Positions 1 to 64,000 of a stretch of 64,000 nt of DNA are shown in pieces. This DNA is from Alphaproteobacteria bacterium (GTDB lineage: Bacteria; Pseudomonadota; Alphaproteobacteria; UBA9219; RFNS01). Where the stretch lies: contig WGMR01000008.1 in the NCBI GenBank assembly GCA_016124955.1, forward strand, positions 144,004-208,003, given 5' to 3'. Below the pieces are notes generated by a model. That model was not told the DNA's origin. It did no database searches and saw nothing but the letters and a program-made list of their open reading frames with translations. The position numbers and the translations under genes are program-made. How positions within the stretch are numbered: the first letter of the stretch is position 1; each line of letters opens with the position of its first letter.

Positions 1-860
1 GGGCCTGCGGCCTTGCGCGACACAAGCGCGAAGGATGGCGACGGGCGGTTATCGTTATGCGGCAGGTGGCGCGATGCATTGCCGCGCGCTTCGCTGCGGG
101 CGCGCAGGAAATCCTTTACGCAACGGTCTTCGAGCGAATGGAAGGAAACCACCGCGAGCCGTCCGGCGGGGCGCAGCAGCGTTTCGGCGGCCGCGAGGCC
201 GCGCGCAAGTTCGCCCAGCTCATCATTCACGGCGATACGCAGACCCTGGAAGGTGCGGGTGGCGGGATCAATGCCGTCGCGCGCCTTGGCCACAACACTG
301 CGCACGATGGAAGCAAGTTGGCCCGTGCTGGCGATCGGCCTTTCGGCGCGCGCGGCAACGATGGCGCGTGCAACGCGGCGGGCATGGCGCTCTTCGCCAT
401 AGTGGAAGATGATGTCGGCAAGCTCGGCTTCGCTTTTTTCGCGCACGAAATCGGCAGCCGAAGGGCCGACGTTGCTCATGCGCATATCGAGCGGGCCGTC
501 TTCACGGAACGAAAAGCCGCGCGCCGGGTTATCGAGCTGCGGCGAGGAAACCCCGAGATCGAGCGTGACGCCGTCAACCGCCATGACGCCTTCCGCATGC
601 AGCAGCGCATCCATGGCGCCGAAACGACCGCACAGAACGCGCAGACGCGGCGCAAATTCCTTTTCCATCGGCGCGGCGGCGCTGATCGCTTCGGGATCGC
701 GGTCGATCGCCCAGACCTGCGTATCGGCGGCCTGCAGGATCGCGCGAGTGTAGCCGCCGCGGCCGAACGTGCCGTCCACATACACGCCGCCATCGCGGGG
801 GCGCAGCGCATCGACCACTTCGCGCAGCATTACCGGCGCATGGATGTGTGCGGCGTTCAT
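1..860 (-). CDS. rsmH: 16S rRNA (cytosine-1402-N4)-methyltransferase RsmH, 3' end outside window
   Basis: I translated this gene from the minus strand. It begins [19 protein letters not shown] and runs off the left edge after about 286 residues of the usual 310-330. The SAM-binding start ([12 protein letters not shown], residues about 28-39), [27 protein letters not shown] and VSFHSLEDR are diagnostic of RsmH (MraW), which N4-methylates C1402 in the 30S P site. The ATG at 860 overlaps the mraZ stop as ATGA, so the two are translationally coupled, in the classical order of the division and cell-wall cluster. ftsL and ftsI would be expected just beyond the left edge. The identification is firm; only the C-terminus is missing. 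Confidence 0.96.
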
Positions 861-1336
861 GGCTTTTCCCCGAGCTTGGCGGTGGCTTGTGCGATGATCT
901 TGCTGAGCGAGATATCCTTGGCGCGCGCTGCGGAGCGGGCGGCGGATTCGTGCGCCGTAAAGCGGGCGGGTTCCCACAGCTGGAAAGTTTTGCGGCGGCC
1001 AACGAACACGACCTGCGCTTCGATGCCGACGGCGCTCGCCAGCGTTTCCGGCAGGCTGATGCGGCCTTCGCCGTCGAACGGCAGATGAACGCTGCCGCCG
1101 AAGATCGTGGTTTCGATCAGTTCGTAGATGTCGGGCGCGAGATCGAGTTGCTCGAGGCTGTTGCTGAGAAGTTCAAGATGTTCGACCGAACAAGCATCGA
1201 GCGCTTCGTGATGCAACGAACGGAACGCGACGATCCCCTGCGCATCGCCGCCAAGCACGGCGCGAAAAGATGCGGGAACGGAAACGCGGCCTTTCTTATC
1301 GATGCGATTGACGTAATGGGATAGAAAAACGGCCAT
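857..1336 (-). CDS. mraZ: Transcriptional regulator MraZ
   Basis: 159 residues, close to the usual 145-155. Two AbrB/SpoVT-type swapped-hairpin domains are visible, each with its DxxGR signature: D13-KKGRVSVP and D88-GEGRISLP. In the family MraZ forms a ring-shaped oligomer that binds TGGGN repeats ahead of its own operon and represses the dcw cluster. Four such repeats lie 75-109 bp upstream of the ATG at 1336. The stop overlaps the rsmH start (ATGA). The next gene upstream (MscS) ends 276 bp away, so this is the first gene of its operon. Confidence 0.96.
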
Positions 1337-1410
1337 TGAAGGACCCCGGAAAGAACAGCTTGCAGCGAAATAAAGACCTGGTGCCCAAGGAGAGAGGCCT
1401 GAACCAAACT

Positions 1411-1445
1411 TGGGATATTATGGGATACCATGGGAAAGGATGGGA
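1411..1445. promoter_or_regulatory. MraZ-box array, four TGGGA repeats
   Basis: TGGGA occurs at 1411, 1421, 1431 and 1441, each separated by exactly 5 nt, giving a strict 10-bp period (one helical turn). This matches the known MraZ operator of TGGGN repeats with 5-nt spacers. The repeats read on the plus strand, opposite to the mraZ coding strand. They probably overlap the mraZ-rsmH promoter; I could not place a convincing -35/-10 pair. Confidence 0.85.
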
Positions 1446-1612
1446 TTTCAAGTAAATAACACCGAAAAACCGTGTAATAATCATGGCTTAACGGGCACCC
1501 TGCTAGGGATGGTGGGCGCGACATAAAATTACGCTAGGGGTAGATCGGGCACTTGGATGCACATTTGTATGCGGCGACCGGAAAGGCTTGTTTTTGGCCC
1601 GGAAGGATTTTG

Positions 1613-2953
1613 TCAGGCCTTGGTTTGCGCGCCCTTGCCGGTTTGCGCGATCAGGTCACGCAAAGTATCGGTATCGAGATGAATGTCGCGCTGCGGGAAC
1701 GGTATCTCGATACCGTTTTGCTTGAAAGCATCCCACGCCGCGAGATAGATGCTGCTTTTTACGTTGCCAATACCGTTGACCGGGTCCTGGATCCAGACGC
1801 GCAATTCGAAATCGACGCTGCTGTCGCCGAAGCCGGTAACGAGGCAGGTCGGCTGCGGCCGTGGAAGAATGCGCGGATTGTTGTTGATAATCTCGAGCAA
1901 AATTTCACGGACCTTGTGGATGTCGGATTTGTAGGAAACGCCGATCGGAATCCGCACGCGCACGTTGTTATCGCTATAGGACCAGTTTTCCACCTGTTCC
2001 GTGATCAGCATTTCGTTCGGAATCAGATGTTCCTTGCCGTCGCGCGTGAGGATGGAAACCTGCCGCGCGCCGATGCGGTTGACCCAGCCGAACGTATCGC
2101 CGACACCGATAACATCGCCGGGTTTTATTGACTTATCGAGCAGGAGAATGAAGCCGCTGACGAGGTTTGAGAACACTTTTTGCAAGCCAAAACCGATACC
2201 GATACCGAGCGCGCCGCTGAAAACCGCAAGCGCGGTGAAATCTATGCCGAACGTGTTGAGGCCGACCATGACCGCCAGCGCGACAAGGACGATGCGCCCG
2301 ATCTTGGCGAACAGAACCTTTTGCGAAGGCGTGAAATCCTGTGTGTTTTCGAGCACGCGTTCGAGCGACCGGCCAAGCAGCCCCGCGAACCAGAGCAGGA
2401 TGGCGAATACGATGCTGCCCTTGATCAGCAGCAGGAAGGAAAGACGGCGTTCGCCGAAACTGATGGCGGCGCTATCGAGCACGTTGGCGGCGGGCGCGAG
2501 CCAGCCAAGGACGTGCAGCGCGGCCAACACCCACACCACGAGCGCGAAACTGGTGGCCCAGAAGGTGCTGCGGATCAGGCCCGAACTAAGGCGGATAGCG
2601 GCCCAGGCGGTTGCCAGCACGGCCGCGACCCTGATGCCGGCATCGGGCCACGCCGCCGCGGTCGTGACCAACAACGCCAGCCACAAAAGTACGGGCGCAC
2701 AGATCAGGAACATGATCTGGCGCGGCGAGATGTAGTAGTGCGCGGCGACGATTTTACGCGTGCGTTCGACCCACGGCAGATGGCTTGCAGAGAGCGCGTG
2801 TGCAGCGCGCTTGGCAACCGACCAGCCGAACGCAGACAGCGCGATTACGGTGACGAGCTGGGCGAGCGCGTGCCAGTTCATCATGCCCTGAAGCCAGATA
2901 TAAAGCTGGCCGGCTTGTTCTTGCAGCGCCGTGATGTTGAGAAGTTCTTCCAC
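1613..2953 (-). CDS. MscS-family mechanosensitive ion channel
   Basis: 446 residues from a GTG start. Several hydrophobic segments (roughly residues 30-50, 78-100, 105-150, 170-195 and 215-235) precede the pore helix. That helix is glycine/alanine-rich (ALGIGIGFGLQKVFSNLVSG) and leads into the cytoplasmic beta domain (KPGDVIGVGDTFGWV, TRDGKEHLIPNE). This is the MscS fold: a tension-gated channel of the inner membrane that releases osmolytes on hypo-osmotic shock. The N-terminal extension with extra membrane segments is typical of larger MscS homologues rather than E. coli MscS (286 residues). It stands alone, with no clear operon partner. Confidence 0.93.
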   Translation of the reverse strand: MEELLNITALQEQAGQLYIWLQGMMNWHALAQLVTVIALSAFGWSVAKRAAHALSASHLPWVERTRKIVAAHYYISPRQIMFLICAPVLLWLALLVTTAAAWPDAGIRVAAVLATAWAAIRLSSGLIRSTFWATSFALVVWVLAALHVLGWLAPAANVLDSAAISFGERRLSFLLLIKGSIVFAILLWFAGLLGRSLERVLENTQDFTPSQKVLFAKIGRIVLVALAVMVGLNTFGIDFTALAVFSGALGIGIGFGLQKVFSNLVSGFILLLDKSIKPGDVIGVGDTFGWVNRIGARQVSILTRDGKEHLIPNEMLITEQVENWSYSDNNVRVRIPIGVSYKSDIHKVREILLEIINNNPRILPRPQPTCLVTGFGDSSVDFELRVWIQDPVNGIGNVKSSIYLAAWDAFKQNGIEIPFPQRDIHLDTDTLRDLIAQTGKGAQTKA

Positions 2954-3040
2954 TTTGCGCCCCGCGGTTGGAAAGCACCGGTAACATTATGCCGCGCGGG
3001 CGCGGTTTGCAAATGACGGCGGGCGTTTTTTGAAGCGAAG

Positions 3041-3532
3041 TACCAGACGGTCTGTAAGCCGGGTTCTGTCAAAGGCGCGCGGACGCGCCCGTGATAGCTA
3101 TTCATCTGGGATGCCGGTTACCCGGCACCTCTAGCGACCAACCCGAACGGTGGCGGAGAAAAGCGCCCGTACCCTTTCGGGTACTACCGTTCCTATGCGG
3201 TCTTGCTCCTGGCGGGGTTTACCGTGCCGTTACCATCGCTGGCAACGCGGTGCGCTCTTACCGCACCTTTTCACCCTTACCGGCCGCTTACACAATTTAC
3301 GTCACTCGGCATTTCAGCTTTGTGACGGCAGGTAAGCGGCAGGCGGTCTGTTCTCTGTGGCACTTTCCCTAGGGTTACCCCTGCTGGACGTTATCCAGCG
3401 CCATTTTTCCCTGGAGCCCGGACTTTCCTCCCCGCCGGCAAGCCACGCACAATCAAAATGGATGCCGGTGAATCGGCAGGTAATTAACCATTGTGTGGCT
3501 TGCAGGCGGGGCAGCTATCCGACCGTCTGGTG
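3041..3532 (-). ncRNA. rnpB: RNase P RNA, bacterial class A
   Basis: The catalytic RNA of RNase P, which trims the 5' ends of tRNA precursors. On the minus strand the conserved segment GAGGAAAGTCCGGGCTCC lies near 3413-3431, and the 3' region ends ACAGAACCCGGCTTACAGACC. The two ends pair as an 11-bp P1 helix (GACCGTCTGGT at 3521-3531 with 3042-3052), which fixes the boundaries to within a few bases. At about 490 nt it is longer than the usual 350-420. Part of the excess is an extended P3 hairpin (GCAAGCCACACAAT pairing with ATTGTGCGTGGCTTGC). Several apparent reading frames across it are not genes. Confidence 0.95.
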
Positions 3533-3537
3533 GCTTA

Positions 3538-3566
3538 ACCATAGCATGTCTGCGTCTTCTGCGCAA
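3538..3566 (-). promoter_or_regulatory. Likely rnpB promoter
   Basis: On the minus strand TTGCGC (3561-3566) and TATGGT (3538-3543) are separated by exactly 17 bp, and the P1 helix of rnpB starts 6-7 nt downstream of the -10. Both hexamers match the sigma-70 consensus at 4 of 6 positions. The position relative to the mapped RNA end is the main support. Confidence 0.6.
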
Positions 3567-3721
3567 AAGACGTTGCAAATTGGTCACAAACCCCGGATTC
3601 GCCGGTTTTTTGGCTGTGTTTTTTTCTAAACAGCTTCAGACGACGAGGCGATGGTGATATACACATCGCATCAAAGATTCTGTCTATTCACCACCTTATT
3701 AGCAAAGCCAAGGAGTAAGAA

Positions 3722-4819
3722 ATGACCATGTTGCGCCAAGCCGGCCTCGCGCTCACCGTAGCCGCATTCGCCATTCCCATGATGGCAACGCCCGCCGCCG
3801 CCAAGCAGCATCAGGGCCTTTACCTTGGTGGCGCCGGCGGCATCACCATGCCGACGAATTCGGATGCGCGCTTTGCGGGCAGCGAAAACTCGCTGGAATA
3901 TGATATCGGCCCCGCCGTCACCTTCAGTGTCGGTTATGCCTGGGGCAACGGTCTGCGCTCCGAACTCGAATTCGGCTGGCGCGGCGCGAGCATCGACGCG
4001 ATCACCGGCCCCGGTTCGGGCCCGCTGAGCACCGGCGACATGGAAGTGTTTACCGGCATGTTCAACGAATACTATGACATCGACCTCGGCACATGGGTCA
4101 CCCCCTATATCGGTGCCGGTATCGGTTACGCCGAGCTGAAGGCTCATAACATCCAGAACGCGATCAACGGTTCGCGTATCGATGGCGACGAAGGCGTGTT
4201 CGCTTATCAGGGCATCGCCGGTGTTGGTTTCGATCTCGATGACAACTGGACATTGACGGCCGATTATCGCTATCTGACCGGGTTTGACACCACCTTCGAG
4301 ACGCAGACCCCGACCGTGGGTTCCAAAACGGAATACGCTTCGCACAACGTGATGTTCGGCGTCCGCTACACCTGGGGCGAGGAAACCAAGCCGGTTCCCG
4401 TGGCCCAGCCCGCGCCGCCGCCGCCGCCGGCTCCGGTCAAGCCCGTGGCCAAGCCCGCGGTGCCGCCCGTGCCGCAGACCTACATGGTGTTCTTCGATTT
4501 CGATCGCACCGACCTGACGCCCGAAGCGCAACGCATCCTTGCTTCGGTCGCCAACGACTTCAAGGGCGGCAAGCCTGTCCGTGTCCATGTGACCGGCCAT
4601 GCCGACCGTTCGGGCACCAACAAGTACAACATGAACCTTTCACTGAAGCGCGCTGGCGTGGTGAAGGCCGAGCTTGACCGGCTTGGCGTCCCCACCGAAA
4701 TGATCTTCACCAAGGGCGCGGGCGAAGAAGAGCCCATGATCCCGACCGCCGACGGCGTGCGCGAAGCGCAGAACCGTCGCGCCGAGATCTTCCTTGGCGA
4801 TATCGCGATGCAGCGCTAG
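3722..4819 (+). CDS. OmpA-family outer membrane protein (beta-barrel plus peptidoglycan-binding domain)
   Basis: 365 residues. A signal peptide (residues 1-27, cleavage near TPAAA-KQ) is followed by an eight-strand-type barrel (about 28-222), a proline-rich hinge (about 226-254), and a C-terminal OmpA domain starting YMVFFDFDRTDLTPEAQ. That domain carries the peptidoglycan-binding region (VTGHADRSGTNKYNMNLSLKRA, ending AQNRRAEIFLG). It should anchor the outer membrane to the cell wall. AAGGAG lies 8 nt before the ATG. A strong hairpin terminator follows directly, so the gene is monocistronic. The shape is that of OmpA/Omp25-type porin-like proteins of alphaproteobacteria rather than the Pal lipoprotein, since no lipobox is present. 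Confidence 0.93.
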   Translation: MTMLRQAGLALTVAAFAIPMMATPAAAKQHQGLYLGGAGGITMPTNSDARFAGSENSLEYDIGPAVTFSVGYAWGNGLRSELEFGWRGASIDAITGPGSGPLSTGDMEVFTGMFNEYYDIDLGTWVTPYIGAGIGYAELKAHNIQNAINGSRIDGDEGVFAYQGIAGVGFDLDDNWTLTADYRYLTGFDTTFETQTPTVGSKTEYASHNVMFGVRYTWGEETKPVPVAQPAPPPPPAPVKPVAKPAVPPVPQTYMVFFDFDRTDLTPEAQRILASVANDFKGGKPVRVHVTGHADRSGTNKYNMNLSLKRAGVVKAELDRLGVPTEMIFTKGAGEEEPMIPTADGVREAQNRRAEIFLGDIAMQR

Positions 4820-4836
4820 GCATAGCGTTCCAGAGC

Positions 4837-4875
4837 AAGCGCCGCACCGGGCAACCGGTGCGGCGCTTTTCTTTT
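4837..4875 (+). terminator. Rho-independent terminator of the ompA-like gene
   Basis: A perfect 14-bp stem (AAGCGCCGCACCGG, 4837-4850) pairs with 4855-4868 around a GCAA tetraloop and is followed by a T-rich tract (TTCTTTT). Confidence 0.93.
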
Positions 4876-5019
4876 GCAGGCATCTTTGTGTGCGGCACGT
4901 GACGAGTATGCATTTTTTCATACAAGAGAAAACAGGTGCTTCATCTTTTCGTGCCATGTTGGTGACGGTAAAAAATTATTGCGCCCGGCGATACCATGGC
5001 ATGACATGTATGTAAGCCG

Positions 5020-5035
5020 GTAATTGACAGTTAAC
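5020..5035 (+). promoter_or_regulatory. CtrA-like site upstream of chemoreceptor gene
   Basis: GTAA-N7-TTAAC matches the CtrA consensus TTAA-N7-TTAAC at 8 of 9 positions, 49 bp ahead of the chemoreceptor ATG. The spacer contains TTGACA (5024-5029), a perfect -35 hexamer, so a bound regulator would overlap the promoter. This is a pattern match only. Confidence 0.4.
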
Positions 5036-5083
5036 CTGCGCGTGCTGAACCTATGGCTCCGATTTTTTCCCATGGAGCGAATT

Positions 5084-6451
5084 ATGGAAAGCATGAAAAG
5101 CGCACGCGCCTTTACGACCGTTGCCGTCATATGCGGTTTTATCATCGCTGTGAACACGGTTGCATTTGTCTTCATGTACACAGATGCCAAGCAATATACG
5201 AATGAACTTGGCTGGCATGTCGAGTTGGCAGCCGTTGTTGCGACGCTGATCAATGTGGCTGCTGCGGTCGTGCTCATGCGGTTCGCGAAGAAGTGGGACG
5301 GCATGACCGGCGAACTTTTTCGTTTGCGCCAGATGAACGATGAAATGCCGGTCAATGTCATGACGCTGGATCTCAAGGATTTCACGATCAATTACTGCAA
5401 CAAAACCAGCCGCGATACGCTGAAGACGATCGAGCATTTGTTGCCGATCAAGGTCGATAACATCATGGGGCAGTGCTTCGATATCTTCCACAAGAACCCC
5501 AAGCGCATTCGCGACCTTGTTTCCGATGTCAGGAACCTGCCGCATCGCGGGCGCATCAAGGTGGGGCCCGAAACACTGGATCTGCGGGTCAATCCCATGC
5601 GCGATCTTGCCGGCAATTATACCGGGCCGATGCTGACATGGAGCGTTGTGACGGGGCAGGTCAAGCTGGCGGACGATTTTGAAAGCTCGGTTGGCGGCGT
5701 GGTCAAGACGGTGGCTTCGGCTTCGTCCGAACTGAACGCAAGCTCGCTTAGTCTTTCGACTATGGCGGAACAGACATGCAACCAGTCGCTCACGGTCGCT
5801 TCAGCGGTGGAGGAGCTTTCGCGCTCCATCACCGAGATTTCCGCGCGCGTTGCGGACGCAAGCGCCGTCACGGCGCAGGCGGTGCAGCAAACGCAGGAAG
5901 CCAATAATGTGGTCAAATGCCTGATCGAATCTTCGGGCAAGATCGACGAGATCGTCAGCCTGATTAACGAGATCGCGGACAAGACCAATCTTTTGGCGCT
6001 GAACGCCACGATCGAGGCGGCGCGCGCGGGCGAGGCGGGCAAGGGCTTCGCGGTGGTAGCATCGGAGGTCAAAAGCCTTGCGAACCAGACCGCCAAGGCG
6101 ACCGAGGAGATAACCGGGCAGGTGAAGGGCATTCAATCGAATTCCGCGCTGACCGCCAATACGTTGACGGACGTTACGAACGTGGTCGAGAAGATTAACG
6201 AAATCGCATCGACCATCGCGGCGGCGGTTGAAGAACAATCGGCCGCGACACGGGAAATCGCCATCAATGTGCAGGCTTCGGAAAGCAACGGCCATGCGGG
6301 TGCCAAGAATTCGGCCAGCCTGACCGAAGCCGCCAAGGAAACCGGGCGCATGGCCCAGCAGGTGAACGATGCTTCGGGCGAACTGGAAAAGCAAAGCGTC
6401 GTGCTTTCGGATCAGGTCAGAACCTTCCTCGAGAACGTGCGCGCAATGTAG
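5084..6451 (+). CDS. Methyl-accepting chemotaxis protein with PAS-like domain
   Basis: 455 residues from the ATG at 5084, chosen because GGAGCG lies 5 nt upstream; the frame stays open 20 codons further up. Two membrane helices (about 10-30 and 45-65) are followed by a PAS-like module (about 80-190, [15 protein letters not shown]) and a long signalling coiled coil. The universally conserved hairpin tip that binds CheA/CheW is present ([23 protein letters not shown]). No HAMP domain is evident. The very short periplasmic loop between the helices suggests cytoplasmic or membrane-potential sensing through PAS. A CtrA-like site lies upstream. The gene ends 5 nt from the convergent pip stop. Confidence 0.93.
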
Positions 6452-6456
6452 GCGTG

Positions 6457-7410
6457 CTAGCGGCCTATGGTTTTGAAGCGTTCGGTCGCCTCGATCAGCG
6501 CGGCACGGATGCCGGGTTCGAGCGAGGAATGGCCGGCATCGGGGATCACCCTGTAATCCGCTTCAGGCCAGCGTTCATGCAATGCATCGGCAGTGACGAT
6601 GGGGCAAATCACGTCATAGCGGCCTTGCACGATCACGCCGGGGATCTTGCGGATTTTGTCGATATCGTCGAGCAATCGGGCTTCGGGCACGAATAGATTG
6701 TTGCGGAAGTAATGCAATTCGATCAGTGCCATGCCAATGCGGTAATCGTTGTCGTTGTGGATGATGAGATTGTCGGCGGAGGGCAGCAGGGAAGAACATT
6801 CAATCTCGTAATCGCTCCATGCCTTGATCGCATGCAGGCGGGATGCCTCGTCGCCACCCCGGAATATTTTGTCATAGGCGGCCAGCAGATCGTCGCGTTC
6901 TTCTTCAGGCACGGCGGCGGCGAACTTACGCCAGGCTTCCGGGAATATGGTGCGCATGCCATAGATGAACCAATCGACCTCCTGTTGCCGCATCAGGCAT
7001 ATGCCGCGCAGCATGAGGCCAAGCACGCGTTCAGGGTGCGTTTGCGCATAGGCCAGCGCCAGCGTGCTGCCCCATGAACCGCCGAAGACATGCCAGCGGT
7101 CGATCCCGCGCATAGCGCGCAGCTTTTCTATATCCTGCACGAGCAAAGCGGTGGTGTTGGCGCGCGTCTCGCCAAGCGGCCGCGAACGACCGGCGCCGCG
7201 CTGATCGAAGATAAAGATGCGCCAATCGTGCGGATCAAAGAAACGCCGGTGTGCCGGCGTGGAGCCGGTGCCCGGCCCGCCATGCAGGAAAACCACGGGC
7301 ATGCCCTTTGGGTTGCCGGACTCTTCCCAGTATATCGTATGCAGATCATCTACCTTCACCGTGCCGCTGGCGTAGGGCTCGATGGGGGGAAAAAGATCGT
7401 GCGCTGTCAT
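6457..7410 (-). CDS. pip: Proline iminopeptidase (alpha/beta hydrolase, S33)
   Basis: 317 residues, the family's normal length. It removes N-terminal proline from peptides in the cytoplasm. HGGPG (43-47) forms the oxyanion region, and the nucleophile is Ser112 in GGSWGS. The catalytic Asp is in GRYDVICP and the His in PDAGHS near the C-terminus. The start ATG lies 6 nt after the stop of the NAD-GDH gene, so pip is probably the distal gene of that transcription unit. Together they fit amino-acid and peptide catabolism. Confidence 0.95.
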   Translation of the reverse strand: MTAHDLFPPIEPYASGTVKVDDLHTIYWEESGNPKGMPVVFLHGGPGTGSTPAHRRFFDPHDWRIFIFDQRGAGRSRPLGETRANTTALLVQDIEKLRAMRGIDRWHVFGGSWGSTLALAYAQTHPERVLGLMLRGICLMRQQEVDWFIYGMRTIFPEAWRKFAAAVPEEERDDLLAAYDKIFRGGDEASRLHAIKAWSDYEIECSSLLPSADNLIIHNDNDYRIGMALIELHYFRNNLFVPEARLLDDIDKIRKIPGVIVQGRYDVICPIVTADALHERWPEADYRVIPDAGHSSLEPGIRAALIEATERFKTIGR

Positions 7411-7416
7411 GGCTGC

Positions 7417-10400
7417 TTATTTTTCGGGCAAGGCCGCCAGTTGCGTGACGGCGAGGCTGATGCCCTGAAAATCCATAGCCGGCAGGGCGTTCAGCTCGGC
7501 CAGAAGCTGATCGACTGCTTCCAGCCGGCTCCCTAGTCCGCCGAGCCAACGGTTAAGGTGAAGTGCGGCATTCCGGCCCGGCTTTTCGCTGGCCAGGCAT
7601 GCGGTGGTGATGGCGTGCTGGGTTGTATAAAGTTCGATGACAAGGGTGTTGACCGCTTCGCGATGCAGGTGCGTATCCTGCGACAGCATCGATGCGCGGT
7701 CGCGCAGCCATGTAAAGCCAAACTTCTGGTCAATGCGATAATAAACTTCGGCGACAATCGCAATCGGCAGCTTCAGGCGGTCCGAAAGCTCGACGATATC
7801 GGGCGCGACCGTAAGAAGGGGCATATAGGCAATATGCCTCGCAAGTTCCTTTGGCACATTCTGTTCAACCAGCCGTGCCATAAATACGTTGTGAACTTCA
7901 TACACAAGTTCGCGCGGCATCATGGTTGTAATCCATTTCTTCAGTTCGCGCGCGCCCTTGCGGTAATGCGGGATCAGTTTGTGCAGAGCCATCTTTCCGG
8001 GGTAACGGCGCAGGAACCATGGCATGCAATAGCTAATGACCTTATGAACGTGGATCATCATGTTGGCCTGCGCTTCTGCCGGCACCTTGTTGTCGAGAGC
8101 TTCGATCTTTTCCCATATTTCGCGTAATTCGAATGTATCGCGAGTCAGCAAATAGGCCATGGATATATCCGCCGGCTCGCGGCCCGTCTTGTTCATGACC
8201 TTAAAGACCGTGTGCATGCCGGCGCGGTTAATAAAACTGTTGGTGGCCACGGTAGCGATAATTTCACGTCGCAACTGATGGTGCATGATGGCGTCGCGGT
8301 AACGTTTTTGCATCGGTACCGGGAAATAGGTTACGAGATCGCTTTCAAGGAAAGGATCTTCGGGAAGGGCCGAAGGCAGAAGCTGGCGATAAAGCCATAT
8401 CTTGGCGTATGACAGCAGCACGGCAAGTTCGGGCCGCGTGAAGCCCTTGTGCGCCTGCATTCTGGCGGATATTTCTTCGTCATCCGGCAATTGTTCGACC
8501 GTGCGGTCAAGCATGCCGGTTTTTTCCATGTAGCGCATCATGTGCGCAAGCTGCCCCGTCATTTCCACGCCGCGGCTTTGTGCCAGCGTGATCGCCTGCG
8601 TTTGCAGATAGTTATCGCGCAGCACGAGCCGGGCCACTTCGTCCGTCATGGATTTGAGGAAGTTGTTGCGTTGCTTGAAAGAAAGCTTGCCCATACTTAC
8701 GGGCTTGCTGAGCGCGATCTTGATATTAACTTCGTGATCCGATGTATCAACGCCGGCCGAATTATCGATTGCATCGGTGTTGATCCGCCCTTCATTCAAG
8801 CCGAATTCGATGCGGCCATATTGCGTGATCGCGAGGTTGGCGCCTTCGGCGATAACCTTTGCGCGCACATCGCGTCCATCGATACGGATCGCTTCGTTCA
8901 CGCGGTCGCCCACATGGTCGTTGGATTCATGGCTGGCTTTGATATATGTGCCGATTCCGCCGAAATACAGTAGATCGACCCGCATCTTCAAAATCGCCTG
9001 CATCAGCTCACCCGGTGTGACGACATCCTGCTGGATGTCGAAAGCGGCTTTGATTTCAGGTGTGACCTTGATGTTCTTTTCGCTGCGGGCGAACACCCCG
9101 CCGCCTTTCGAGATCAGCTTGGCGTTGTAATCCGCCCAGCTGCTACCCGGCTTGTTGAACAGACGCTTGCGCTCTTCGAAGCTGGTTTCATGGTCCGGGT
9201 TCGGGTCGCAGAATATATGGCGATGGTCGAAGGCACCGACAAGGCGCGTAAATTTGGAAAGCAGCATGCCGTTGCCGAAAACGTCGCCCGACATATCGCC
9301 CACGCCCGCGCAGGTAAAGGGCTGTTTTTGGATATCGGTGCCGATTTCGCGGAAGTGCCGCTTGACGGCTTCCCATGCGCCTCGCGCGGTGATGCCCATT
9401 TTCTTGTGATCGTAACCGACCGACCCGCCCGAGGCGAAGGCATCGTCAAGCCAGAAACCGTATTCTGCCGCCACGCCGTTGGCGATATCGGAGAAAGTTG
9501 CCGTGCCCTTGTCGGCCGCGACCACGAGGTAGGGATCATCTCCGTCATGGCAGACAACGTTCCTGGGAGGAACGATTTTACCCTTCACCTGGTTATCGGT
9601 GATGTCCAGCATGCTGCGAATGAACATTTTATAGCATTCGATTCCGTGTTCACGGGCTTTCTCGGCCCGCGGATGACGTACGACGAAGCTGCCCTTGGCG
9701 CCAAGCGGGACGATGACGCTGTTCTTCACCACTTGCGCCTTCATCAGGCCCAGTGTTTCGTTGCGGAAATCTTCGCGTTCCGACCAGCGCAGGCCGCCGC
9801 GCGCAACCTTGCCGCGCCGCAGATGGATGGCTTCGACTTCGCGCCCGTGAACGAAAATTTCGATCAGCGGACGCGGAAGCGGCATGTTGTCGATCATCAT
9901 ACTATCGAACTTGATCGCGAGGCATGGCTTGGGGTTGCCCGCATCGTCTGTCTGGAAATAGTTTGTGCGCAACGAGGCGCGCACGAGATTGAACATGCGC
10001 CGGATGATGCGGTCTTCGTCAAGAATGGGAATGCCGCCGAGCAGTGCGTTCGCCTCCGTCTCGATCCTTTCCATGATCTTGGCCGCATTCTTTTGCTGTC
10101 CGGGGTTGTGGCGGGCTTCGAACATATCGACGATCAACCTTGCGCACAGAGTGTGCTTGCGCAGCGTTCTGCTGATGGCCGGAAGGCTGTGCGGGGTTCT
10201 GATCTGCTGCAGGTAGTGGGCGAGCGTGCGTATCAGCGTTACCTGCAGCCAGTTGAAACCGGCCAGCAGGACAAGGCGGTTAAACCCATCGTCATCCGCC
10301 TGGTTCTTCCATACCTTGGTGAACGCCTCTTCGAACAGGTTTTTGGTAACCTGCAGATCTATCGGGCGGTCGTTCTCGGCCGTGGCCGCGAAATCATGTA

Positions 10401-12228
10401 CCCATACAGGGTTGTCGTGATGCGCAGGCGTGATCACATAAGGCCCGCCTTCGTTCTTCACCAGCAGACCCATATTTTCAATGATCGGCACGGCATCCGA
10501 AAGCGCGATAGGGCCCTTGGAGCTGAAAAGCTTCAGGAACAGCACATTTTCCGGCGCGCCCGCGCGGCGAGACAGGCTGGCGCTGAAGGTGCGCTCCTGA
10601 TCCAGATGTTCAAGCTCGGCAATATCGTGCAGCGCAATTTCCGGCGGCGTAGCGTCGCAATAATCGCGCGGGAAGGCCTTGCCGTAGCGTTGATGCAGCG
10701 CGATGCCGCGCGATTCGCCAAAAATGTTGATAAGCGCATCGCGCAGACGGTCCGTCCATGCGTGGCAAATTCTTTGCAGTTCGGCTTCAATTTCCTCGCC
10801 GGTGGTTTGCCCGACAGAGCCCGGCATGGTGGAAATGATGACAAAGACGCGCGCCAGTTTGCTGTCATCGAGCCGGGTATTATAGGTATAGACCTTGCCG
10901 TTGTAGGCTTTTTCCAGCGTGGCCGTGATTTTCTCCCTGAGCGTGGTGTCGTAACGGTCGCGCGGCACATAGACAAGGCATGTCACAAAACGTTCAAACG
11001 GATCGTGGCGCGCGAACAGGGCTGCGCGCTGCCGTTCCTGCAGATGAAGGATGCCCAGTGCGTTCCGTTCCAGTTCCTTTTCGCTGATCTGGAACAGTTC
11101 GTCGCGGGGGTAGGTGTTTAGCGTGTGGATCAGCGCCTTGCCATCGTGGCTGTTCATGGCGAAGCCGCTGTTTTGCATGACGTTCGCGATTTTCCTGCGG
11201 AGCACCGGTATTTCGCGCGGCGTACGCGTGAGCGAGGTTGAGGTAAAGAGGCCGACAAACAGCCGTTCACCAACGATTTTTCCGTCCTTGTTGTAGCGGG
11301 GCACGAAAATAGCGTCCATGGGGACTGTGCGGTGTACGGTGGAACGCCGGTTGGTCTTCAGGACCAGAAGCAGGCGCTGTTTGCGCATGAACTGGTGCAC
11401 GCCGGGTGAAAGTTTCGCGCCCGCGGCAAGCCTGTCAAATGCAAGCACTTTGTCATTGCGCAAAACGCCAAGGCCGCTGCCGGATATAATATCGTAGCGC
11501 GGGTGTTCGCCGCGGCGAACCTTGATTTCACGGTAACCAAGGAAGGTGTAATTGTTTTCCGTCAGCCAATGCAGGAAGGCGCGGGTTTCATGTATGTCGT
11601 CGGACGGGTAGTCGCTTTCGGGAACGGCAGACAGTTCAACAATTGCATCCGATATTTTGCCAAGCATCTTTTGCCAGCCCTGCACCACGGCGCGCACATC
11701 TGACAGCACGTTTTCAATATCCTTGGCCAACTGCGCGGCCAGCTTCTTGTCACATTTGTCAAAGCGGATATGCATGCAGGATTCGATCCGCGCAGAGGGG
11801 TCGAGTTCCTCCGTATTCAATATACGGTCAAGCTTGCCTTCGCCGTCTCTGATAATCTGCAACAACGGGTGGACAACCATATGCACGGTAAGGCCATGGC
11901 GATTCAGCTCGCCTGTAATCGAATCCACGAGGAAGGGCATGTCGTCATTACTGACTTCAAGCACCATGTGGCGGCTGGTCCAGCCATGTTGCTTTTCATT
12001 CGGCGCGTATATCCGCAGTTTGGGTTTGTTTGGCTTGCGGGTCTGAATAAACTGATGGAGGCTGCCCGCGATCGTGGCGCGCGTTTCCGGTGAAAGGCTG
12101 GCGATATCTTCGGGCGCGGCTTTGGCAAACAAAAGCTTCGCAAAATTCGCATCCTGCTTTGCCGGCTGATTGGGTTGTTTGTTTTTTGCCGCTTTGGCTC
12201 GTGCAGGCTGCTTGGTGGCGCGTGCCAT
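7417..12228 (-). CDS. gdhZ: NAD-specific glutamate dehydrogenase, large (180 kDa) type
   Basis: 1603 residues, the size of the GDH-180 class known from Streptomyces, Pseudomonas and Caulobacter. It oxidises L-glutamate to 2-oxoglutarate with NAD+. The N-terminal half holds ACT-like regulatory regions. The catalytic core follows, with ARGGLRWSEREDFRNETLGLM, the substrate-site lysine region (VPLGAKGSFV) and a nucleotide-binding part (KVIAEGANLAITQYGR). A helical C-terminal region ends the protein. GGAG lies 9 nt before the ATG. In Caulobacter the GdhZ homologue links glutamate catabolism to division; whether that holds here is unknown. The gene symbol follows that usage. Confidence 0.95.
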   Translation of the reverse strand: MARATKQPARAKAAKNKQPNQPAKQDANFAKLLFAKAAPEDIASLSPETRATIAGSLHQFIQTRKPNKPKLRIYAPNEKQHGWTSRHMVLEVSNDDMPFLVDSITGELNRHGLTVHMVVHPLLQIIRDGEGKLDRILNTEELDPSARIESCMHIRFDKCDKKLAAQLAKDIENVLSDVRAVVQGWQKMLGKISDAIVELSAVPESDYPSDDIHETRAFLHWLTENNYTFLGYREIKVRRGEHPRYDIISGSGLGVLRNDKVLAFDRLAAGAKLSPGVHQFMRKQRLLLVLKTNRRSTVHRTVPMDAIFVPRYNKDGKIVGERLFVGLFTSTSLTRTPREIPVLRRKIANVMQNSGFAMNSHDGKALIHTLNTYPRDELFQISEKELERNALGILHLQERQRAALFARHDPFERFVTCLVYVPRDRYDTTLREKITATLEKAYNGKVYTYNTRLDDSKLARVFVIISTMPGSVGQTTGEEIEAELQRICHAWTDRLRDALINIFGESRGIALHQRYGKAFPRDYCDATPPEIALHDIAELEHLDQERTFSASLSRRAGAPENVLFLKLFSSKGPIALSDAVPIIENMGLLVKNEGGPYVITPAHHDNPVWVHDFAATAENDRPIDLQVTKNLFEEAFTKVWKNQADDDGFNRLVLLAGFNWLQVTLIRTLAHYLQQIRTPHSLPAISRTLRKHTLCARLIVDMFEARHNPGQQKNAAKIMERIETEANALLGGIPILDEDRIIRRMFNLVRASLRTNYFQTDDAGNPKPCLAIKFDSMMIDNMPLPRPLIEIFVHGREVEAIHLRRGKVARGGLRWSEREDFRNETLGLMKAQVVKNSVIVPLGAKGSFVVRHPRAEKAREHGIECYKMFIRSMLDITDNQVKGKIVPPRNVVCHDGDDPYLVVAADKGTATFSDIANGVAAEYGFWLDDAFASGGSVGYDHKKMGITARGAWEAVKRHFREIGTDIQKQPFTCAGVGDMSGDVFGNGMLLSKFTRLVGAFDHRHIFCDPNPDHETSFEERKRLFNKPGSSWADYNAKLISKGGGVFARSEKNIKVTPEIKAAFDIQQDVVTPGELMQAILKMRVDLLYFGGIGTYIKASHESNDHVGDRVNEAIRIDGRDVRAKVIAEGANLAITQYGRIEFGLNEGRINTDAIDNSAGVDTSDHEVNIKIALSKPVSMGKLSFKQRNNFLKSMTDEVARLVLRDNYLQTQAITLAQSRGVEMTGQLAHMMRYMEKTGMLDRTVEQLPDDEEISARMQAHKGFTRPELAVLLSYAKIWLYRQLLPSALPEDPFLESDLVTYFPVPMQKRYRDAIMHHQLRREIIATVATNSFINRAGMHTVFKVMNKTGREPADISMAYLLTRDTFELREIWEKIEALDNKVPAEAQANMMIHVHKVISYCMPWFLRRYPGKMALHKLIPHYRKGARELKKWITTMMPRELVYEVHNVFMARLVEQNVPKELARHIAYMPLLTVAPDIVELSDRLKLPIAIVAEVYYRIDQKFGFTWLRDRASMLSQDTHLHREAVNTLVIELYTTQHAITTACLASEKPGRNAALHLNRWLGGLGSRLEAVDQLLAELNALPAMDFQGISLAVTQLAALPEK

Positions 12229-12558
12229 TTATATAGCTCCGGTATGCCGTTTCTGTTGTTTTTGCAGCCTCTCGTGGCGGGAGGGATTTCTGCAAACAGT
12301 GAACGCACTATAGGTTCGCCGATACAACTGTCTAGAACCTAGCTTCGCAGCCGCGAAAGGAAAAGAGAAAAACGACTGTTTTTGTAATATTATTATAATA
12401 AACTAATTTTATTATAATAATATTGCTGTATAGGCGGTTTTGTGAAGACGGCTTCTGCGACTATCCCAATGTGCACGGAGTTTCTGATCGCAACACAAGA
12501 CGGGGCAGCCGTATTTTACGGGCACCGATTCACTTCGCGACTTGTGGGGGGTCTATAT
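12229..12558. other. Intergenic region between gdhZ and tRNA-Gly
   Basis: 330 bases with no supportable protein gene. It must contain the minus-strand gdhZ promoter and leader (SD CCGGAG at about 12240) and the 3' flank of tRNA-Gly. It is unusual for its A/T-only palindrome at 12386-12424, annotated separately. Short open frames at 12423-12737 cross the tRNA and are not genes. Confidence 0.7.
12386..12424. repeat. A/T-only perfect inverted repeat (17-bp arms)
   Basis: The arm AATATTATTATAATAAA (12386-12402) is perfectly repeated in inverted orientation at 12408-12424 around a 5-nt loop, CTAAT. All 34 arm bases are A or T, in DNA that is otherwise about 60% GC. It could fold as a hairpin or cruciform. 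There is no G/C base in the stem and no clear U-tract, so it is not a normal terminator. Confidence 0.9.
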
Positions 12559-12633
12559 TGGAGCGGGCGAAGGGATTCGAACCCTCGGCCCCAACCTTGG
12601 CAAGGTTGTGCTCTACCCCTGAGCTACGCCCGC
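12559..12633 (-). tRNA. tRNA-Gly (GCC)
   Basis: 75 nt including an encoded CCA. The acceptor stem GCGGGCG (12627-12633) pairs with CGCCCGC (12563-12569). The D-arm region GCTCAGGGGTAGAGC, anticodon loop CTTGCCAA with anticodon GCC, and T-arm GAGGGTTCGAATCCC are all canonical. The discriminator is U. It reads Gly codons GGC and GGU. Confidence 0.97.
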
Positions 12634-12819
12634 ATCCGATAAGGCCGGTAAACTGCCCATATGCGGCCTGTTCGTCAAGTATTTTCCGTGACGGAATCCC
12701 TTGTATTGGGCCGGGTAAAGCCTATATAACTCAATGAGATGCAGGCCCCACCGGGGCCGTAGTAGTCTAGGGATGGTACAGAGGCGGCGCTGCCGGAAGG
12801 GCGTGCCCGAAGGAAATGC

Positions 12820-13773
12820 ATGGCTTTGTTGAACCTGAACCCGCAGGGCGCGCCCGCGCCCGGCCCCGCGACTGACGGCGAGGCGCTTATCAAGGATAGC
12901 GGCCTCGCGACCTTTGCGGCTGACGTTCTTGAAACATCTATGAAGGTGCCCGTGATCGTCGATTTCTGGGCGCCGTGGTGCGGCCCGTGCAAACAGCTCG
13001 GCCCCTTGCTGGAAAAGACCGTGCGCGCGCTGAAGGGCGCGGTGCGGATGGTCAAGGTCGATATCGACCAGAACCCGGAAATCGCCCAGCAGATGCAAAT
13101 CCAGTCCGTGCCCGCAGTGTTCGCATTCTATCAGGGCCGCCCGGTGGACGGTTTCATGGGCGCGCTGCCGGAAAGCCAGATCAAGCAGTGGTTCGAAAGG
13201 CTGTTGCAAGCGACGGGCGCGGCGGCCGGCGACGGCAACCCGCTGGCCGCGATTGAAGAAGCCATGAAACAGGCTGCCGAATTCCTGACGGAAGGCGACC
13301 CGGCTACGGCGCAGGCGATTTATGCCGATGTCCTGGAGCGCGACCCGGCGCACGCCGCCGCCTATGCGGGCGTGGTGCGTTGTTATCTGGCCGCGGGCGA
13401 TGCCGCCAAGGCGAAACAGATGCTTGCCGCCGCGCCCGAAGCAATGGCGAAGGACAAGGCTTTCGATTCCGTTCGCGCCGCGCTGGAAGTTGCGGAGCTG
13501 GCGGCCGGGGCCGGGCCGCTCGGCGAATTGCAGGAAAAAGTGAAGGCTGATCCGAAAAACCATCAGGACCGCTTCGATCTCGCGGCCGCTTTGCTGGCAG
13601 CAGGCCAGCGCGAAGCGGCGGTCGATAGCCTGCTCGAGCTTATCAGGCTTGATCGCAAATGGAACGACGAAGCCGCGCGCAAACAGCTTGTGAAGCTGTT
13701 CGATGCTTTCGGCCCCACCGACCCGCTGACGGTTTCAGCGCGCCGCCGCCTTTCATCGATACTTTTCTCATGA
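12820..13773 (+). CDS. cnoX: CnoX/YbbN-type thioredoxin with TPR region
   Basis: 317 residues. The thioredoxin fold (about 25-130) carries an intact C54-GPC-57 in WAPWCGPCK. A helical tetratricopeptide-like region (about 155-310) follows, with ATAQAIYADVLERDPAHAAAYAG as a typical repeat. In E. coli the homologue (CnoX) is a chaperedoxin that protects proteins from over-oxidation and hands them to GroEL. E. coli lacks one of the redox cysteines whereas this protein keeps both, so it may be a working oxidoreductase. It is the first gene of an operon; its stop overlaps the next start (ATGA). Confidence 0.9.
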   Translation: MALLNLNPQGAPAPGPATDGEALIKDSGLATFAADVLETSMKVPVIVDFWAPWCGPCKQLGPLLEKTVRALKGAVRMVKVDIDQNPEIAQQMQIQSVPAVFAFYQGRPVDGFMGALPESQIKQWFERLLQATGAAAGDGNPLAAIEEAMKQAAEFLTEGDPATAQAIYADVLERDPAHAAAYAGVVRCYLAAGDAAKAKQMLAAAPEAMAKDKAFDSVRAALEVAELAAGAGPLGELQEKVKADPKNHQDRFDLAAALLAAGQREAAVDSLLELIRLDRKWNDEAARKQLVKLFDAFGPTDPLTVSARRRLSSILFS

Positions 13774-14459
13774 CCGGAACAGCTGAAATCGAAACCGAGA
13801 ACGAAGAACAGGCTGCGGCGCCCGCCACGGCGCTGCCCGATATTGTGCCGATCTTCCCGCTACCCGGCGCCGTGCTTTTGCCGCGCGGACGCTTGCCGTT
13901 GAACATATTCGAGCCGCGCTATCTGGCGATGATCGAAGATGCGATGGGGCAGGGGCGTATGATCGGCATGATCCAGCCCACGGGCAGCGAAGCAACGCAG
14001 GCGGTGCCTTCTGTCTATCAAATCGGCTGCGCCGGGCGGATTATATCCTTTTCGGAAACGGAAGACGGGCGGTTCCTTATTTCGCTGCTCGGCGTTTGCC
14101 GTTTTGCTGTGAACGAAGAAATGGCGCTGCATCGCGGCTACCGCCGCATCAGGCCCGACTGGACCCCCTATCAAGACGACCTTCTGGGCGAAGAGCAGGA
14201 CGGGATCGACCGCGCGCGTCTGTTCACGGCGCTGCGCGAATATTTCAAGATACAGGGCGTGGTGCCGAACTGGGAGGCGATCCAGCAAACCAGCGACGAG
14301 AACCTTATCATCTCCCTCACCATGATTTGCCCGTTCGAGCCGAGCGAGAAGCAGGCCTTGCTTGAGGTTCGCACGCTGGGCGAGCGCGCCAAGCTGCTTT
14401 TGACGTTGCTGGAAATGGCTTCGCTCAACAAACGCGATATCGAAAGCGCCCGCCACTGA
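13770..14459 (+). CDS. LON substrate-binding-domain protein
   Basis: 229 residues from the ATG at 13770, which overlaps the cnoX stop as ATGA; an upstream in-frame ATG at 13659 lies inside cnoX and is unlikely. The N-terminal domain of Lon protease is recognisable (IVPIFPLPGAVLLPRGRLPL, NIFEPRYLAMIEDA), but there is no AAA+ module and no peptidase domain. Such stand-alone LON-domain proteins are common in alphaproteobacteria beside a thioredoxin gene. A role as adaptor or substrate binder is inferred only. Confidence 0.88.
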   Translation: MTGTAEIETENEEQAAAPATALPDIVPIFPLPGAVLLPRGRLPLNIFEPRYLAMIEDAMGQGRMIGMIQPTGSEATQAVPSVYQIGCAGRIISFSETEDGRFLISLLGVCRFAVNEEMALHRGYRRIRPDWTPYQDDLLGEEQDGIDRARLFTALREYFKIQGVVPNWEAIQQTSDENLIISLTMICPFEPSEKQALLEVRTLGERAKLLLTLLEMASLNKRDIESARH

Positions 14460-14480
14460 CGACAGGCGCAGGAGGCATTG

Positions 14481-14684
14481 ATGACCGAGAACACATCCCC
14501 CCGTACGGTCGATCCCAAGCTGCTTGAAGTTCTTGTGTGCCCGCTGACCAAAGCGACGCTGCGCTACGATGCCGCGCGGCAGGAACTTATCAGCGAAAAG
14601 GCCGGTCTTGCCTTCCCGATCCGCGACGGCGTTCCGATCATGCTGATCGACGAAGCGCGCCGGATCGAAGACCGGAAGGAATAA
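14481..14684 (+). CDS. Trm112-family (UPF0434) small protein
   Basis: 67 residues from the ATG at 14481, with GGAGG 6 nt upstream; a TTG one codon earlier is an alternative start. The motif [17 protein letters not shown] and the segment [17 protein letters not shown] are typical of Trm112/YcaR proteins. In eukaryotes and archaea Trm112 activates methyltransferases; the bacterial role is uncertain. Only one cysteine remains of the zinc-ribbon set, as is common in bacterial members. It is third in the cnoX operon, 1 nt before gabD. Confidence 0.88.
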
Positions 14685-14685
14685 G

Positions 14686-16167
14686 ATGTCCGCCGCCCTG
14701 GATTTGCAGGATAAGGATCTGCTGCGCACCGAAGCGTTTATCGGCGGCGCGTGGGTTGCAGCCGACAAGGGCAAAAGCTTTGCAGTTTTGAGCCCCGCGA
14801 ACGGCAGCGAACTGGTCGGAGTGGCCGATTGCGGCGTGGCGGAAACCAGGCGCGCGATCGAAGCAGCCGACGGCGCCGGGCCCGCATGGGCAGCACTGAC
14901 CGGCAAGGAGCGCGGGCAAGTCTTGCGCCGTTGGTTCGATTTGATCACGCAGCATCAGGAAGATCTTGCGCGCATCATGACGGCCGAGCAAGGCAAGCCG
15001 CTGGCCGAAGCGCGGGGCGAGATCGCCTATGGCGCCGGGTTCGTCGAATGGGCGGCCGAGGAAGCGAAGCGGGTTTATGGCGATGTTGTCCCGCCCTTCC
15101 GCAAGGGTGCGCGCACGCTTGTGTTGAAGCAACCGCTTGGCGTCGTGGCCGCCATAACGCCGTGGAATTTTCCTTCCGCCATGATTACGCGCAAATGCGC
15201 ACCTGCGCTGGCGACCGGGTGCACGCTTGTTATCAAGCCGGCGGAGCAAACGCCGCTTTCGGCGCTTGCGCTTGCCGTGCTGGCCGAACGGGCGGGATTG
15301 CCGCCGGGCGCGCTGAATATCGTGACCGCGCATGACCCCGCTCCGGTGGGCGCGGAGCTGACCGGCAATCCGCGCGTGCGCAAGGTTTCGTTCACGGGTT
15401 CGACCGAAGTTGGAAAACTTCTGATGCGGCAGGCGGCGGACGGCGTGAAGAAAATGTCGCTGGAGCTTGGCGGCAATGCGCCCTTTATCGTTTTCGACGA
15501 CGCCGATTTGCCGCGCGCGGTCGAAGGCGTTCTGGCATCGAAATTCCGCAATGCGGGCCAGACTTGCGTATGTGCCAACCGCATTTATGTGCAGGCAGGC
15601 ATATATGATGCGTTTGCAGCCGCGCTTGGCAAGGCCATGCAGGCGCTCAAGACCGGCCCGGGCGACGTGCCGGATGTGCATATCGGCCCGCTGATCGACG
15701 ATGCGGCCATCCGCAAGGTCGAAACGCTGGTCGAGGATGCGAAGAAGCAGGGCGGCAAGGTAACGGCGGGCGGCGCGCGGCATGCGCTGGGCGGCTTGTT
15801 CTATGAACCGACCCTGATCGAAGGCGCACACGGCGCCATGCGGCTCGCGCACGAGGAAATTTTCGGCCCCGTGGCCGCGCTGTTCCGCTTTGGGGACGAA
15901 GCGGAGGTGATCGCGCTGGCGAACGATACGGAATACGGCCTCGCGGCCTATTTCTACACGCGCGATCTCGGCCGCGCCTTCCGCGTGGCCGAGGCGCTAG
16001 AAGCCGGCATCGTGGCAGTGAACGAAGGTGTTTTTTCGACCGAAACCGCGCCGTTCGGCGGCGTCAAGCAATCGGGTTTCGGGCGCGAAGGTTCGCATTA
16101 CGGCACCGACGAATTCGTGAATGTGAAATACGTGCTGATGGGCGGAATAGACGGCGAGCCCGCTTAG
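14686..16167 (+). CDS. gabD: NAD(P)-dependent succinate-semialdehyde dehydrogenase
   Basis: 493 residues, the usual GabD length. It is an aldehyde dehydrogenase with PWNFPSAMITRK (cofactor loop), FTGSTEVGK, the general-base glutamate in LELGGNAPFIVF (near residue 262) and the nucleophilic cysteine in NAGQTCVCANR (near 296). The overall pattern, including FSTETAPFGGVKQSG near the C-terminus, fits GabD, which oxidises succinate semialdehyde to succinate in GABA catabolism. Related aldehydes cannot be excluded. It is the last gene of the cnoX-LON-Trm112 operon, and its stop shares a TTAG with the convergent dadA-like gene. Confidence 0.9.
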   Translation: MSAALDLQDKDLLRTEAFIGGAWVAADKGKSFAVLSPANGSELVGVADCGVAETRRAIEAADGAGPAWAALTGKERGQVLRRWFDLITQHQEDLARIMTAEQGKPLAEARGEIAYGAGFVEWAAEEAKRVYGDVVPPFRKGARTLVLKQPLGVVAAITPWNFPSAMITRKCAPALATGCTLVIKPAEQTPLSALALAVLAERAGLPPGALNIVTAHDPAPVGAELTGNPRVRKVSFTGSTEVGKLLMRQAADGVKKMSLELGGNAPFIVFDDADLPRAVEGVLASKFRNAGQTCVCANRIYVQAGIYDAFAAALGKAMQALKTGPGDVPDVHIGPLIDDAAIRKVETLVEDAKKQGGKVTAGGARHALGGLFYEPTLIEGAHGAMRLAHEEIFGPVAALFRFGDEAEVIALANDTEYGLAAYFYTRDLGRAFRVAEALEAGIVAVNEGVFSTETAPFGGVKQSGFGREGSHYGTDEFVNVKYVLMGGIDGEPA

Positions 16168-17438
16168 CTGAAACGATCGGCGCGGAAGGGCGCCGGATCG
16201 CAGAATGGTTTTTCGCGGCACATCATCTCCGCCAGCAGCCGCCCGGAAACCGGGCCAAGCGTAAGGCCAAAATGGCCATGCCCGAAATTGAACCATAGCC
16301 CCTTGTGGCGGTGCGAAGGCCCGATGACGGGCAGGGAATCGGGCAGGCACGGGCGGTTGCCGTGCCACGGCGTCTGTTCGAGTGGTTCGCCCAAGGGGAA
16401 CAGTTCGCGTGCGCGCGGCAAAACATGGCCCAGTTGCCGCGGCGTTGACGGCGCGTCGATGTTCGTGAACTCGGCGCCGGTGGTAATGCGCAGGCCTTGC
16501 TCCATCGGGCATATGAGGTAGCCGACCGAGGAATCGACGATGGTATTTGTCAATGTCGCGCCGTTTTGCGCGGCATAATGCATGTGATACCCGCGCTTGA
16601 AGCCGAGCGGGAAGCGATGGCCAAGCGGCGCGAGCATTTCACCCGCCCAGGGGCCGGCACAAACAGCAACCGCACGGGCGCGGATGTTGCCGCTCTCGGT
16701 CTTGACCGACCATGTATCGTCGCCCGGCGCGGCATGGAGCGGCGGCGATGCGAGCGCCGTGACTTCCGCGCGGACGAAAGTGCCGCCTTCGCGTGTGAAA
16801 TAGTTTCCGTAGCCTTCGGTCAGTTTTCCCGGGTTGGTGACGCAACGGTTGCCCGGCCAGCGCACGGCTTTGTGGAACACGGGCTTGATGTGCGGTTCAA
16901 TCTCCCGGAAGGAGGCGGGATCGAAGATGTCATACGGCACGCCCAGGCTTTCCGCGCCTTCGCGTTCATCCATATTGCGCTCGAAGCCTTCCGCAGTCCG
17001 GTAAAGCCTTACATAGTTGCCGTCAGACAAATATTGAACGGCGCCGGATTTTTGCATAAGGGCGTGATGTTCCTCGAATGCCCGCGCGATCAGGCTGCGT
17101 AGCAGGACACCGTGGAGCTTCCGTCTTTTGGGCGAGGATTGTATGTAAAAATCGAACAGCCATCCAAGATTGGCGGGCAGGCTTGGCAAATGCACGCGAA
17201 TAGCCGTGCTGCGATCAAGCAGGGTATCGGCTATCTGCCGCAGGTTCGGGAAAGCGTAAGGCAGGGCGTAGGAATAGCTGATGACGCCGGAATTTCCGTA
17301 TGATGTTTCGCGGCCCGGCGCGCTCCGGTCGATCAGAATAACCCGTTTGCCGCGTATCAGAAGATGCAGCGCGGTCGAAACGCCGACGATGCCGGCGCCG
17401 ATGACGGCTGCATCATATGTGTCTTGGTTTTCCGTCAA
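16164..17438 (-). CDS. dadA: D-amino acid dehydrogenase (FAD-dependent oxidoreductase)
   Basis: 424 residues. The FAD-binding motif AAVIGAGIVGVSTALHL is at the N-terminus. Further on are NRCVTNPGKLTEGY, the glycine-rich C-terminal FAD site and a NFGHGHFGLTLGPVSG motif, as in DadA-type enzymes that oxidise D-amino acids to 2-oxo acids. The only reasonable start is a TTG whose bases overlap the stop of the murD-like gene (TTGA), so translation is coupled to cell-wall synthesis genes. Substrate specificity cannot be read from sequence. The adjacency suggests turnover of D-amino acids from the wall (inference). Confidence 0.85.
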   Translation of the reverse strand: MTENQDTYDAAVIGAGIVGVSTALHLLIRGKRVILIDRSAPGRETSYGNSGVISYSYALPYAFPNLRQIADTLLDRSTAIRVHLPSLPANLGWLFDFYIQSSPKRRKLHGVLLRSLIARAFEEHHALMQKSGAVQYLSDGNYVRLYRTAEGFERNMDEREGAESLGVPYDIFDPASFREIEPHIKPVFHKAVRWPGNRCVTNPGKLTEGYGNYFTREGGTFVRAEVTALASPPLHAAPGDDTWSVKTESGNIRARAVAVCAGPWAGEMLAPLGHRFPLGFKRGYHMHYAAQNGATLTNTIVDSSVGYLICPMEQGLRITTGAEFTNIDAPSTPRQLGHVLPRARELFPLGEPLEQTPWHGNRPCLPDSLPVIGPSHRHKGLWFNFGHGHFGLTLGPVSGRLLAEMMCREKPFCDPAPFRADRFS

Positions 17439-18772
17439 GATCTGTCCGCGTCATTAAACCCGGCGGCGGCGGCGAAGGCTTTGCCGCGCTCGGTAAAATC
17501 CTTGAAAAGGCCATAGCTCGGCGCGGCGGGGGAAAGCAGAACCACGCCGCCCGCGGGCGTACCCGCCTTTGCCGCCACGATAACATCCTGCATGCCGGCG
17601 GCGGCGCTGACATTGCCGTGACCGCGCGTTTGCAGTTCCTGCATGATGCGTTTGCCGCTGGCGCCAAGGCAGATGACGGCATGGATTTTATGTTCGACGA
17701 TATAATCGGCCAGCGGCGCGTAATCGATCCCCCGGTCGTGGCCGCCCGCAATCAGGGTAACGGGCTTGCCCCGGTAAACTTCCATTGCCGCGATGGCTGA
17801 TTGCGGCGTGGTGGAGATGCTGTCATCCACGAACAGGATACCGCCGCGCTCACCCAGCTCGTGCTGACGGTGGGGAAGGCCGGTGAAATCATCCATTGCT
17901 GCAAGCGCCACGCGCGGATCGTGACCGAGCCGGCGGATCACCGTAAGCACGACACATATATTCACCATGTTATGCGCCCGCGCCAGATGGGCGTTTTGCA
18001 CGGTGCCGAGAACGGTTTCGCCATCCTGCACCGTTGTGCCGTTTGCATGGATGCCATCCTGCGTTCCCGTAAGCGTGACGCCGGTGGCATCGAGCGCAAG
18101 CCCGGCCTGCGCGATGGCCTTGGCGGTTTCGTTGTTGATGACGGCGGCAGCCGCATGCGCGAACAGGTTGAGCTTGTCGCGGTAATAGGTTTCCAGCGTT
18201 TTGTGCCAATCGAGATGCTCGGGGTAAAGCGATGTCAGAACGGCGATATCACACTGGCCATCGAAATCGGCCGCTTGATAGCTCGACATCTCGATCACGG
18301 TACAGGTGGCATCGTCGCCGCCCACTTGCGTGACGGGCGTGCCGATATTGCCCGCCAGCGCCGTTTTCACGCCAAGCCGGTTCAGCGTATGCGCCAGCAG
18401 CGCGGCGGTTGTGCTTTTGCCCTTGGTGCCGGTGATGCACACGGTTTTGGTGCCGTGCGGCTCGGCGAACCAGAGATTGAGCAGCGATGTTATGACAACG
18501 CCCTTTTGCTTTAAATTCTCGATCGCCGGGTGGTAGAGGCTGACGCCCGGGGATTTGACGATAACCTCCACCCCTTCAAGTGCAGCCTTGATCTGCGACG
18601 GTTTGCGCGCGACTTCGTAGCCGCCTTCGATTTTATCCTTGCCTTCGGCTTCATCGATGAAGGTCAGCGGATGGCCGGGCAGAGCCTTGCGGATAAACTG
18701 CGCCGCCGCCGCGCCTTCGCGCCCGGTGCCCCAGATCACGGTTTTCCGGTTTTTCAGATCAATCACTTTCAT
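17435..18772 (-). CDS. murD: UDP-N-acetylmuramoyl-L-alanine glutamate ligase (MurD; probably the L-Glu-adding MurD2 type)
   Basis: 445 residues from the ATG at 18772; the open frame further upstream lies inside murL. Mur-ligase features are an N-terminal Rossmann region (VIWGTGREG), the P-loop GTKGKST at 115-121, SLYPEHLDWH, the carbamylated-lysine region YYRDKLNLF, and HDRGIDY. The C-terminal substrate loop reads LLSPAAPSYGLFKDFTERG rather than the SPACAS(L/F)D pattern of standard D-Glu-adding MurD. With the neighbouring MurL-type epimerase this points to an enzyme adding L-glutamate. The start overlaps the end of murL by 14 nt. Family membership is firm; the L-Glu preference is inferred. 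Confidence 0.88.
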   Translation of the reverse strand: MKVIDLKNRKTVIWGTGREGAAAAQFIRKALPGHPLTFIDEAEGKDKIEGGYEVARKPSQIKAALEGVEVIVKSPGVSLYHPAIENLKQKGVVITSLLNLWFAEPHGTKTVCITGTKGKSTTAALLAHTLNRLGVKTALAGNIGTPVTQVGGDDATCTVIEMSSYQAADFDGQCDIAVLTSLYPEHLDWHKTLETYYRDKLNLFAHAAAAVINNETAKAIAQAGLALDATGVTLTGTQDGIHANGTTVQDGETVLGTVQNAHLARAHNMVNICVVLTVIRRLGHDPRVALAAMDDFTGLPHRQHELGERGGILFVDDSISTTPQSAIAAMEVYRGKPVTLIAGGHDRGIDYAPLADYIVEHKIHAVICLGASGKRIMQELQTRGHGNVSAAAGMQDVIVAAKAGTPAGGVVLLSPAAPSYGLFKDFTERGKAFAAAAGFNDADRS

Positions 18773-20138
18773 GCAGCATCCGCAAGAAACGGTCGGGCAC
18801 CCGGTGGCCGGGCCGCAGGGCGAACAGGGAATCGTACAGTACGCCGAAATCCTTGGGCCGGGCCTGCAATTGTGCGCCCAGCTCTCGCACAATATGATCG
18901 GTCTGCCACGGCGCCATGGCGAATAGCTTTTCCATCGCCAGCGCGCTTTCCTCGATCTCGCCCACGCATTCGAACGGCTTGTGCGCGACAAGGCCGCACA
19001 GCTCGGCGAAGCCTTGTGTCTGGGCCGGATCATCCAGCATATCCTTGCCGAAAATGCCGGTCAGTTTCTGTTTTTCCATGAAGGGCGCGAGCGCGAGGAA
19101 AACGAAACGGCATTTGGGGCAATCGCAACACCAGTTTTGCCCGCGCTTTTGCGCATCCTGCCTGAAAGCGGTGTTGCAGCTGCGGAAAACATCGTGATAC
19201 TTCGTCAGCGCCGCGAAACGCCGCGCGATCGCAATTTCGCCAAGCGGTCGCAGCAGCGAAAAATAGCCGACGTCCGGCGTAATATGGGTGGCGGCGTAGG
19301 CGGCGAAGCCTTCTTCGAACGCCAGCGACTTGCTGTACTGGTGGTTTATCTCCTGCCCGTTATAGACCACGTTCGGCGTGCTGGCGGAATGTTCGTTGGC
19401 CATCACGACGGCGCTTAACCCGCTGCGGATCGCGGTCGCGAAGGCGATGACGCTCAGGATCGCGGTAATCGGGACATGGCCGTTCAACGCGCCTTCCTTG
19501 TTCAACGTTATCAGTGCCGGGGATATCGCGCGCGTGGCCGTGAGGGCCGGAAGCGCCGCGGTTTCGATTGTGGCTTTGATGGGCGCGGCGATGCCGCCGG
19601 GCGCCGAAAGCGCGAACAGCGTGACGGCTTCCCCCGCACCGCGCAGGCATTCGAGCGCGACGATAGAATCCTTGCCCCCGCCGACGGGCACGAGCAGACC
19701 CCCGCCGGGCGCAAGCCGCACCGGCGCGGGTGGCGCGGCGGCGTCATCGACCGCGAACTTCAGCCTGCCGCGCAGATCGAGTTTGTTGACGTATGAAAAT
19801 TCCCCAAGCCCGTTGCGATACACGGTTTCGATAAAATCCGCTGTCGCGCGATCAAGCGGGAAAGCGTTGCATTTAAGATGCGTGGGCGCATAGGCCTTGT
19901 AATAGCTGACGCCTGCGAGCAGGAACAAAACCCGCGCGGTGCTGTCAAACGCCGCATGGCTTTCGGCCAAAAGATCGCGGCCGGGGGGCGGGAAAACGAT
20001 GGTTTCTTCGAATGCCGGGCCGTCTTCGAACGCGTAATGGAGCCGCAAGGTGTTGCTGGCGCGGTCGAACGCGTAGCGGTCGAAGATAAAGGTTTTGTCG
20101 GGCGCCGGAACGGCGTGCGCGGCTGTGCTTTGCTGCAT
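18759..20138 (-). CDS. murL: MurL-type UDP-MurNAc-L-Ala-L-Glu epimerase
   Basis: 459 residues from the ATG at 20138; an in-frame TTG 12 codons upstream is less likely. A PP-loop-like motif, GGGKDS (153-158), and a cysteine cluster, NWCCDCPKCRF (near 353-363), are the landmarks, together with MANEHSASTPNVVYNGQEINHQYSKS split over the centre. In Xanthomonas MurL epimerises the terminal L-Glu of UDP-MurNAc-L-Ala-L-Glu to D-Glu in an ATP-dependent way, replacing the MurI route. Here the gene directly precedes and overlaps a MurD-type ligase, exactly the expected partner. Confidence comes mainly from this context plus the motifs. Confidence 0.82.
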   Translation of the reverse strand: MQQSTAAHAVPAPDKTFIFDRYAFDRASNTLRLHYAFEDGPAFEETIVFPPPGRDLLAESHAAFDSTARVLFLLAGVSYYKAYAPTHLKCNAFPLDRATADFIETVYRNGLGEFSYVNKLDLRGRLKFAVDDAAAPPAPVRLAPGGGLLVPVGGGKDSIVALECLRGAGEAVTLFALSAPGGIAAPIKATIETAALPALTATRAISPALITLNKEGALNGHVPITAILSVIAFATAIRSGLSAVVMANEHSASTPNVVYNGQEINHQYSKSLAFEEGFAAYAATHITPDVGYFSLLRPLGEIAIARRFAALTKYHDVFRSCNTAFRQDAQKRGQNWCCDCPKCRFVFLALAPFMEKQKLTGIFGKDMLDDPAQTQGFAELCGLVAHKPFECVGEIEESALAMEKLFAMAPWQTDHIVRELGAQLQARPKDFGVLYDSLFALRPGHRVPDRFLRMLHESD

Positions 20139-20204
20139 GGGGCGCGAGTGTAGCCGATTTATGCGGCTGCACAAACTATCCGGCTTATAGCGCGGTTGCG
20201 GGAA

Positions 20205-21149
20205 TTAGCCCGCCTGCGCGGTGCGGAAATCGTAGATTTCTTCTTCTTCGTCAAGCAGGTCCTTGACGGCTTCGGTCGTAGCGGCTTGCTTGCCGGCGGC
20301 CTTCTTTTCGCCCTTGCCGGCGGCGCGCAGCGCTTCGGCCATTTGCGAGATGGCGCCGGTCACGATCCCGAACAGCATGGTGGCATCGTCGATATCCACC
20401 GCCGCATCGATGTGCACGAGCGGGTTGCGGTAGCGATCCTTGATCTGGACCAGCAATTGCACCACGCGCGCATCCGGCGCGTTTTTGCCTTCGGGGGTTT
20501 CTTCGGCCAGCGAAGCGAGTTTGCGCAGATAGGTGGCGAGGTTGCGTTCCGCCTTGCTCGGCAGTGCGGCGGAGAACATATCGAAGTATTTTTGAACCAT
20601 CAGCTCGGTCGCGCGCAGCATATGCATGGTGGCGGCGGTGCCCATCCCGAAGCTCAGCGCCTTGCCGGATTCGTTCAGTTCGTGCTGCGCCGCCGGCGGC
20701 ACCTGGGCCAGCAGCGTTTTGGGAATTGCGGCGCTTGCATTTTCGACCAGATCGCCGGTGGCGTAGATGCCGCGGCGTTCGGCCTGATAGGATGTCTGGC
20801 GTGCGAATTCGGCCGCGAGCGCTTGTTCGAACCGTTCGATATGGGTTTGCAGCAGCATCATTTCCTGCGGGTCGGCTGCGGTTTCGCTCGAAGGAAAGCG
20901 CAGCTGCTTGCTGCTTTGATCGATGAAGTATTTTTCGAACAGCGAGCTGATCGCGGTCAGCAGGCGCACGGCTTCGACGCGCGCGACGGTCAGCTCGACC
21001 GGCTCGCCCTTGATCAGGGCGTCAAGCAGCTTCTGTGCATCGGTCAGCGGAACGAAAAGATCGGCAACGTTACCCTGGGCGCGACCGTTGAACAGGCCGT
21101 GCAGCTTGGCACCGAGATCGTAAAACCTGAATTGGTTCAGTTGCTGCAT
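20205..21149 (-). CDS. HEPN-like hypothetical protein
   Basis: 314 residues from the ATG at 21149 (MQQLNQFRF); the frame extends 16 codons further up. I do not recognise a named family. It is largely helical and soluble, with no signal peptide. The C-terminal third holds KDRYRNPLVH, with R241-N-P-L-V-H246 fitting the Rx4-6H signature of HEPN domains, many of which are RNases or nucleotide-binding modules. A lysine/alanine-rich linker and an acidic patch (LLDEEEEIYDF) end the protein. It lies 66 bp upstream of murL on the same strand and may be cotranscribed. Function is unknown; the nuclease idea is inference. Confidence 0.6.
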   Translation of the reverse strand: MQQLNQFRFYDLGAKLHGLFNGRAQGNVADLFVPLTDAQKLLDALIKGEPVELTVARVEAVRLLTAISSLFEKYFIDQSSKQLRFPSSETAADPQEMMLLQTHIERFEQALAAEFARQTSYQAERRGIYATGDLVENASAAIPKTLLAQVPPAAQHELNESGKALSFGMGTAATMHMLRATELMVQKYFDMFSAALPSKAERNLATYLRKLASLAEETPEGKNAPDARVVQLLVQIKDRYRNPLVHIDAAVDIDDATMLFGIVTGAISQMAEALRAAGKGEKKAAGKQAATTEAVKDLLDEEEEIYDFRTAQAG

Positions 21150-21601
21150 GTCAAAACGGCCTAAAAACTTTCTGTGGCGCCGGCGTGCGCTATGCAAGCG
21201 GCGCGGAAATTACTTTGGCTTAATTTTGCGGCTTATTTTTGCCGTACCGGCCAAGCAGCCAAATGCACTTTAGCCCTTTTGCGCCACGTTTGACGCGGCC
21301 CTCGTTATAGTGATCTTGGCCTTGATATACAACGCGATTCATCAGTTTCATCACGATTTTGTCATTTTTTTGCTTAACCATGGAGGCGCAATATTCGTGC
21401 GCGTTCTGTTAACCATGAAACAGTATGAAACTGCTTGCAATTGTATCGAACGGCATAAGATGTACTGCATGTGCCATCGGCAAGCGTGAAATTTTTATCC
21501 ACAAGCAAGTATGCAGGCGACGTAAAATTTTGTGCCGAATCGCTAGCCTGTTAACTTGTTGGCACAAACAAACCCCGCCGATTCGGCCAACGGAGATTCC
21601 C
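21150..21601. other. 452-bp intergenic region
   Basis: It separates the divergent HEPN-like gene and the small secreted-protein gene, so it should hold both promoters. It is more A+T-rich than its surroundings. TTAACCATG occurs twice (21374-21382 and 21409-21417). The second copy opens a 24-codon cysteine-rich frame (21415-21489), reported below as a low-confidence finding. No RNA gene or terminator is evident. Confidence 0.6.
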
Positions 21602-21871
21602 ATGAAACTTGAAATCACAATGCCCAAAGCGGCCCTGTTCGGGGCAGTCGCGGCTGCGCTTGCCGCCTTTGCCTTCATCGCAACGCTTGGCGCCGCGCCG
21701 GCCGAAGCGCAGCGCACCGGCCCCTATCAGATCATGCATCACAGCAACACGACCGCGAACGCCGGCGTTTTCCGGCTTGATACCGTGAGCGGCGAGGTGA
21801 GCTATTGTTATGTGACCGGTGAAGCTTTGAACGCGCAATCGAAGCTCGTTTGCACGCAAGCTTCACGGTAA
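21602..21871 (+). CDS. Small secreted hypothetical protein
   Basis: 89 residues from the ATG at 21602 (GGAGA 5 nt upstream), although the frame stays open to 21425. The N-terminus MKLEITMPKAALFGAVAAALAAF and following APAEAQ form a signal peptide cleaved near residue 36. The mature part is about 53 residues. It contains YQIMHHSNTTANAGVFRLDTVSGEVSYCY in two stretches, a pattern reminiscent of short alphaproteobacterial periplasmic proteins that bear a single sensor-like beta domain. Two cysteines could form a disulfide. The function is unknown. The leucyl aminopeptidase gene starts 5 nt after its stop, so they are cotranscribed. Confidence 0.72.
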   Translation: MKLEITMPKAALFGAVAAALAAFAFIATLGAAPAEAQRTGPYQIMHHSNTTANAGVFRLDTVSGEVSYCYVTGEALNAQSKLVCTQASR

Positions 21872-21876
21872 GCGCC

Positions 21877-23265
21877 ATGGTTTTCGGTTTTCTCGATCGC
21901 GCCGCGCGCGCCACGCCACTTACCTTGCTTACGGAAAAACAATTCACGCCGTGGCACAGGAAGCAACCTGCGCGCGTGAAAAACTGGCTTAAGGCGCAAG
22001 GCTTCAAACCCGAAGCGGGCAGGCATATTGCGTTGCCCGGCGCGGGAGGCCGGATCGAACGCGTGATCGTGCTTACGGGGCCGCAGCCCGGCGGCTGGGA
22101 TATCGCGGACTTGCCGAGCAAGCTTCCGGAAGGCGCTTACCGTATCGAAGGCGCGCTCGATGCGCCCGCCGCCACGCTGCTTGCCACCGGCTGGGCGCTC
22201 GGGAGTTATCGCTATGGCCGCTACAAGAAGGCCGGAAGCAAAATGGCGCAGCTGGTGTGGCCCAAAACGGCTTCGCGCGACGCGGTGCAACGTATCGCCG
22301 GTGCGATTTATCGCGGCCGCGACCTGATCACGACGCCCGCGGAAGATTTGGGCCCGGCCGAACTGGCGGCCGAGGTGCGGGCTGTCGCCGCACACTATGG
22401 TGCAAAATGCGCCGTCATCGCCGGCGAACAGCTTTTGCAAAAAAATTACCCGATGGTCCATGCCGTGGGCCGCGCGAGCAGCCGCGCGCCGCGCCTGATC
22501 GATTTGCGCTGGGGCAAGCCCGGTGACCCGTTGGTCGCGCTTGTCGGCAAGGGGGTCGTGTTCGATACCGGCGGGCTGGATATCAAGCCATCGTCCGGCA
22601 TGATCATGATGAAGAAGGATATGGGCGGCGCCGCCTGCGCGCTCGGGGTGGCCGAGATGGTGATGGACGCCGGACTGCCGGTGCGGCTCAGGCTCTTGAT
22701 CCCGGCGGTGGAAAACGCGATTGCGGGCAACGCCTTTCGGCCTTCCGACGTGCTGTCTTCGCGCAAGGGGCTGAAGGTGGAGGTTGGCAACACCGACGCC
22801 GAAGGGCGGCTGGTGCTGGCTGACGCGATGACCGAGGCTGATAGCGAAAAACCTGCGCTGATGATCGATTTTGCCACGCTGACGGGTGCGGCGCGCGTGG
22901 CGCTTGGCGCGGATTTGCCCGCGCTGTTCAGCAATGATGACGGTTTGGCGGAAGATTTGCTTGCCGCGGGCCGCGAGGTGGCCGATCCGCTGTGGCGGCT
23001 GCCGCTTTGGCACCCCTATGGCCGGGAGCTGGACAGCAAGATCGCCGATATCAACAGCGCACCCGGCGGCGGCTATGGCGGGGCGATTACCGCTGCGCTG
23101 TTCCTTGAACGCTTTGTCGGCGCGAAGACGCCTTGGGCGCATATCGATCTGATGGCGTGGAACCGTGCGGGCAAGCCCGGCCGCCCGGAAGGCGGCGAGC
23201 CCATGACAGCGCGCGCGGTTTACCGCATGCTGGAAAAGAAGTTCGGGAAGAAAAAAGCGGCTTAG
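21877..23265 (+). CDS. Leucyl aminopeptidase (M17 family)
   Basis: 462 residues from the ATG at 21877. The metal-binding and catalytic segments of M17 peptidases are intact: GKGVVFDTGGLDIKPSSG, KKDMGGAA and the NTDAEGRLVLADAM signature. It is a cytosolic, probably hexameric enzyme with two divalent metals that trims N-terminal residues from peptides. The N-terminal domain is shorter than in E. coli PepA (503 residues), as in many alphaproteobacterial paralogues, so I do not assign pepA or pepB. Its TAG stop shares TTAG with the convergent ankyrin gene. Confidence 0.93.
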   Translation: MVFGFLDRAARATPLTLLTEKQFTPWHRKQPARVKNWLKAQGFKPEAGRHIALPGAGGRIERVIVLTGPQPGGWDIADLPSKLPEGAYRIEGALDAPAATLLATGWALGSYRYGRYKKAGSKMAQLVWPKTASRDAVQRIAGAIYRGRDLITTPAEDLGPAELAAEVRAVAAHYGAKCAVIAGEQLLQKNYPMVHAVGRASSRAPRLIDLRWGKPGDPLVALVGKGVVFDTGGLDIKPSSGMIMMKKDMGGAACALGVAEMVMDAGLPVRLRLLIPAVENAIAGNAFRPSDVLSSRKGLKVEVGNTDAEGRLVLADAMTEADSEKPALMIDFATLTGAARVALGADLPALFSNDDGLAEDLLAAGREVADPLWRLPLWHPYGRELDSKIADINSAPGGGYGGAITAALFLERFVGAKTPWAHIDLMAWNRAGKPGRPEGGEPMTARAVYRMLEKKFGKKKAA

Positions 23266-23975
23266 GCGATTTTGCCGCCGGCCTGTTTTTGTGCCGGGGC
23301 GGGGGTGATCGCTTCACCCTGATCAGCGAGCGCGGCGTAATCGCCGGTCGTACGACCGAGCCTGTCTTCGCCTTCCATATAATTGCCCCCTGCGGCAACG
23401 AAGGCGATGACGGCATCGGCGCCCTGTGCCGTGGCAATCATGGCGATATCGGTGCCGTTGTTATCGGTCGCTACGGTGAGTCTGCCGTTCGCCTGCGTGA
23501 AGGCGCGGATAGCGCGGGCGCCGTTCGCGGCGGCGTACATCGCCGCCGACATGCCGGAAGCATCCGCCTGATGATCGAAGCGCGCGCCGACTTCGGCGAA
23601 AGCGCGGATCGCGTCGGAACCCTTGCTGGCGGCAACCATGCCCGCCGTGCGGCCATCAAAATCGGGCACATCCGTGAAGCGGCCACCGGCCAGCGCAAAA
23701 GCGAGGATGGATTCGGCGCCGCTTTCGGCGGCGTACATCGCTGCGGTGCGGCCCTGTTCGTCGGTCTGTTCGTTGAAGCGGCCACCGGCGGCGGCGTATT
23801 GGTTGATGGCGCGCGCCCCGTGCCAGCAGGCGATCATCGCGGCCGTCATGCCGCTACCGTTCGCGAGAGTCTGGTCAGCGCCGTCAGTGATGGCGGGCGC
23901 GATAATCGTCATATCCGCCACGCGCAGGCCGCGCAGGAGAGATTCATTTGCCGCTTGGGTGTCATTTTTTTGCAT
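23262..23975 (-). CDS. Ankyrin-repeat protein
   Basis: 237 residues from the ATG at 23975, preceded by AAGGA at a 6-nt spacing. About five 33-residue repeats run from roughly residue 50 to 215. Each contains G-x-T-A-A-M-x-A-A-x-x-G-A-x-A-I-x-A-F followed by AGGRF or a variant. This is the ankyrin helix-turn-helix pattern with TAAM in place of the usual TPLH. There is no signal peptide or membrane segment, so it is probably a cytoplasmic protein-binding scaffold. Repeats of such uniformity suggest recent internal duplication. The partner is unknown. Confidence 0.85.
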   Translation of the reverse strand: MQKNDTQAANESLLRGLRVADMTIIAPAITDGADQTLANGSGMTAAMIACWHGARAINQYAAAGGRFNEQTDEQGRTAAMYAAESGAESILAFALAGGRFTDVPDFDGRTAGMVAASKGSDAIRAFAEVGARFDHQADASGMSAAMYAAANGARAIRAFTQANGRLTVATDNNGTDIAMIATAQGADAVIAFVAAGGNYMEGEDRLGRTTGDYAALADQGEAITPAPAQKQAGGKIA

Positions 23976-24187
23976 CTGTGTTCCTTGAATCAAAATCGTA
24001 ATGTCCGAGTCTAAGCGATTCAAATTATGAGTGTTTTATAGCACGCGATTCCGGACGGTGAAAGCATCATCGAATCAAATTATTTTCTCTGAACAATCAA
24101 CACCTTGCGAATCAATCGAAGGAGGGCCAGAGTACGGACACGTTTTCGATTCCTCTTTCCTCCGCTCAAACCCGACAGGTGATTATC

Positions 24188-24646
24188 GTGGCAATCAATC
24201 TTCAATCTCTCGAACTGTGGCGGCATGCCCTTACGGCCAGCGTCCGCGCCGACTCCCCCGATCTTTCCGCGCGCCAGATGGCGTTGCTGCTCAATGTGTA
24301 TCTGACCGAAGGTCCGCACACCGTGCGCGGCCTTGCGGCCGACCTGAAGGTTTCCAAGCCGGCGATCAGCCGCGCGCTCGACCGTTTGGGCGAGCTTGGC
24401 TATGTGCGCCGCAAGCGCGACGAGCTGGACCGCCGCAATGTGCTGGTGCAACGCACCGTCGCGGGTTCGGTGTTCCTTGTGGAATTCGCCAACCTCGTGA
24501 ACGCTGCGCAGGCGCATCTGGCCACGCTGCCGGATCTGCCGGTCATGATCGCGCCGGACGTGGAAGAGGGCGAAGAGGATGCAGCCACCGGCCGTCCTGC
24601 CGCCGGAACGCCGCAGCAGCCCGGTTGGGTTGACGCCGCCGAATAA
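24188..24646 (+). CDS. MarR-family transcriptional regulator
   Basis: About 152 residues. The start is uncertain: GTG at 24188 (AGGTGA 4 nt upstream) or GTG at 24179. A winged helix-turn-helix covers roughly residues 30-95, with ARQMALLLNVYL, the recognition helix VSKPAISRALDRLGELG and the wing YVRRKRDELDRRNV. The C-terminal tail (VEEGEEDAATGR) is acidic and probably disordered. MarR proteins are dimeric DNA-binding repressors that often sense small ligands. No dedicated target gene sits beside it. A hairpin terminator follows. Confidence 0.85.
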   Translation: MAINLQSLELWRHALTASVRADSPDLSARQMALLLNVYLTEGPHTVRGLAADLKVSKPAISRALDRLGELGYVRRKRDELDRRNVLVQRTVAGSVFLVEFANLVNAAQAHLATLPDLPVMIAPDVEEGEEDAATGRPAAGTPQQPGWVDAAE

Positions 24647-24668
24647 CGCCTGAGGCAAAGAGTAATCG

Positions 24669-24700
24669 ACAGGGCCCCCGCGCAAGCCGGGGCCCTGTTT
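24669..24700 (+). terminator. Rho-independent terminator after the MarR gene
   Basis: A 10-bp perfect stem, ACAGGGCCCC (24669-24678), pairs with GGGGCCCTGT (24689-24698), followed by TTATTTAT. It separates the MarR gene from the NlpC/P60 gene. Confidence 0.88.
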
Positions 24701-24746
24701 ATTTATGACGTTTTTTTTAACGCGGGGGGATGCTAGAACGGCAGCC

Positions 24747-25598
24747 ATGGCAGAAAAGCTCGATCTCCGCGTCAACGCCTACCGGCCCGATCTGGCGGCC
24801 GTGAGCCTGCGCAGCCGCTACCAAGCCGGGCGCTATGTGAAGCCGCAGATTTACCGCTGCACGGCGGGCAGGCTGCCGGTTTATGCCGCGCGCGACCTTT
24901 CGGGCCGGATGATCAGCGAATTGCGCTACGGCGAATTCGCCGACGTTTACGAAACCACGGACGGTGTTACCTGGTTGCAGAACCGGACGGACCAGTATGT
25001 CGGCTATGCTTCGGCTGAAGGGCTTTCAGAGCTGGTTGCAAACCCTTCCCATCAAATCAATGTGTTGCGGACTTTTCTTTATAGCGAAGCTGATATCAAA
25101 TCCCCCCCGCTGGACGGGTTGATGCTTGGCTCCATGGTCGATGTGGTCGAACAGGCGGGGCAAGGTGGCGATGCCATGGCCCGGCTCGGCCCCGGCGGCT
25201 GGGTGTGCATGAAGCATCTGGCTGCCATCGGTCCGCTCGAGGCCGATTATGTGACAACCGCCGGGCGGCTTCTGGGCGCGCCCTATCTTTGGGGCGGGCG
25301 CAGCCCGCTTGGTGTCGATTGCTCGGGGCTCGTTCAATTCGCGCTCAACCTTGCAGACCTGGAATGCCCGCGCGACAGCGATATGCAGGAAGCCGCCTTC
25401 GGCCGGCCGCTGGAGGGCGATTGGCAGGCGCATGATTACCGCCGCGGTGATATCGTGTTCTTCAAGGGGCATGTGGGCATCATGACGACCGCAAGCCACA
25501 TCATCCATGCCAACGCCCATCATATGCAGGTAGCGGTGGAGCCGCTCGCCGAGCTTGTGGCGCGCGGCGTAGCGGTCACGAGCGTCGGGCGGCCCTAA
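24747..25598 (+). CDS. NlpC/P60 family cysteine peptidase with SH3-like domains
   Basis: 283 residues from the ATG at 24747. The N-terminal half looks like two bacterial SH3-type segments (about 35-95 and 105-160). The C-terminal NlpC/P60 domain has the nucleophile Cys192 in VDCSGLVQF, His242 in FKGHVGIM and a third polar residue near HIIHANAHH. Such enzymes cut peptidoglycan stem peptides between D-Glu and meso-diaminopimelate. No signal peptide is visible, so it may act on imported muropeptides in the cytoplasm. It lies next to a Yej-type peptide importer, which fits peptide recycling (inference). Confidence 0.92.
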   Translation: MAEKLDLRVNAYRPDLAAVSLRSRYQAGRYVKPQIYRCTAGRLPVYAARDLSGRMISELRYGEFADVYETTDGVTWLQNRTDQYVGYASAEGLSELVANPSHQINVLRTFLYSEADIKSPPLDGLMLGSMVDVVEQAGQGGDAMARLGPGGWVCMKHLAAIGPLEADYVTTAGRLLGAPYLWGGRSPLGVDCSGLVQFALNLADLECPRDSDMQEAAFGRPLEGDWQAHDYRRGDIVFFKGHVGIMTTASHIIHANAHHMQVAVEPLAELVARGVAVTSVGRP

Positions 25599-25600
25599 GC

Positions 25601-27208
25601 CTAGTGCAGCGTCTCGAGGTTGAAGGCGGCTGCGATCAGCGCGCGCGTATAATCGGCTTCGGGCGCGCCGAAAATCCGCTCCGCCGTGCCTTGTTCAACA
25701 ACCTTGCCATCTTTCATTACGATCACGTGGTGCGAAAGCGCCTTCACGACCCGCAGATCGTGGCTGATGAACATATAGGCGAGGTTATGCCTTGCTTGCA
25801 GATCGCGCAGCAGTTCGACGATCTGCGCCTGCACCGACATATCGAGCGCGCTTGTGGGTTCATCGAGCACGATGAATTTGGGCTTGAGGACAAGGGCGCG
25901 GGCGATGGCGATACGCTGGCGCTGGCCGCCGGAAAATTCGTGCGGGTAGCGGTGCCGCGCTTCGGCTTCGAGCCCCACTTCCTGCAAGGCGTCGGTAATG
26001 CGTTGTGTGCGCCCGGCTTCATCGGGGCACAGGCCATGGATATCGAGCCCTTCGGCCACGATATCGCCCACCGCCATGCGGGGGCTAAGGCTGCCATACG
26101 GGTCCTGGAACACGACCTGCATATCGCGGCGCAGCGGGCGCAGCTGCTTGCGGGTTAGCGCTTGCACCGGCCTGTTGCCAAGGAAGACGATGTCGCCCTT
26201 GCTGGGCAGCAGCCGCAGCATGGCGAGGCCGAGCGTGGTTTTGCCGCTGCCGCTTTCGCCCACAATGCCCACGGTTTCCCCCGCCCGCACGGTAAGCGAA
26301 ATGCCGTCAACCGCGCGCACATAATCGGCCACGCGGCGCAGCACGCCTTTTTTGATCGGGAAATATACCTTTATATCCTGCGCACGCATGATTTCGGGCG
26401 CGTCTTCGCGCACCGGGCTGACATGCCCTTTGGGTTCGGCCGCGAGCAATTCTTGCGTATAGGCGTGGCCGGGGGCTGCGAAAACCTGCTGTGCCGGGCC
26501 TTGTTCCACGATTTTTCCGTGCTGCATGACACAGACCTTGTCGGCCATTTTGCGGACGATACCGAGATCGTGCGTGATCAGCAGCATCGCCATGCCGAAT
26601 TTCGCCTGCAACTCCTTCAGCAATTTCAGAATCTGCGCCTGTATGGTGACATCAAGCGCGGTCGTGGGTTCGTCCGCGATCAGCAGGTCGGGTTCGTTGG
26701 CCAGCGCCATGGCGATCATCACGCGCTGGCGCTGCCCGCCTGAAAGTTCGTGCGGGAAGGCGCCGAGCCGCTTTTCGGCGGCGGGGATGCCGACAAGACG
26801 CAGCAATTCAAGCGTGCGCGCCCGCGCCGCTTCGCCCTGCAAGCCCTTATGGATCAGCAAAATCTCGCCGATCTGTTTTTCCACCGTGTGCAGCGGGTTG
26901 AGCGAGGTCATGGGTTCCTGAAACACCATGGCGATGCGGTTGCCGCGTATGGCGCGCAGCGCATCTTCCCCGGCGCCGCACAATTCCTGCCCGTTGAACA
27001 AAATATTGCCGCAAGGGTGCGTGGCAGCGGGGTAGGGCAGAAGCTGCATCACCGAAAGCGCGGTGACCGATTTGCCCGAACCGCTTTCACCAACAAGCGC
27101 CAGCGTTTCGCCCCGGCCGATAGTAAAAGACGCGCTTTCGACCGCGCGCACTTCGTTTTTGCCCGCGTTGAAGGTAACGGAAAGGTTTTCGACCGCCAGC
27201 AGGGTCAT
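25601..27208 (-). CDS. yejF: Peptide ABC transporter, double ATP-binding protein (YejF type)
   Basis: 535 residues from the ATG at 27208, which overlaps the yejE stop as ATGA. Two complete ATPase domains are fused. The first has GESGSGKSVT, ELSGGQRQRV and LLIADEPTTALD; the second has GESGSGKTTL, EFSGGQRQRI and VLDEPTSALD. Each is followed by the C-terminal oligopeptide-transporter motif. It powers uptake of oligopeptides through YejB/YejE; in E. coli the same system imports microcin C. It is the last gene of the yejB-yejE-yejF unit and ends 2 nt from the NlpC/P60 stop. Confidence 0.95.
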   Translation of the reverse strand: MTLLAVENLSVTFNAGKNEVRAVESASFTIGRGETLALVGESGSGKSVTALSVMQLLPYPAATHPCGNILFNGQELCGAGEDALRAIRGNRIAMVFQEPMTSLNPLHTVEKQIGEILLIHKGLQGEAARARTLELLRLVGIPAAEKRLGAFPHELSGGQRQRVMIAMALANEPDLLIADEPTTALDVTIQAQILKLLKELQAKFGMAMLLITHDLGIVRKMADKVCVMQHGKIVEQGPAQQVFAAPGHAYTQELLAAEPKGHVSPVREDAPEIMRAQDIKVYFPIKKGVLRRVADYVRAVDGISLTVRAGETVGIVGESGSGKTTLGLAMLRLLPSKGDIVFLGNRPVQALTRKQLRPLRRDMQVVFQDPYGSLSPRMAVGDIVAEGLDIHGLCPDEAGRTQRITDALQEVGLEAEARHRYPHEFSGGQRQRIAIARALVLKPKFIVLDEPTSALDMSVQAQIVELLRDLQARHNLAYMFISHDLRVVKALSHHVIVMKDGKVVEQGTAERIFGAPEADYTRALIAAAFNLETLH

Positions 27209-28242
27209 TTTCCGCCCCCTTTCCATAGCTTGCGCGGATCGAACGCATCGCGCACCGCTTCGCCCACGAAGATCAGAAGCGTCAGCATGGTTGCCAGCAC
27301 CATGAAGGCGGTGATACCGAGCCACGGCGCTTGCAGGTTATTTTTGCCCTGATTGAGCAGCTCGCCCAGCGAGGCGGAGCCGGGAGGCAACCCGAACCCG
27401 AGAAAATCGAGCGCGGTAAGCGTGGTGATCGAGCCGTTGAGGATGAAAGGGATGAAGGTCAGCGTCGCCACCATGGCGTTGGGCAAAACATGCTTGAACA
27501 TAATGGTGGCATCGCCCGCGCCAAGCGCCTTCGCGGCGCGCACATAATCGAAATTGCGGCCGCGCAGGAATTCGGCGCGCACGACGCCCACGAGGCTCAT
27601 CCACGAAAACAGCAGCATGAGCAGCAGCAGCCACCAGAAATTCGGTTGCACCAGCGAAGCGAGGATGATCAGCAGGTACAGCACCGGCATGCCGGACCAT
27701 ATTTCGATCACGCGCTGGAAGATCAGATCGGTCTTGCCGCCGAAATAACCCTGCACCGCGCCCGCAATCACGCCGATCACCGATGAAAGGATGGTCAGCG
27801 TCAGCCCGAACAGGACGGAGATGCGAAAGCCATAGATCACGCGCGCCAGCACGTCGCGGCCCTGATCATCGGTCCCGAGCCAGTTTTCGCCGGAAGGCGG
27901 GGCCGGGGCGGGCACCTGCAAGCCGTAGTTGATGGTGTTGTAGGAATAGGGAATGAGTGGCATCACCATCCAGCCCTTGGCGGCAATCAGGTTTGCCACA
28001 TAGGGGTCGCGGTAATTCGCCTCGGTTTCAAACTCGCCGCCGAAAACGGTTTCCGGATAAGCGGTGAAGACAGGGAAATAGAGCTGCCCTTCGTAGCGGA
28101 CCAGCAGCGGCTTGTCGTTGGCAATGAATTCGGCGCCCAGCGTGACGAAGAACAGCAGGAGGAAAAGCCAAAGCGACCAGAAACCGCGCTTGTTGGCGCG
28201 GAAGTTCACGAGCCGCCGCCGGTTGAGGGGAGAAAGCTTCAT
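27205..28242 (-). CDS. yejE: Peptide ABC transporter permease YejE
   Basis: 345 residues. An N-terminal membrane helix (about 22-42) precedes a large periplasmic insert (about 50-145, including the conserved [20 protein letters not shown]) and then the permease core. The core has the EAA-loop residues involved in ATPase contact ([19 protein letters not shown]). This matches YejE, the larger OppC-like permease. It overlaps yejB upstream and yejF downstream by ATGA, indicating tight translational coupling. Confidence 0.94.
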
Positions 28243-29351
28243 GTTTGCCGCGCCTCGAAATCGATGCGCGGATCGACAAGGGTATAAACGATATCGCCGA
28301 TCAGGTTCATGATCAGCCCGAGAAAGGTGAAGAAATACAGTGTGCCGAACATCACGGGGTAATCGCGGTTGATCGCCGCTTCGAAGCTCAGCAGCCCAAG
28401 CCCGTCAAGCGAGAAAATCACCTCGATCAGCAACGCGCCGGTAAACAGGATGGCGATGAAGGCGCCGGGAAAGCCCGCGATCACGATCAGCATGGCGTTG
28501 CGGAACACATGGCCGTACAGCACGCGCTTCTCGCTCAGCCCCTTGGCGCGGGCGGTCACCACATATTGCTTGTTGATTTCATCGAGAAACGAATTTTTGG
28601 TCAGCATCGTCAGGCTGGCGAAGCCGCCAATCACCATGGCGGCGACGGGCAGCGCGATATGCCAGAAATAATCGATAATCTTGCCCGGCGTGGAAAGCTG
28701 ATCCCAGTTATCGGAAAACAGCCCGCGCAGCGGGAACCAATCAAGATAACGCCCGCCGGCGAACAGCACGATCAGAAGCACTGCGAACAGGAAGCCCGGT
28801 ATCGCGTAACCGACGATAACGGCTGCGCTGGTCCATACATCGAACGGCGAGCCATCCTTCACCGCCTTGCGGATACCGAGCGGTATGGAAATGAGATAGA
28901 CGATCAGCGTGGTCCAGAGACCGAGCGAGATCGAAACCGGCATCTTCGCGAGCACGAGATCGACCACCTGTTCGTCGCGGAAGTATGATTTGCCGAAATC
29001 GAAACGCAGATAATTCCCCATCATCAGCAAAAAGCGTTCATGCACCGGCTTGTCGAATCCGAACTGGATCTCAAGCTCCCGGATCAGCTCGGGGTCCACG
29101 CCTTGCGCGCCGGGGTAGCGGCCTGCGCCTTCGCTGCTCATTTGCTGTTGCTGGTTCATGGCGCGCGCCGCCTGATCGCCGCCCGCGCCGCTAAAGCGTG
29201 CGGTGGCATCAACCGCGCTGCCCTGCAATTTGGCGATCACCTGCTCCACCGGGCCGCCGGGTGCCGCTTGCACGATGATGAAGTTCAGCACCATGATGCC
29301 CAGAAGTGTAGGCACGATCAGCATCAGGCGGCGGAGGATATAGGCGATCAT
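28239..29351 (-). CDS. yejB: Peptide ABC transporter permease YejB
   Basis: 370 residues from the ATG at 29351 ([19 protein letters not shown]); the frame is open for 67 more codons upstream, but these overlap the sulP region and look non-coding. It is an OppB-like permease with the typical first helix, a periplasmic loop with [13 protein letters not shown], and an EAA loop ([19 protein letters not shown]). It starts the yejB-E-F unit, divergent from sulP by 100 bp. In E. coli yejA directly precedes yejB; here yejA lies beyond sulP. Confidence 0.93.
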
Positions 29352-29451
29352 GGAAGGACGGTAGCAGGGGAAACATGAAAAACACAGACGAAAAAAATTT
29401 ATAAAGGCCGGTGCCGGCAAGGGCAAGTTACCGTCGGGGGGATTATACTGC

Positions 29452-31188
29452 ATGGCATCGTCTTGTTCCTTGCTACGGGTCATGCACATGAAGTTTCCGT
29501 TCCCGAGCGCTCCGTACTGGCGCCTGTACGTGCCGAAGCTTGTCACTGTCATGCGGCAGGGTTACGGATGGGCCGATCTGCGGCAGGACGTGCTTGCCGG
29601 GCTAACGGTGGCCGTTGTCGCGCTGCCGCTTGCCATGGCGTTGGCGATAGCTTCCGGAACTTCGCCTGATAAAGGGCTGGTAACGGCTATCGTCGCGGGA
29701 TTCCTGATCTCGGCCCTCGGCGGCAGCCGTTTCCAGATAGGCGGGCCGACGGGCGCGTTTGTTGTCGTCGTATTCAACGTGATCGACAAATTCGGCTATG
29801 ACGGGCTTGTCGTCGCCACGTTGATGGCGGGCGCCATGCTCGTGATCTCCGGATTTGCCCGGCTCGGCACTGTGATCAAGTATATTCCGCAGCCCGTGAT
29901 CACCGGTTTCACCGCAGGCATTGCCGTCATTATCTTTTCAAGCCAGGTGGGCGAATTTTTCGGCTTGCAGCTTGAAAAGGTTCCGGCCGACTTCCTTGAA
30001 AAATGGCAGGTCTATGCCGCCAACTGGGAAGCCTACAGTGGCGTGACGCTTGGCGTTGCCGCGCTTTCGCTGGCGCTGATTGTTGCCTTGCGCAAACTGT
30101 CACCGAAGCTTCCGGCATTCCTGCTGACCGTTTTGCTCGGTTCGGTTCTGGTCTGGGCCTTCGGCCTGCAAACTGAAACCATCGGCACGCGTTTCGGCGG
30201 CATAACGGCGGCGCTGCCTGTCCCGGCCATACCGGAATTCACGCTGTTTCGTCTTAAGGAACTGCTGCCGAGCGCGTTCACCATTGCCTTTCTGGCGGGG
30301 GTTGAATCGCTGCTTTCCGCCGTGGTGGCCGATGCGGTCACCGCGCGGCGGCATCGCTCCAACTGCGAGCTTGTGGCGCAGGGCGTGGCCAACATGGCAT
30401 CGGCGCTGTTTGGCGGCCTTCCGGCCACCGGCGCGATCGCGCGCACGATGACCAATATTCGCTCCGGCGCACGTTCGCCGATTGCCGGCATCATGCATGC
30501 CGTATTTCTTCTGGTGTTTATCGTGGTTGCCGCGCCGCTGGCGGCCTATATCCCGCTCGCCAGTCTTGCCGCCGTGCTGATGATCGTCGCGTGGAACATG
30601 AGCGAGGTTGAACGCATAAGATCGCTGCTGCGTGCGACATGGGGCGAACGAATGACGCTGCTCGTTACCTTCGGTCTTACGGTGCTGGTTGATCTTACCG
30701 TGGCGATCGAGGCGGGCGTGGTGATGGCGGCCATCCTGTTTATGGTGCGTATGACCCGTGTCGTGGAGATTCAATCGCAGGGGCAGTATGGCGATGCCGA
30801 CATGGACGATTTTACGCGGCAGGCCGATCCCTATATGCGGCGTGGCGCTTTACCTCCCGGCGTGGAGTTGCTGCAAATTCGCGGGCCTTTCTTCTTCGGC
30901 GCCACGGGCAGGTTGCTTGACGCGCTGGATGATATGGCGGCGCCCGCAAGGATATACCTGCTTGATCTGCAGTACGTACCGTTCATAGACGCAACGGGCG
31001 CGCATGCGTTAAGCGATTTTGTGGGTCGTGTGCGCCGGCAGGGCGGGCATGTCATTATATTCGGACTGCAGCAGCAGCCGCTTTCCATGATCGACCGTAT
31101 GCAGGTCGCTGAAGGGCAGGACAATATCGACCTTGTCGGTACATATGAGAACGCCCGTGACCGGGCGGGCATATTGCTGAAAGCGTGA
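29452..31188 (+). CDS. SulP/SLC26 anion transporter with STAS domain
   Basis: 578 residues as annotated; in-frame ATGs at 29482 and 29488 are equally plausible because no clear SD is seen. About 11-14 membrane helices start near residue 48 ([23 protein letters not shown]), and the family motif [12 protein letters not shown] follows. A cytoplasmic STAS domain (about 455-570) has the strand [17 protein letters not shown] typical of SulP regulators. Substrates in the family include sulfate, bicarbonate and dicarboxylates; which one cannot be told here. The gene sits on the opposite strand between yejA and yejB. Confidence 0.92.
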
Positions 31189-31193
31189 AACGA

Positions 31194-33038
31194 TCAGCTC
31201 TTGCCTTCCGCCCGCTTCTGCAGCGCGTTGATTTTTGCGGCCTTTGCCGGGTCGGTCCACCACAGATCGGGGATGCCGAGGCCGTATTTCGGCGTTTCAG
31301 CCGGCCTGCCGAACTTGTCCCAGTAGGCTAGGCGGTAGATGCCCACATGCCATTGCGGGATCACATAGTGATGCCATAGCAATACGCGGTCGAGCGCGCG
31401 GCAGACCGCCACCAGCTCTTCCCGGCTTTCGGCCTTGACCAGCTTTTCAAGCAAAGCATCCACCGCCGGGTCTTTCACGCCGATCAGGTTGCGGCTGCCT
31501 TTTACATCCGCCTTGGCTGACCCCCAGAAATCGAACTGTTCGTTGCCGGGCGATAGCGATTGCGCGAAGACGTGGATGATCATGTCGAAATCAAAACCGT
31601 CGATCATGTTCTGATACTGCGCGCTGTCAACCAGCCGGAAATCGGCCTTGATGCCGAGCCGTTCAAGGTTGCGCAGATAGGGTTGCACCCAGCGGTCGAA
31701 GGCCGCGGTTTCGTTGATGATCGTGAAGGTGAACGGTTCCCCCGCCGCGTTGACGAGCTTGCCGTCCTTCAGCGACCAGCCCGCTTCGCGCAAAAGCGCG
31801 GTGGCGCGGCGCAGGTTTTCGCGGTTGTTGCCGCTGCCGTCGGTCACGGGGTTTTTGTATTCCTTGGTGAAGACTTCGTCCGGGATCCGGCCGCGCAGCG
31901 GCTCCAGCAGCTTGAGTTCGGCTTCCCCCGGCAGGCCGCGCGCGGCCAGCTCGGAATTGGCAAAATAGCTGCCGCTGCGTTTATAGGCACCGAAAGCGAT
32001 ATTCTTGTTGGCCCATTCGAAATCGAACGCGTAGTTCAGCGCTTCGCGCACGCGCGGGTCCTTGAACAGCGGGCGGCGGGTGTTCACGACAAAAGCCTGC
32101 ATGCCCGCCGGCAGCTCGTTCGCGATTTCCTTTTTCACGATCCAGCCTTCCTTGACCGGTGGCGCGTTGTAGGCGGTGGCCCATTCCTTGGCGATATTCT
32201 CGTTACGGAAATCATAGCGGCCCGCGAACAGCGCTTCGAGCGCGATGGTCGCGTCGCGGTAATAATCGTAATAAATCACATCGAAGTTGTAGCGTCCGCG
32301 GTTGACCGGCAGATCCTTGCCCCACCAGTCTTCCACGCGGCGGAAGCTGATCGCGCGGCCCTGATCGACCTTTTCGACCTTGTAAGGCCCGCTACCGAGC
32401 GGCGGTTCCAGCGTGGTGGCGGCGAAATCGCGGGTTTTCCAGTCATGCTCCGCCAGCACCGGCAATTGGCCCATGATCAGCGGCAATTCGGTGTTGCCTG
32501 CCTGCTTGAAGGTAAACTTTACGCTGTGCGGGCCGGTCTTTTCCGCCTTCGCCACATCGCGGTAATAGCTGCGATAAAAAGGGTGGCCCTTTTCGCTCAG
32601 AATGTTGAAAGAAAAAATCACGTCTTCGGGGCGCACCGGCTTGCCATCGTGGAAGCGCGCCTCGGGCCGCAGATGGTATTCAACCCAGCTTTTATCGCTC
32701 GCCACCGCGACGCTTTCCGCCACCAGCCCATATTGGCTGAAAGGTTCGTCGAGCGATGCTTCCATCAGCGTCTCGACCGTTAAAGCCATGCCGTCGGCCG
32801 CGAGGCCTTTGAGGATGAAGGGGTTGAGGTTGTCGAAGGTGCCGATAGCGGCGAGGTGTATATCCCCGCCCTTGGGCGCTGCCGGATTTGCGTAATCGAA
32901 ATGCGAGAATGTGGCGGGGTATTTCGGCGCGCCATGCAGCGCGATACCGTGCGCCCCTTCTGCGGCCCTGGCGGAGTGCGGAAGACAGAGCGCGGCGATG
33001 ACGAGTGCGGCGGCCGCAAGGCCGCTAAGGTTTTTCAT
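31194..33038 (-). CDS. yejA: Peptide ABC transporter substrate-binding protein (YejA type)
   Basis: 614 residues from the ATG at 33038 (AAGGGGG 5 nt upstream); the open frame continues far upstream through sapC but is non-coding there. A signal peptide of about 26 residues (ending HSARA) is followed by an SBP_bac_5 domain with HGIALHGAPKYPATFSHFDYANP, LNPFILKG and EYHLRPEARFHDGKPV. It delivers peptides to YejBEF from the periplasm. It is separated from the permease genes by the convergent sulP gene, and its own stop is 5 nt from the sulP stop. sapC lies 17 nt upstream on the same strand. Confidence 0.94.
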   Translation of the reverse strand: MKNLSGLAAAALVIAALCLPHSARAAEGAHGIALHGAPKYPATFSHFDYANPAAPKGGDIHLAAIGTFDNLNPFILKGLAADGMALTVETLMEASLDEPFSQYGLVAESVAVASDKSWVEYHLRPEARFHDGKPVRPEDVIFSFNILSEKGHPFYRSYYRDVAKAEKTGPHSVKFTFKQAGNTELPLIMGQLPVLAEHDWKTRDFAATTLEPPLGSGPYKVEKVDQGRAISFRRVEDWWGKDLPVNRGRYNFDVIYYDYYRDATIALEALFAGRYDFRNENIAKEWATAYNAPPVKEGWIVKKEIANELPAGMQAFVVNTRRPLFKDPRVREALNYAFDFEWANKNIAFGAYKRSGSYFANSELAARGLPGEAELKLLEPLRGRIPDEVFTKEYKNPVTDGSGNNRENLRRATALLREAGWSLKDGKLVNAAGEPFTFTIINETAAFDRWVQPYLRNLERLGIKADFRLVDSAQYQNMIDGFDFDMIIHVFAQSLSPGNEQFDFWGSAKADVKGSRNLIGVKDPAVDALLEKLVKAESREELVAVCRALDRVLLWHHYVIPQWHVGIYRLAYWDKFGRPAETPKYGLGIPDLWWTDPAKAAKINALQKRAEGKS

Positions 33039-33055
33039 ACAAGCCCCCTTGGATA

Positions 33056-33820
33056 TTATTTCCGCGCGCTGGCCAATGCGCCCAGCTGGGCCCAGCGCTG
33101 CTGCGAGATCAGATGGGCATAAACCAGCCCGACCCAGCCCTGATGCCGCCATGCCACGAATACATCGTCCGGCAATGACTGGAAGCGGTTTTCGTCGATC
33201 GTCAGAAAGCCGCTGACCTTGTGCTTGTCGCCCGCGGGCGTATCGATTTCGATATTGCGTTCGACCAGCAGGTTGTGTTGGCGCATCGCTTTCATGAAAG
33301 CGTCGGTTGCTTCGCCTTGCTGGCGCAGCGCGGCGCAGAACTGCAGCGCCTTGTCGGTCACATCCGAAGGCTTGCCGTTTTCGAACAGCGCAAGATCGGC
33401 ATCTTCGCCGAACAGGTTGGAGGCTTCGTCGATGCACAGCACGAGCTGGCGGTTGGTAGTGTCATCGATCAGGATGAAGGGGTAGCGGCGGATATAGGCG
33501 GGCACATAATGGCCCTTTTCCCATTGGCCTTGTTTGCTGATGAAAAGATTGGTGCTTGGTGTCACACCGGTCACGATGGCGGGCACCGGATCTTGCGTGG
33601 CGAGGAATACGATGGGGTATTGCGTGGCGGCGACGAAGAATTCGTCGATCACCAGCGGAATGGCGTTCGATTTGGCGGCGAAGCTGTAATCGCCGAGGCG
33701 GCGGATCTTGCGGCCGGCGTCTTGCGTGCTGTCGAGCACGCGGGGCTTCTGATAGAACAGCGGAAGGGCGGCCTGACCGGCCTGGGTAGCTGCTTGTGGC
33801 TCTGCTGTCGCCGTCGTCAC
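33056..33820 (-). CDS. SapC family protein
   Basis: 254 residues from a GTG start with GGAGG 4 nt upstream. It shows the SapC pattern: LPLFYQKPRVLDSTQ, a core with FFVAATQYPIVF, and YIRRYPFILIDD, ending with VAWRHQGWVGLVYAHLIS. SapC was named after the S-layer locus of Campylobacter fetus, but most proteobacterial members stand outside S-layer clusters and their role is not settled. No signal peptide is visible. It lies 17 nt upstream of yejA and is likely cotranscribed with it. Confidence 0.85.
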   Translation of the reverse strand: MTTATAEPQAATQAGQAALPLFYQKPRVLDSTQDAGRKIRRLGDYSFAAKSNAIPLVIDEFFVAATQYPIVFLATQDPVPAIVTGVTPSTNLFISKQGQWEKGHYVPAYIRRYPFILIDDTTNRQLVLCIDEASNLFGEDADLALFENGKPSDVTDKALQFCAALRQQGEATDAFMKAMRQHNLLVERNIEIDTPAGDKHKVSGFLTIDENRFQSLPDDVFVAWRHQGWVGLVYAHLISQQRWAQLGALASARK

Positions 33821-33889
33821 AACGCCTCCGACTCTGTTTCCAATGCCGTGAAATGTATATGATTTTTGCCGGCAAGGCTATGGGCCATG

Positions 33890-34231
33890 TCAGCGCCCGG
33901 CCCTTTTGCCCGGGAACCAGTGGCGACCCTGTTTATCCTCGATTTCAATGAGCCAGAGGTCCGGGTCGTAGGACGCTTGCTGCCGCATTGCGGAATCGGC
34001 TTCTTTTTCCGGCAGCGGATCGGTTTTCGTGAGCGGCGACCAGACAAGTTCGTCACCTATCCGTACCTGCGTCAGTAAATGAGCATGACCATCGAGCCGG
34101 TTGATTTTTAACAAAATTGTACCGCCCGCAAGGTCGCCCTTGCGGATAACGACAATCGGCACGCCTTCGGCGGCGGCGGTGCGAATCTGTGCGTTGACGA
34201 TCAGATCGGTGCGGAGGCGGTCATCTGCCAT
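33890..34231 (-). CDS. DUF1491 family protein
   Basis: 113 residues. The sequence RLRTDLIVNAQIRTAAAEGV, GDLAGGTILLKINRL and the C-terminal DPDLWLIEIEDKQGRHWFPG are the hallmarks of DUF1491, a small cytoplasmic family almost confined to alphaproteobacteria. Its function is not known. It starts 12 nt after the surE stop and is probably cotranscribed with it. Confidence 0.85.
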   Translation of the reverse strand: MADDRLRTDLIVNAQIRTAAAEGVPIVVIRKGDLAGGTILLKINRLDGHAHLLTQVRIGDELVWSPLTKTDPLPEKEADSAMRQQASYDPDLWLIEIEDKQGRHWFPGKRAGR

Positions 34232-34243
34232 GGGGGCAGGGTA

Positions 34244-35026
34244 TCAGGCGGCGGCGATGTCGCGCAAACTGACCGCGGCGCGACCGAGCGACAGGCTGCG
34301 ATCAAGGGTTACGGCTGTAACGGCGATCTGGCCTTTGCGCATGATGGCGATATCGCTTTCCTCGTCGCCTACATTTTCGGGCGTGCGGCCGAGCGAGAAC
34401 CAGTAGTAATTGTTTTCGCGCTTATCGGTGCGCTCCTCGACCTCGATCCTGGTGATGTTCTTGGTGCCCGCGCGCGCGTATGCAAAATCGCGGATCATGT
34501 CGGGCGGAATATCGGGGATGTTGACCGATAGGCAAGTATCCTTGCGCCAGCCCTTGGCAAGGAAATGTTGCAGCAAGGTGGGGATATGCGCCCGCGCCGG
34601 TTCCCAATTGATGCTGTCGCGGCTTTGGCATTCCTGGCTCAGCGCGATCGAAGGCACGCCCAGCATCAGCCCGCACAGCGCCGCGCCTACGGTGCCGGAA
34701 AGATTGATCTCGTCGCCCACATTGCGGCCGGCATTGACGCCGGAGAGCAAAAGGTTCGGCCTGTTTTCGCGCATCAGATGGCCGAGCGCCATGGCGACGC
34801 AATCGGATGGCGTGCCGGAAACCGCAAACACGCGTTCGGTGCGCTGCTGAACGCGGATGGGTTCGGTAAGCGTAATTGTTTGGCCGGTGCCGCTGCGGTC
34901 ATGATCGGGCGCGATCACCCAGACTTCTTCAGCCATCGCGGCGGCGATATCGTGCAAAAGGGTAAGACCGGGCGCGTCAATACCGTCATCGTTTGTAATC
35001 AATATGCGTGGCAGGCGAATGGACAT
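34244..35026 (-). CDS. surE: 5'-nucleotidase SurE
   Basis: 260 residues from the ATG at 35026. The metal-binding motif near the N-terminus (ILITNDDGIDAPGL) and the VSGTPSDCVAMAL, LLLSGVNAGRNVGDEINLSGTVG (split over the active site) and LSVNIPDIPP segments are diagnostic. SurE removes phosphate from nucleoside monophosphates and short polyphosphates and supports stationary-phase survival. In many proteobacteria it sits beside pcm and nlpD; neither is here. The partner gene is DUF1491. Confidence 0.95.
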   Translation of the reverse strand: MSIRLPRILITNDDGIDAPGLTLLHDIAAAMAEEVWVIAPDHDRSGTGQTITLTEPIRVQQRTERVFAVSGTPSDCVAMALGHLMRENRPNLLLSGVNAGRNVGDEINLSGTVGAALCGLMLGVPSIALSQECQSRDSINWEPARAHIPTLLQHFLAKGWRKDTCLSVNIPDIPPDMIRDFAYARAGTKNITRIEVEERTDKRENNYYWFSLGRTPENVGDEESDIAIMRKGQIAVTAVTLDRSLSLGRAAVSLRDIAAA

Positions 35027-35123
35027 CACTGAATCAATGCCGGTTGTTTTAAAATCAGGCTAACAATAGCCGCTTTTACCCGCGAGGCAAGCGCGGCAGC
35101 GGCAAGCCGAAGGCCGATTATGG

Positions 35124-36527
35124 TTAATTTCCGCTCTGTTCCAGCGATTTCCAAGCCTGCAGCTTGCGATAAAGCGTGGAGGGGCTGACTTCAAGCAGCG
35201 CGGCGGCGCGCGGCACTTCCTGCCCTGTTGTCACAAGCGCGTTCATGATCGCTTCCTTTTCCGTAAGCCACAGCGGTTTGACCGGCACGGGCGCAAGCGC
35301 TTGCGGTACGACCGTGCCGCCGTTCGCGCTTTCCCCGTCCGCGCCCACGGGCGCGTGTTGCAAGGCTTCGGGCAGCATGGCGGGCGTGACGGCGGGGCCG
35401 TTATGCAGCACGACCACGTTGCGCATGACATTTTCAAGTTCGCGCACATTGCCCGGCCAATCGTGGCGGCGCAGCATCGCTTCGGCCGCCGGGGTGAGGG
35501 CGGTGAAACCCTTGCCCTCCTCGCGCGCGAATTTTGCAAGGAAATAGAGCGCGAGGATGATAATGTCGTCATCCCGTTCACGTAGCGGCGGCATATCGAC
35601 CGGCACGACATGCAGGCGGTAATACAGGTCTTCACGGAAATTCCCGGCCTTCACCTCGGCCATCGGGTCGCGGTTGGTGGCGGCCACGATCCGGACATCG
35701 ACCTTTTCTGCCTTCGTGCTGCCGATTTGCTGCACCTCGCCGGTCTGGATGAAGCGGAGCAGCTTGACCTGCAGCTCGAGCGGCATTTCGCCAACCTCGT
35801 CGAGGAACAGTGTGCCGCCATCGGCGGCCTTGCCCGCACCGATCTGGTCGCCGACCGCGCCGGTGAAGGAACCTTTGATGTGACCGAAGATATGGCTTTC
35901 AAGCAATTCGTGGGGGATCGCAGCGCAGTTCATGGCGATAAAGGGCGCCGCCCGGCGCGGGCTGGCTTTATGGACCGCCTGCGCCGCCAGTTCCTTGCCG
36001 GTGCCGCTTTCACCGGTGATGAATACGCTGGCCTTGCTGGCGGCGACCGAATCGATGATGCGATAGACCGCCTGCATGGCCGGGGATTTGCCGATGAAAT
36101 CGTAGAATCCTTCCTGATCAAGCGCCTGGCGCAGTTCCCGCACCTCGTGCCGCAATGCGCGCTGCGAAAGCGCGTTCTTCAATGTCACCTGCAGCCGCGC
36201 GGCGGGGAAGGGTTTGACGATAAAATCGAACGCGCCTTCGCGCATAGCCTCGACCGCAACATTCACCGAACCGTGCGCCGTGATGATCACGACCGGTATT
36301 TCCGGGTTGCTGGCATGCAGCTTTTTCAGGACCTTGATGCCGCTGATATCGGGCAGGACGATATCGAGCACCACGGCGGAGGGCAGGCTTTGCGCGAGCG
36401 CATCGAGCGCATCGTTGCCGCACGCGACATGGTGCGGGCTGTAGCCGGCGGCTTTCAGATATTCTTCGTAGGTGCGCGCCAGCGACAACGTATCTTCGAC
36501 CAGCAGGATGGTGTTGTCGTGCAGCAT
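35124..36527 (-). CDS. Sigma-54-dependent NtrC-family response regulator
   Basis: 467 residues from the ATG at 36527. An N-terminal receiver domain (phosphoacceptor Asp55 in VVLDIVLPD) is followed by an AAA+ domain with Walker A GESGTGKE (172-179) and by a C-terminal Fis-type helix-turn-helix ([21 protein letters not shown]). The sigma-54 contact loop reads GSFTGA (219-224) in place of the nearly invariant GAFTGA. The layout resembles LuxO-type regulators of quorum sensing and motility. No histidine kinase gene is adjacent. A 16-bp palindrome lies 74-89 bp upstream and may be an operator. Confidence 0.92.
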
Positions 36528-36600
36528 GGGGTGGCGCCGTCGGCTTGCGGTGGATCGACCAAGCCTAGCCGCGCAAAGATTGATGAATGGAAAATCCGGA

Positions 36601-36616
36601 GCATATGCGCATATGC
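36601..36616. repeat. 16-bp perfect palindrome GCATATGCGCATATGC
   Basis: This is GCATATGC repeated twice and is also perfectly self-complementary. It lies in the 147-bp gap between the response regulator start (36527) and the rpsU stop (36675), 4 bp beyond the rpsU terminator stem region. It could be an operator for the regulator gene. Confidence 0.75.
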
Positions 36617-36619
36617 ACA

Positions 36620-36650
36620 AAAGCAAACGGGCGGGGAATGCCCGCCCGTT
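36620..36650 (-). terminator. Rho-independent terminator of rpsU
   Basis: A 10-bp stem, AACGGGCGGG (36626-36635), pairs with CCCGCCCGTT (36641-36650) around a 5-nt loop. On the minus strand the stem is followed by TGCTTTTG. Confidence 0.85.
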
Positions 36651-36674
36651 CGAAAACCTTTCGTGCGCCGAAGA

Positions 36675-36878
36675 CTAGAAGCCTTCGCGCTCCTTGCGCT
36701 TGCGCTCAACCTTGCGCTGGCGGCGGATAGCTTCGGCGCGTTCGCGCGCCTTCTTTTCCGACGGCTTTTCGTAATTGCGGCGCAGCTTCATTTCGCGGAA
36801 TACGCCTTCGCGCTGCATCTTTTTCTTCAGGACCCTCAGGGCCTGATCGACGTTGTTATCACGGACCAGAACTTGCAC
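36675..36878 (-). CDS. rpsU: 30S ribosomal protein S21
   Basis: 67 residues from a GTG start with GGAGTG 7 nt upstream. The sequence begins [21 protein letters not shown] after the initiator and ends in a strongly basic helix, as in alphaproteobacterial S21. It binds near the anti-Shine-Dalgarno end of 16S rRNA during initiation. It is monocistronic with its own terminator and divergent from the deformylase gene by about 200 bp. Confidence 0.96.
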
Positions 36879-37074
36879 GCGTTATCACTCCATCCCGTTT
36901 CGAGAATGCCTGTGGCGGGCGACCCCCGCCACGCCGAAGAGGCGCTTCTATAACACATTCAAAAGGTTAAAAGGAAGTGTGCAGCAGGTCTTTTCGTAAA
37001 AATACGGTTTTGTAATTGAATCCAAAGGCTTTTTGCCCCATATCAGGGGCAGGAAATAAGCACGGAAAGGCCAT

Positions 37075-37614
37075 ATGACCCTGCATAAGCTTACATTCAT
37101 GGGCAACCCGGTGCTGCGCGAGGTCGCGGCGCTGATCGAGCATCCGCAGGATGCCGTCCTTTTGCAACTGGTCGCCGACATGCACGAAACCATGCTGGCG
37201 GAAGAAGGGGTGGGGCTGGCGGCGCCGCAGGTCGGCATCAGCCAGCGTTTGTTCGTGTTCCGCGTGCCCGAAGAGCGCACCAGCGACGATAAAGACGATG
37301 CGCCGTGGCAGCACCAGACCCTGATCAACCCCGAGATCACGCCGCTAAGCGACGAGATGGAAATGGGATGGGAAGGCTGCCTCTCGATTCCCGGTTTGCG
37401 CGGCGTCGTGCCGCGCTACAAGCGCATCGGTTATCGCGGCATTGATGAAAAGGGCAAGATGGTCGAACGCGAAGCCGCCGGTTTCCACGCCCGCGTGGTG
37501 CAGCACGAGCTGGATCATCTTGATGGCGTGCTCTATCTTGATCGCATGAAGGATATGCGCCACCTGACTTTCGAAAGCGAAATGCATCACTTCATGAAGC
37601 AGGAGGAGATGTGA
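37075..37614 (+). CDS. def: Peptide deformylase
   Basis: 179 residues. All three catalytic motifs are present: GVGLAAPQ, EGCLSIP (metal-binding Cys) and QHELDHLDG (two metal-binding His and the catalytic Glu). It removes the formyl group from nascent N-terminal methionine. GGAAAGG precedes the ATG. The stop is followed immediately by the start of the COQ9-like gene (GTGATGACG junction), so the two form an operon. The usual partner fmt is not adjacent. Confidence 0.96.
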   Translation: MTLHKLTFMGNPVLREVAALIEHPQDAVLLQLVADMHETMLAEEGVGLAAPQVGISQRLFVFRVPEERTSDDKDDAPWQHQTLINPEITPLSDEMEMGWEGCLSIPGLRGVVPRYKRIGYRGIDEKGKMVEREAAGFHARVVQHELDHLDGVLYLDRMKDMRHLTFESEMHHFMKQEEM

Positions 37615-38306
37615 TGACGGCGAAAAAGAAAAAGGATGCGCGCAAGAAAGCCGCGCCCGTGCAGGCGGAAGACCTGATGCTTGCAATTGTGCGGCAGGTT
37701 CCGCGCCATGGCTGGTCTGAAGCGGCCTTGCGGGCGGGCGCCGAAGCGGTTGGCGCCGAAGCGGTTGGCGCCGAAGCGGTTGGCGCCGCGCCCGGCGCGG
37801 TATATTTGCATTTCCCGCGCGGCGTGCGCGATGTTGTGGCGGCATTCAGCGCCTGGGCCGACCGGCGGATGCTTGCGGCCATAAAAAAAGCCGCGAACTT
37901 TACGCGTTGGCGCGTACGCGACAAAATTGCGTTCGGGGTGCAAGCCCGGCTTGAGGCGCTTGCGCCCTACCGCGATGCGGTGCGCGGGCTGTTGCCATGG
38001 GCGGCCGTGCCGCTGCACGCACCCTTTGCTTTGCGTCAGGCCTATGACACGACCGACGCAATGTGGCGCGCGGCGGGCGATACATCGACCGATTTCAATT
38101 TCTACACCAAGCGCGGTTTGCTGGTTTTCGTTTTGAAAACCACGACCTTCTTCTGGCTTGATGATGCATCGAAAGGGCAGGCGGAGACTTGGAAGTTCCT
38201 TGAACGCCGCATTGCCGAGGTTTTGAAGGTCGGGCAGAAGGCCGCAGCGCTGCGCGAGCTGAATATCGGTGCGCTGGCTGCATCTATCATCAAGCGCGCG
38301 GCCTAA
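37614..38306 (+). CDS. COQ9 family protein (ubiquinone biosynthesis accessory)
   Basis: 230 residues from the ATG at 37614, GGAGG 7 nt upstream. A basic N-terminus precedes a TetR-like helical fold, with VYLHFPRGVRDVVAAFSAWADRRM and, further on, MWRAAGDTSTDFNFYTKRGLL, which is highly characteristic of COQ9. In mitochondria COQ9 binds lipid and presents ubiquinone precursors to COQ7. The helix-turn-helix region contains an odd triple repeat of GAEAV (residues 42-56), encoded by a 15-bp tandem repeat. Identification is firm despite this insertion. Confidence 0.9.
   Translation: MTAKKKKDARKKAAPVQAEDLMLAIVRQVPRHGWSEAALRAGAEAVGAEAVGAEAVGAAPGAVYLHFPRGVRDVVAAFSAWADRRMLAAIKKAANFTRWRVRDKIAFGVQARLEALAPYRDAVRGLLPWAAVPLHAPFALRQAYDTTDAMWRAAGDTSTDFNFYTKRGLLVFVLKTTTFFWLDDASKGQAETWKFLERRIAEVLKVGQKAAALRELNIGALAASIIKRAA
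37738..37782 (+). repeat. Three tandem 15-bp repeats inside the COQ9-like gene
   Basis: The unit GCGCCGAAGCGGTTG occurs three times without mismatch (37738, 37753, 37768), encoding three copies of GAEAV. The following GCGCCGCGCCCGG is a degenerate fourth start. The unit keeps frame, so copy number can change without breaking the gene. Confidence 0.95.
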
Positions 38307-38358
38307 AGGCCCGAACCCGCCAATCTTTACAATTCGCGCCGCTTTGGCATGATGGCGC

Positions 38359-39450
38359 ATGCTTTGTTCGCGCCGCGCCTTTCTGGCCTATATGTCAGCC
38401 TTCGCCGTCACAGCCTGCGCGGGGCCGATGCGTTTTGCCGACAGTTTCAGCACGGAACGCCGCTTGTTGGTTAGCGGGCCGGATTGTATTTTCGCGTTCG
38501 ATCTGGCCACGCGCGAACTCGCGGTCATCCAGACAGGTTTTCTGACCCACAGCTTTCTGCCGCACACCGACGACCCGGAAATGGTGCTGGCGATCGAACG
38601 GTGGGGCAGGCGCGCGGCCGAAATAAACCTCGCGGACGCTACGCTTACGCGCCGGCTTACCAGCCCGGAAAAGATGTGGTTCTTCGGGCACGGCATCAAG
38701 CCTGCTGGCGGTGATACCGTTTATATATCAGGCGTATCGTTTGAAAACGGCCATGGCTATCTGATGGGGTATGACGCCCGTTCGCTCGAGCCGATCGTCA
38801 AACACGATGTCGCCAATACGAATATCCATGAATGCCATATCTTGCCCGATGGCACGGCGATGGTGGCGAGTTCGGGTGTCACCGGCCGGGTTACATCGTT
38901 TTTCGAAGACGGCAAACGGGTCGAACCCGCCGCGCTGGTGCATGTGGATCTGACGGACGGCCGCGTGCTGGGCCGCAAGGTACTGGCGGACCCGGACCAG
39001 ACCATCGGCCATTTTGCGCAAACGGGTGACGGCGGTTTGCTGGCGCTAACCCGGCCCATGAACCGCAGCAAGCGCAAATACGGGTATCTTTGCGCCGGGC
39101 ATATCGACCGGCCGGGATTGAGCGAGATACCGCTGCCGCCCGAGCTGGACGGAAAACTGAACGGCGAGATGCTGAGCGTCGCGATCGACAAGCGCGACCG
39201 CATTGCGGCTGTGACCAACCCGGGCAGCGGCACGCTTTTGTTTATAGACCTTGAGCGCAATGTGCTGCGCGACTGGATGGCATGCAGGACGCAGTCCGTG
39301 GCTTATGACGGCGCCATGGCCAGCTTTATCGCAACACCGAACAAGGAAATCATGCAGGTCGATACCGGGTTGAAGACGTTATCGCCGCTTTCCCCGCCTG
39401 CCATGGCGGACAGACTGAATGTGAGCGGGTCCCACAGCCTGATTGTTTGA
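38359..39450 (+). CDS. DUF1513 family lipoprotein, copy 1 (intact)
   Basis: 363 residues. The N-terminus SRRAFLAYMSAF then VTACAG combines a twin-arginine-like start with a lipobox Cys near residue 20, so it is probably Tat-exported and lipidated. The body is a beta-propeller-like DUF1513 domain with THSFLPH, WFFGHG, HECHILPDGTAMVASSG and GEMLSVAIDK. DUF1513 proteins often accompany imelysin and iron-uptake genes, none of which is here. A homologous second copy follows 62 bp downstream on the same strand. The function is unknown. Confidence 0.87.
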   Translation: MLCSRRAFLAYMSAFAVTACAGPMRFADSFSTERRLLVSGPDCIFAFDLATRELAVIQTGFLTHSFLPHTDDPEMVLAIERWGRRAAEINLADATLTRRLTSPEKMWFFGHGIKPAGGDTVYISGVSFENGHGYLMGYDARSLEPIVKHDVANTNIHECHILPDGTAMVASSGVTGRVTSFFEDGKRVEPAALVHVDLTDGRVLGRKVLADPDQTIGHFAQTGDGGLLALTRPMNRSKRKYGYLCAGHIDRPGLSEIPLPPELDGKLNGEMLSVAIDKRDRIAAVTNPGSGTLLFIDLERNVLRDWMACRTQSVAYDGAMASFIATPNKEIMQVDTGLKTLSPLSPPAMADRLNVSGSHSLIV

Positions 39451-39512
39451 GGGCTGCTGTTCGCCTCGTTGTTGGCCTTGATATGGGCTGCTATTATGAC
39501 ATAATGTCTGAC

Positions 39513-40606
39513 ATGTTATGTTCTCGAAGGGCTTTTCTGGCCGGAATGTCGGCGTTCATTGTTTCGGCATGCGTTGATCCGAAGCTGCGTCTGGGGGCCG
39601 ATAGTGTTTCTCTGTCCGGTCGCCATTTCGTTGTCGGCGGTGAAAAAGATGTGTTCGTGGCGGATATTGCCGCACAGACCTTGCGCATAACCCAGGTGAA
39701 TTTTAAAACCCATAGTTTCCTGCCCCATCCGCATGACCCAGACAAAATATGGGCGATCGAACGGTGGGGCCCCAATATAGCCGAGATCGATTGCAGGGAA
39801 TGCCGCGTCACCCACAGTTTTCACGGTCCCGAGAAAACATGGTTCTTCGGGCACGGCGTCGCAGCACCGGGAAGCGACCTGATTTTTATTTCAAGCGTTT
39901 CGCTGGATACCGGGCGCGGCCATCTTCTGGGGTATGATGTCCGCACCCGCAAGCTTGTTGCTGATGTAGATGTGGCAAGCGGCACGCTGCATGAATGCCA
40001 CGCGCTCCCCGATGGCACGGCTCTGATCGCCAGTTCTGGCGCAAGCGGACTGAATATGGCGTTGCCCGAACTGGGCGCTAGACTTGAGCCGACCGCACTT
40101 ATTCGCTCGATATGCTGAACAGCAAGGTTCTTGGTCGGATAGGGCTGATCGACGATGACAAGCAGACGATTAATCATTTTGCGTTGACTGGCGATGGCGG
40201 AATTCTGGCGCTGGCCAGGCCAACGGTTCACAGCAAGAGCCAATACGGCTACCTGTTGTCCGGCCATGTTGATAAAGCGCACTTACGCAGGATTGACGTC
40301 GGCCCGCAACTCGAATCCGCTTTACACGGCGAAATGTTGAGCGTGGCGGTGGACGGGGAGCGCCATGTGGCTGCTGTCACCAACCCGGAAAGCGAGAACG
40401 TGCTTTTCGTGGATCTGACAAAAGGTAGCCTGCTTGACTGGATGCCTTGTCATACATTGTCTGTGGCGTTCGATGATGTCGCCGACTGTTTTATTAGCAG
40501 CCATCTAAAAATCGCACGGCTCGATACCAAAAACAAAAAGGTCTTGCCGATTATACCGTTGCCACCCGCCATGTTTGCAGCCAGCGCCCATAGCCTGGTT
40601 ATTTAG
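39513..40606 (+). pseudogene. DUF1513 family lipoprotein, copy 2 (single-base frameshift)
   Basis: The first frame runs from the ATG at 39513 to a stop at 40118 and gives LCSRRAFLAGMSAF, SACVDPK, THSFLPH, WFFGHG and HECHALPDGTALIASSG, parallel to copy 1. The second frame (to 40606) resumes homology with INHFALTGDGG and GEMLSVAVDGE and ends HSLVI, like copy 1. Aligning copy 1 VHVDLTDG with IRLDMLNS places one missing base at about 40104-40106. Both halves are otherwise free of stops. It could be a recent pseudogene, a base-call error or a recoding site. The two copies differ widely in DNA, so the duplication is old. Confidence 0.85.
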
Positions 40607-40611
40607 CGGGC

Positions 40612-41118
40612 CTATTCGTTGGTGGGTTTTTTACGGAAGTTATCGAGGCTGATGACCTCGCCGCGCGGTTCATCCTTTTTCTTGCGCGGAGGCTTGCCGC
40701 CTTCGGGCGGGGGATCGTCACCATCTTCGCCATCCTCCTCGTAGCCCTCATCCTCGTCGTCGCCCGCGCCCTGGAATTGCAAGGCAAAGTTAACGGCGGG
40801 GTCGGCGAAGGTTGTGATGGCCGCAAAGGGGATGCGCAGTTTTTCGCGTACGTTATTGAAGCTGAGCGTGACCGAGAAATGGTCTTCCTCGACCTTAAGC
40901 CCGAAAAACTGGTATTGCAGCACGATGGTCATTTCTTCCGGATACTGTTCGCGCAAATAATCCGGTATTTCGACGCCGTCGAATTCGGTCAGGAACGAGA
41001 TGTAGAAATGATGTTCGCCCGGCAAGCCATCCTTGGCTGCGCCGGTCACGGCTTCGCGCACGACATTGCGCAGGGCTTGTTCCACCATTTTATCGTAACG
41101 CAATAAATCTTCGGGCAT
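40612..41118 (-). CDS. sspB: Alpha-type SspB, ClpXP adaptor for tmRNA-tagged proteins
   Basis: 168 residues from the ATG at 41118 (MPEDLLRYDKMVEQALRNVV); a TTG 4 codons upstream is possible. The folded domain (about 1-125) has HHFYISFLTEFDGVEIPDYL and MTIVLQYQFFGL. An acidic, proline-rich linker follows, then the C-terminal ClpX-binding tail GEVISLDNFRKK. In Caulobacter SspB tethers ssrA-tagged proteins to ClpXP. Here the gene lies about 100 bp downstream of the tmRNA gene on the same strand, so the adaptor and its tag are genetically linked. Confidence 0.92.
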   Translation of the reverse strand: MPEDLLRYDKMVEQALRNVVREAVTGAAKDGLPGEHHFYISFLTEFDGVEIPDYLREQYPEEMTIVLQYQFFGLKVEEDHFSVTLSFNNVREKLRIPFAAITTFADPAVNFALQFQGAGDDEDEGYEEDGEDGDDPPPEGGKPPRKKKDEPRGEVISLDNFRKKPTNE

Positions 41119-41216
41119 GTTGAGCAGCAACCGGTTGTCTGGAACGCGAATCCCAAACTAGGGTTTTCGCTCCGGCGTGTCAAAGCATGCGGGGTATTGC
41201 GGGTTGATAAATAAGT

Positions 41217-41244
41217 GGGGGGCTTCTGTTGCCCGGCGCCCCCC
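41217..41244 (-). terminator. Terminator-like hairpin at the 3' end of ssrA
   Basis: GGGGGGC (41217-41223) pairs with GCCCCCC (41238-41244); on the minus strand the hairpin is followed by ACTTATTTATC. It may be either the terminator or the 3' processing hairpin of the coding piece. Confidence 0.7.
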
Positions 41245-41583
41245 GTGCCGCGTTAAGTGCTAACTACCTTAATTCCGCAAAGCGGAGGTTAGGCAGCCAT
41301 AGCAACTTGACGAGTGTCAACGTTGTCGTTGGCACTTGTAGGATTGACCCGATAACGGCGGTATCATGCCGAGCAAAAACCATGTCTTTACCACGTGCGT
41401 CGACGCTATTTCGCCCCCACAAAACGGCGCCGCGAAACCAAGCTTGGTGGATCGTGGCCCTGCTGCGCGCCAAAAGTGCGTCCGCGCCGTTATGGTGGAG
41501 GCGCCGGGTACTGCCCCCGGGTCCGCTCCGCTTATTTCACATGGCGTTTATCGCCATAGTCGCGCGAGGCGACAGGGAACAAT
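41217..41583 (-). ncRNA. ssrA: tmRNA, circularly permuted two-piece form
   Basis: On the minus strand the acceptor piece comes first (about 41583-41493) and ends CCCGGCGCCTCCACCA. An excised spacer (41492-41419) follows, then the coding piece from 41418, beginning GGGGGCGAAATAG. GGGGGCG pairs with CGCCTCC as the acceptor stem. The resume codon and tag frame (41333-41289) encode ANDNVDTRQVAMAA and a TAA stop. This permuted order is the alphaproteobacterial form of the ribosome-rescue RNA. The outer 5' end is approximate. Small open frames across it are not genes. Confidence 0.95.
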
Positions 41584-41774
41584 ATAGCCGGAATACTTAA
41601 TATTTTAAAGGCAAAGCTATAAAATCCGCGAATATTCCTTTGATTTTGAAGGAAATAATTTTGACAAACATGGGGCAAAGATAACCAAAGCCTGCCCCTA
41701 TCGTGCCACAAAACTGTTGTTAAAATTGGCCTCACGGCGCGATTCCGCGCAGCAGTTACAAAGGAGTTTTTCCG

Positions 41775-42599
41775 ATGACCATTCCATCCCTGCGTCCATG
41801 GTTGGCGGTATTCGCCGTCGCGGCTTTTATGCTTACCGGGCCGGCACAGGCCGAAGACACGCCCGAAGCGCCGGTCGAGGCAACGCCGCCTGTGACGACT
41901 ATCCCGGGTGATGACATTGTGCCGCCCAAACCGTTCGATACGGAAGGTAACCTGCTTTCGCCCGACGAGTTCGAAAAGCGCCGCGCGGAATTTGAAGGCA
42001 AGATGGAAGGCATGTCGGCGGAGGAACGCAAGGCGGTGGTCGAGCGCATGCGCGCACGCCGCGAAGCGATGACGCCGGAGGAGCGGGAGGCGCAGAAACA
42101 GAAAATGCGCGCCTATATGGAAAGCCTTTCGCCCGAGCAGCGCGAAAAAGCCGCCCAGCACATGAAGGAGCGCCGCGAGCATATGCGTGAAAAGCTTGCG
42201 AATATGAGCCCCGAGGAACGGGCGAAGTTCGACGAGCATATGAAAGACCGCCGCGCCGAGCGCCACGAAAAAATGCAGGAAAAAATGGAAGGCATGAGCG
42301 CGGAGGAGAAGGAGGCATTCAAGGAAAAGATGCAGGAGCATCGTGCCGAGCGCCACGAGAAGATAAAGGAAAAGATGGAAAGCATGAGCCCGGAAGAACA
42401 GGCGGCGTTCAAGGAAAAGATGAAGGAGCGCCATGCCGAACGCCGGGAAAAGATGCAGGAAAAGATGGAAAGCATGAGCCCCGAAGAGCGCGAGAAGGTG
42501 AAGGCGCGCATGCAGGAACACAAGGATAAGCGCAAGGCGCACCATGCCGAACGCCATGAAGGTGGTGGCGGCGAGCCGGCGGCGCCCGCCGGAAATTAG
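41775..42599 (+). CDS. Secreted, highly charged MSPEER-repeat protein
   Basis: 274 residues; AAGGAG lies 10 nt before the ATG. A signal peptide (1-26, ending GPAQA) is followed by a short acidic proline-rich stretch. Then come about seven repeats, residues 75-255, each centred on M-x-x-M-S-P/A-E-E-R/K with a spacing of roughly 18-29 residues. The region is almost wholly Glu, Lys, Arg, Met, Ala and His and should form long amphipathic helices. The tail is His- and Gly-rich (KAHHAERHEGGGG). It recalls Spy/CpxP-like periplasmic chaperones in composition, but I see no firm family match. A terminator follows. Confidence 0.82.
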   Translation: MTIPSLRPWLAVFAVAAFMLTGPAQAEDTPEAPVEATPPVTTIPGDDIVPPKPFDTEGNLLSPDEFEKRRAEFEGKMEGMSAEERKAVVERMRARREAMTPEEREAQKQKMRAYMESLSPEQREKAAQHMKERREHMREKLANMSPEERAKFDEHMKDRRAERHEKMQEKMEGMSAEEKEAFKEKMQEHRAERHEKIKEKMESMSPEEQAAFKEKMKERHAERREKMQEKMESMSPEEREKVKARMQEHKDKRKAHHAERHEGGGGEPAAPAGN

Positions 42600-42618
42600 A
42601 CGGCAGGATTATAGAAAG

Positions 42619-42646
42619 GGCCGCCGGGTAACCGGCGGCCTTTTTT
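42619..42646 (+). terminator. Rho-independent terminator after the MSPEER-repeat gene
   Basis: A 9-bp stem, GGCCGCCGG (42619-42627), pairs with CCGGCGGCC (42632-42640) around GTAA and is followed by TTTTTT. The crcB stop lies within the T-tract side, so it could serve both convergent units. Confidence 0.93.
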
Positions 42647-43028
42647 ATGCCATCTGCCGCATGATCGCGGCTGCGAGCATGACCATGGCGATGGTGCCGA
42701 TGACCGAAGCCGCGAGATAAATGGCCAGCGTGCCGAACGCGCCGCGTTCCAGCATCAGCCCCGCTTCAAGCGAGAAGGCCGAGAAGGTGGTGAAGCCACC
42801 GAGAAAGCCCGTGACAAGAAGTGCGCGCAGCGCTTCCGGGGGTTGATCGCGGAAAGCCAACAGCTCCGCCAGCATGCCGATCAGGAACGCGCCGAGCAAA
42901 TTAACCGCCAGCGTACCGAAGGGAAAGCCCGCGCCAAGTTTCTGGGTCATGAAGATGCCGACCGCGTGCCTGCTCATGGCGCCGAGACCGCCGCCCACGA
43001 ATATGGCGGCAAAGACGGGAATGCTCAT
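42645..43028 (-). CDS. crcB: Fluoride exporter CrcB/Fluc
   Basis: 127 residues from the ATG at 43028 (overlapping the folA stop, ATGA; AGGACAGGG upstream). There are four membrane helices, with the family signatures GGGLGAMSRHAVG at the N-terminus, NLLGAFLIG, and GFLGGFTTFSAFSLE carrying the pore phenylalanines. Fluc channels are antiparallel dimers that let fluoride leave the cell. No fluoride riboswitch precedes it. It is the third gene of thyA-folA-crcB. Confidence 0.94.
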   Translation of the reverse strand: MSIPVFAAIFVGGGLGAMSRHAVGIFMTQKLGAGFPFGTLAVNLLGAFLIGMLAELLAFRDQPPEALRALLVTGFLGGFTTFSAFSLEAGLMLERGAFGTLAIYLAASVIGTIAMVMLAAAIMRQMA

Positions 43029-43525
43029 GCCCTGTCCTTTCTTGTGTATTGGCAAAAACGTAATGTGGCATCGTGTTCGGCGGCCGTATCTTCGGCTGCT
43101 AACTGCCATGCATCCATATTGATAGGGGGAAAGAAGGCATCGCCTTCGATATCGCGCGCGATACGGGTCAGGTAGATTTTGTCCGCCAGCGGCAGGGTTT
43201 GTTCATAGATTTGCTGGCCGCCCGCCACCATAACTTCGGCATCCTTCGGCTGCGAATCCAGCGCACTTTGTATGTCGTGGAAAACCTGTACGCGCGCATC
43301 CGTGAAACCCGGGTCGCGTGTAATCACAAGATGTGCCCGCCCAGGCAACGGTTTGCCGATTTGCTTAAGGATCGCCTGATAGGTAACGCGGCCCATCAGC
43401 ACCGGGTGACCCATCGTGGTTTTTTTGAAAAATTGCAGCTCGCTGCTGTAATGCCACGGCATCGCGCCGTTGCGGCCGATGACCTGTTTCTCCCCGGCGC
43501 ATGCGGCGATGAGGGATACGGTCAT
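43025..43525 (-). CDS. folA: Dihydrofolate reductase
   Basis: 166 residues. The standard landmarks are present: VSLIAACAGEKQVIGRNGAMPWH at the N-terminus (substrate loop), LMGRVTYQAI, LVITRDPGF and VMVAGGQQIYEQTL. It regenerates tetrahydrofolate from the dihydrofolate that thymidylate synthase makes. It starts 5 nt after thyA and overlaps crcB, consistent with one operon. Confidence 0.96.
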   Translation of the reverse strand: MTVSLIAACAGEKQVIGRNGAMPWHYSSELQFFKKTTMGHPVLMGRVTYQAILKQIGKPLPGRAHLVITRDPGFTDARVQVFHDIQSALDSQPKDAEVMVAGGQQIYEQTLPLADKIYLTRIARDIEGDAFFPPINMDAWQLAAEDTAAEHDATLRFCQYTRKDRA

Positions 43526-43530
43526 GGTGT

Positions 43531-44418
43531 CTAAACCGCGATCGGCGCGCTGATCGCCGGGTGCGGGTCGTAGCCGGTGAGCGTGAAATCTTCGTACACA
43601 AACCCTTCAAGCGTGGTGCGCGCCGGGTTGAGTGCCATGGCGGGCGGCGGGCGTATATCGCGGGCGAGCTGGGTTTTCACCTGATCGACATGGTTGAGAT
43701 AAATGTGCGCATCGCCGAAGGTGTGCACGAAGGTGCCCGGCTTCATGCCGCAGACCTGCGCCACCATCATGGTCAGCAGCGCATAGCTGGCGACGTTGAA
43801 TGGCACGCCAAGGAACAGATCGGCGCTGCGCTGGTATAGCTGGCACGAAAGGGTGCCTTCGGCCACGAAGAACTGGAACAGCGCGTGGCAGGGCGGCGGC
43901 GATTTGTTTATCTGCGCCAGCGCCAGCGGGTTCCACGCGCACACGATATGGCGGCGGCTGTTCGGATCCTTCTTCAGCCGTGCGACAAGTTCGGCGATTT
44001 GGTCAACGCCTTTGCCCCGTCCAAGGCTTTCGCCGCCGAAATCACGCCACTGCCGCCCATAGATGGGGCCGAGATCGCCGTTTTCATCGGCCCATTCGTC
44101 CCAGATCGTGACCTTTTTGTCCTGCAGATAGCGCACATTGGTATCGCCCTTCAGGAACCACAGCAATTCGTGGATGATGGATTTCAGATGAACTTTCTTG
44201 GTTGTAAACAGCGGGAAGCCGCGCCGCATATCGAAACGCAGCTGGTGGCCGAAGCTGGCCAGTGTGCCGGTGCCGGTGCGGTCATCGCGCCGTACGCCGT
44301 TTTCAAGCACGTATGCCAGCAGCGCGAGATAGGCGGCCTCGCCCTCCGCCAGCGCGGGGCGGGCGATAGCTGGGATGGGGCTGTTTTCGGCAGGTTTCTG
44401 GGCTGTCATGGCGGTCAT
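43531..44418 (-). CDS. thyA: Thymidylate synthase
   Basis: 295 residues from the ATG at 44418; a TTG at 44433 and an ATG at 44409 are alternative starts. The catalytic Cys is in [61 protein letters not shown] and the C-terminal folate-binding residues are all in place. An N-terminal extension of about 25 residues precedes the usual start. It is first in the operon thyA-folA-crcB, coupling dTMP synthesis to folate recycling. Confidence 0.96.
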
Positions 44419-44450
44419 GATCGTATTTTGCAACAGCGGAGGCCGAAAAG

Positions 44451-46058
44451 CTAGGCCGTCATGGACTGTTCCCGCGCCTTCAGGAACCTGATTTTCGGGT
44501 TTTCCTCGATCGCGCGGTTGAGCTGCCAGGCGTTACGGGCAAGGAATACAACGCGCCCGTCGTGATCTTCGGCGAGGCTGCCGCGGTTGGTTTCAATGAA
44601 GCTTTTCAAAAGGACCGGATCATCCGCCTCCACCCAGCGGGCAGCCTCAAGCCCCGCGCTCTCGAACTTGGCGGGCAGGCCGTATTCGGCGCCTATGCGC
44701 GCCGCCAACACCTCGAACTGCAGCGGCCCGACCACGCCAACAACCCAATCGGACCCGATCATGGGCTTGAACACCTGGCTGGCGCCTTCTTCGGCAAAAT
44801 GTTCGAGCGCCTTGCGCAGATGTTTAACCTTAAGCGGGTCGCCGATATGCACTTTTTGCAGCAATTCGGGCGCGAAGCTGGGCACGCCAAGGAAGCGGAT
44901 ATTTTCCCCCTCGGTCAGCGTATCGCCAATGCGCAGCGTGCCGTGGTTGGGGATGCCGATGATATCGCCCGCCCAGGCATCTTCCGCCAGCTCGCGGTCC
45001 CGCGCGAGGAATAACACGGCGTTGCCGACCGCGATCAATTTGTCGCTGCGCACGTGGCGCAGCTTCATGCCGCGTTTGAAATGGCCCGAACACAACCGGA
45101 CGAAGGCGATGCGATCGCGGTGGTTCGGGTCCATATTGGCCTGCACCTTGAACACAAAGCCGCTGACCTTGGGGTCGGTCGGTTGCACGAGCCGGCCATC
45201 GGCCTTTTGCGGGCGCGGCGGCGGCGCATAGGATCCGAGCCCGAGCAACAATTCGCGTACACCGAAATTATTAATAGCCGAGCCGAAATAAACCGGCGTA
45301 AGATGGCCTTCGCGGTAGGATTGCAAATCGAACGGCTTGCAAAGCCCGCGCACCATTGCCACATCTTCGCGCAGCTTGGCAGCGAAATCGGCACCAAGCA
45401 GCTCGTCGAGCTTCGGGTCGTCCAGCCCCTTGCATTCTATGCCTTCGTCAATCTCATCGCCCTTGCTGCGGCTCATCAGGATCAGGCGATCGCGCAGCAG
45501 ATCGTAGCAGCCCTTGAAATCGCGGCCCATGCCCACGGGCCAGCTTGCGGGCGTGACATCAAGCGCAAGCGTTTGTTCAACCTCGCTTAAAAGATCGAAC
45601 GGATCGCGCGCCTCGCGGTCCATTTTGTTGATGAAGGTCATGATCGGCACGTCGCGCAGGCGGCAAACTTCGAACAACTTGCGGGTCTGGCTTTCGATGC
45701 CTTTGGCGGCATCAATCACCATCACCGCGCTATCGACGGCCGTGAGCGTACGATAGGTGTCTTCGGAGAAATCTTCATGCCCGGGGGTATCTACAAGGTT
45801 GTAATCGCTGCCCGCGTAATCGAAGCTCATGACCGAGGCGGTGACGGAGATGCCGCGCTCCCGTTCCACCTTCATCCAGTCTGATTTTGCGCGCCGTTGT
45901 TCGCCGCGCGCCTTGACGGCGCCCGCCATCTGGATCGCGCCGCCGAAAAGCAGCAGCTTTTCCGTCAGCGTTGTCTTGCCGGCATCGGGGTGGGCGATAA
46001 TGGCAAAGGTGCGCCGGCGTGCAACGATATCGGCTATGCTGTTCGGGGCATTGTTCAT
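44451..46058 (-). CDS. prfC: Peptide chain release factor 3
   Basis: 535 residues, the normal RF3 length. The GTPase motifs are AHPDAGKTT (P-loop), DTPGHEDF and NKMDRE. The switch region [20 protein letters not shown] is RF3-specific and separates it from EF-G. RF3 releases RF1/RF2 from the ribosome after termination and contributes to quality control. It lies 32 nt upstream of the thyA start but has no obvious shared regulation. Confidence 0.96.
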
Positions 46059-46126
46059 GGGGGCGGTATATAGCCGCCGCGGGGCAAAAAAGCCAGTTCC
46101 GGACGGCGGCGGCGGCGCAGAGCCTA

Positions 46127-46687
46127 TCAGGCGGCGCTATCGACTTCGTCGTTCAGGCTGGTTTGCACAGCTTCGAACAGGTCTTTGGTATAGATAACCT
46201 TGCCGACGGCATCGCTGTAAAAGCCTTCCAGCTCGGCCTGGCGGCTGTAGCCGCACCGTTCGTAGAAGCAGCGGGTGATATCCTTGGGGCGGCTTGCGCT
46301 TTCGATATAGAAGCGCAGGGCTCCCTTCGCCTTCGCCTTGTGTTCCACCTGGCGCATCAGCATGCGGCCAACACCGCAACCCTGCCAATCCGGATGGACG
46401 ACGATCCAGCGCAATTCATAGCGGTTTTGTGTATCGGCGATGCGTCCGTAGCATGCAAAGCCGATCAGCTCCCCGTTATAGTTGGCGAGCGTAAAGTGGA
46501 AATCGCTTTGCGTGCCTTTTTCCATCGCATCCCTTGCGTGGATGGCGGCATTTTCGATTTCCTGCGGTTTAACATTGGCGGTCGCCTGCAGCATGGCGCG
46601 GATCGCCGGTATATCGCGGCTGGTGACGCTATCGCGCCAGTGAAGATAGTCGGATTGAAAATCAAGAGCAGAAAAGGCGCTTGTCAT
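46127..46687 (-). CDS. GNAT family N-acetyltransferase
   Basis: 186 residues. The acetyl-CoA-binding motif is in LRWIVVHPDWQGCGVGRMLMRQ (Q/RxxGxG/A type), followed by a motif B strand and helix (LRFYIESASRPKDITRCFYE). The N-terminal region has no recognisable extra domain. The acceptor substrate (small molecule or protein) cannot be predicted. It is a single gene 68 bp upstream of prfC on the same strand. Confidence 0.88.
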   Translation of the reverse strand: MTSAFSALDFQSDYLHWRDSVTSRDIPAIRAMLQATANVKPQEIENAAIHARDAMEKGTQSDFHFTLANYNGELIGFACYGRIADTQNRYELRWIVVHPDWQGCGVGRMLMRQVEHKAKAKGALRFYIESASRPKDITRCFYERCGYSRQAELEGFYSDAVGKVIYTKDLFEAVQTSLNDEVDSAA

Positions 46688-46857
46688 GTGATTCGGTTGC
46701 CCTAGTTCACTTAATAGCCGGACTATAAGTTTGTATTACTGTAGTGGCAAGTGATTTCACCAGCTTTTTTGTTATGCCTGTCTGGTGCACCGCAAACAAT
46801 CCATTTTCATCAATTACCCTAACAAGTTACCGGTTTGAAGCAGGGCAAATAAAAAAA

Positions 46858-48081
46858 TCAGGCATGTTTTTGGACTGTGCCGACCGTACCGGCCGGGTCG
46901 TAATAACGGTATTCGGCGCCTTCGAAATTATGCAGAATCAGGTAATCCCCGTCGCGGCCCGCGATGCGTTCGGGCACGAGCGCGACCTTGCCGCCGCCGC
47001 CCGGCGCATCGATGGCAAATACCGGAACGGCATAGCCGCTTGTGTGGCCGCGCAGCGCATCAATGATTTCCAGCCCCTTGCTGACGGGCGTACGAAAGTG
47101 CGACGAGCCTGTGATCGGGTCCATCTGGAACAGATAATAAGGTTTTACGCGGTTCTTCAGCAGGCCGTGCATCAGCGGTTTTATGATCGCGATATCATCA
47201 TTGATACCTTTCATCAGCACGGTCTGGCTGCCGAGCGGGATGCCGGCGTCAGCGAGGCGCACAAGGGCTTCAGTGCTTTCCGCCGTCAGTTCGCGCGGGT
47301 GGTTGATGTGTATGCTCATCCATAGCGGATGGAATTTCCGTAGCATGGAGGCAAGCTGCGGCGTGATGCGTTGCGGCAGCACGACCGGCACTTTGGTGCC
47401 GATCCGCAAAAATTCTATATGCTTGATGGCACGCAGTTCGCCCAAAAGCCATTCGAGCTTGTCATCGGCAATCGTCAGCGGGTCACCGCCCGAAAGCAGG
47501 ACATCGCGCACTTCGGTATGTGCGCGCAGGTATGCAAGCGCTTGCTCCCATTCCTTGACCGCGAAGGTGCGGTCGCTGCTGCCGACGATGCGTGAACGAT
47601 TGCAGTAACGGCAATAGGTGGAACAGAAGCTGGTAACGAGGAACAGCGCGCGGTCGGGGTAGCGATGCACGAGGCCGGGCGCGACCATATCCGGGTCTTC
47701 GCCCAGCGGGTCGTCCGATTCGCCCGGTGCGACCGTATATTCGTTCATGACGGGGATATGGGTGCGGCGCAGCGGTTCCTGCGGGTCGTCCAGCCCCATA
47801 AGGCCGGCATAATAGGGCGTGATACCGAGCGGCAGCGAACCGGCGCGGGCTACGGCTTCACGTTCGTCGCCGGACAAAACAAACACACGTTCCAGCGCGG
47901 GCAGGGATTTGATGCGGTTGCGCAGCTGCCAGCGCCAATCGTTCCAATCGGCCAGCGGAACATCCGGGTAAAAACGTTGCTTGAACGCGATGGCTTCTAC
48001 GCCAAGCGGGAAGGCTGCGGCGGGCAGCGGGGCGATCTGGTCGTTTGCGGGTGGCCGCGCGGCGGCTAGTGCATGAACCAT
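46858..48081 (-). CDS. KamA-family radical SAM aminomutase (lysine 2,3-aminomutase type)
   Basis: 407 residues from the ATG at 48081. The radical-SAM cluster is CSTYCRYC (C153, C157, C160). The PLP/lysine region appears as LLSGGDPLTI, and FQMDPITGSSHFRTPVSKGLEI is the family signature near the C-terminus. At 407 residues it is nearer catabolic KamA (about 416) than the EF-P modifying EpmB (about 340). The reaction would be L-lysine to beta-lysine, or the related glutamate 2,3-aminomutase reaction. A 115-codon secreted-protein gene ends 13 nt upstream. Confidence 0.87.
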   Translation of the reverse strand: MVHALAAARPPANDQIAPLPAAAFPLGVEAIAFKQRFYPDVPLADWNDWRWQLRNRIKSLPALERVFVLSGDEREAVARAGSLPLGITPYYAGLMGLDDPQEPLRRTHIPVMNEYTVAPGESDDPLGEDPDMVAPGLVHRYPDRALFLVTSFCSTYCRYCNRSRIVGSSDRTFAVKEWEQALAYLRAHTEVRDVLLSGGDPLTIADDKLEWLLGELRAIKHIEFLRIGTKVPVVLPQRITPQLASMLRKFHPLWMSIHINHPRELTAESTEALVRLADAGIPLGSQTVLMKGINDDIAIIKPLMHGLLKNRVKPYYLFQMDPITGSSHFRTPVSKGLEIIDALRGHTSGYAVPVFAIDAPGGGGKVALVPERIAGRDGDYLILHNFEGAEYRYYDPAGTVGTVQKHA

Positions 48082-48094
48082 GTTCGATGTGCAA

Positions 48095-48439
48095 CTACTG
48101 ATGATAGTGAAACAGCGGCTCCGCCGGGACAGGCAGCGGATTTCTGAAATTATGGAACAGCGGGCGATAGCCGGAAAAGACCGGCTGCACGGCGCCGTTG
48201 AACATATCTTGCGAAAGCGCGTAGCTGTCCAGCCCCGTGTTATCAAATACGTCGCCCGAAAGCTGCATGAAGTTCGTGCCCATATCCATGCCGACGAAAA
48301 CATCCCCCATGGGGTTCGGGTTGGCCGGGTAACGGCCATAGGTATCGGCAAAGGTCACATCAACCGCCTGCGCCCCCGCATGCGAGGGCAGCAACAAAAA
48401 CACGGCGGCAAAGAGCGCGGCAAGTCCGTGGCGCAGCAT
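48095..48439 (-). CDS. Small secreted hypothetical protein
   Basis: 114 residues from the ATG at 48439 (a second start codon lies one codon upstream). A signal peptide of about 24 residues (LRHGLAALFAAVFLLLPSHAGAQ) precedes a mature part rich in Asn, Pro, Phe and Met with PANPNPMGDVFVGMDMG and LSQDMFNGAVQPVFSGYRPLF. It has no cysteines and no lipobox. I do not recognise the family. It lies just upstream of the KamA-type gene on the same strand. Confidence 0.68.
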   Translation of the reverse strand: MLRHGLAALFAAVFLLLPSHAGAQAVDVTFADTYGRYPANPNPMGDVFVGMDMGTNFMQLSGDVFDNTGLDSYALSQDMFNGAVQPVFSGYRPLFHNFRNPLPVPAEPLFHYHQ

Positions 48440-48489
48440 CAATCGCTTCCTGCAAAAGGCCTAAATAACATGACAGATAGATAACAATT

Positions 48490-49860
48490 TCAGGCTTCGG
48501 CCACAATAAGCCGGTTGCGCCCCGTTTGTTTGGCCTTATAGACGGCCTCGTCCGCGCGCGCCACCAGCGTGGCCTGGGTATCTTGATCGTCTTTTATATA
48601 GGCAAGCCCGATGCTGACGGTCACGTTTATGCTGCCCGCCGTTTCCGGCAATGTGACCGGCTGGTCGGCGATACGGGCGCGCAAACGGTCGGCGATGGCG
48701 CGTGCTGTCTGCAGATCGGTTTCGGGCAGGACCACGGCGAATTCCTCCCCGCCATAGCGGGCGACGAAATCGACGGCGCGCACGCCGTTGGTGACGCGCA
48801 GCACGACTTCCTTCAGCACCTCATCGCCGGCCTGATGGCCGTATTTGTCGTTGACGCTTTTGAAATGGTCGGCGTCCACAAGCAGAAGCGAAAGCGGCTT
48901 GTGCGTCGATTGGCAATGTTCGATCAGTTGCGGCAAATGGTGGTCGAGATAGCGGCGGTTGAATGCGCCGGTCAGCGGATCGGTCAGCGCCATAGACAGG
49001 CTGTTCTGGTAATTGCTTTTCAGCTTATCATAGCTTCGCTTATGGCGTAGCTGGGTGCGAACGCGCGCCGTAAGCTCGTTGACCTCGATCGGGCGCAGAA
49101 GGTAATCGTTGGCACCGAGATCAAGCCCCTTGGCTACTTTGCCGATATCGCTTTGATGCGCCAAAAGCAGAATGGGCACGTGGCGCGTGGTTTCCTGGCT
49201 GCGCAGTACGGGGCACAGGCGCAATCCGTCATCGGTATTCAGGTTCAGGCTGACGATCACAAGGTCGCAGGCGCCGTCGGCCGCCATTTGCTGCGCGGCG
49301 GCAACGTTCTGTACGCAGCGGGTGGTTGCGGGCAGATCGGCCAGCGTGTTGGTGATCAGGGTGTTATCGAGCTGGTCATCTTCGAGCAAAATGATGTTGG
49401 CATCGCTGATATCGAGTTCGCGCAGCGTTTCCTGCGTCACGCCCATTTGCTTCGATGTGCTTTCGCGCAAACGCCATTCGTCCATAATCAGCTTGAGGCG
49501 CAGCAAGGAGCGTACGCGCGCCAGCAATGCCATGTCGTTGATGGGTTTGCTGAGAAAATCAGCCGCGCCCGCTTCAAGGCCGCGTACGCGGTCCGCGTTA
49601 TCGGTCAGCGCCGTCACCATCACGACGGGGATGTGGGACGTGACGGGGTTTTTCTGCAGGCTTTCGCAAACCTCGAACCCGTCCATTTCCGGCATCATGA
49701 CATCGAGCAAGATGATATCGGGCGGGTCCTGCGCCGCGATATCGAGCGCTTCGCGCCCACCCGTGGCGGTGACCACGGTATAATATTCGCGCGTCAAGCG
49801 CGCAGCGAGCAGCTTGATGTTCAGCGGATTGTCGTCAACGATGAGGATGCGGCCGGACAT
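48490..49860 (-). CDS. pleD: PleD-type response regulator diguanylate cyclase (REC-REC-GGDEF)
   Basis: 456 residues, as in Caulobacter PleD. REC1 (1-120) has phosphoacceptor Asp53 in IILLDVMMPE. REC2 (about 152-275) lacks the acceptor Asp (VIVSLNLNTDDG), a known feature of PleD adaptor domains. The GGDEF domain (about 290-455) has an intact active site, RYGGEEF, with the RAVD inhibitory site five residues before it. It makes c-di-GMP to drive polar development. It lies 18 nt downstream of divK. Confidence 0.94.
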   Translation of the reverse strand: MSGRILIVDDNPLNIKLLAARLTREYYTVVTATGGREALDIAAQDPPDIILLDVMMPEMDGFEVCESLQKNPVTSHIPVVMVTALTDNADRVRGLEAGAADFLSKPINDMALLARVRSLLRLKLIMDEWRLRESTSKQMGVTQETLRELDISDANIILLEDDQLDNTLITNTLADLPATTRCVQNVAAAQQMAADGACDLVIVSLNLNTDDGLRLCPVLRSQETTRHVPILLLAHQSDIGKVAKGLDLGANDYLLRPIEVNELTARVRTQLRHKRSYDKLKSNYQNSLSMALTDPLTGAFNRRYLDHHLPQLIEHCQSTHKPLSLLLVDADHFKSVNDKYGHQAGDEVLKEVVLRVTNGVRAVDFVARYGGEEFAVVLPETDLQTARAIADRLRARIADQPVTLPETAGSINVTVSIGLAYIKDDQDTQATLVARADEAVYKAKQTGRNRLIVAEA

Positions 49861-49878
49861 GGGATATCAGGTTACCAC

Positions 49879-50271
49879 TTATTCCAGGAACTGTTGTATG
49901 GTTTTAAGAAATTTATTCACGGAAATAGGCTTGGCGATATAACCTTCGCAACCGCCGGCGCGGATTTTTTCCTCGTCCCCCTTCATGGCGAAGGCGGTGA
50001 CGGCGATGATGGGAATATGTTTCAGGCCTTGATCTTCCTTGAACCACTTGGTGACTTCAAGCCCCGAAACTTCCGGCAGCTGGATATCCATTAAAATAAG
50101 ATCGGGAGTATGCGCGCGCGCGACCTTGAGCGCTTCCATGCCGTCACGCGTCTCCAGCGTGGCGTAGCCGTGGGCTTCGAGCAAATCGCGGAACAGCTTC
50201 ATGTTGAGTTCGTTGTCCTCAACGATCAACACGAGCTTACGCTTACGGGTGGGCGTGGCCGTTTCTGCCAT
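49879..50271 (-). CDS. divK: Single-domain response regulator DivK
   Basis: 130 residues: a basic N-terminal extension followed by one receiver domain. The acidic pocket is in [22 protein letters not shown], the phosphoacceptor Asp is in [13 protein letters not shown], and the conserved Lys is in YIAKPIS. Genomic pairing with pleD is the diagnostic alphaproteobacterial arrangement. DivK inhibits the DivL-CckA phosphorelay and so CtrA. A CtrA-like site lies upstream. Confidence 0.94.
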
Positions 50272-50330
50272 GGAACGCTCTGGGCATGACGAAAGAGAAG
50301 GGATGCGTACCTATAAGATCGCGATTTCCG

Positions 50331-50346
50331 GTTAATAAATGATTAC
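50331..50346 (-). promoter_or_regulatory. CtrA-like site upstream of divK
   Basis: On the minus strand GTAA-N7-TTAAC matches the CtrA consensus at 8 of 9 positions, 60 bp ahead of the divK ATG. divK is a CtrA target in Caulobacter. Pattern match only. Confidence 0.45.
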
Positions 50347-50374
50347 GTATGCGCCCGCGCCTTAAGAAATGGGC

Positions 50375-51184
50375 CTAACAGCCGGGCCGGGCAAGGGGTT
50401 CAAGTTCGGACAGTGTGCCGGTCAGGACAAAATCGCCGTAATCGATGACCATGGAGGAAGCGACGCCGTTGGCCAGCAGGTGCATGTCCATTTCGTAATC
50501 GGGTTCGCCGGTTTCGCCATCGGGGCGGAAAAAGGCCATCCGGACCGGCCAGCTCGGCTGCTTCAGCAGTTCGTTCGATTTTAAATCCTTATCGGCCATG
50601 GCCGCGGCAGTGTCTTCGATCTTGGGGGAAATGAAGACGCTGGTTTCGATCATGCCTTCTTCGTCATTGCCGTCGAAGATCGTGCGTTTGAAGAAGCGGT
50701 TGCCTTCGTCGGCCGCGCGCAGAACCTCGAATGTGTGGGCGGAGGGAAACAGCGTGCCCGCCGGCAGTTTTATGCTGGTTTCCTTCGGCAGGTGATAGGT
50801 GGCCTCGCCGCCATCCTTACCGAGTTCCGCTTCGCCGCGCAAATTGGTGGTTTCCTGCCCGTTGCTGAGGCTGCGGGTGGCGAAGCGGTATCGCTTGCCG
50901 TTCTTGGCTTCCCATGTGGAGAAAGAAGAAACCCGGTCAACCACATCGCCTTCGGCGTAATAGAATTTGAGCTGGAGTTTCTGGTCGATGATCCATGCGT
51001 CGCACGCATCGGCCCATTCAAAAAACATCTTGCCTTCGACCCCGGCGACCGAGCTGCCGTTGCGGGCCGAAGCCATCTTCATATCGTAAATCGCGCGGTG
51101 CGGCGCGAAGCTGGCGACTGCCGCATGCGCGGGTGCGCCAAGGCAGGAAAGGGCAAGAACGGCAGGCAAAATGAATTTGAACAC
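50375..51184 (-). CDS. eipB: EipB-family periplasmic envelope protein (DUF1849)
   Basis: 269 residues from a GTG start with GAGG upstream. A signal peptide (1-22, ending PAHAA) precedes an EipB domain starting FAPHRAIYDMKMASARNGS. The single Cys in ADACDAWIIDQ and the extreme C-terminal Cys match the conserved disulfide pair of EipB. In Brucella EipB is a spiral beta-sheet periplasmic protein needed for envelope integrity and virulence. It is upstream of nothing on its strand except the divK unit, 103 bp away. Confidence 0.87.
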   Translation of the reverse strand: MFKFILPAVLALSCLGAPAHAAVASFAPHRAIYDMKMASARNGSSVAGVEGKMFFEWADACDAWIIDQKLQLKFYYAEGDVVDRVSSFSTWEAKNGKRYRFATRSLSNGQETTNLRGEAELGKDGGEATYHLPKETSIKLPAGTLFPSAHTFEVLRAADEGNRFFKRTIFDGNDEEGMIETSVFISPKIEDTAAAMADKDLKSNELLKQPSWPVRMAFFRPDGETGEPDYEMDMHLLANGVASSMVIDYGDFVLTGTLSELEPLARPGC

Positions 51185-51493
51185 GCGGTGCCTCGGGCTT
51201 GGGTGGGCTGATAACGGCCTTCAGGATACCGTTACCGGGTTAACATACTTTCCCGGTAACTTCGACTTTGTTATGGCGGCCAGCAGCCAAAGGCGCGAAA
51301 AACCGCGAATCGGCGGGCGGCGGCAAAAAATGCCGCTGTGCCGGTTCTATGGTGTGCGGGGCGGAATCTTTTGACCCCCCGCGTGCGGCCAAAACAGGCA
51401 TATTTTCTATATGAATCAATATATTGGACTTTGGCCCGGCTCTTGCAATGCAAGCAGCCAAGGAAGGTATTTTACACGGCGGGAGATTTTGAA
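51185..51493. other. Intergenic region between eipB and GGDEF gene
   Basis: 309 bases between divergent genes. It holds the perfect inverted repeat GTTACCGGG (51231-51239) / CCCGGTAAC (51252-51260), annotated separately. The rest is GC-rich without a recognised RNA or terminator. An open frame from 51338 runs into the GGDEF gene but has no SD, so its first 52 codons are probably untranslated. Confidence 0.6.
51231..51260. repeat. 9-bp perfect inverted repeat upstream of eipB
   Basis: GTTACCGGG and CCCGGTAAC are separated by 12 nt (TTAACATACTTT), 47-76 bp upstream of the eipB GTG. It resembles an operator for a dimeric regulator. No U-tract follows on either strand, so it is not a terminator. 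Confidence 0.7.
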
Positions 51494-52180
51494 ATGAACA
51501 GATTGGCATCGCTTACGAACAAACCCACGGCACGCAGCAGCAAGCTGGCGGCACTGGCAGGCGGGTTGCTCGATACCCGGCTTTTGTCCAAATTCGACCC
51601 GGCCGCGCTCAACAACATCGACGAAGCGCGCGAAGTTCTGGTGCAGGCCGAACGCCTGATCGAAGAACAGCAAAAACGCATCAAGCAGCTTGAAAACCTC
51701 GCGCTGACCGACGAGCTGACAAGCCTCGTGAACCGCCGCGGGCTGATGAGCGAACTGAAGCGCGAGCTTGCGGTTGCTTCGCGCGACAAGGCCGGTAACG
51801 GCGTGCTCGTGCTTTGCGATCTCGACGGCTTCAAGAAAATCAACGACACCTACGGCCATCTTGCCGGCGATGCCTATCTGCAGGCGGTCGCGGCGACGCT
51901 TTCGCATGAAGTGCGCTCAAGCGACGTTGTGGCCCGTATCGGCGGCGACGAATTTGCCGTGCTGCTGACCCGCGTCGAGGCCGCCACCGGCCTTTTGCGC
52001 GCCACCAAGCTTGAACGCGCCTTCAACACGCGCATGATGCAGTGGCAGGGCCGCACACTGCCGCTTCGCGCCAGCTTCGGTTTTTCTGTCTATACCGGGA
52101 CGGACGTGCCGGAAACGCTGCTCAGCTCGGCCGATCTGAAGCTTTATGCGCAAAAGACACGCGCAAAGGCGCTGCGGTAG
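51494..52180 (+). CDS. GGDEF diguanylate cyclase, single-domain
   Basis: 228 residues from the ATG at 51494; the SD (GGGAGA) is about 9 nt upstream. A short helical N-terminus with EEQQKRIKQLENLALTDELT (a coiled-coil lead-in common to GGDEF proteins) precedes the catalytic domain. The active site is GGDEF in VARIGGDEFAVLL, and RSSD five residues earlier fits the inhibitory I-site. LCDLDGFKKINDTYGH binds the metal. No transmembrane segment or sensor domain is present, so it is probably a cytoplasmic cyclase. It is the second c-di-GMP synthase in this window. Confidence 0.93.
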   Translation: MNRLASLTNKPTARSSKLAALAGGLLDTRLLSKFDPAALNNIDEAREVLVQAERLIEEQQKRIKQLENLALTDELTSLVNRRGLMSELKRELAVASRDKAGNGVLVLCDLDGFKKINDTYGHLAGDAYLQAVAATLSHEVRSSDVVARIGGDEFAVLLTRVEAATGLLRATKLERAFNTRMMQWQGRTLPLRASFGFSVYTGTDVPETLLSSADLKLYAQKTRAKALR

Positions 52181-52200
52181 AGAAAACTTGTTTCAAAAAA

Positions 52201-54009
52201 TTATGAAGCTTTCTTCACCGGCGGCGGTTTGAGCTGGATGTGCAGCTCGCGCAGCCGTTCAACCGGGACGCTGTTGGGCGCCTGCATCATCAAATCTTCC
52301 GCCTGCTGGTTGAGCGGGAAGGCGATGATCTCGCGGATATTCGGTTCTTCCGCCAGCAGCATCACAATGCGGTCGATACCGGGCGCGGAACCGCCGTGCG
52401 GCGGCGCGCCGAGCTTGAGCGCGGAAAGCATGCCGCCGAAACGTTCCTCCAGATCCTCCCGGCTGTAACCGGCGATGCCGAAGGCCTTGTACATGATTTC
52501 GGGCACGTGGTTCCTGATCGCGCCCGAGGAAAGCTCTACGCCGTTGCAAACAATATCGTACTGATACGCCTTGACCGTGAGCGGATCCTGTTTTTCGAGC
52601 GCTTCGAGCCCGCCTTGCGGCATCGAAAACGGGTTGTGCGAAAAATCGATCTTCTTGCGGTCTTCGTCATATTCGAACATCGGGTAATCGACGATCCAGC
52701 AGAAGCGGAACGCGTTCTTTTCGACGATATCCATATCCTGCGCAATTCGGGTGCGCGCGGCGCCGGCCATTTTCACGGCCGCATCGGTTTTGTCGCACAC
52801 GAAGAACACGGCGTCGCCGTCCTCGCAGCCGGTGATTTTGCGCAAATCCTGCTGCGCCGCTTCGGGCACGAACTTGGCGATGGGGCCCTTGCCCGCGCCG
52901 CCTTCGAACAGGATGTAGCCAAGCCCCGGCGCACCCAGGCCTTGCGCCCAGCTGTTCAGTTTGTCGAAGAAGCTGCGCGGCTGGCTCGCGACGCCGGGCG
53001 CGCGTATGGTGCGCACCACGCCGCCGGCATCGACGATGCCGCGGAAGGCACGGAATTCGACATCCGGGCGTTTGAAGACCTCGGTCGCATCGGTGATCAG
53101 CAGCGGGTTGCGTAAATCGGGCTTGTCGGAGCCGTATTTGAGCATCGCTTCATCGTACGGGATGCGCGGAAATGGCGCCTGTGTCACCTCCGGCTTCTTT
53201 TCGCGGCGGAAGCCGCCGAATTCGTCGAACACGCCGTGCATCACGGGCTCGACGGCCGCGAACACGTCTTCCTGCGTCACGAAGCTCATTTCCAGGTCGA
53301 GCTGGTAGAATTCGCCGGGGCTGCGGTCGGCGCGGCTGTCTTCGTCGCGGAAGCAGGGCGCGATCTGGAAGTAACGGTCATAGCCCGCGATCATCAGCAA
53401 CTGCTTGAACTGCTGCGGGGCTTGCGGCAACGCATAGAACTTGCCGGGATGCAGGCGGCTTGGCACCAGGAAGTCGCGCGCGCCTTCGGGGCTCGAGCTG
53501 GTCAGGATGGGCGTCTGGAATTCGTGGAAACCCTGTTCGATCATGCGGCGGCGGATCGAGGCGATGACGTTGGAGCGCAGGATAAGATTTTCCTGCATCT
53601 TCTGGCGGCGCAGATCAAGGAAGCGGTAGCGCAGCCGCACTTCTTCGCCCGTATCGGCATCGGCATTCACCTGCATGGGCAGCGGTTCTGCCGCGCCCTG
53701 CACGTCGAACGCTTCGATATCCAGCTCGACCGCGCCGGTGGGCAGCTTGTCGTTCTGGGTTTCGTCGGGGCGCTTGACCACCTTGCCGGTGACCGTGACC
53801 ACGCTTTCGTTTTTCACCGCCTCGACCTTCGGGAAAATCGTGCTTTCGCGGTCGATCACACACTGGGTCAGGCCGTAATGATCGCGCAGATCGACGAACA
53901 CGAGGCTGCCATGGTCGCGCTTGCGGTGCACCCAGCCGGAAATGCGGACGGTCTCGCCGATATGGCTGGCGCGGAGCTGGCCGCAGTTATGGGTACGATA
54001 TGGGTGCAT
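52201..54009 (-). CDS. aspS: Aspartate-tRNA ligase
   Basis: 602 residues from the ATG at 54009, chosen because [13 protein letters not shown] matches the conserved AspRS N-terminus; an ATG 5 codons upstream is alternative. An OB-fold anticodon-binding domain ([14 protein letters not shown]) is followed by a bacterial GAD insertion and by class II motifs ([24 protein letters not shown], and [22 protein letters not shown]). It charges tRNA-Asp, and possibly tRNA-Asn if the GatCAB route is used. Its stop lies 20 nt from the convergent GGDEF gene stop. Confidence 0.96.
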
Positions 54010-54095
54010 CCGGTAACTCGTCATGCTAGGTTAAGCGCCAGAGAGCACTCGAAATGCCCCGTTTTGTCAAGAATATAGCCTGAAACCCCGCCAAT

Positions 54096-55262
54096 ATGAC
54101 CCTCGTAACCGCCACTGAACAGCTTGCCGCCTTCTGCCAAAGCCTTAAGGGGGCGGATTTTGTCACCGTCGATACCGAATTCATGCGGGAACGGACCTAT
54201 TGGCCCAAGGTCTGCCTGATCCAGCTTGGCGGGCCAGACGCCGCCGTGGCGGTGGACCCGCTGGCGGAGAGTATCGACCTTGCGCCGCTTCTGGGGCTGA
54301 TGAACGACCCTTCCATCCTGAAGGTTTTTCATGCCGCCCGGCAGGATATCGAAATTTTCTATAACCTGACCGGCAAGGTGCCCGCGCCGCTGTTCGACAG
54401 CCAGATCGCGGCGATGGTTTGCGGGTTCGGCGAGGCCGCGAGCTATGAATCGCTTGCGGGCAAGCTTGCGGGCGCGCGGATCGACAAATCCAGCCGTTTC
54501 ACCGATTGGGCCTACAGGCCGCTAAGCCAGAAGCAGATCGATTACGCGCTCGGCGACGTGACTCATCTGCGCGTGGTTTATGAAAAACTGCGCGAACAGC
54601 TTGCGGAAAACGGCCGCACCGAATGGGTGACCGAAGAAATGGCGCAGCTTTCCGACCCCGCCAAATACCGCATGGACCCGGAAACCGCGTGGCAGAGGCT
54701 GAAGCTCCGCAACGAAAAGCCGCGCGTGCGCGCGCTGGTGAAGGAGCTGGCGGCGTGGCGCGAGGCTGAGGCGCAGAAAATCAATGTGCCGCGCCAACGC
54801 GTGATCAGGGACGAAACATTGCTGGAAATCGCGCACCATGCACCGGCCACCACGGCCGACCTTGCGCGCACGCGCGGGCTTAGCCAGAATTTTGCCGAAG
54901 GGCGGCAGGGCAGGGAGCTGATGGCCGCGGTCGAACGCGCGCAGGCCGTGCCATCCGATCAATGCCCGCCGGGCGCGGGCAAGCGGGTTTTGCCTTCATG
55001 GATCGGGCCGACCGTTGATCTGCTCAAGGTCTTGCTCAAGCACGTATGCGAACAGCACGGCGTGGCGCCCAAACTGATTGCGACCACGGACGATCTTGAA
55101 GATATCGCGGCGAACGACAATGCGGACGTTCCCGCCCTGCACGGCTGGCGCCACGAAATGTTCGGGAAACTGGCGCTGCAGCTCAAGCACGGCGAACTGG
55201 CGCTCAAGCTCGAAAAGCGGGGCGTCGCGCTTGCTAAAGTTGGATCCGCAGAGCGGAATTAA
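54096..55262 (+). CDS. rnd: Ribonuclease D
   Basis: 388 residues. The DEDD exonuclease motifs are DTEFMRERTYWPKVCLIQL, HAARQDIEIF, and the YALGDVTHLRVVYE tail of motif III. The HRDC domain sits in the C-terminal half (RDETLLEIAHHAPAT). RNase D trims tRNA and other small RNA 3' ends. It is divergent from aspS by 86 bp. Its last 29 nt overlap the end of ppx on the other strand. Confidence 0.95.
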   Translation: MTLVTATEQLAAFCQSLKGADFVTVDTEFMRERTYWPKVCLIQLGGPDAAVAVDPLAESIDLAPLLGLMNDPSILKVFHAARQDIEIFYNLTGKVPAPLFDSQIAAMVCGFGEAASYESLAGKLAGARIDKSSRFTDWAYRPLSQKQIDYALGDVTHLRVVYEKLREQLAENGRTEWVTEEMAQLSDPAKYRMDPETAWQRLKLRNEKPRVRALVKELAAWREAEAQKINVPRQRVIRDETLLEIAHHAPATTADLARTRGLSQNFAEGRQGRELMAAVERAQAVPSDQCPPGAGKRVLPSWIGPTVDLLKVLLKHVCEQHGVAPKLIATTDDLEDIAANDNADVPALHGWRHEMFGKLALQLKHGELALKLEKRGVALAKVGSAERN

Positions 55263-56328
55263 TATCCCTGCTCGGGATGATGGCGGCAGTTTTCATGTGC
55301 CTGCCCGATGAAACGGGCCTTTTGACGAAGGACGTTTGCTGTTCCGTCATCTTGCAGATGATGCCTTCGCGCAGGCCCAGTTTCGAGAAGGTTATGGTTT
55401 TCGCGCCGGTCAGCTTGATGAGCCGCAAAAGCGCGAGCGCGACGCCCGGTATGGCCTTGCCGCGGCGCGGGATCTTTTTGTTCATTTTTTTCGGATCGGT
55501 CGCCGCAAGCGTTTTCAGGAATTTTGCGAACGGCGCGCATGCGATCGTGTGGCCGTGCAGCTTGTCCTTTTTCTTCCGGGCAACAAGGTAAAGCTTGCCG
55601 ATTTTGCGGAAAGTACCGCCGACGCACACAAGATGTTTGCGGTTGCGCCCGAGCCAGGCGATGCGGGCGTAATACTGGTCAATAATACGGGCGGTTTCCT
55701 TCGCGCCGCGGGTTTTCATGCTGTTGTGCAGCGCCAGCGCGCCAAGTGGCAGCGCCGCTACCTCCTGCGTGCCGCCGCCCTTGCGCAGCACGGCATTGAG
55801 GTTTGTGATCTGCATGCTGCCGCCGCCGGCATCGACCACGAGGCCGCGCGCCTTCGGCAACCCCAGATGCACGCCGCGCGCCGCCAGCACGCCTTCCGTC
55901 GTGGCGTTTAAAACACGGGCGTTCCAGCCGAATTGACGGGCAATGCCCTTGACAAAATCGCCGCCGTCAGACGCAAGCCGCACGGCTGCGGTCGCGACTA
56001 CGATAACGTTGCAATCGGGGATTTCGCGGGCCTTCACTTGCCGCGCGAATTCCTTCAGCGTCGCGAGCGCCATGGATTTGCCGCGCTTCGGCAGCTTGTA
56101 GCTGCGCCCGGCCTTGGGGGCGACGATATCGAGCAACGAGCCCAGCTCGCAGAACTTCTTTTCGTTTAACTCAAGCACCGGCTTGCCGTTGTACCAGCGA
56201 TAAACAACCATGCGCACGCTGTTGGAACCGATATCGATGATCGCAATGGGGCGGGTGAGATAGATTTCCTGATGGATGTTTTGCAGCGACGCCGGAGGTT
56301 CGGGGGGACGCAGGATGGTTTTCGCCAT
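55234..56328 (-). CDS. ppx: Ppx/GppA-family phosphatase (exopolyphosphatase)
   Basis: 364 residues from the ATG at 56328 (AAAGG upstream); the long N-terminal frame above it is not expected in the family. The ASKHA-fold ATPase core is visible as PIAIIDIGSNSVRMVVYRW (phosphate-1), VVDAGGGSMQI (phosphate-2), plus KTITFSKLGLREGI. It is about 100 residues shorter than E. coli Ppx and lacks the C-terminal HD-like region, like short Ppx1 types. It degrades inorganic polyphosphate or pppGpp. ppk1 lies 4.2 kb upstream on the same strand, beyond an accessory island. Confidence 0.92.
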   Translation of the reverse strand: MAKTILRPPEPPASLQNIHQEIYLTRPIAIIDIGSNSVRMVVYRWYNGKPVLELNEKKFCELGSLLDIVAPKAGRSYKLPKRGKSMALATLKEFARQVKAREIPDCNVIVVATAAVRLASDGGDFVKGIARQFGWNARVLNATTEGVLAARGVHLGLPKARGLVVDAGGGSMQITNLNAVLRKGGGTQEVAALPLGALALHNSMKTRGAKETARIIDQYYARIAWLGRNRKHLVCVGGTFRKIGKLYLVARKKKDKLHGHTIACAPFAKFLKTLAATDPKKMNKKIPRRGKAIPGVALALLRLIKLTGAKTITFSKLGLREGIICKMTEQQTSFVKRPVSSGRHMKTAAIIPSRDINSALRIQL

Positions 56329-56575
56329 AGCGGGCCTTTCGTTGGTGCCCGATTCGGGCCGATTGTGCTTTGCACAAACTAGACCTTCGTATGCATGATG
56401 GCAATTATCCCAACAAGTTTTCCACCGTTTTTCGCCGCCTGTCACAGCCAGTTAAAACGGGTAACAAGTTGTTTTTGAAAAAAATGCACGTGCGCATGCA
56501 AGCATCGCTTCCACGGTTTCACTGGATGATGTAGAATGAACTCGAGAATCGTTGTGTTGGCCCGGAAGGTGCAAA

Positions 56576-57727
56576 ATGCCTCGGCAACCGGTGTTAAAAG
56601 ATTTCTCGGCCCAATCCTTACATATTCTGCCTGTTTTATTTGCCGTATCTTTGCTGGCGGCGCCCGCCTGCGCTTCCTCGCAGCCCGTTTTGTATGTCGG
56701 TGACAATGCCGGCGGGGTCGTGAACGGGGTGCAGGTTCTGGGCGCGACCACCGGCAATACGCCGTTAATCGCGCCGCTTGGTACCGATACGAATGTCGGG
56801 CTTATGCTGACAACGCAGGGCAGCGGCGTGCTTGCGTTGCAAACCGCCGGTAGCGGCAATGTCATCCTTGCGCCGGACAGCGGCGCTGTGGTTATCCCGG
56901 CATTCACGACTGCCGGCATTGTGTTGAATAGTTCATCCGGCGAATTATCGTCCGATACAGACCTTCCGGACGGAACGACGGCGACAACGCAAAGTGCCAG
57001 CGATAATTCAACCAAGCTTGCCACCACCGCCTATGTCGATGATGCCGTGAGTGGCGGCGGCGGGGCGATCAAGAGCGTCCATGTCCAGACCTTCACCAGC
57101 AGCGGCACCTATACGCCCACAACCGGCATGGCATATGCGATTGTGGAGGTTGTCGGCGGCGGCGGGGGTGGTTCGTCATCTGGACATGGCTCGATCGGCG
57201 GTACGGGCGGCGGATCCGGCGCATATTCCAGAAGTATCCTTACAGCGGCCACGATAGGCGCATCTCAAGCGGTCACTATTGGAAGCGGTGGTTCCGGCGG
57301 AGCAACAGGTAGCGCGGGTACGGGAGTCATTGGTAGTAATGGAGGCACCAGCAGTTTCGGGTCTTTGGTCACGGCGGGCGGCGGTTTTGGTGGAGCCGCA
57401 ACAGGCTATTTCAGCGGGCAAAATGCTCCGTCGAATCCCGGCGCAGGAGGCAATACGGGAACGGCCGATTTTGCAACTACCGGCAACCCCGGGATGCCAG
57501 GATTTGGCATGGCCGGTTGGGGGGCTGGTAACTTTGGACCTGGCGGCAATGGCGGCCCTTCTTATTTTGGTGGCAGTGGCAACGGTGGCGGATTTGGCGG
57601 CGGCACAGGAGGGACAGGTAGTAAAGGCGGCGGTGGCGGCGGTTCAGGTCCAGGAAATGGTGGCTTTTATGCCGGTGCTGCCGGCGGCAGCGGCATCGTC
57701 ATCGTCACGGAATACTGCACGCAATGA
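56576..57727 (+). CDS. Secreted glycine-rich protein with phage tail-fibre motif
   Basis: 383 residues from the ATG at 56576 (GGAAGGTG 4 nt upstream). A signal peptide ends near residue 33 (APACA). A beta-rich region (35-135) with repetitive NVGLMLTTQGSGVLAL follows. Then comes ASDNSTKLATTAYV (141-154), which is frequent before the receptor-binding part of phage tail fibres. The glycine-rich C-terminus (about 193-375) is over half Gly, with GGSGNGGGFGGG-like runs, and ends SGIVIVTEYC. It is probably an exported surface protein. It opens the accessory island, with its stop overlapping the upstream start candidates of the next gene. Confidence 0.78.
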   Translation: MPRQPVLKDFSAQSLHILPVLFAVSLLAAPACASSQPVLYVGDNAGGVVNGVQVLGATTGNTPLIAPLGTDTNVGLMLTTQGSGVLALQTAGSGNVILAPDSGAVVIPAFTTAGIVLNSSSGELSSDTDLPDGTTATTQSASDNSTKLATTAYVDDAVSGGGGAIKSVHVQTFTSSGTYTPTTGMAYAIVEVVGGGGGGSSSGHGSIGGTGGGSGAYSRSILTAATIGASQAVTIGSGGSGGATGSAGTGVIGSNGGTSSFGSLVTAGGGFGGAATGYFSGQNAPSNPGAGGNTGTADFATTGNPGMPGFGMAGWGAGNFGPGGNGGPSYFGGSGNGGGFGGGTGGTGSKGGGGGGSGPGNGGFYAGAAGGSGIVIVTEYCTQ

Positions 57728-57759
57728 GCCGGGTTGAGAGTCATATCAGGAGGTACACC

Positions 57760-59541
57760 ATGAGGAAGGACCGGAGCTGTCTAACTTTCGCTGTGCTGGC
57801 GCTGGCCTTCATGCCTGCTGCTGCCCACGCTAACTCTGCCGATTTTTCCGGTGCGGTCGCAATTGGCACCGGCTATGCGGGGGCGGTTGCGGCGCCGACG
57901 GACGGGCTGATTGTGGAAGGCGATGTCGGGATCGGCACAAGCACTGTTTCCCATACGCTTGAGCTGAACGGAACCTTCAATGCCGCAGGCGCAACGACAC
58001 TCGGCAGCACTTTGGATGTTACCGGGGCGGCAACATTGAGCAGTACGCTTGGCGTTACAGGCGCCACAACGCTCAGCGACACGTTGGCCGTAACCGGGGC
58101 GACGACGCTGGGCGATACGCTCGGCATTACCGGCGCGGTGACTCTTTCGGACCTCAATGCCGCAGGCGTGGTGACGACGGACGCTTCGGGCGTGCTTGCG
58201 ACCAACGCGACCCTTCCGGCCGGGCAATTCCCCGCTCTGACGGGCGATGTCACCACGGCGGGCGGCGTGCTCGCCACCACTGTGGCCGCCATACAGGGCG
58301 AAACGGTTAGCGGCACGACCGGCACTACGAGCGTCGTGTTTTCGGGCTCACCCACGATTGCGACACCGACGATTACGACCTCGGCCACCGTGCCGCTGGT
58401 GATCGGCGGCACGGGCGCAGCTTCCACGCTGACGCTTGAGAGCACCTCCGGCACCGGCACTTCCGACGCCATCATCTTCAACACCGGCAGCCAGGTGGAA
58501 GCGATGCGGATTACGACTGACGGGGCCATAGGGATTGGCACTGCTGCGCCGCTTGCCGGCGCGGCGCTCGATGTAAACGGGGTTGCGAATATTACATCCC
58601 TGAAGCTGAACCAAAACCCTGCGCCACACGCGCCGGGCGGCAGGCTTACGCTTTCCAGCAATACGCCTGTGATGATCGCGGACGTAAACGCCGCGACGAC
58701 GATTTATTACGCCGCTTTTGTGGGGGACCTTGTGCCGATTTATGACGGCACAAACTGGTCGGAATATGCGCTTGGCGGGCAAATCTCGCTGGCGCTCGAT
58801 AGCGATTCCGGCCACACCGGCTATCAGCAATCGGGTAAGCTGTTTGATCTTGTCATCCGCAACAATTCCGGCAGCGCGCAGCTTTGCACCGGCCCGGCCT
58901 GGAGCAGCGATACCGCGCGCGCCAGTGCAATCGTCATGCAAAATGGCATATGGACCAATTCGGGCAGCTGGACGGCGAAGTGCGATACAACATCATCGAC
59001 CTACACTTGTTCGGCGAACCAGTGCACCTATGTGGGCACTATGTATGCGACGGCGAACGGGCAGACGCAGATGAATATGTTTCCCGGCCAAGCTGCTGGC
59101 GGGACGAACAACATTGTTGGCCTTTACAATGCATACAATCGTGTAAGGCTTGTTTCGGTGGAAAGAGATAGTACCGCCAACTATAGCTACACGACAGGCG
59201 CATGGAGGGCATGCAACAATTCCACCAGCAACCGGATCACGTTTGTTGATGGTTTAGGGCAAAGCATTATTGTCGCGCCTATGCAAGGAAATCTTACGGT
59301 AGGAACTTCGGGATTTGCCATGCAATCTGCACTTGATGCTACATCGCCCAATGGCTCCGGTTATCAGCCGGCAACGAACTTTACGCCCTCTTCAGGAACC
59401 GTACTCTTTTCGGGGGCGACAACGGCGTATTATGTGCCCGTTCTGGGGCTGCATTTTGTGCAGTGTATCGAATACGGCGGCATTAACGATACTTTCAGGC
59501 CGCCTTTCAGATATATGCTTGCAATAGAAATGGACAATTAA
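57760..59541 (+). CDS. Secreted repeat protein, tail-fibre/adhesin-like
   Basis: 593 residues from the ATG at 57760, with a strong AGGAGGT SD 7 nt upstream. The signal peptide ends near residue 24 (AAAHA). Four to five 12-residue repeats (about 77-132) read T-L-x-x-T-L-x-V-T-G-A-T, a triple-stranded beta-helix style repeat as in phage tail fibres. Next come GVGTS/ALDVNG-type motifs (GIGTAAPLAGAALDVNG) that mark the base of trimeric fibre heads. The C-terminal half (about 310-593) is Ser/Thr/Asn-rich with several cysteines. It probably forms a trimeric extracellular fibre. No phage structural genes accompany it. It is cotranscribed with the glycine-rich gene. Confidence 0.78.
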   Translation: MRKDRSCLTFAVLALAFMPAAAHANSADFSGAVAIGTGYAGAVAAPTDGLIVEGDVGIGTSTVSHTLELNGTFNAAGATTLGSTLDVTGAATLSSTLGVTGATTLSDTLAVTGATTLGDTLGITGAVTLSDLNAAGVVTTDASGVLATNATLPAGQFPALTGDVTTAGGVLATTVAAIQGETVSGTTGTTSVVFSGSPTIATPTITTSATVPLVIGGTGAASTLTLESTSGTGTSDAIIFNTGSQVEAMRITTDGAIGIGTAAPLAGAALDVNGVANITSLKLNQNPAPHAPGGRLTLSSNTPVMIADVNAATTIYYAAFVGDLVPIYDGTNWSEYALGGQISLALDSDSGHTGYQQSGKLFDLVIRNNSGSAQLCTGPAWSSDTARASAIVMQNGIWTNSGSWTAKCDTTSSTYTCSANQCTYVGTMYATANGQTQMNMFPGQAAGGTNNIVGLYNAYNRVRLVSVERDSTANYSYTTGAWRACNNSTSNRITFVDGLGQSIIVAPMQGNLTVGTSGFAMQSALDATSPNGSGYQPATNFTPSSGTVLFSGATTAYYVPVLGLHFVQCIEYGGINDTFRPPFRYMLAIEMDN

Positions 59542-59598
59542 AAGTTTTTTGCAATATGATAAATCCCGATTCGTATTTTATTTAGAAAGGTTTCTCAC

Positions 59599-60486
59599 GT
59601 GCATCCAAGGCAATATGATCAAGAAGCTGCCGAGCGTGCAAAGGCGTTGCGCGCAGCCTACGATAGTGATCCCGAGGGGATTAAGGGCGAGATCAAAAAG
59701 GAAGTATCAAAATACCACTTTTATCATGATATCGAAATTGTCCCTGGCGTTAGAACGGATTGTTTTCCGCACGCACACACTCTTGTTAACCCTATCATGG
59801 AAGTCAGCAAGCAGCTTGATTTCAAGGGCAAACGTGTACTCGATATTGGGTGCCGTGATGGTGCCATGGCTCTTTATGCGGAATCGATGGGGGCAAGCGA
59901 GGTCTATGGCATCGATAACGATTGCTCCATGGGTTTGATGAACTTTGTTATTCCCTTCAAAAACTCATCTATTAAGTTGATTGAGTGCAATCTTAACGAA
60001 CTGGACCGACATGATCTCGGGCAGTTCGACATTATTTTCTTTTGTGGTGTCTTGTACCATTTGCAATCCCCGTTTTGGGGGCTGCGGCAGGTTGCGCAAT
60101 CCATGCGTGAAGGGGGAACTGTAATACTTGAAACCTCGATTCTTGATGTATTTCATGATTTTCCGATTGTTGCATACCTTACCTACGAAACGTCTCCCTA
60201 TGAGGCAACTAGTCCAACTTTCTATAACCTTGCAGGGTTGCGCCGCGCTGTTGGTTTATTTGGATTCGAGGAGTATGGGCAATCAACAAGATGGAAAGAT
60301 AAACCCGTCGATGCAGGAAAATACTTTCCTGAGTTTGCTAAACACAATGATCAACTCTCCAAGATAGATGTGTACCGTCAAACAACCCTTTTTAAAAAGG
60401 TGGAAACGGCGAAGCTAAAAGGGCTGGAAGGCTATTTTGAAGGCCTGCATAGTATGCACAGCAAGGGAAAAGACAGGTGGAATTAG
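59599..60486 (+). CDS. CmoB-like class I SAM-dependent methyltransferase
   Basis: 295 residues from a GTG start (AAAGG about 9 nt upstream). The SAM-binding motif I is VLDIGCRDG (80-88), followed by YGIDND and FCGVLYHLQSP. The upstream segment FYHDIEIVPGVRTD resembles the DUF1698/CmoB-like family, which includes tRNA and small-molecule methyltransferases. The gene is markedly A+T-rich (one sampled 60-base segment is about 37% GC) against its surroundings, a sign of recent acquisition. It follows the two secreted-protein genes and may modify a surface glycan (inference). Confidence 0.8.
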   Translation: MHPRQYDQEAAERAKALRAAYDSDPEGIKGEIKKEVSKYHFYHDIEIVPGVRTDCFPHAHTLVNPIMEVSKQLDFKGKRVLDIGCRDGAMALYAESMGASEVYGIDNDCSMGLMNFVIPFKNSSIKLIECNLNELDRHDLGQFDIIFFCGVLYHLQSPFWGLRQVAQSMREGGTVILETSILDVFHDFPIVAYLTYETSPYEATSPTFYNLAGLRRAVGLFGFEEYGQSTRWKDKPVDAGKYFPEFAKHNDQLSKIDVYRQTTLFKKVETAKLKGLEGYFEGLHSMHSKGKDRWN

Positions 60487-60499
60487 ATCGCCTTATCTT

Positions 60500-62680
60500 C
60501 TAGCCCAGTCTATCCCGATTAAAAATAAGCTGCGGGGGCATGCTTTTTGCCTCGTCCGCGCTGCCCCGGCCCGAAAGGGAGGGGTTGTTCATAAAATAAT
60601 CATGGGCGCAGAAGCCGGTGCCATCATCGGCCGCCCTTGTATAACTGCCATCCGGTTCCAGAAGCCAGCTTTGCCGTCTGTCGTTGAGGTTGGCGACCAT
60701 AATCTGTTCCAGAACTTGCTGTTTCACGGTTGCGTTTTCGATCGGCACCAGCGTTTCGATGCGGCGATCGAGGTTGCGCGGCATCCAGTCAGCCGACGAA
60801 ATAAAAACCTTGGCTTCCGCCGAAGGCAGGCCTTGCCCGTTGCCGAAGCAGACGACGCGGCTGTGTTCAAGGAAGCGGCCGACGATGCTTTTTACCCTTA
60901 TATTTTCGGAAAGGCCGGCAACGCCGGGGCGCAGGCAGCATGCGCCGCGCACCACAAGGTCTATCTGCACGCCGGCGCATGAAGCTTCGTAAAGCCTGTC
61001 GATAATGGCCGGATCAACCAGCGCGTTCATTTTGGCCCAGATTTGCCCGGCACGGCCCGCGCGGGCGTGGGCGATTTCATCCGCGATCAATTGTTCCAGC
61101 GTTTGCCGCAGCCCGGTGGGAGATATGATCAGCTTCCCGAGGCCCTGCGGCGTGGCATAGCCGGTCATGTAGTTGAAGATATGCACGGTGTCTTCGCAGA
61201 TTACCGGGTCGCACGAGAAGTAGGAAAGATCGGTATAGATCTTGGCGTTGGTCGGGTGGTAATTGCCGGTGCCGAGATGGACGTAGGAACGCAGGCCTTC
61301 GCCTTCGCGCCGGACCACGAGCGATATCTTGGAATGGGTTTTTAGATCGACGAATCCGAACATGACCTGCGCGCCCGCGCGCTCCAGATCGCGCGCCCAG
61401 CGTATGTTGGCTTCTTCGTCGAAGCGGGCCTTGAGCTCGACCATCACGATCACGCTCTTGCCCGCTTCCGCCGCTTCGATCAGCGCTTTGACGATGGGCG
61501 AATCCTTGCTGGTGCGGTACAGCGTTTGCTTGATGGCCACTACGTTCGGGTCGCGCGCCGCCTGCCGCAGAAATTGCACCACCACATCGAAACTTTCATA
61601 CGGGTGGTGGACGATGATATCCTTGGCGCGGATCGCGGCGAAACAATCGCCGCTGTGTTCGCGGATGCGTTCGGGAAAGCGTTCCTTGAAGACCGGGAAC
61701 AGCAAATCGGGCCTGTCGGGTGTGATGATCTTGTTGACATCGGCCAGGCGGATGGTACCGCTGTTGACCACCATGCGTTCGGGCGGCACATCAAGTTCGT
61801 CGCACAGAAATTCGCGCAGCTCGGCCGGCATGGTGGAAGCGACCGCAAGCCTGATCACGCGCCCGCGATAGCGCCGCTTCAGCGCGGTTTCGTAATGGCG
61901 CACAAGATCATCGGTATCTTCGTCGAACTGGATCTCGCTGTTGCGCAGCACGCGGAAAGCGCCGTGGCTCAGCACTTCGAACTGCGGGAATAGCTGATCG
62001 AGGAAGCACATGGCGGCGTGCTCGAGCAGCACGAAACGGATGGTTGCCTCGCCGTCATGCTGCGGCAGGCGGATGAAGCGTTCGAGCTGCATCGGGAGCG
62101 GTATCAGCGCCATCATCTTTTCGCGCGCCGCCGGGTCGAACAGATGCAGCGCCAGCGCCACGCCGGAATTGGGAATGAAGGGGAAGGGGTGCGCCGGATC
62201 GACCGCGACCGGCGTCAGCAGCGGCAAAATATTGCTTTTGAAATGCTGCAACAGCCAATCGTGGTCAGCGAGCGAAAGATCTTCCGGCTCCACGATCAGG
62301 ATATCGTTACGCGCCAGCGCGCGCTGCAACCCGTGCCACGTGACCTGCATATCCTGTATCAGCGCGCGCGTCAGTTCGTTGGCCATAGCCAGAAGCTGCG
62401 CCGCCGTTTTGCCGTCGTCGGTGCGCAGCGGCACCTTGGCTTCCATCTGCGCTTCAATTCCCGCCGTGCGCACGATGGTGAATTCATCAAGGTTGCTGGC
62501 GGCGATGCTGAGGAAGCGCACCCGCTCAAGCAGGGGGTGCCGTTCGTTCATCGCTTCTTCAAGCACGCGCCGGTTGAAAGCCAGCCACGATTGCTCGCGG
62601 TTGATAAAGCGTTCCGGCGCGTCATGGCTTATCGCCCGTTCCGGCGCTGCTGAGGGTGGGGTTGCTGGGCTGTCTGGCAT
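60500..62680 (-). CDS. ppk1: Polyphosphate kinase 1
   Basis: 726 residues from the ATG at 62680. The four PPK1 domains are present: the N-terminal FINREQSWLAFNRRVLEEA, head domain, and two C-terminal phospholipase-D-like halves. The latter hold the autophosphorylated histidine region (KDIIVHHPYESFDVV) and KTHSKISLVVRREGEGL, with SADWMPRNLDRRIE near the C-terminus. It makes inorganic polyphosphate from ATP. ppx, its usual neighbour, lies 4.2 kb downstream after the island. Its stop is 13 nt from the convergent methyltransferase stop. Confidence 0.96.
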   Translation of the reverse strand: MPDSPATPPSAAPERAISHDAPERFINREQSWLAFNRRVLEEAMNERHPLLERVRFLSIAASNLDEFTIVRTAGIEAQMEAKVPLRTDDGKTAAQLLAMANELTRALIQDMQVTWHGLQRALARNDILIVEPEDLSLADHDWLLQHFKSNILPLLTPVAVDPAHPFPFIPNSGVALALHLFDPAAREKMMALIPLPMQLERFIRLPQHDGEATIRFVLLEHAAMCFLDQLFPQFEVLSHGAFRVLRNSEIQFDEDTDDLVRHYETALKRRYRGRVIRLAVASTMPAELREFLCDELDVPPERMVVNSGTIRLADVNKIITPDRPDLLFPVFKERFPERIREHSGDCFAAIRAKDIIVHHPYESFDVVVQFLRQAARDPNVVAIKQTLYRTSKDSPIVKALIEAAEAGKSVIVMVELKARFDEEANIRWARDLERAGAQVMFGFVDLKTHSKISLVVRREGEGLRSYVHLGTGNYHPTNAKIYTDLSYFSCDPVICEDTVHIFNYMTGYATPQGLGKLIISPTGLRQTLEQLIADEIAHARAGRAGQIWAKMNALVDPAIIDRLYEASCAGVQIDLVVRGACCLRPGVAGLSENIRVKSIVGRFLEHSRVVCFGNGQGLPSAEAKVFISSADWMPRNLDRRIETLVPIENATVKQQVLEQIMVANLNDRRQSWLLEPDGSYTRAADDGTGFCAHDYFMNNPSLSGRGSADEAKSMPPQLIFNRDRLG

Positions 62681-62771
62681 GGGCAAGGATGGGCTATCAA
62701 TGTTCCTGTCTATATATTAGAACATAAGCAACGTTAAAAAATGTATAGCAATGATATCAGGTGGTTAACAT

Positions 62772-63290
62772 ATGCTTCGTCTTGCGTTGCTGCGCCATGC
62801 CAAGGCCGCCCCGGAACAGCCGGGCGGCGACGATTTTTCCCGCCCGCTGCACGAACGGGGTGAAAGCGAAGCGCCGATGGTCCGTTATTGGCTGCGGCAG
62901 CGAAAGATCAGGTTCGATCTCGCGCTCTGTTCACCCGCAAAACGCACAACCATGACGGCCGATATTGTTTTGCCCGGCGTCGCGGGCAAGCGTATCGAAC
63001 TGCAGACGCTCTATCACTGCTCGATCAACGATATTCTCGCCGCCCTGATGGTCAATGCCGCGGAAGCGGAATCGGTTGTTATTGTCGGGCATAACCCGGT
63101 GATGGCCGACATGGCGCACTGGCTTGTCGGGCATGGCGATATGGAGCAGCGCGCGCGCCTTGTCGGCGGCTACCCGCCGGGCAGCATCATGATCGCCGAC
63201 CTGCCGGTGGATACATGGAAGGATGTAAGGCAGGGTTGCGGCACGCTGGTGCATTTCGTGCGGCCCAAGGATATCGCACAGGGCAGCTAA
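62772..63290 (+). CDS. sixA: SixA-like phosphohistidine phosphatase
   Basis: 172 residues. The histidine-phosphatase RHG-type motif is LLRHAKA (R8, H9), with the second catalytic His in VVIVGHNPVMADMAHWL and an Arg in SPAKRT. SixA proteins remove phosphate from histidine in phosphorelays such as PTS or ArcB. It is divergent from ppk1 by 91 bp. Its TAA stop overlaps the convergent small membrane protein stop (CTAA). Confidence 0.9.
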   Translation: MLRLALLRHAKAAPEQPGGDDFSRPLHERGESEAPMVRYWLRQRKIRFDLALCSPAKRTTMTADIVLPGVAGKRIELQTLYHCSINDILAALMVNAAEAESVVIVGHNPVMADMAHWLVGHGDMEQRARLVGGYPPGSIMIADLPVDTWKDVRQGCGTLVHFVRPKDIAQGS

Positions 63291-63676
63291 CGCAATTCGT
63301 TGCGCCGGGCCCAGTATGTGCCGACATCCTTGCCGATTTCAGCGCCGCAAGCGATTGCCCAGAAAACCAGTGCTGCTCCCGCGCCTGCGGGCCCGGAATA
63401 TGCAACCATATTGGCGATGCCCGCGAGAATAAAAAATCCGCGCCGCGCGTTATCGAGCGCAGACAGTTTTCCGAATTCAAGAACTGTTTTAGTGAAGAAG
63501 GTCGTGGCAAGCGCAAACACGATGAGGCTGGGTATGGCAAAGGGGCTGAAAGTTGCCGCCGCGGCAGCGCCGAACAACCCGGTTATTTCGCCGCCCATGC
63601 CGACAATAGCGGCGCCGGAACCATAACCAATGGCTGCAAATATTTTTTCACGCCCGTTTGGCGCCGCGCCGTTCAT
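63287..63676 (-). CDS. Small membrane protein of unknown function
   Basis: 129 residues from the ATG at 63676 (AAGGA 9 nt upstream); the frame extends 29 codons further. Two to three hydrophobic stretches (IFAAIGYGSGAAIVGM, ITGLFGAAAAATFSPFAI, MVAYSGPAGAGAALVFWAIA) suggest an integral inner-membrane protein with a Gly/Ala-rich packing surface. No family is recognised. It lies between sixA and msrA with no obvious partner. Confidence 0.68.
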   Translation of the reverse strand: MNGAAPNGREKIFAAIGYGSGAAIVGMGGEITGLFGAAAAATFSPFAIPSLIVFALATTFFTKTVLEFGKLSALDNARRGFFILAGIANMVAYSGPAGAGAALVFWAIACGAEIGKDVGTYWARRNELR

Positions 63677-63801
63677 AACATTATTCCTTGTTATATGCTC
63701 GAAAAATGAATTGCGTATTTTATAGACATGTACGATATTTTGCCAATCTTGTAATGCTGACATTGTAATATGTGCCCGTTTATCAGGATAAAGAAGCAGC
63801 T

Positions 63802-64000
63802 ATGACAGAACAAGCCATGTTCGGTGCGGGGTGTTTCTGGGGCGTTGAGTCTGCGTTCGCAAAGCAGCCGGGTGTTCTGGAAACCGCGGTCGGCTATAGC
63901 GGGGGCCAGACCGAACGGCCGACCTATGAAGATGTGTGCAACCATGGCACCGGCCATGCCGAAGTAGTGCATGTGCGGTTCGATCCGCAGCAGATAGCCT
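63802..64000 (+). CDS. msrA: Peptide methionine sulfoxide reductase MsrA, 3' end outside window
   Basis: The first 66 codons are present. [19 protein letters not shown] carries the catalytic Cys11 in the invariant GCFWG, and [28 protein letters not shown] is the standard MsrA segment (quoted here in pieces: AVGYSGG, then GTGHAE). MsrA reduces methionine-S-sulfoxide in proteins using thioredoxin. The frame continues past the right edge. Confidence 0.95.

Follow-up and report, generated by a model that had tools for sequence, protein, structure and literature searches.

One of the questions raised by this stretch of an alphaproteobacterial genome is why ppx and ppk1, which both lie on the minus strand, are held apart by three genes that run in the opposite direction. 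Where did these genes come from, what do they encode, and is there a reason for finding them together? The answer that appears likely is that they represent a horizontally acquired cassette, consisting of a surface-adhesin operon that resembles the mosaic adhesive trimer (MAT) fibres and a glycan-type methyltransferase, which was inserted into a ppk1-ppx operon.

Layout of the locus

The window, by which is meant the whole 64,000-nucleotide stretch of DNA that was analysed, belongs to a genome (G000) of 1.93 Mb, and the nearest relatives that were compared with it are of different genera within the same family. The interval in question extends over 4.17 kb from the ATG of ppx to the stop codon of ppk1 (56329-60499), and contains three long open reading frames on the plus strand. 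The features of the locus are as follows.

55234-56328, minus strand: ppx, a short exopolyphosphatase of 364 aa forming the intact left flank (Ppx-GppA at 1e-27, for the longer open reading frame)
56329-56575, no strand: ppx/cassette intergenic region, which from a reading of the sequence must hold the start signals for both
56576-57727, plus strand: gene 1, predicted exported glycine-rich fibre-like protein of 383 aa (Gly_rich_2, PHROG 863, signal-like N-terminus)
57760-59541, plus strand: gene 2, predicted exported mosaic fibre protein of 593 aa (module homologies, signal peptide)
59599-60486, plus strand: gene 3, SAM-dependent methyltransferase of 295 aa with a GTG start (Methyltransf_9/23)
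60500-62686, minus strand: ppk1, polyphosphate kinase forming the intact right flank (Pfam PP_kinase domains; 53-63% identity to relatives)

For ppx the nearest NCBIfam model is TIGR03706 (2.1e-54, which is below the cut-off of the model). The cassette genes are separated by just 32 bp (genes 1 and 2) and 57 bp (genes 2 and 3), strong ribosome-binding sites are found upstream of genes 1 and 2 (GGAAGG and AGGAGG, respectively, ahead of the ATG), and the three would be transcribed as an operon. Gene 3 converges on ppk1, with the two stop codons 13 bp apart. That the encoded proteins are not chance reading frames is evident from their matches to Pfam, to PHROG 863 and, by tblastn, to phages (tblastn E of 3e-32). 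A sequence-only reading of this DNA had described a 4.2-kb plus-strand block that splits ppx from ppk1, with both of the latter on the minus strand, and the coordinates agree with this description. The same reading placed aspS and rnd next to ppx, which is correct as far as the neighbours are concerned, but of these only aspS is on the minus strand, since rnd (54096-55262) is encoded on the plus strand and is convergent with ppx. Upstream of ppx on the minus strand (56500-56476) there is a strong terminator-like palindrome with a run of T, a pattern match only, in a region where such sites are no more numerous than in shuffled sequences, and this could act as a block to antisense read-through from ppk1.

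The uninterrupted site in relatives

The case for insertion is founded on the arrangement of the locus in other genomes. In seven relatives, one from the same family (G001), three from the same order (G005, G009 and G032) and three from the same class (G033, G035 and G036), ppk1 leads directly into ppx in the same orientation, the two genes either overlapping or lying 0-18 bp apart, which is the arrangement of an operon. The surroundings are also preserved, as rnd and aspS are kept beyond ppx in G033 and G035, and sixA is divergent from ppk1 in G001 just as it is in the window. The general expectation that ppk and ppx are often adjacent is thus borne out in these seven genomes, where the synteny comparison that had been proposed as a check does find the empty site, and the suggestion of an insertion into a housekeeping locus is supported by it. 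When relatives with the trio in this place, and a habitual separation of ppk from ppx, were looked for, no relative was found to carry the three genes here and ppk and ppx were normally together. Indeed, no orthologue of the trio was detected at ppk1-ppx or elsewhere in 59-96 relatives. In view of the empty sites, the idea that the trio was linked to ppx from the outset is rejected.

The ppk1 interval is nonetheless subject to a more general turnover of genes, as seen in a second family (G004, G006, G008 and G010) where aspS-rnd-ppk1-sixA is kept but where the gap contains other open reading frames and no recognisable ppx. In a further genome of the order (G028) a related exported fibre is located approximately 8 kb from ppx. 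Boundary repeats of the insert and mobility genes at it were looked for, and neither was found.

Base composition adds to this picture. Whereas the GC3 of aspS, rnd, ppx and ppk1 ranges from 0.75 to 0.81, it falls to 0.58 in gene 1, 0.66 in gene 2 and 0.47 in gene 3, and this lowering of GC3 supports a foreign origin for the cassette genes, most clearly for the methyltransferase. The GC3 of gene 3 is the lowest of the 49 open reading frames in the window (non-overlapping, of at least 150 aa), for which the median is 0.73. In terms of overall GC the fibre genes are close to the 59% of the window (60% for gene 1 and 59% for gene 2), so that the methyltransferase (45.5%), which had already been noted as low in GC, is the sole strongly low-GC gene of the trio. 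The block may be envisaged as an accessory operon, most likely acquired by horizontal transfer, that entered the gap of the ancestral ppk1-ppx operon.

Two fibre-like proteins built from phage-type modules

Both of the first two genes encode proteins with Sec-type signal-like N-termini and phage tail-fibre-type tips, so the earlier description of them as two exported fibre-like proteins agrees with what their sequences predict, and that of a surface-structure cassette fits, with exposure at the surface being the inferred part. Gene 1 has a hydrophobic N-terminus of this kind, a Gly_rich_2 tip (Pfam, 2.7e-8), a match to the phage tail-fibre family PHROG 863 at 5.7e-33, and relatives in IMG/VR. 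Gene 2, whose signal peptide ends in A-H-A, is more elaborate and can be divided into the following parts.

57760-57939, plus strand: signal peptide and conserved N-terminal module, ANSADFSGAVAIGTGYAGxxAAPTxGLIVxGxVGIGT (alignment, order-wide search)
57986-58129, plus strand: 36-bp (12-aa) tandem repeats within the shaft (repeat family D1)
58486-58593, plus strand: shaft module GSQVEAMRITTDGAIGIGTAAPLAGAALDVNG, which resembles Bdellovibrio MAT shafts (profile search of PDB sequences)
58600-59541, plus strand: C-terminal phage-type receptor-binding tip (Pam5, IMG/VR identity, alignments A1 and A3)

The N-terminal module of gene 2 shares 20 invariant residues (positions 25-60) with fibres of G028, G013 and G027, and is present in 17 of the 33 genomes of the order (E<=0.01). 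These relatives terminate in a variety of tips, including S74 (G013 and G027), a Gly-rich tip (G028) and another phage-type tip (G027), and the combination of the same N-terminal module with different tips is direct evidence of mosaicism. Gene 2 itself has no S74 domain. Its tip is 34% identical to that of the tail spike of cyanophage Pam5, and 38% and 39% identical to sequences on the IMG/VR loci L069 and L070. Searches of the PDB gave no match, either with a profile of the tip or with genes 1 and 2 as single sequences. Neither a membrane anchor nor a dedicated export system could be recognised for the cassette fibres.

Two observations on related fibres can be added. One IMG/VR contig (L070:4764-7139, L071:4764-7139) encodes a 791-aa tail fibre that has a signal-peptide-like N-terminus and lies in an apparent baseplate module. 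In G032 (C340) an apparent tyrosine recombinase gene, recognised by eye, is found directly 3' of a fibre of the same family (L152:880-1782), which is a possible hint of mobility.

Could the fibre genes simply be what is left after the integration of a phage tail module in the ppk1-ppx gap, serving no function for the host? In favour of this, both tips are of phage type, the 791-aa fibre of the apparent baseplate module also has a signal-like N-terminus, and the same tip family is found in Agrobacterium phage Rivra, where genes for a glycosyltransferase and a methyltransferase lie a few genes away. However, within or beside the 4.2 kb there is no integrase, no other phage gene, whether structural or for lysis, no att-like repeat and no tRNA, while the three genes are intact, tightly spaced and, for the fibres, preceded by their strong ribosome-binding sites. 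Moreover, the N-terminal module recurs across the order in housekeeping contexts that are not those of prophages, and for the methyltransferase a search at 1e-5 gave no phage homologue, a scan of viral contigs likewise returning no relative. A phage remnant is consequently an unlikely explanation.

The comparison with the phage proteins is instructive in another respect. The Pam5 (a Pseudanabaena phage) tail spike and the Rivra fibre share with gene 2 a C-terminal tip of ~280-300 aa at 30-34% identity, but they are virion proteins of tail modules, whereas gene 2 has a signal peptide, an order-specific N-terminal module and no phage context.

Likeness to the MAT fibres

The MAT proteins of Bdellovibrio bacteriovorus are surface fibres for the handling of prey, one of which binds glycans (PMC10769870). 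When the fibre profile (A4) was compared with PDB sequences, the matches were to the MAT chains 8ond (Bd2133, 7.5e-10), 8oml (2.5e-7) and 8ojn (2e-5), with the T5 fibre and MyRF S74 chains scoring below these. The match covers the GIGTxxP module, which is found in gene 2 from residue 243 onwards. The features that are held in common with the MAT fibres are the signal peptide, the modules of phage tail-fibre type, the repeated shaft motif with its G-[IL]-G-T-x-x-P loop, the exchangeable tips, with S74 and non-S74 forms within one family, and the presence of several copies per genome. Thus the shaft with its capping loop is found at the level of sequence, the C-termini are mosaic (S74, Gly-rich, Pam5-type and one other tip), and the signal-like N-terminus is accompanied by a module conserved across the order, the MAT proteins for their part having a conserved N-terminal domain of ~130 aa. 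The shaft motif is also present in phage fibres (L072), and the match to MAT is therefore compatible with a plain phage-fibre origin.

There are also differences. Gene 2 is shorter, at 593 aa as against ~1000 aa for the MAT proteins, and has a tip of the Pam5 type. Unlike the MAT genes, it shares a small predicted operon with a methyltransferase gene. The host is alphaproteobacterial, and the resemblance concerns the fibres, with predation not being claimed.

On this basis genes 1 and 2 would encode Sec-exported fibres built of phage tail-fibre modules, which would trimerise through a beta-rich shaft and be displayed outside the cell, most likely in the manner of the MAT fibres, with exchangeable C-terminal tips that may bind glycans or other surface ligands. 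The cassette is probably an adhesion module.

The methyltransferase and its association with fibres

What, then, is the role of gene 3? The protein has a SAM-binding core and no signal peptide, and matches the Pfam families Methyltransf_9 (2.1e-14) and Methyltransf_23 (1.2e-12). Candidate assignments as CmoB (65 bits against a cut-off of 209) and as TIGR04290 (50 bits against 300) fall far under the curated cut-offs and so neither name applies. Its closest relatives among 385 genomes of the class are in G355 (39%) and G342 (35%), the former adjoining a glycosyltransferase and the latter near a gene of the Wzy or O-antigen ligase type and a flippase. In its core and in the glycan loci of its relatives gene 3 thus resembles the methyltransferases of polysaccharide loci (Methyltransf_9/23, with a CmoB-like or TIGR04290-like fold), but differs from them in being linked to fibre genes. 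It would be a cytoplasmic enzyme, most likely methylating a sugar or glycan precursor, and this methylation may alter the surface on which the fibres anchor or which they recognise.

The association is repeated elsewhere in the order. In G013 a methyltransferase gene comes after a pair of exported-fibre genes in the same orientation, the three being set among housekeeping genes, and in G027 an exported fibre lies between two methyltransferases that belong to the Pfam families of gene 3, with an FkbM-type gene beyond. Overall, a methyltransferase directly adjoins a fibre in 2 of 13 other fibre loci, for which a rough binomial calculation gives 0.007 against an idealised background of ~10 such methyltransferase genes per genome, the fibre loci being few and their list read by eye from open reading frames. 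That the adjacency exceeds chance is suggestive only, as such genes may be common at surface loci in any case.

The fibre pair might alternatively be adhesins beside which an unrelated low-GC methyltransferase gene happened to land. The difference in GC and GC3 (0.47 as against 0.58-0.66) agrees with this, as does the lack of a methyltransferase neighbour at most other exported-fibre loci. Against it are the shared strand and the 57-bp gap, and the repetition in G013 of the order fibre, fibre, methyltransferase, where again the methyltransferase is the gene with the lowest GC, making a chance neighbour improbable.

Two further proposals would give the pairing a more specific purpose. In one, the exported fibres would act as decoys occupying the cell's own phage receptors while the glycan of the receptor is modified by the methyltransferase; the homology of the tips to phage receptor-binding proteins and the glycan-type relatives of gene 3 can be cited in its favour. 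However, the fibres match no defence family, PADLOC matches the methyltransferase just to the generic methyltransferase part of mad2, and the S74 and other adhesin-like tips of the wider family in the order would not be needed by decoys, so that shielding is very unlikely. In the other, the phage-derived fibres would bind the glycans of other cells while the methyltransferase caps those of the producer, thereby sparing self and kin. We give little credence to such discrimination; if true, the cassette would be one of many swappable ones in an order where MAT-like fibres and S74-tipped pilins abound.

Under the preferred reading, that of an acquired adhesin operon with a glycan-type methyltransferase, the proteins are MAT-like fibres of phage derivation, a kind already known, in a form that ends in a phage receptor-binding tip and is paired with a methyltransferase. 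The range of MAT-like, phage-derived exported fibres would thereby come to include an alphaproteobacterial order with near-universal S74 fibres, such modules would be seen to spread in the form of small cassettes that interrupt housekeeping operons, and the recurring methyltransferase neighbours suggest that adhesin specificity may be linked to glycan methylation, an idea open to testing.

S74 fibres across the order

S74 domains are present in 32 of the 33 genomes of the order, as against 1 of 14 control genomes. In G000 itself four S74 fibre domains are clustered in tandem on contig C4, so that the cassette adds to an existing arsenal of S74/MAT-like fibres and does not introduce a new type of protein. 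This cluster (L226:2204-15819) encodes exported S74 fibres, including a protein of 1956 aa with a prepilin-like N-terminus, and lies beside a uppP-like gene. At comparable places in G013, G027, G005 and G006 there are giant fibres, also prepilin-like, of 2252-4028 aa.

Contig C7 of G000 encodes, in a cluster of the pilus/secretion type, a protein that is prepilin-like by its N_methyl motif and has an S74 chaperone domain at the C-terminus (L227:6967-8361), and similar genes of 450-510 aa are seen in several further genomes of the order. A literature search for S74 joined with pilins found no paper. Micavibrio was considered as a possible identity for the order, but a type IV secretion system has been reported as absent from its genome (PMC3189940), while in G003 and G005 genes that by eye resemble IcmB/DotO-type ATPases are found near the S74-tipped pilin genes (L230 and L235).
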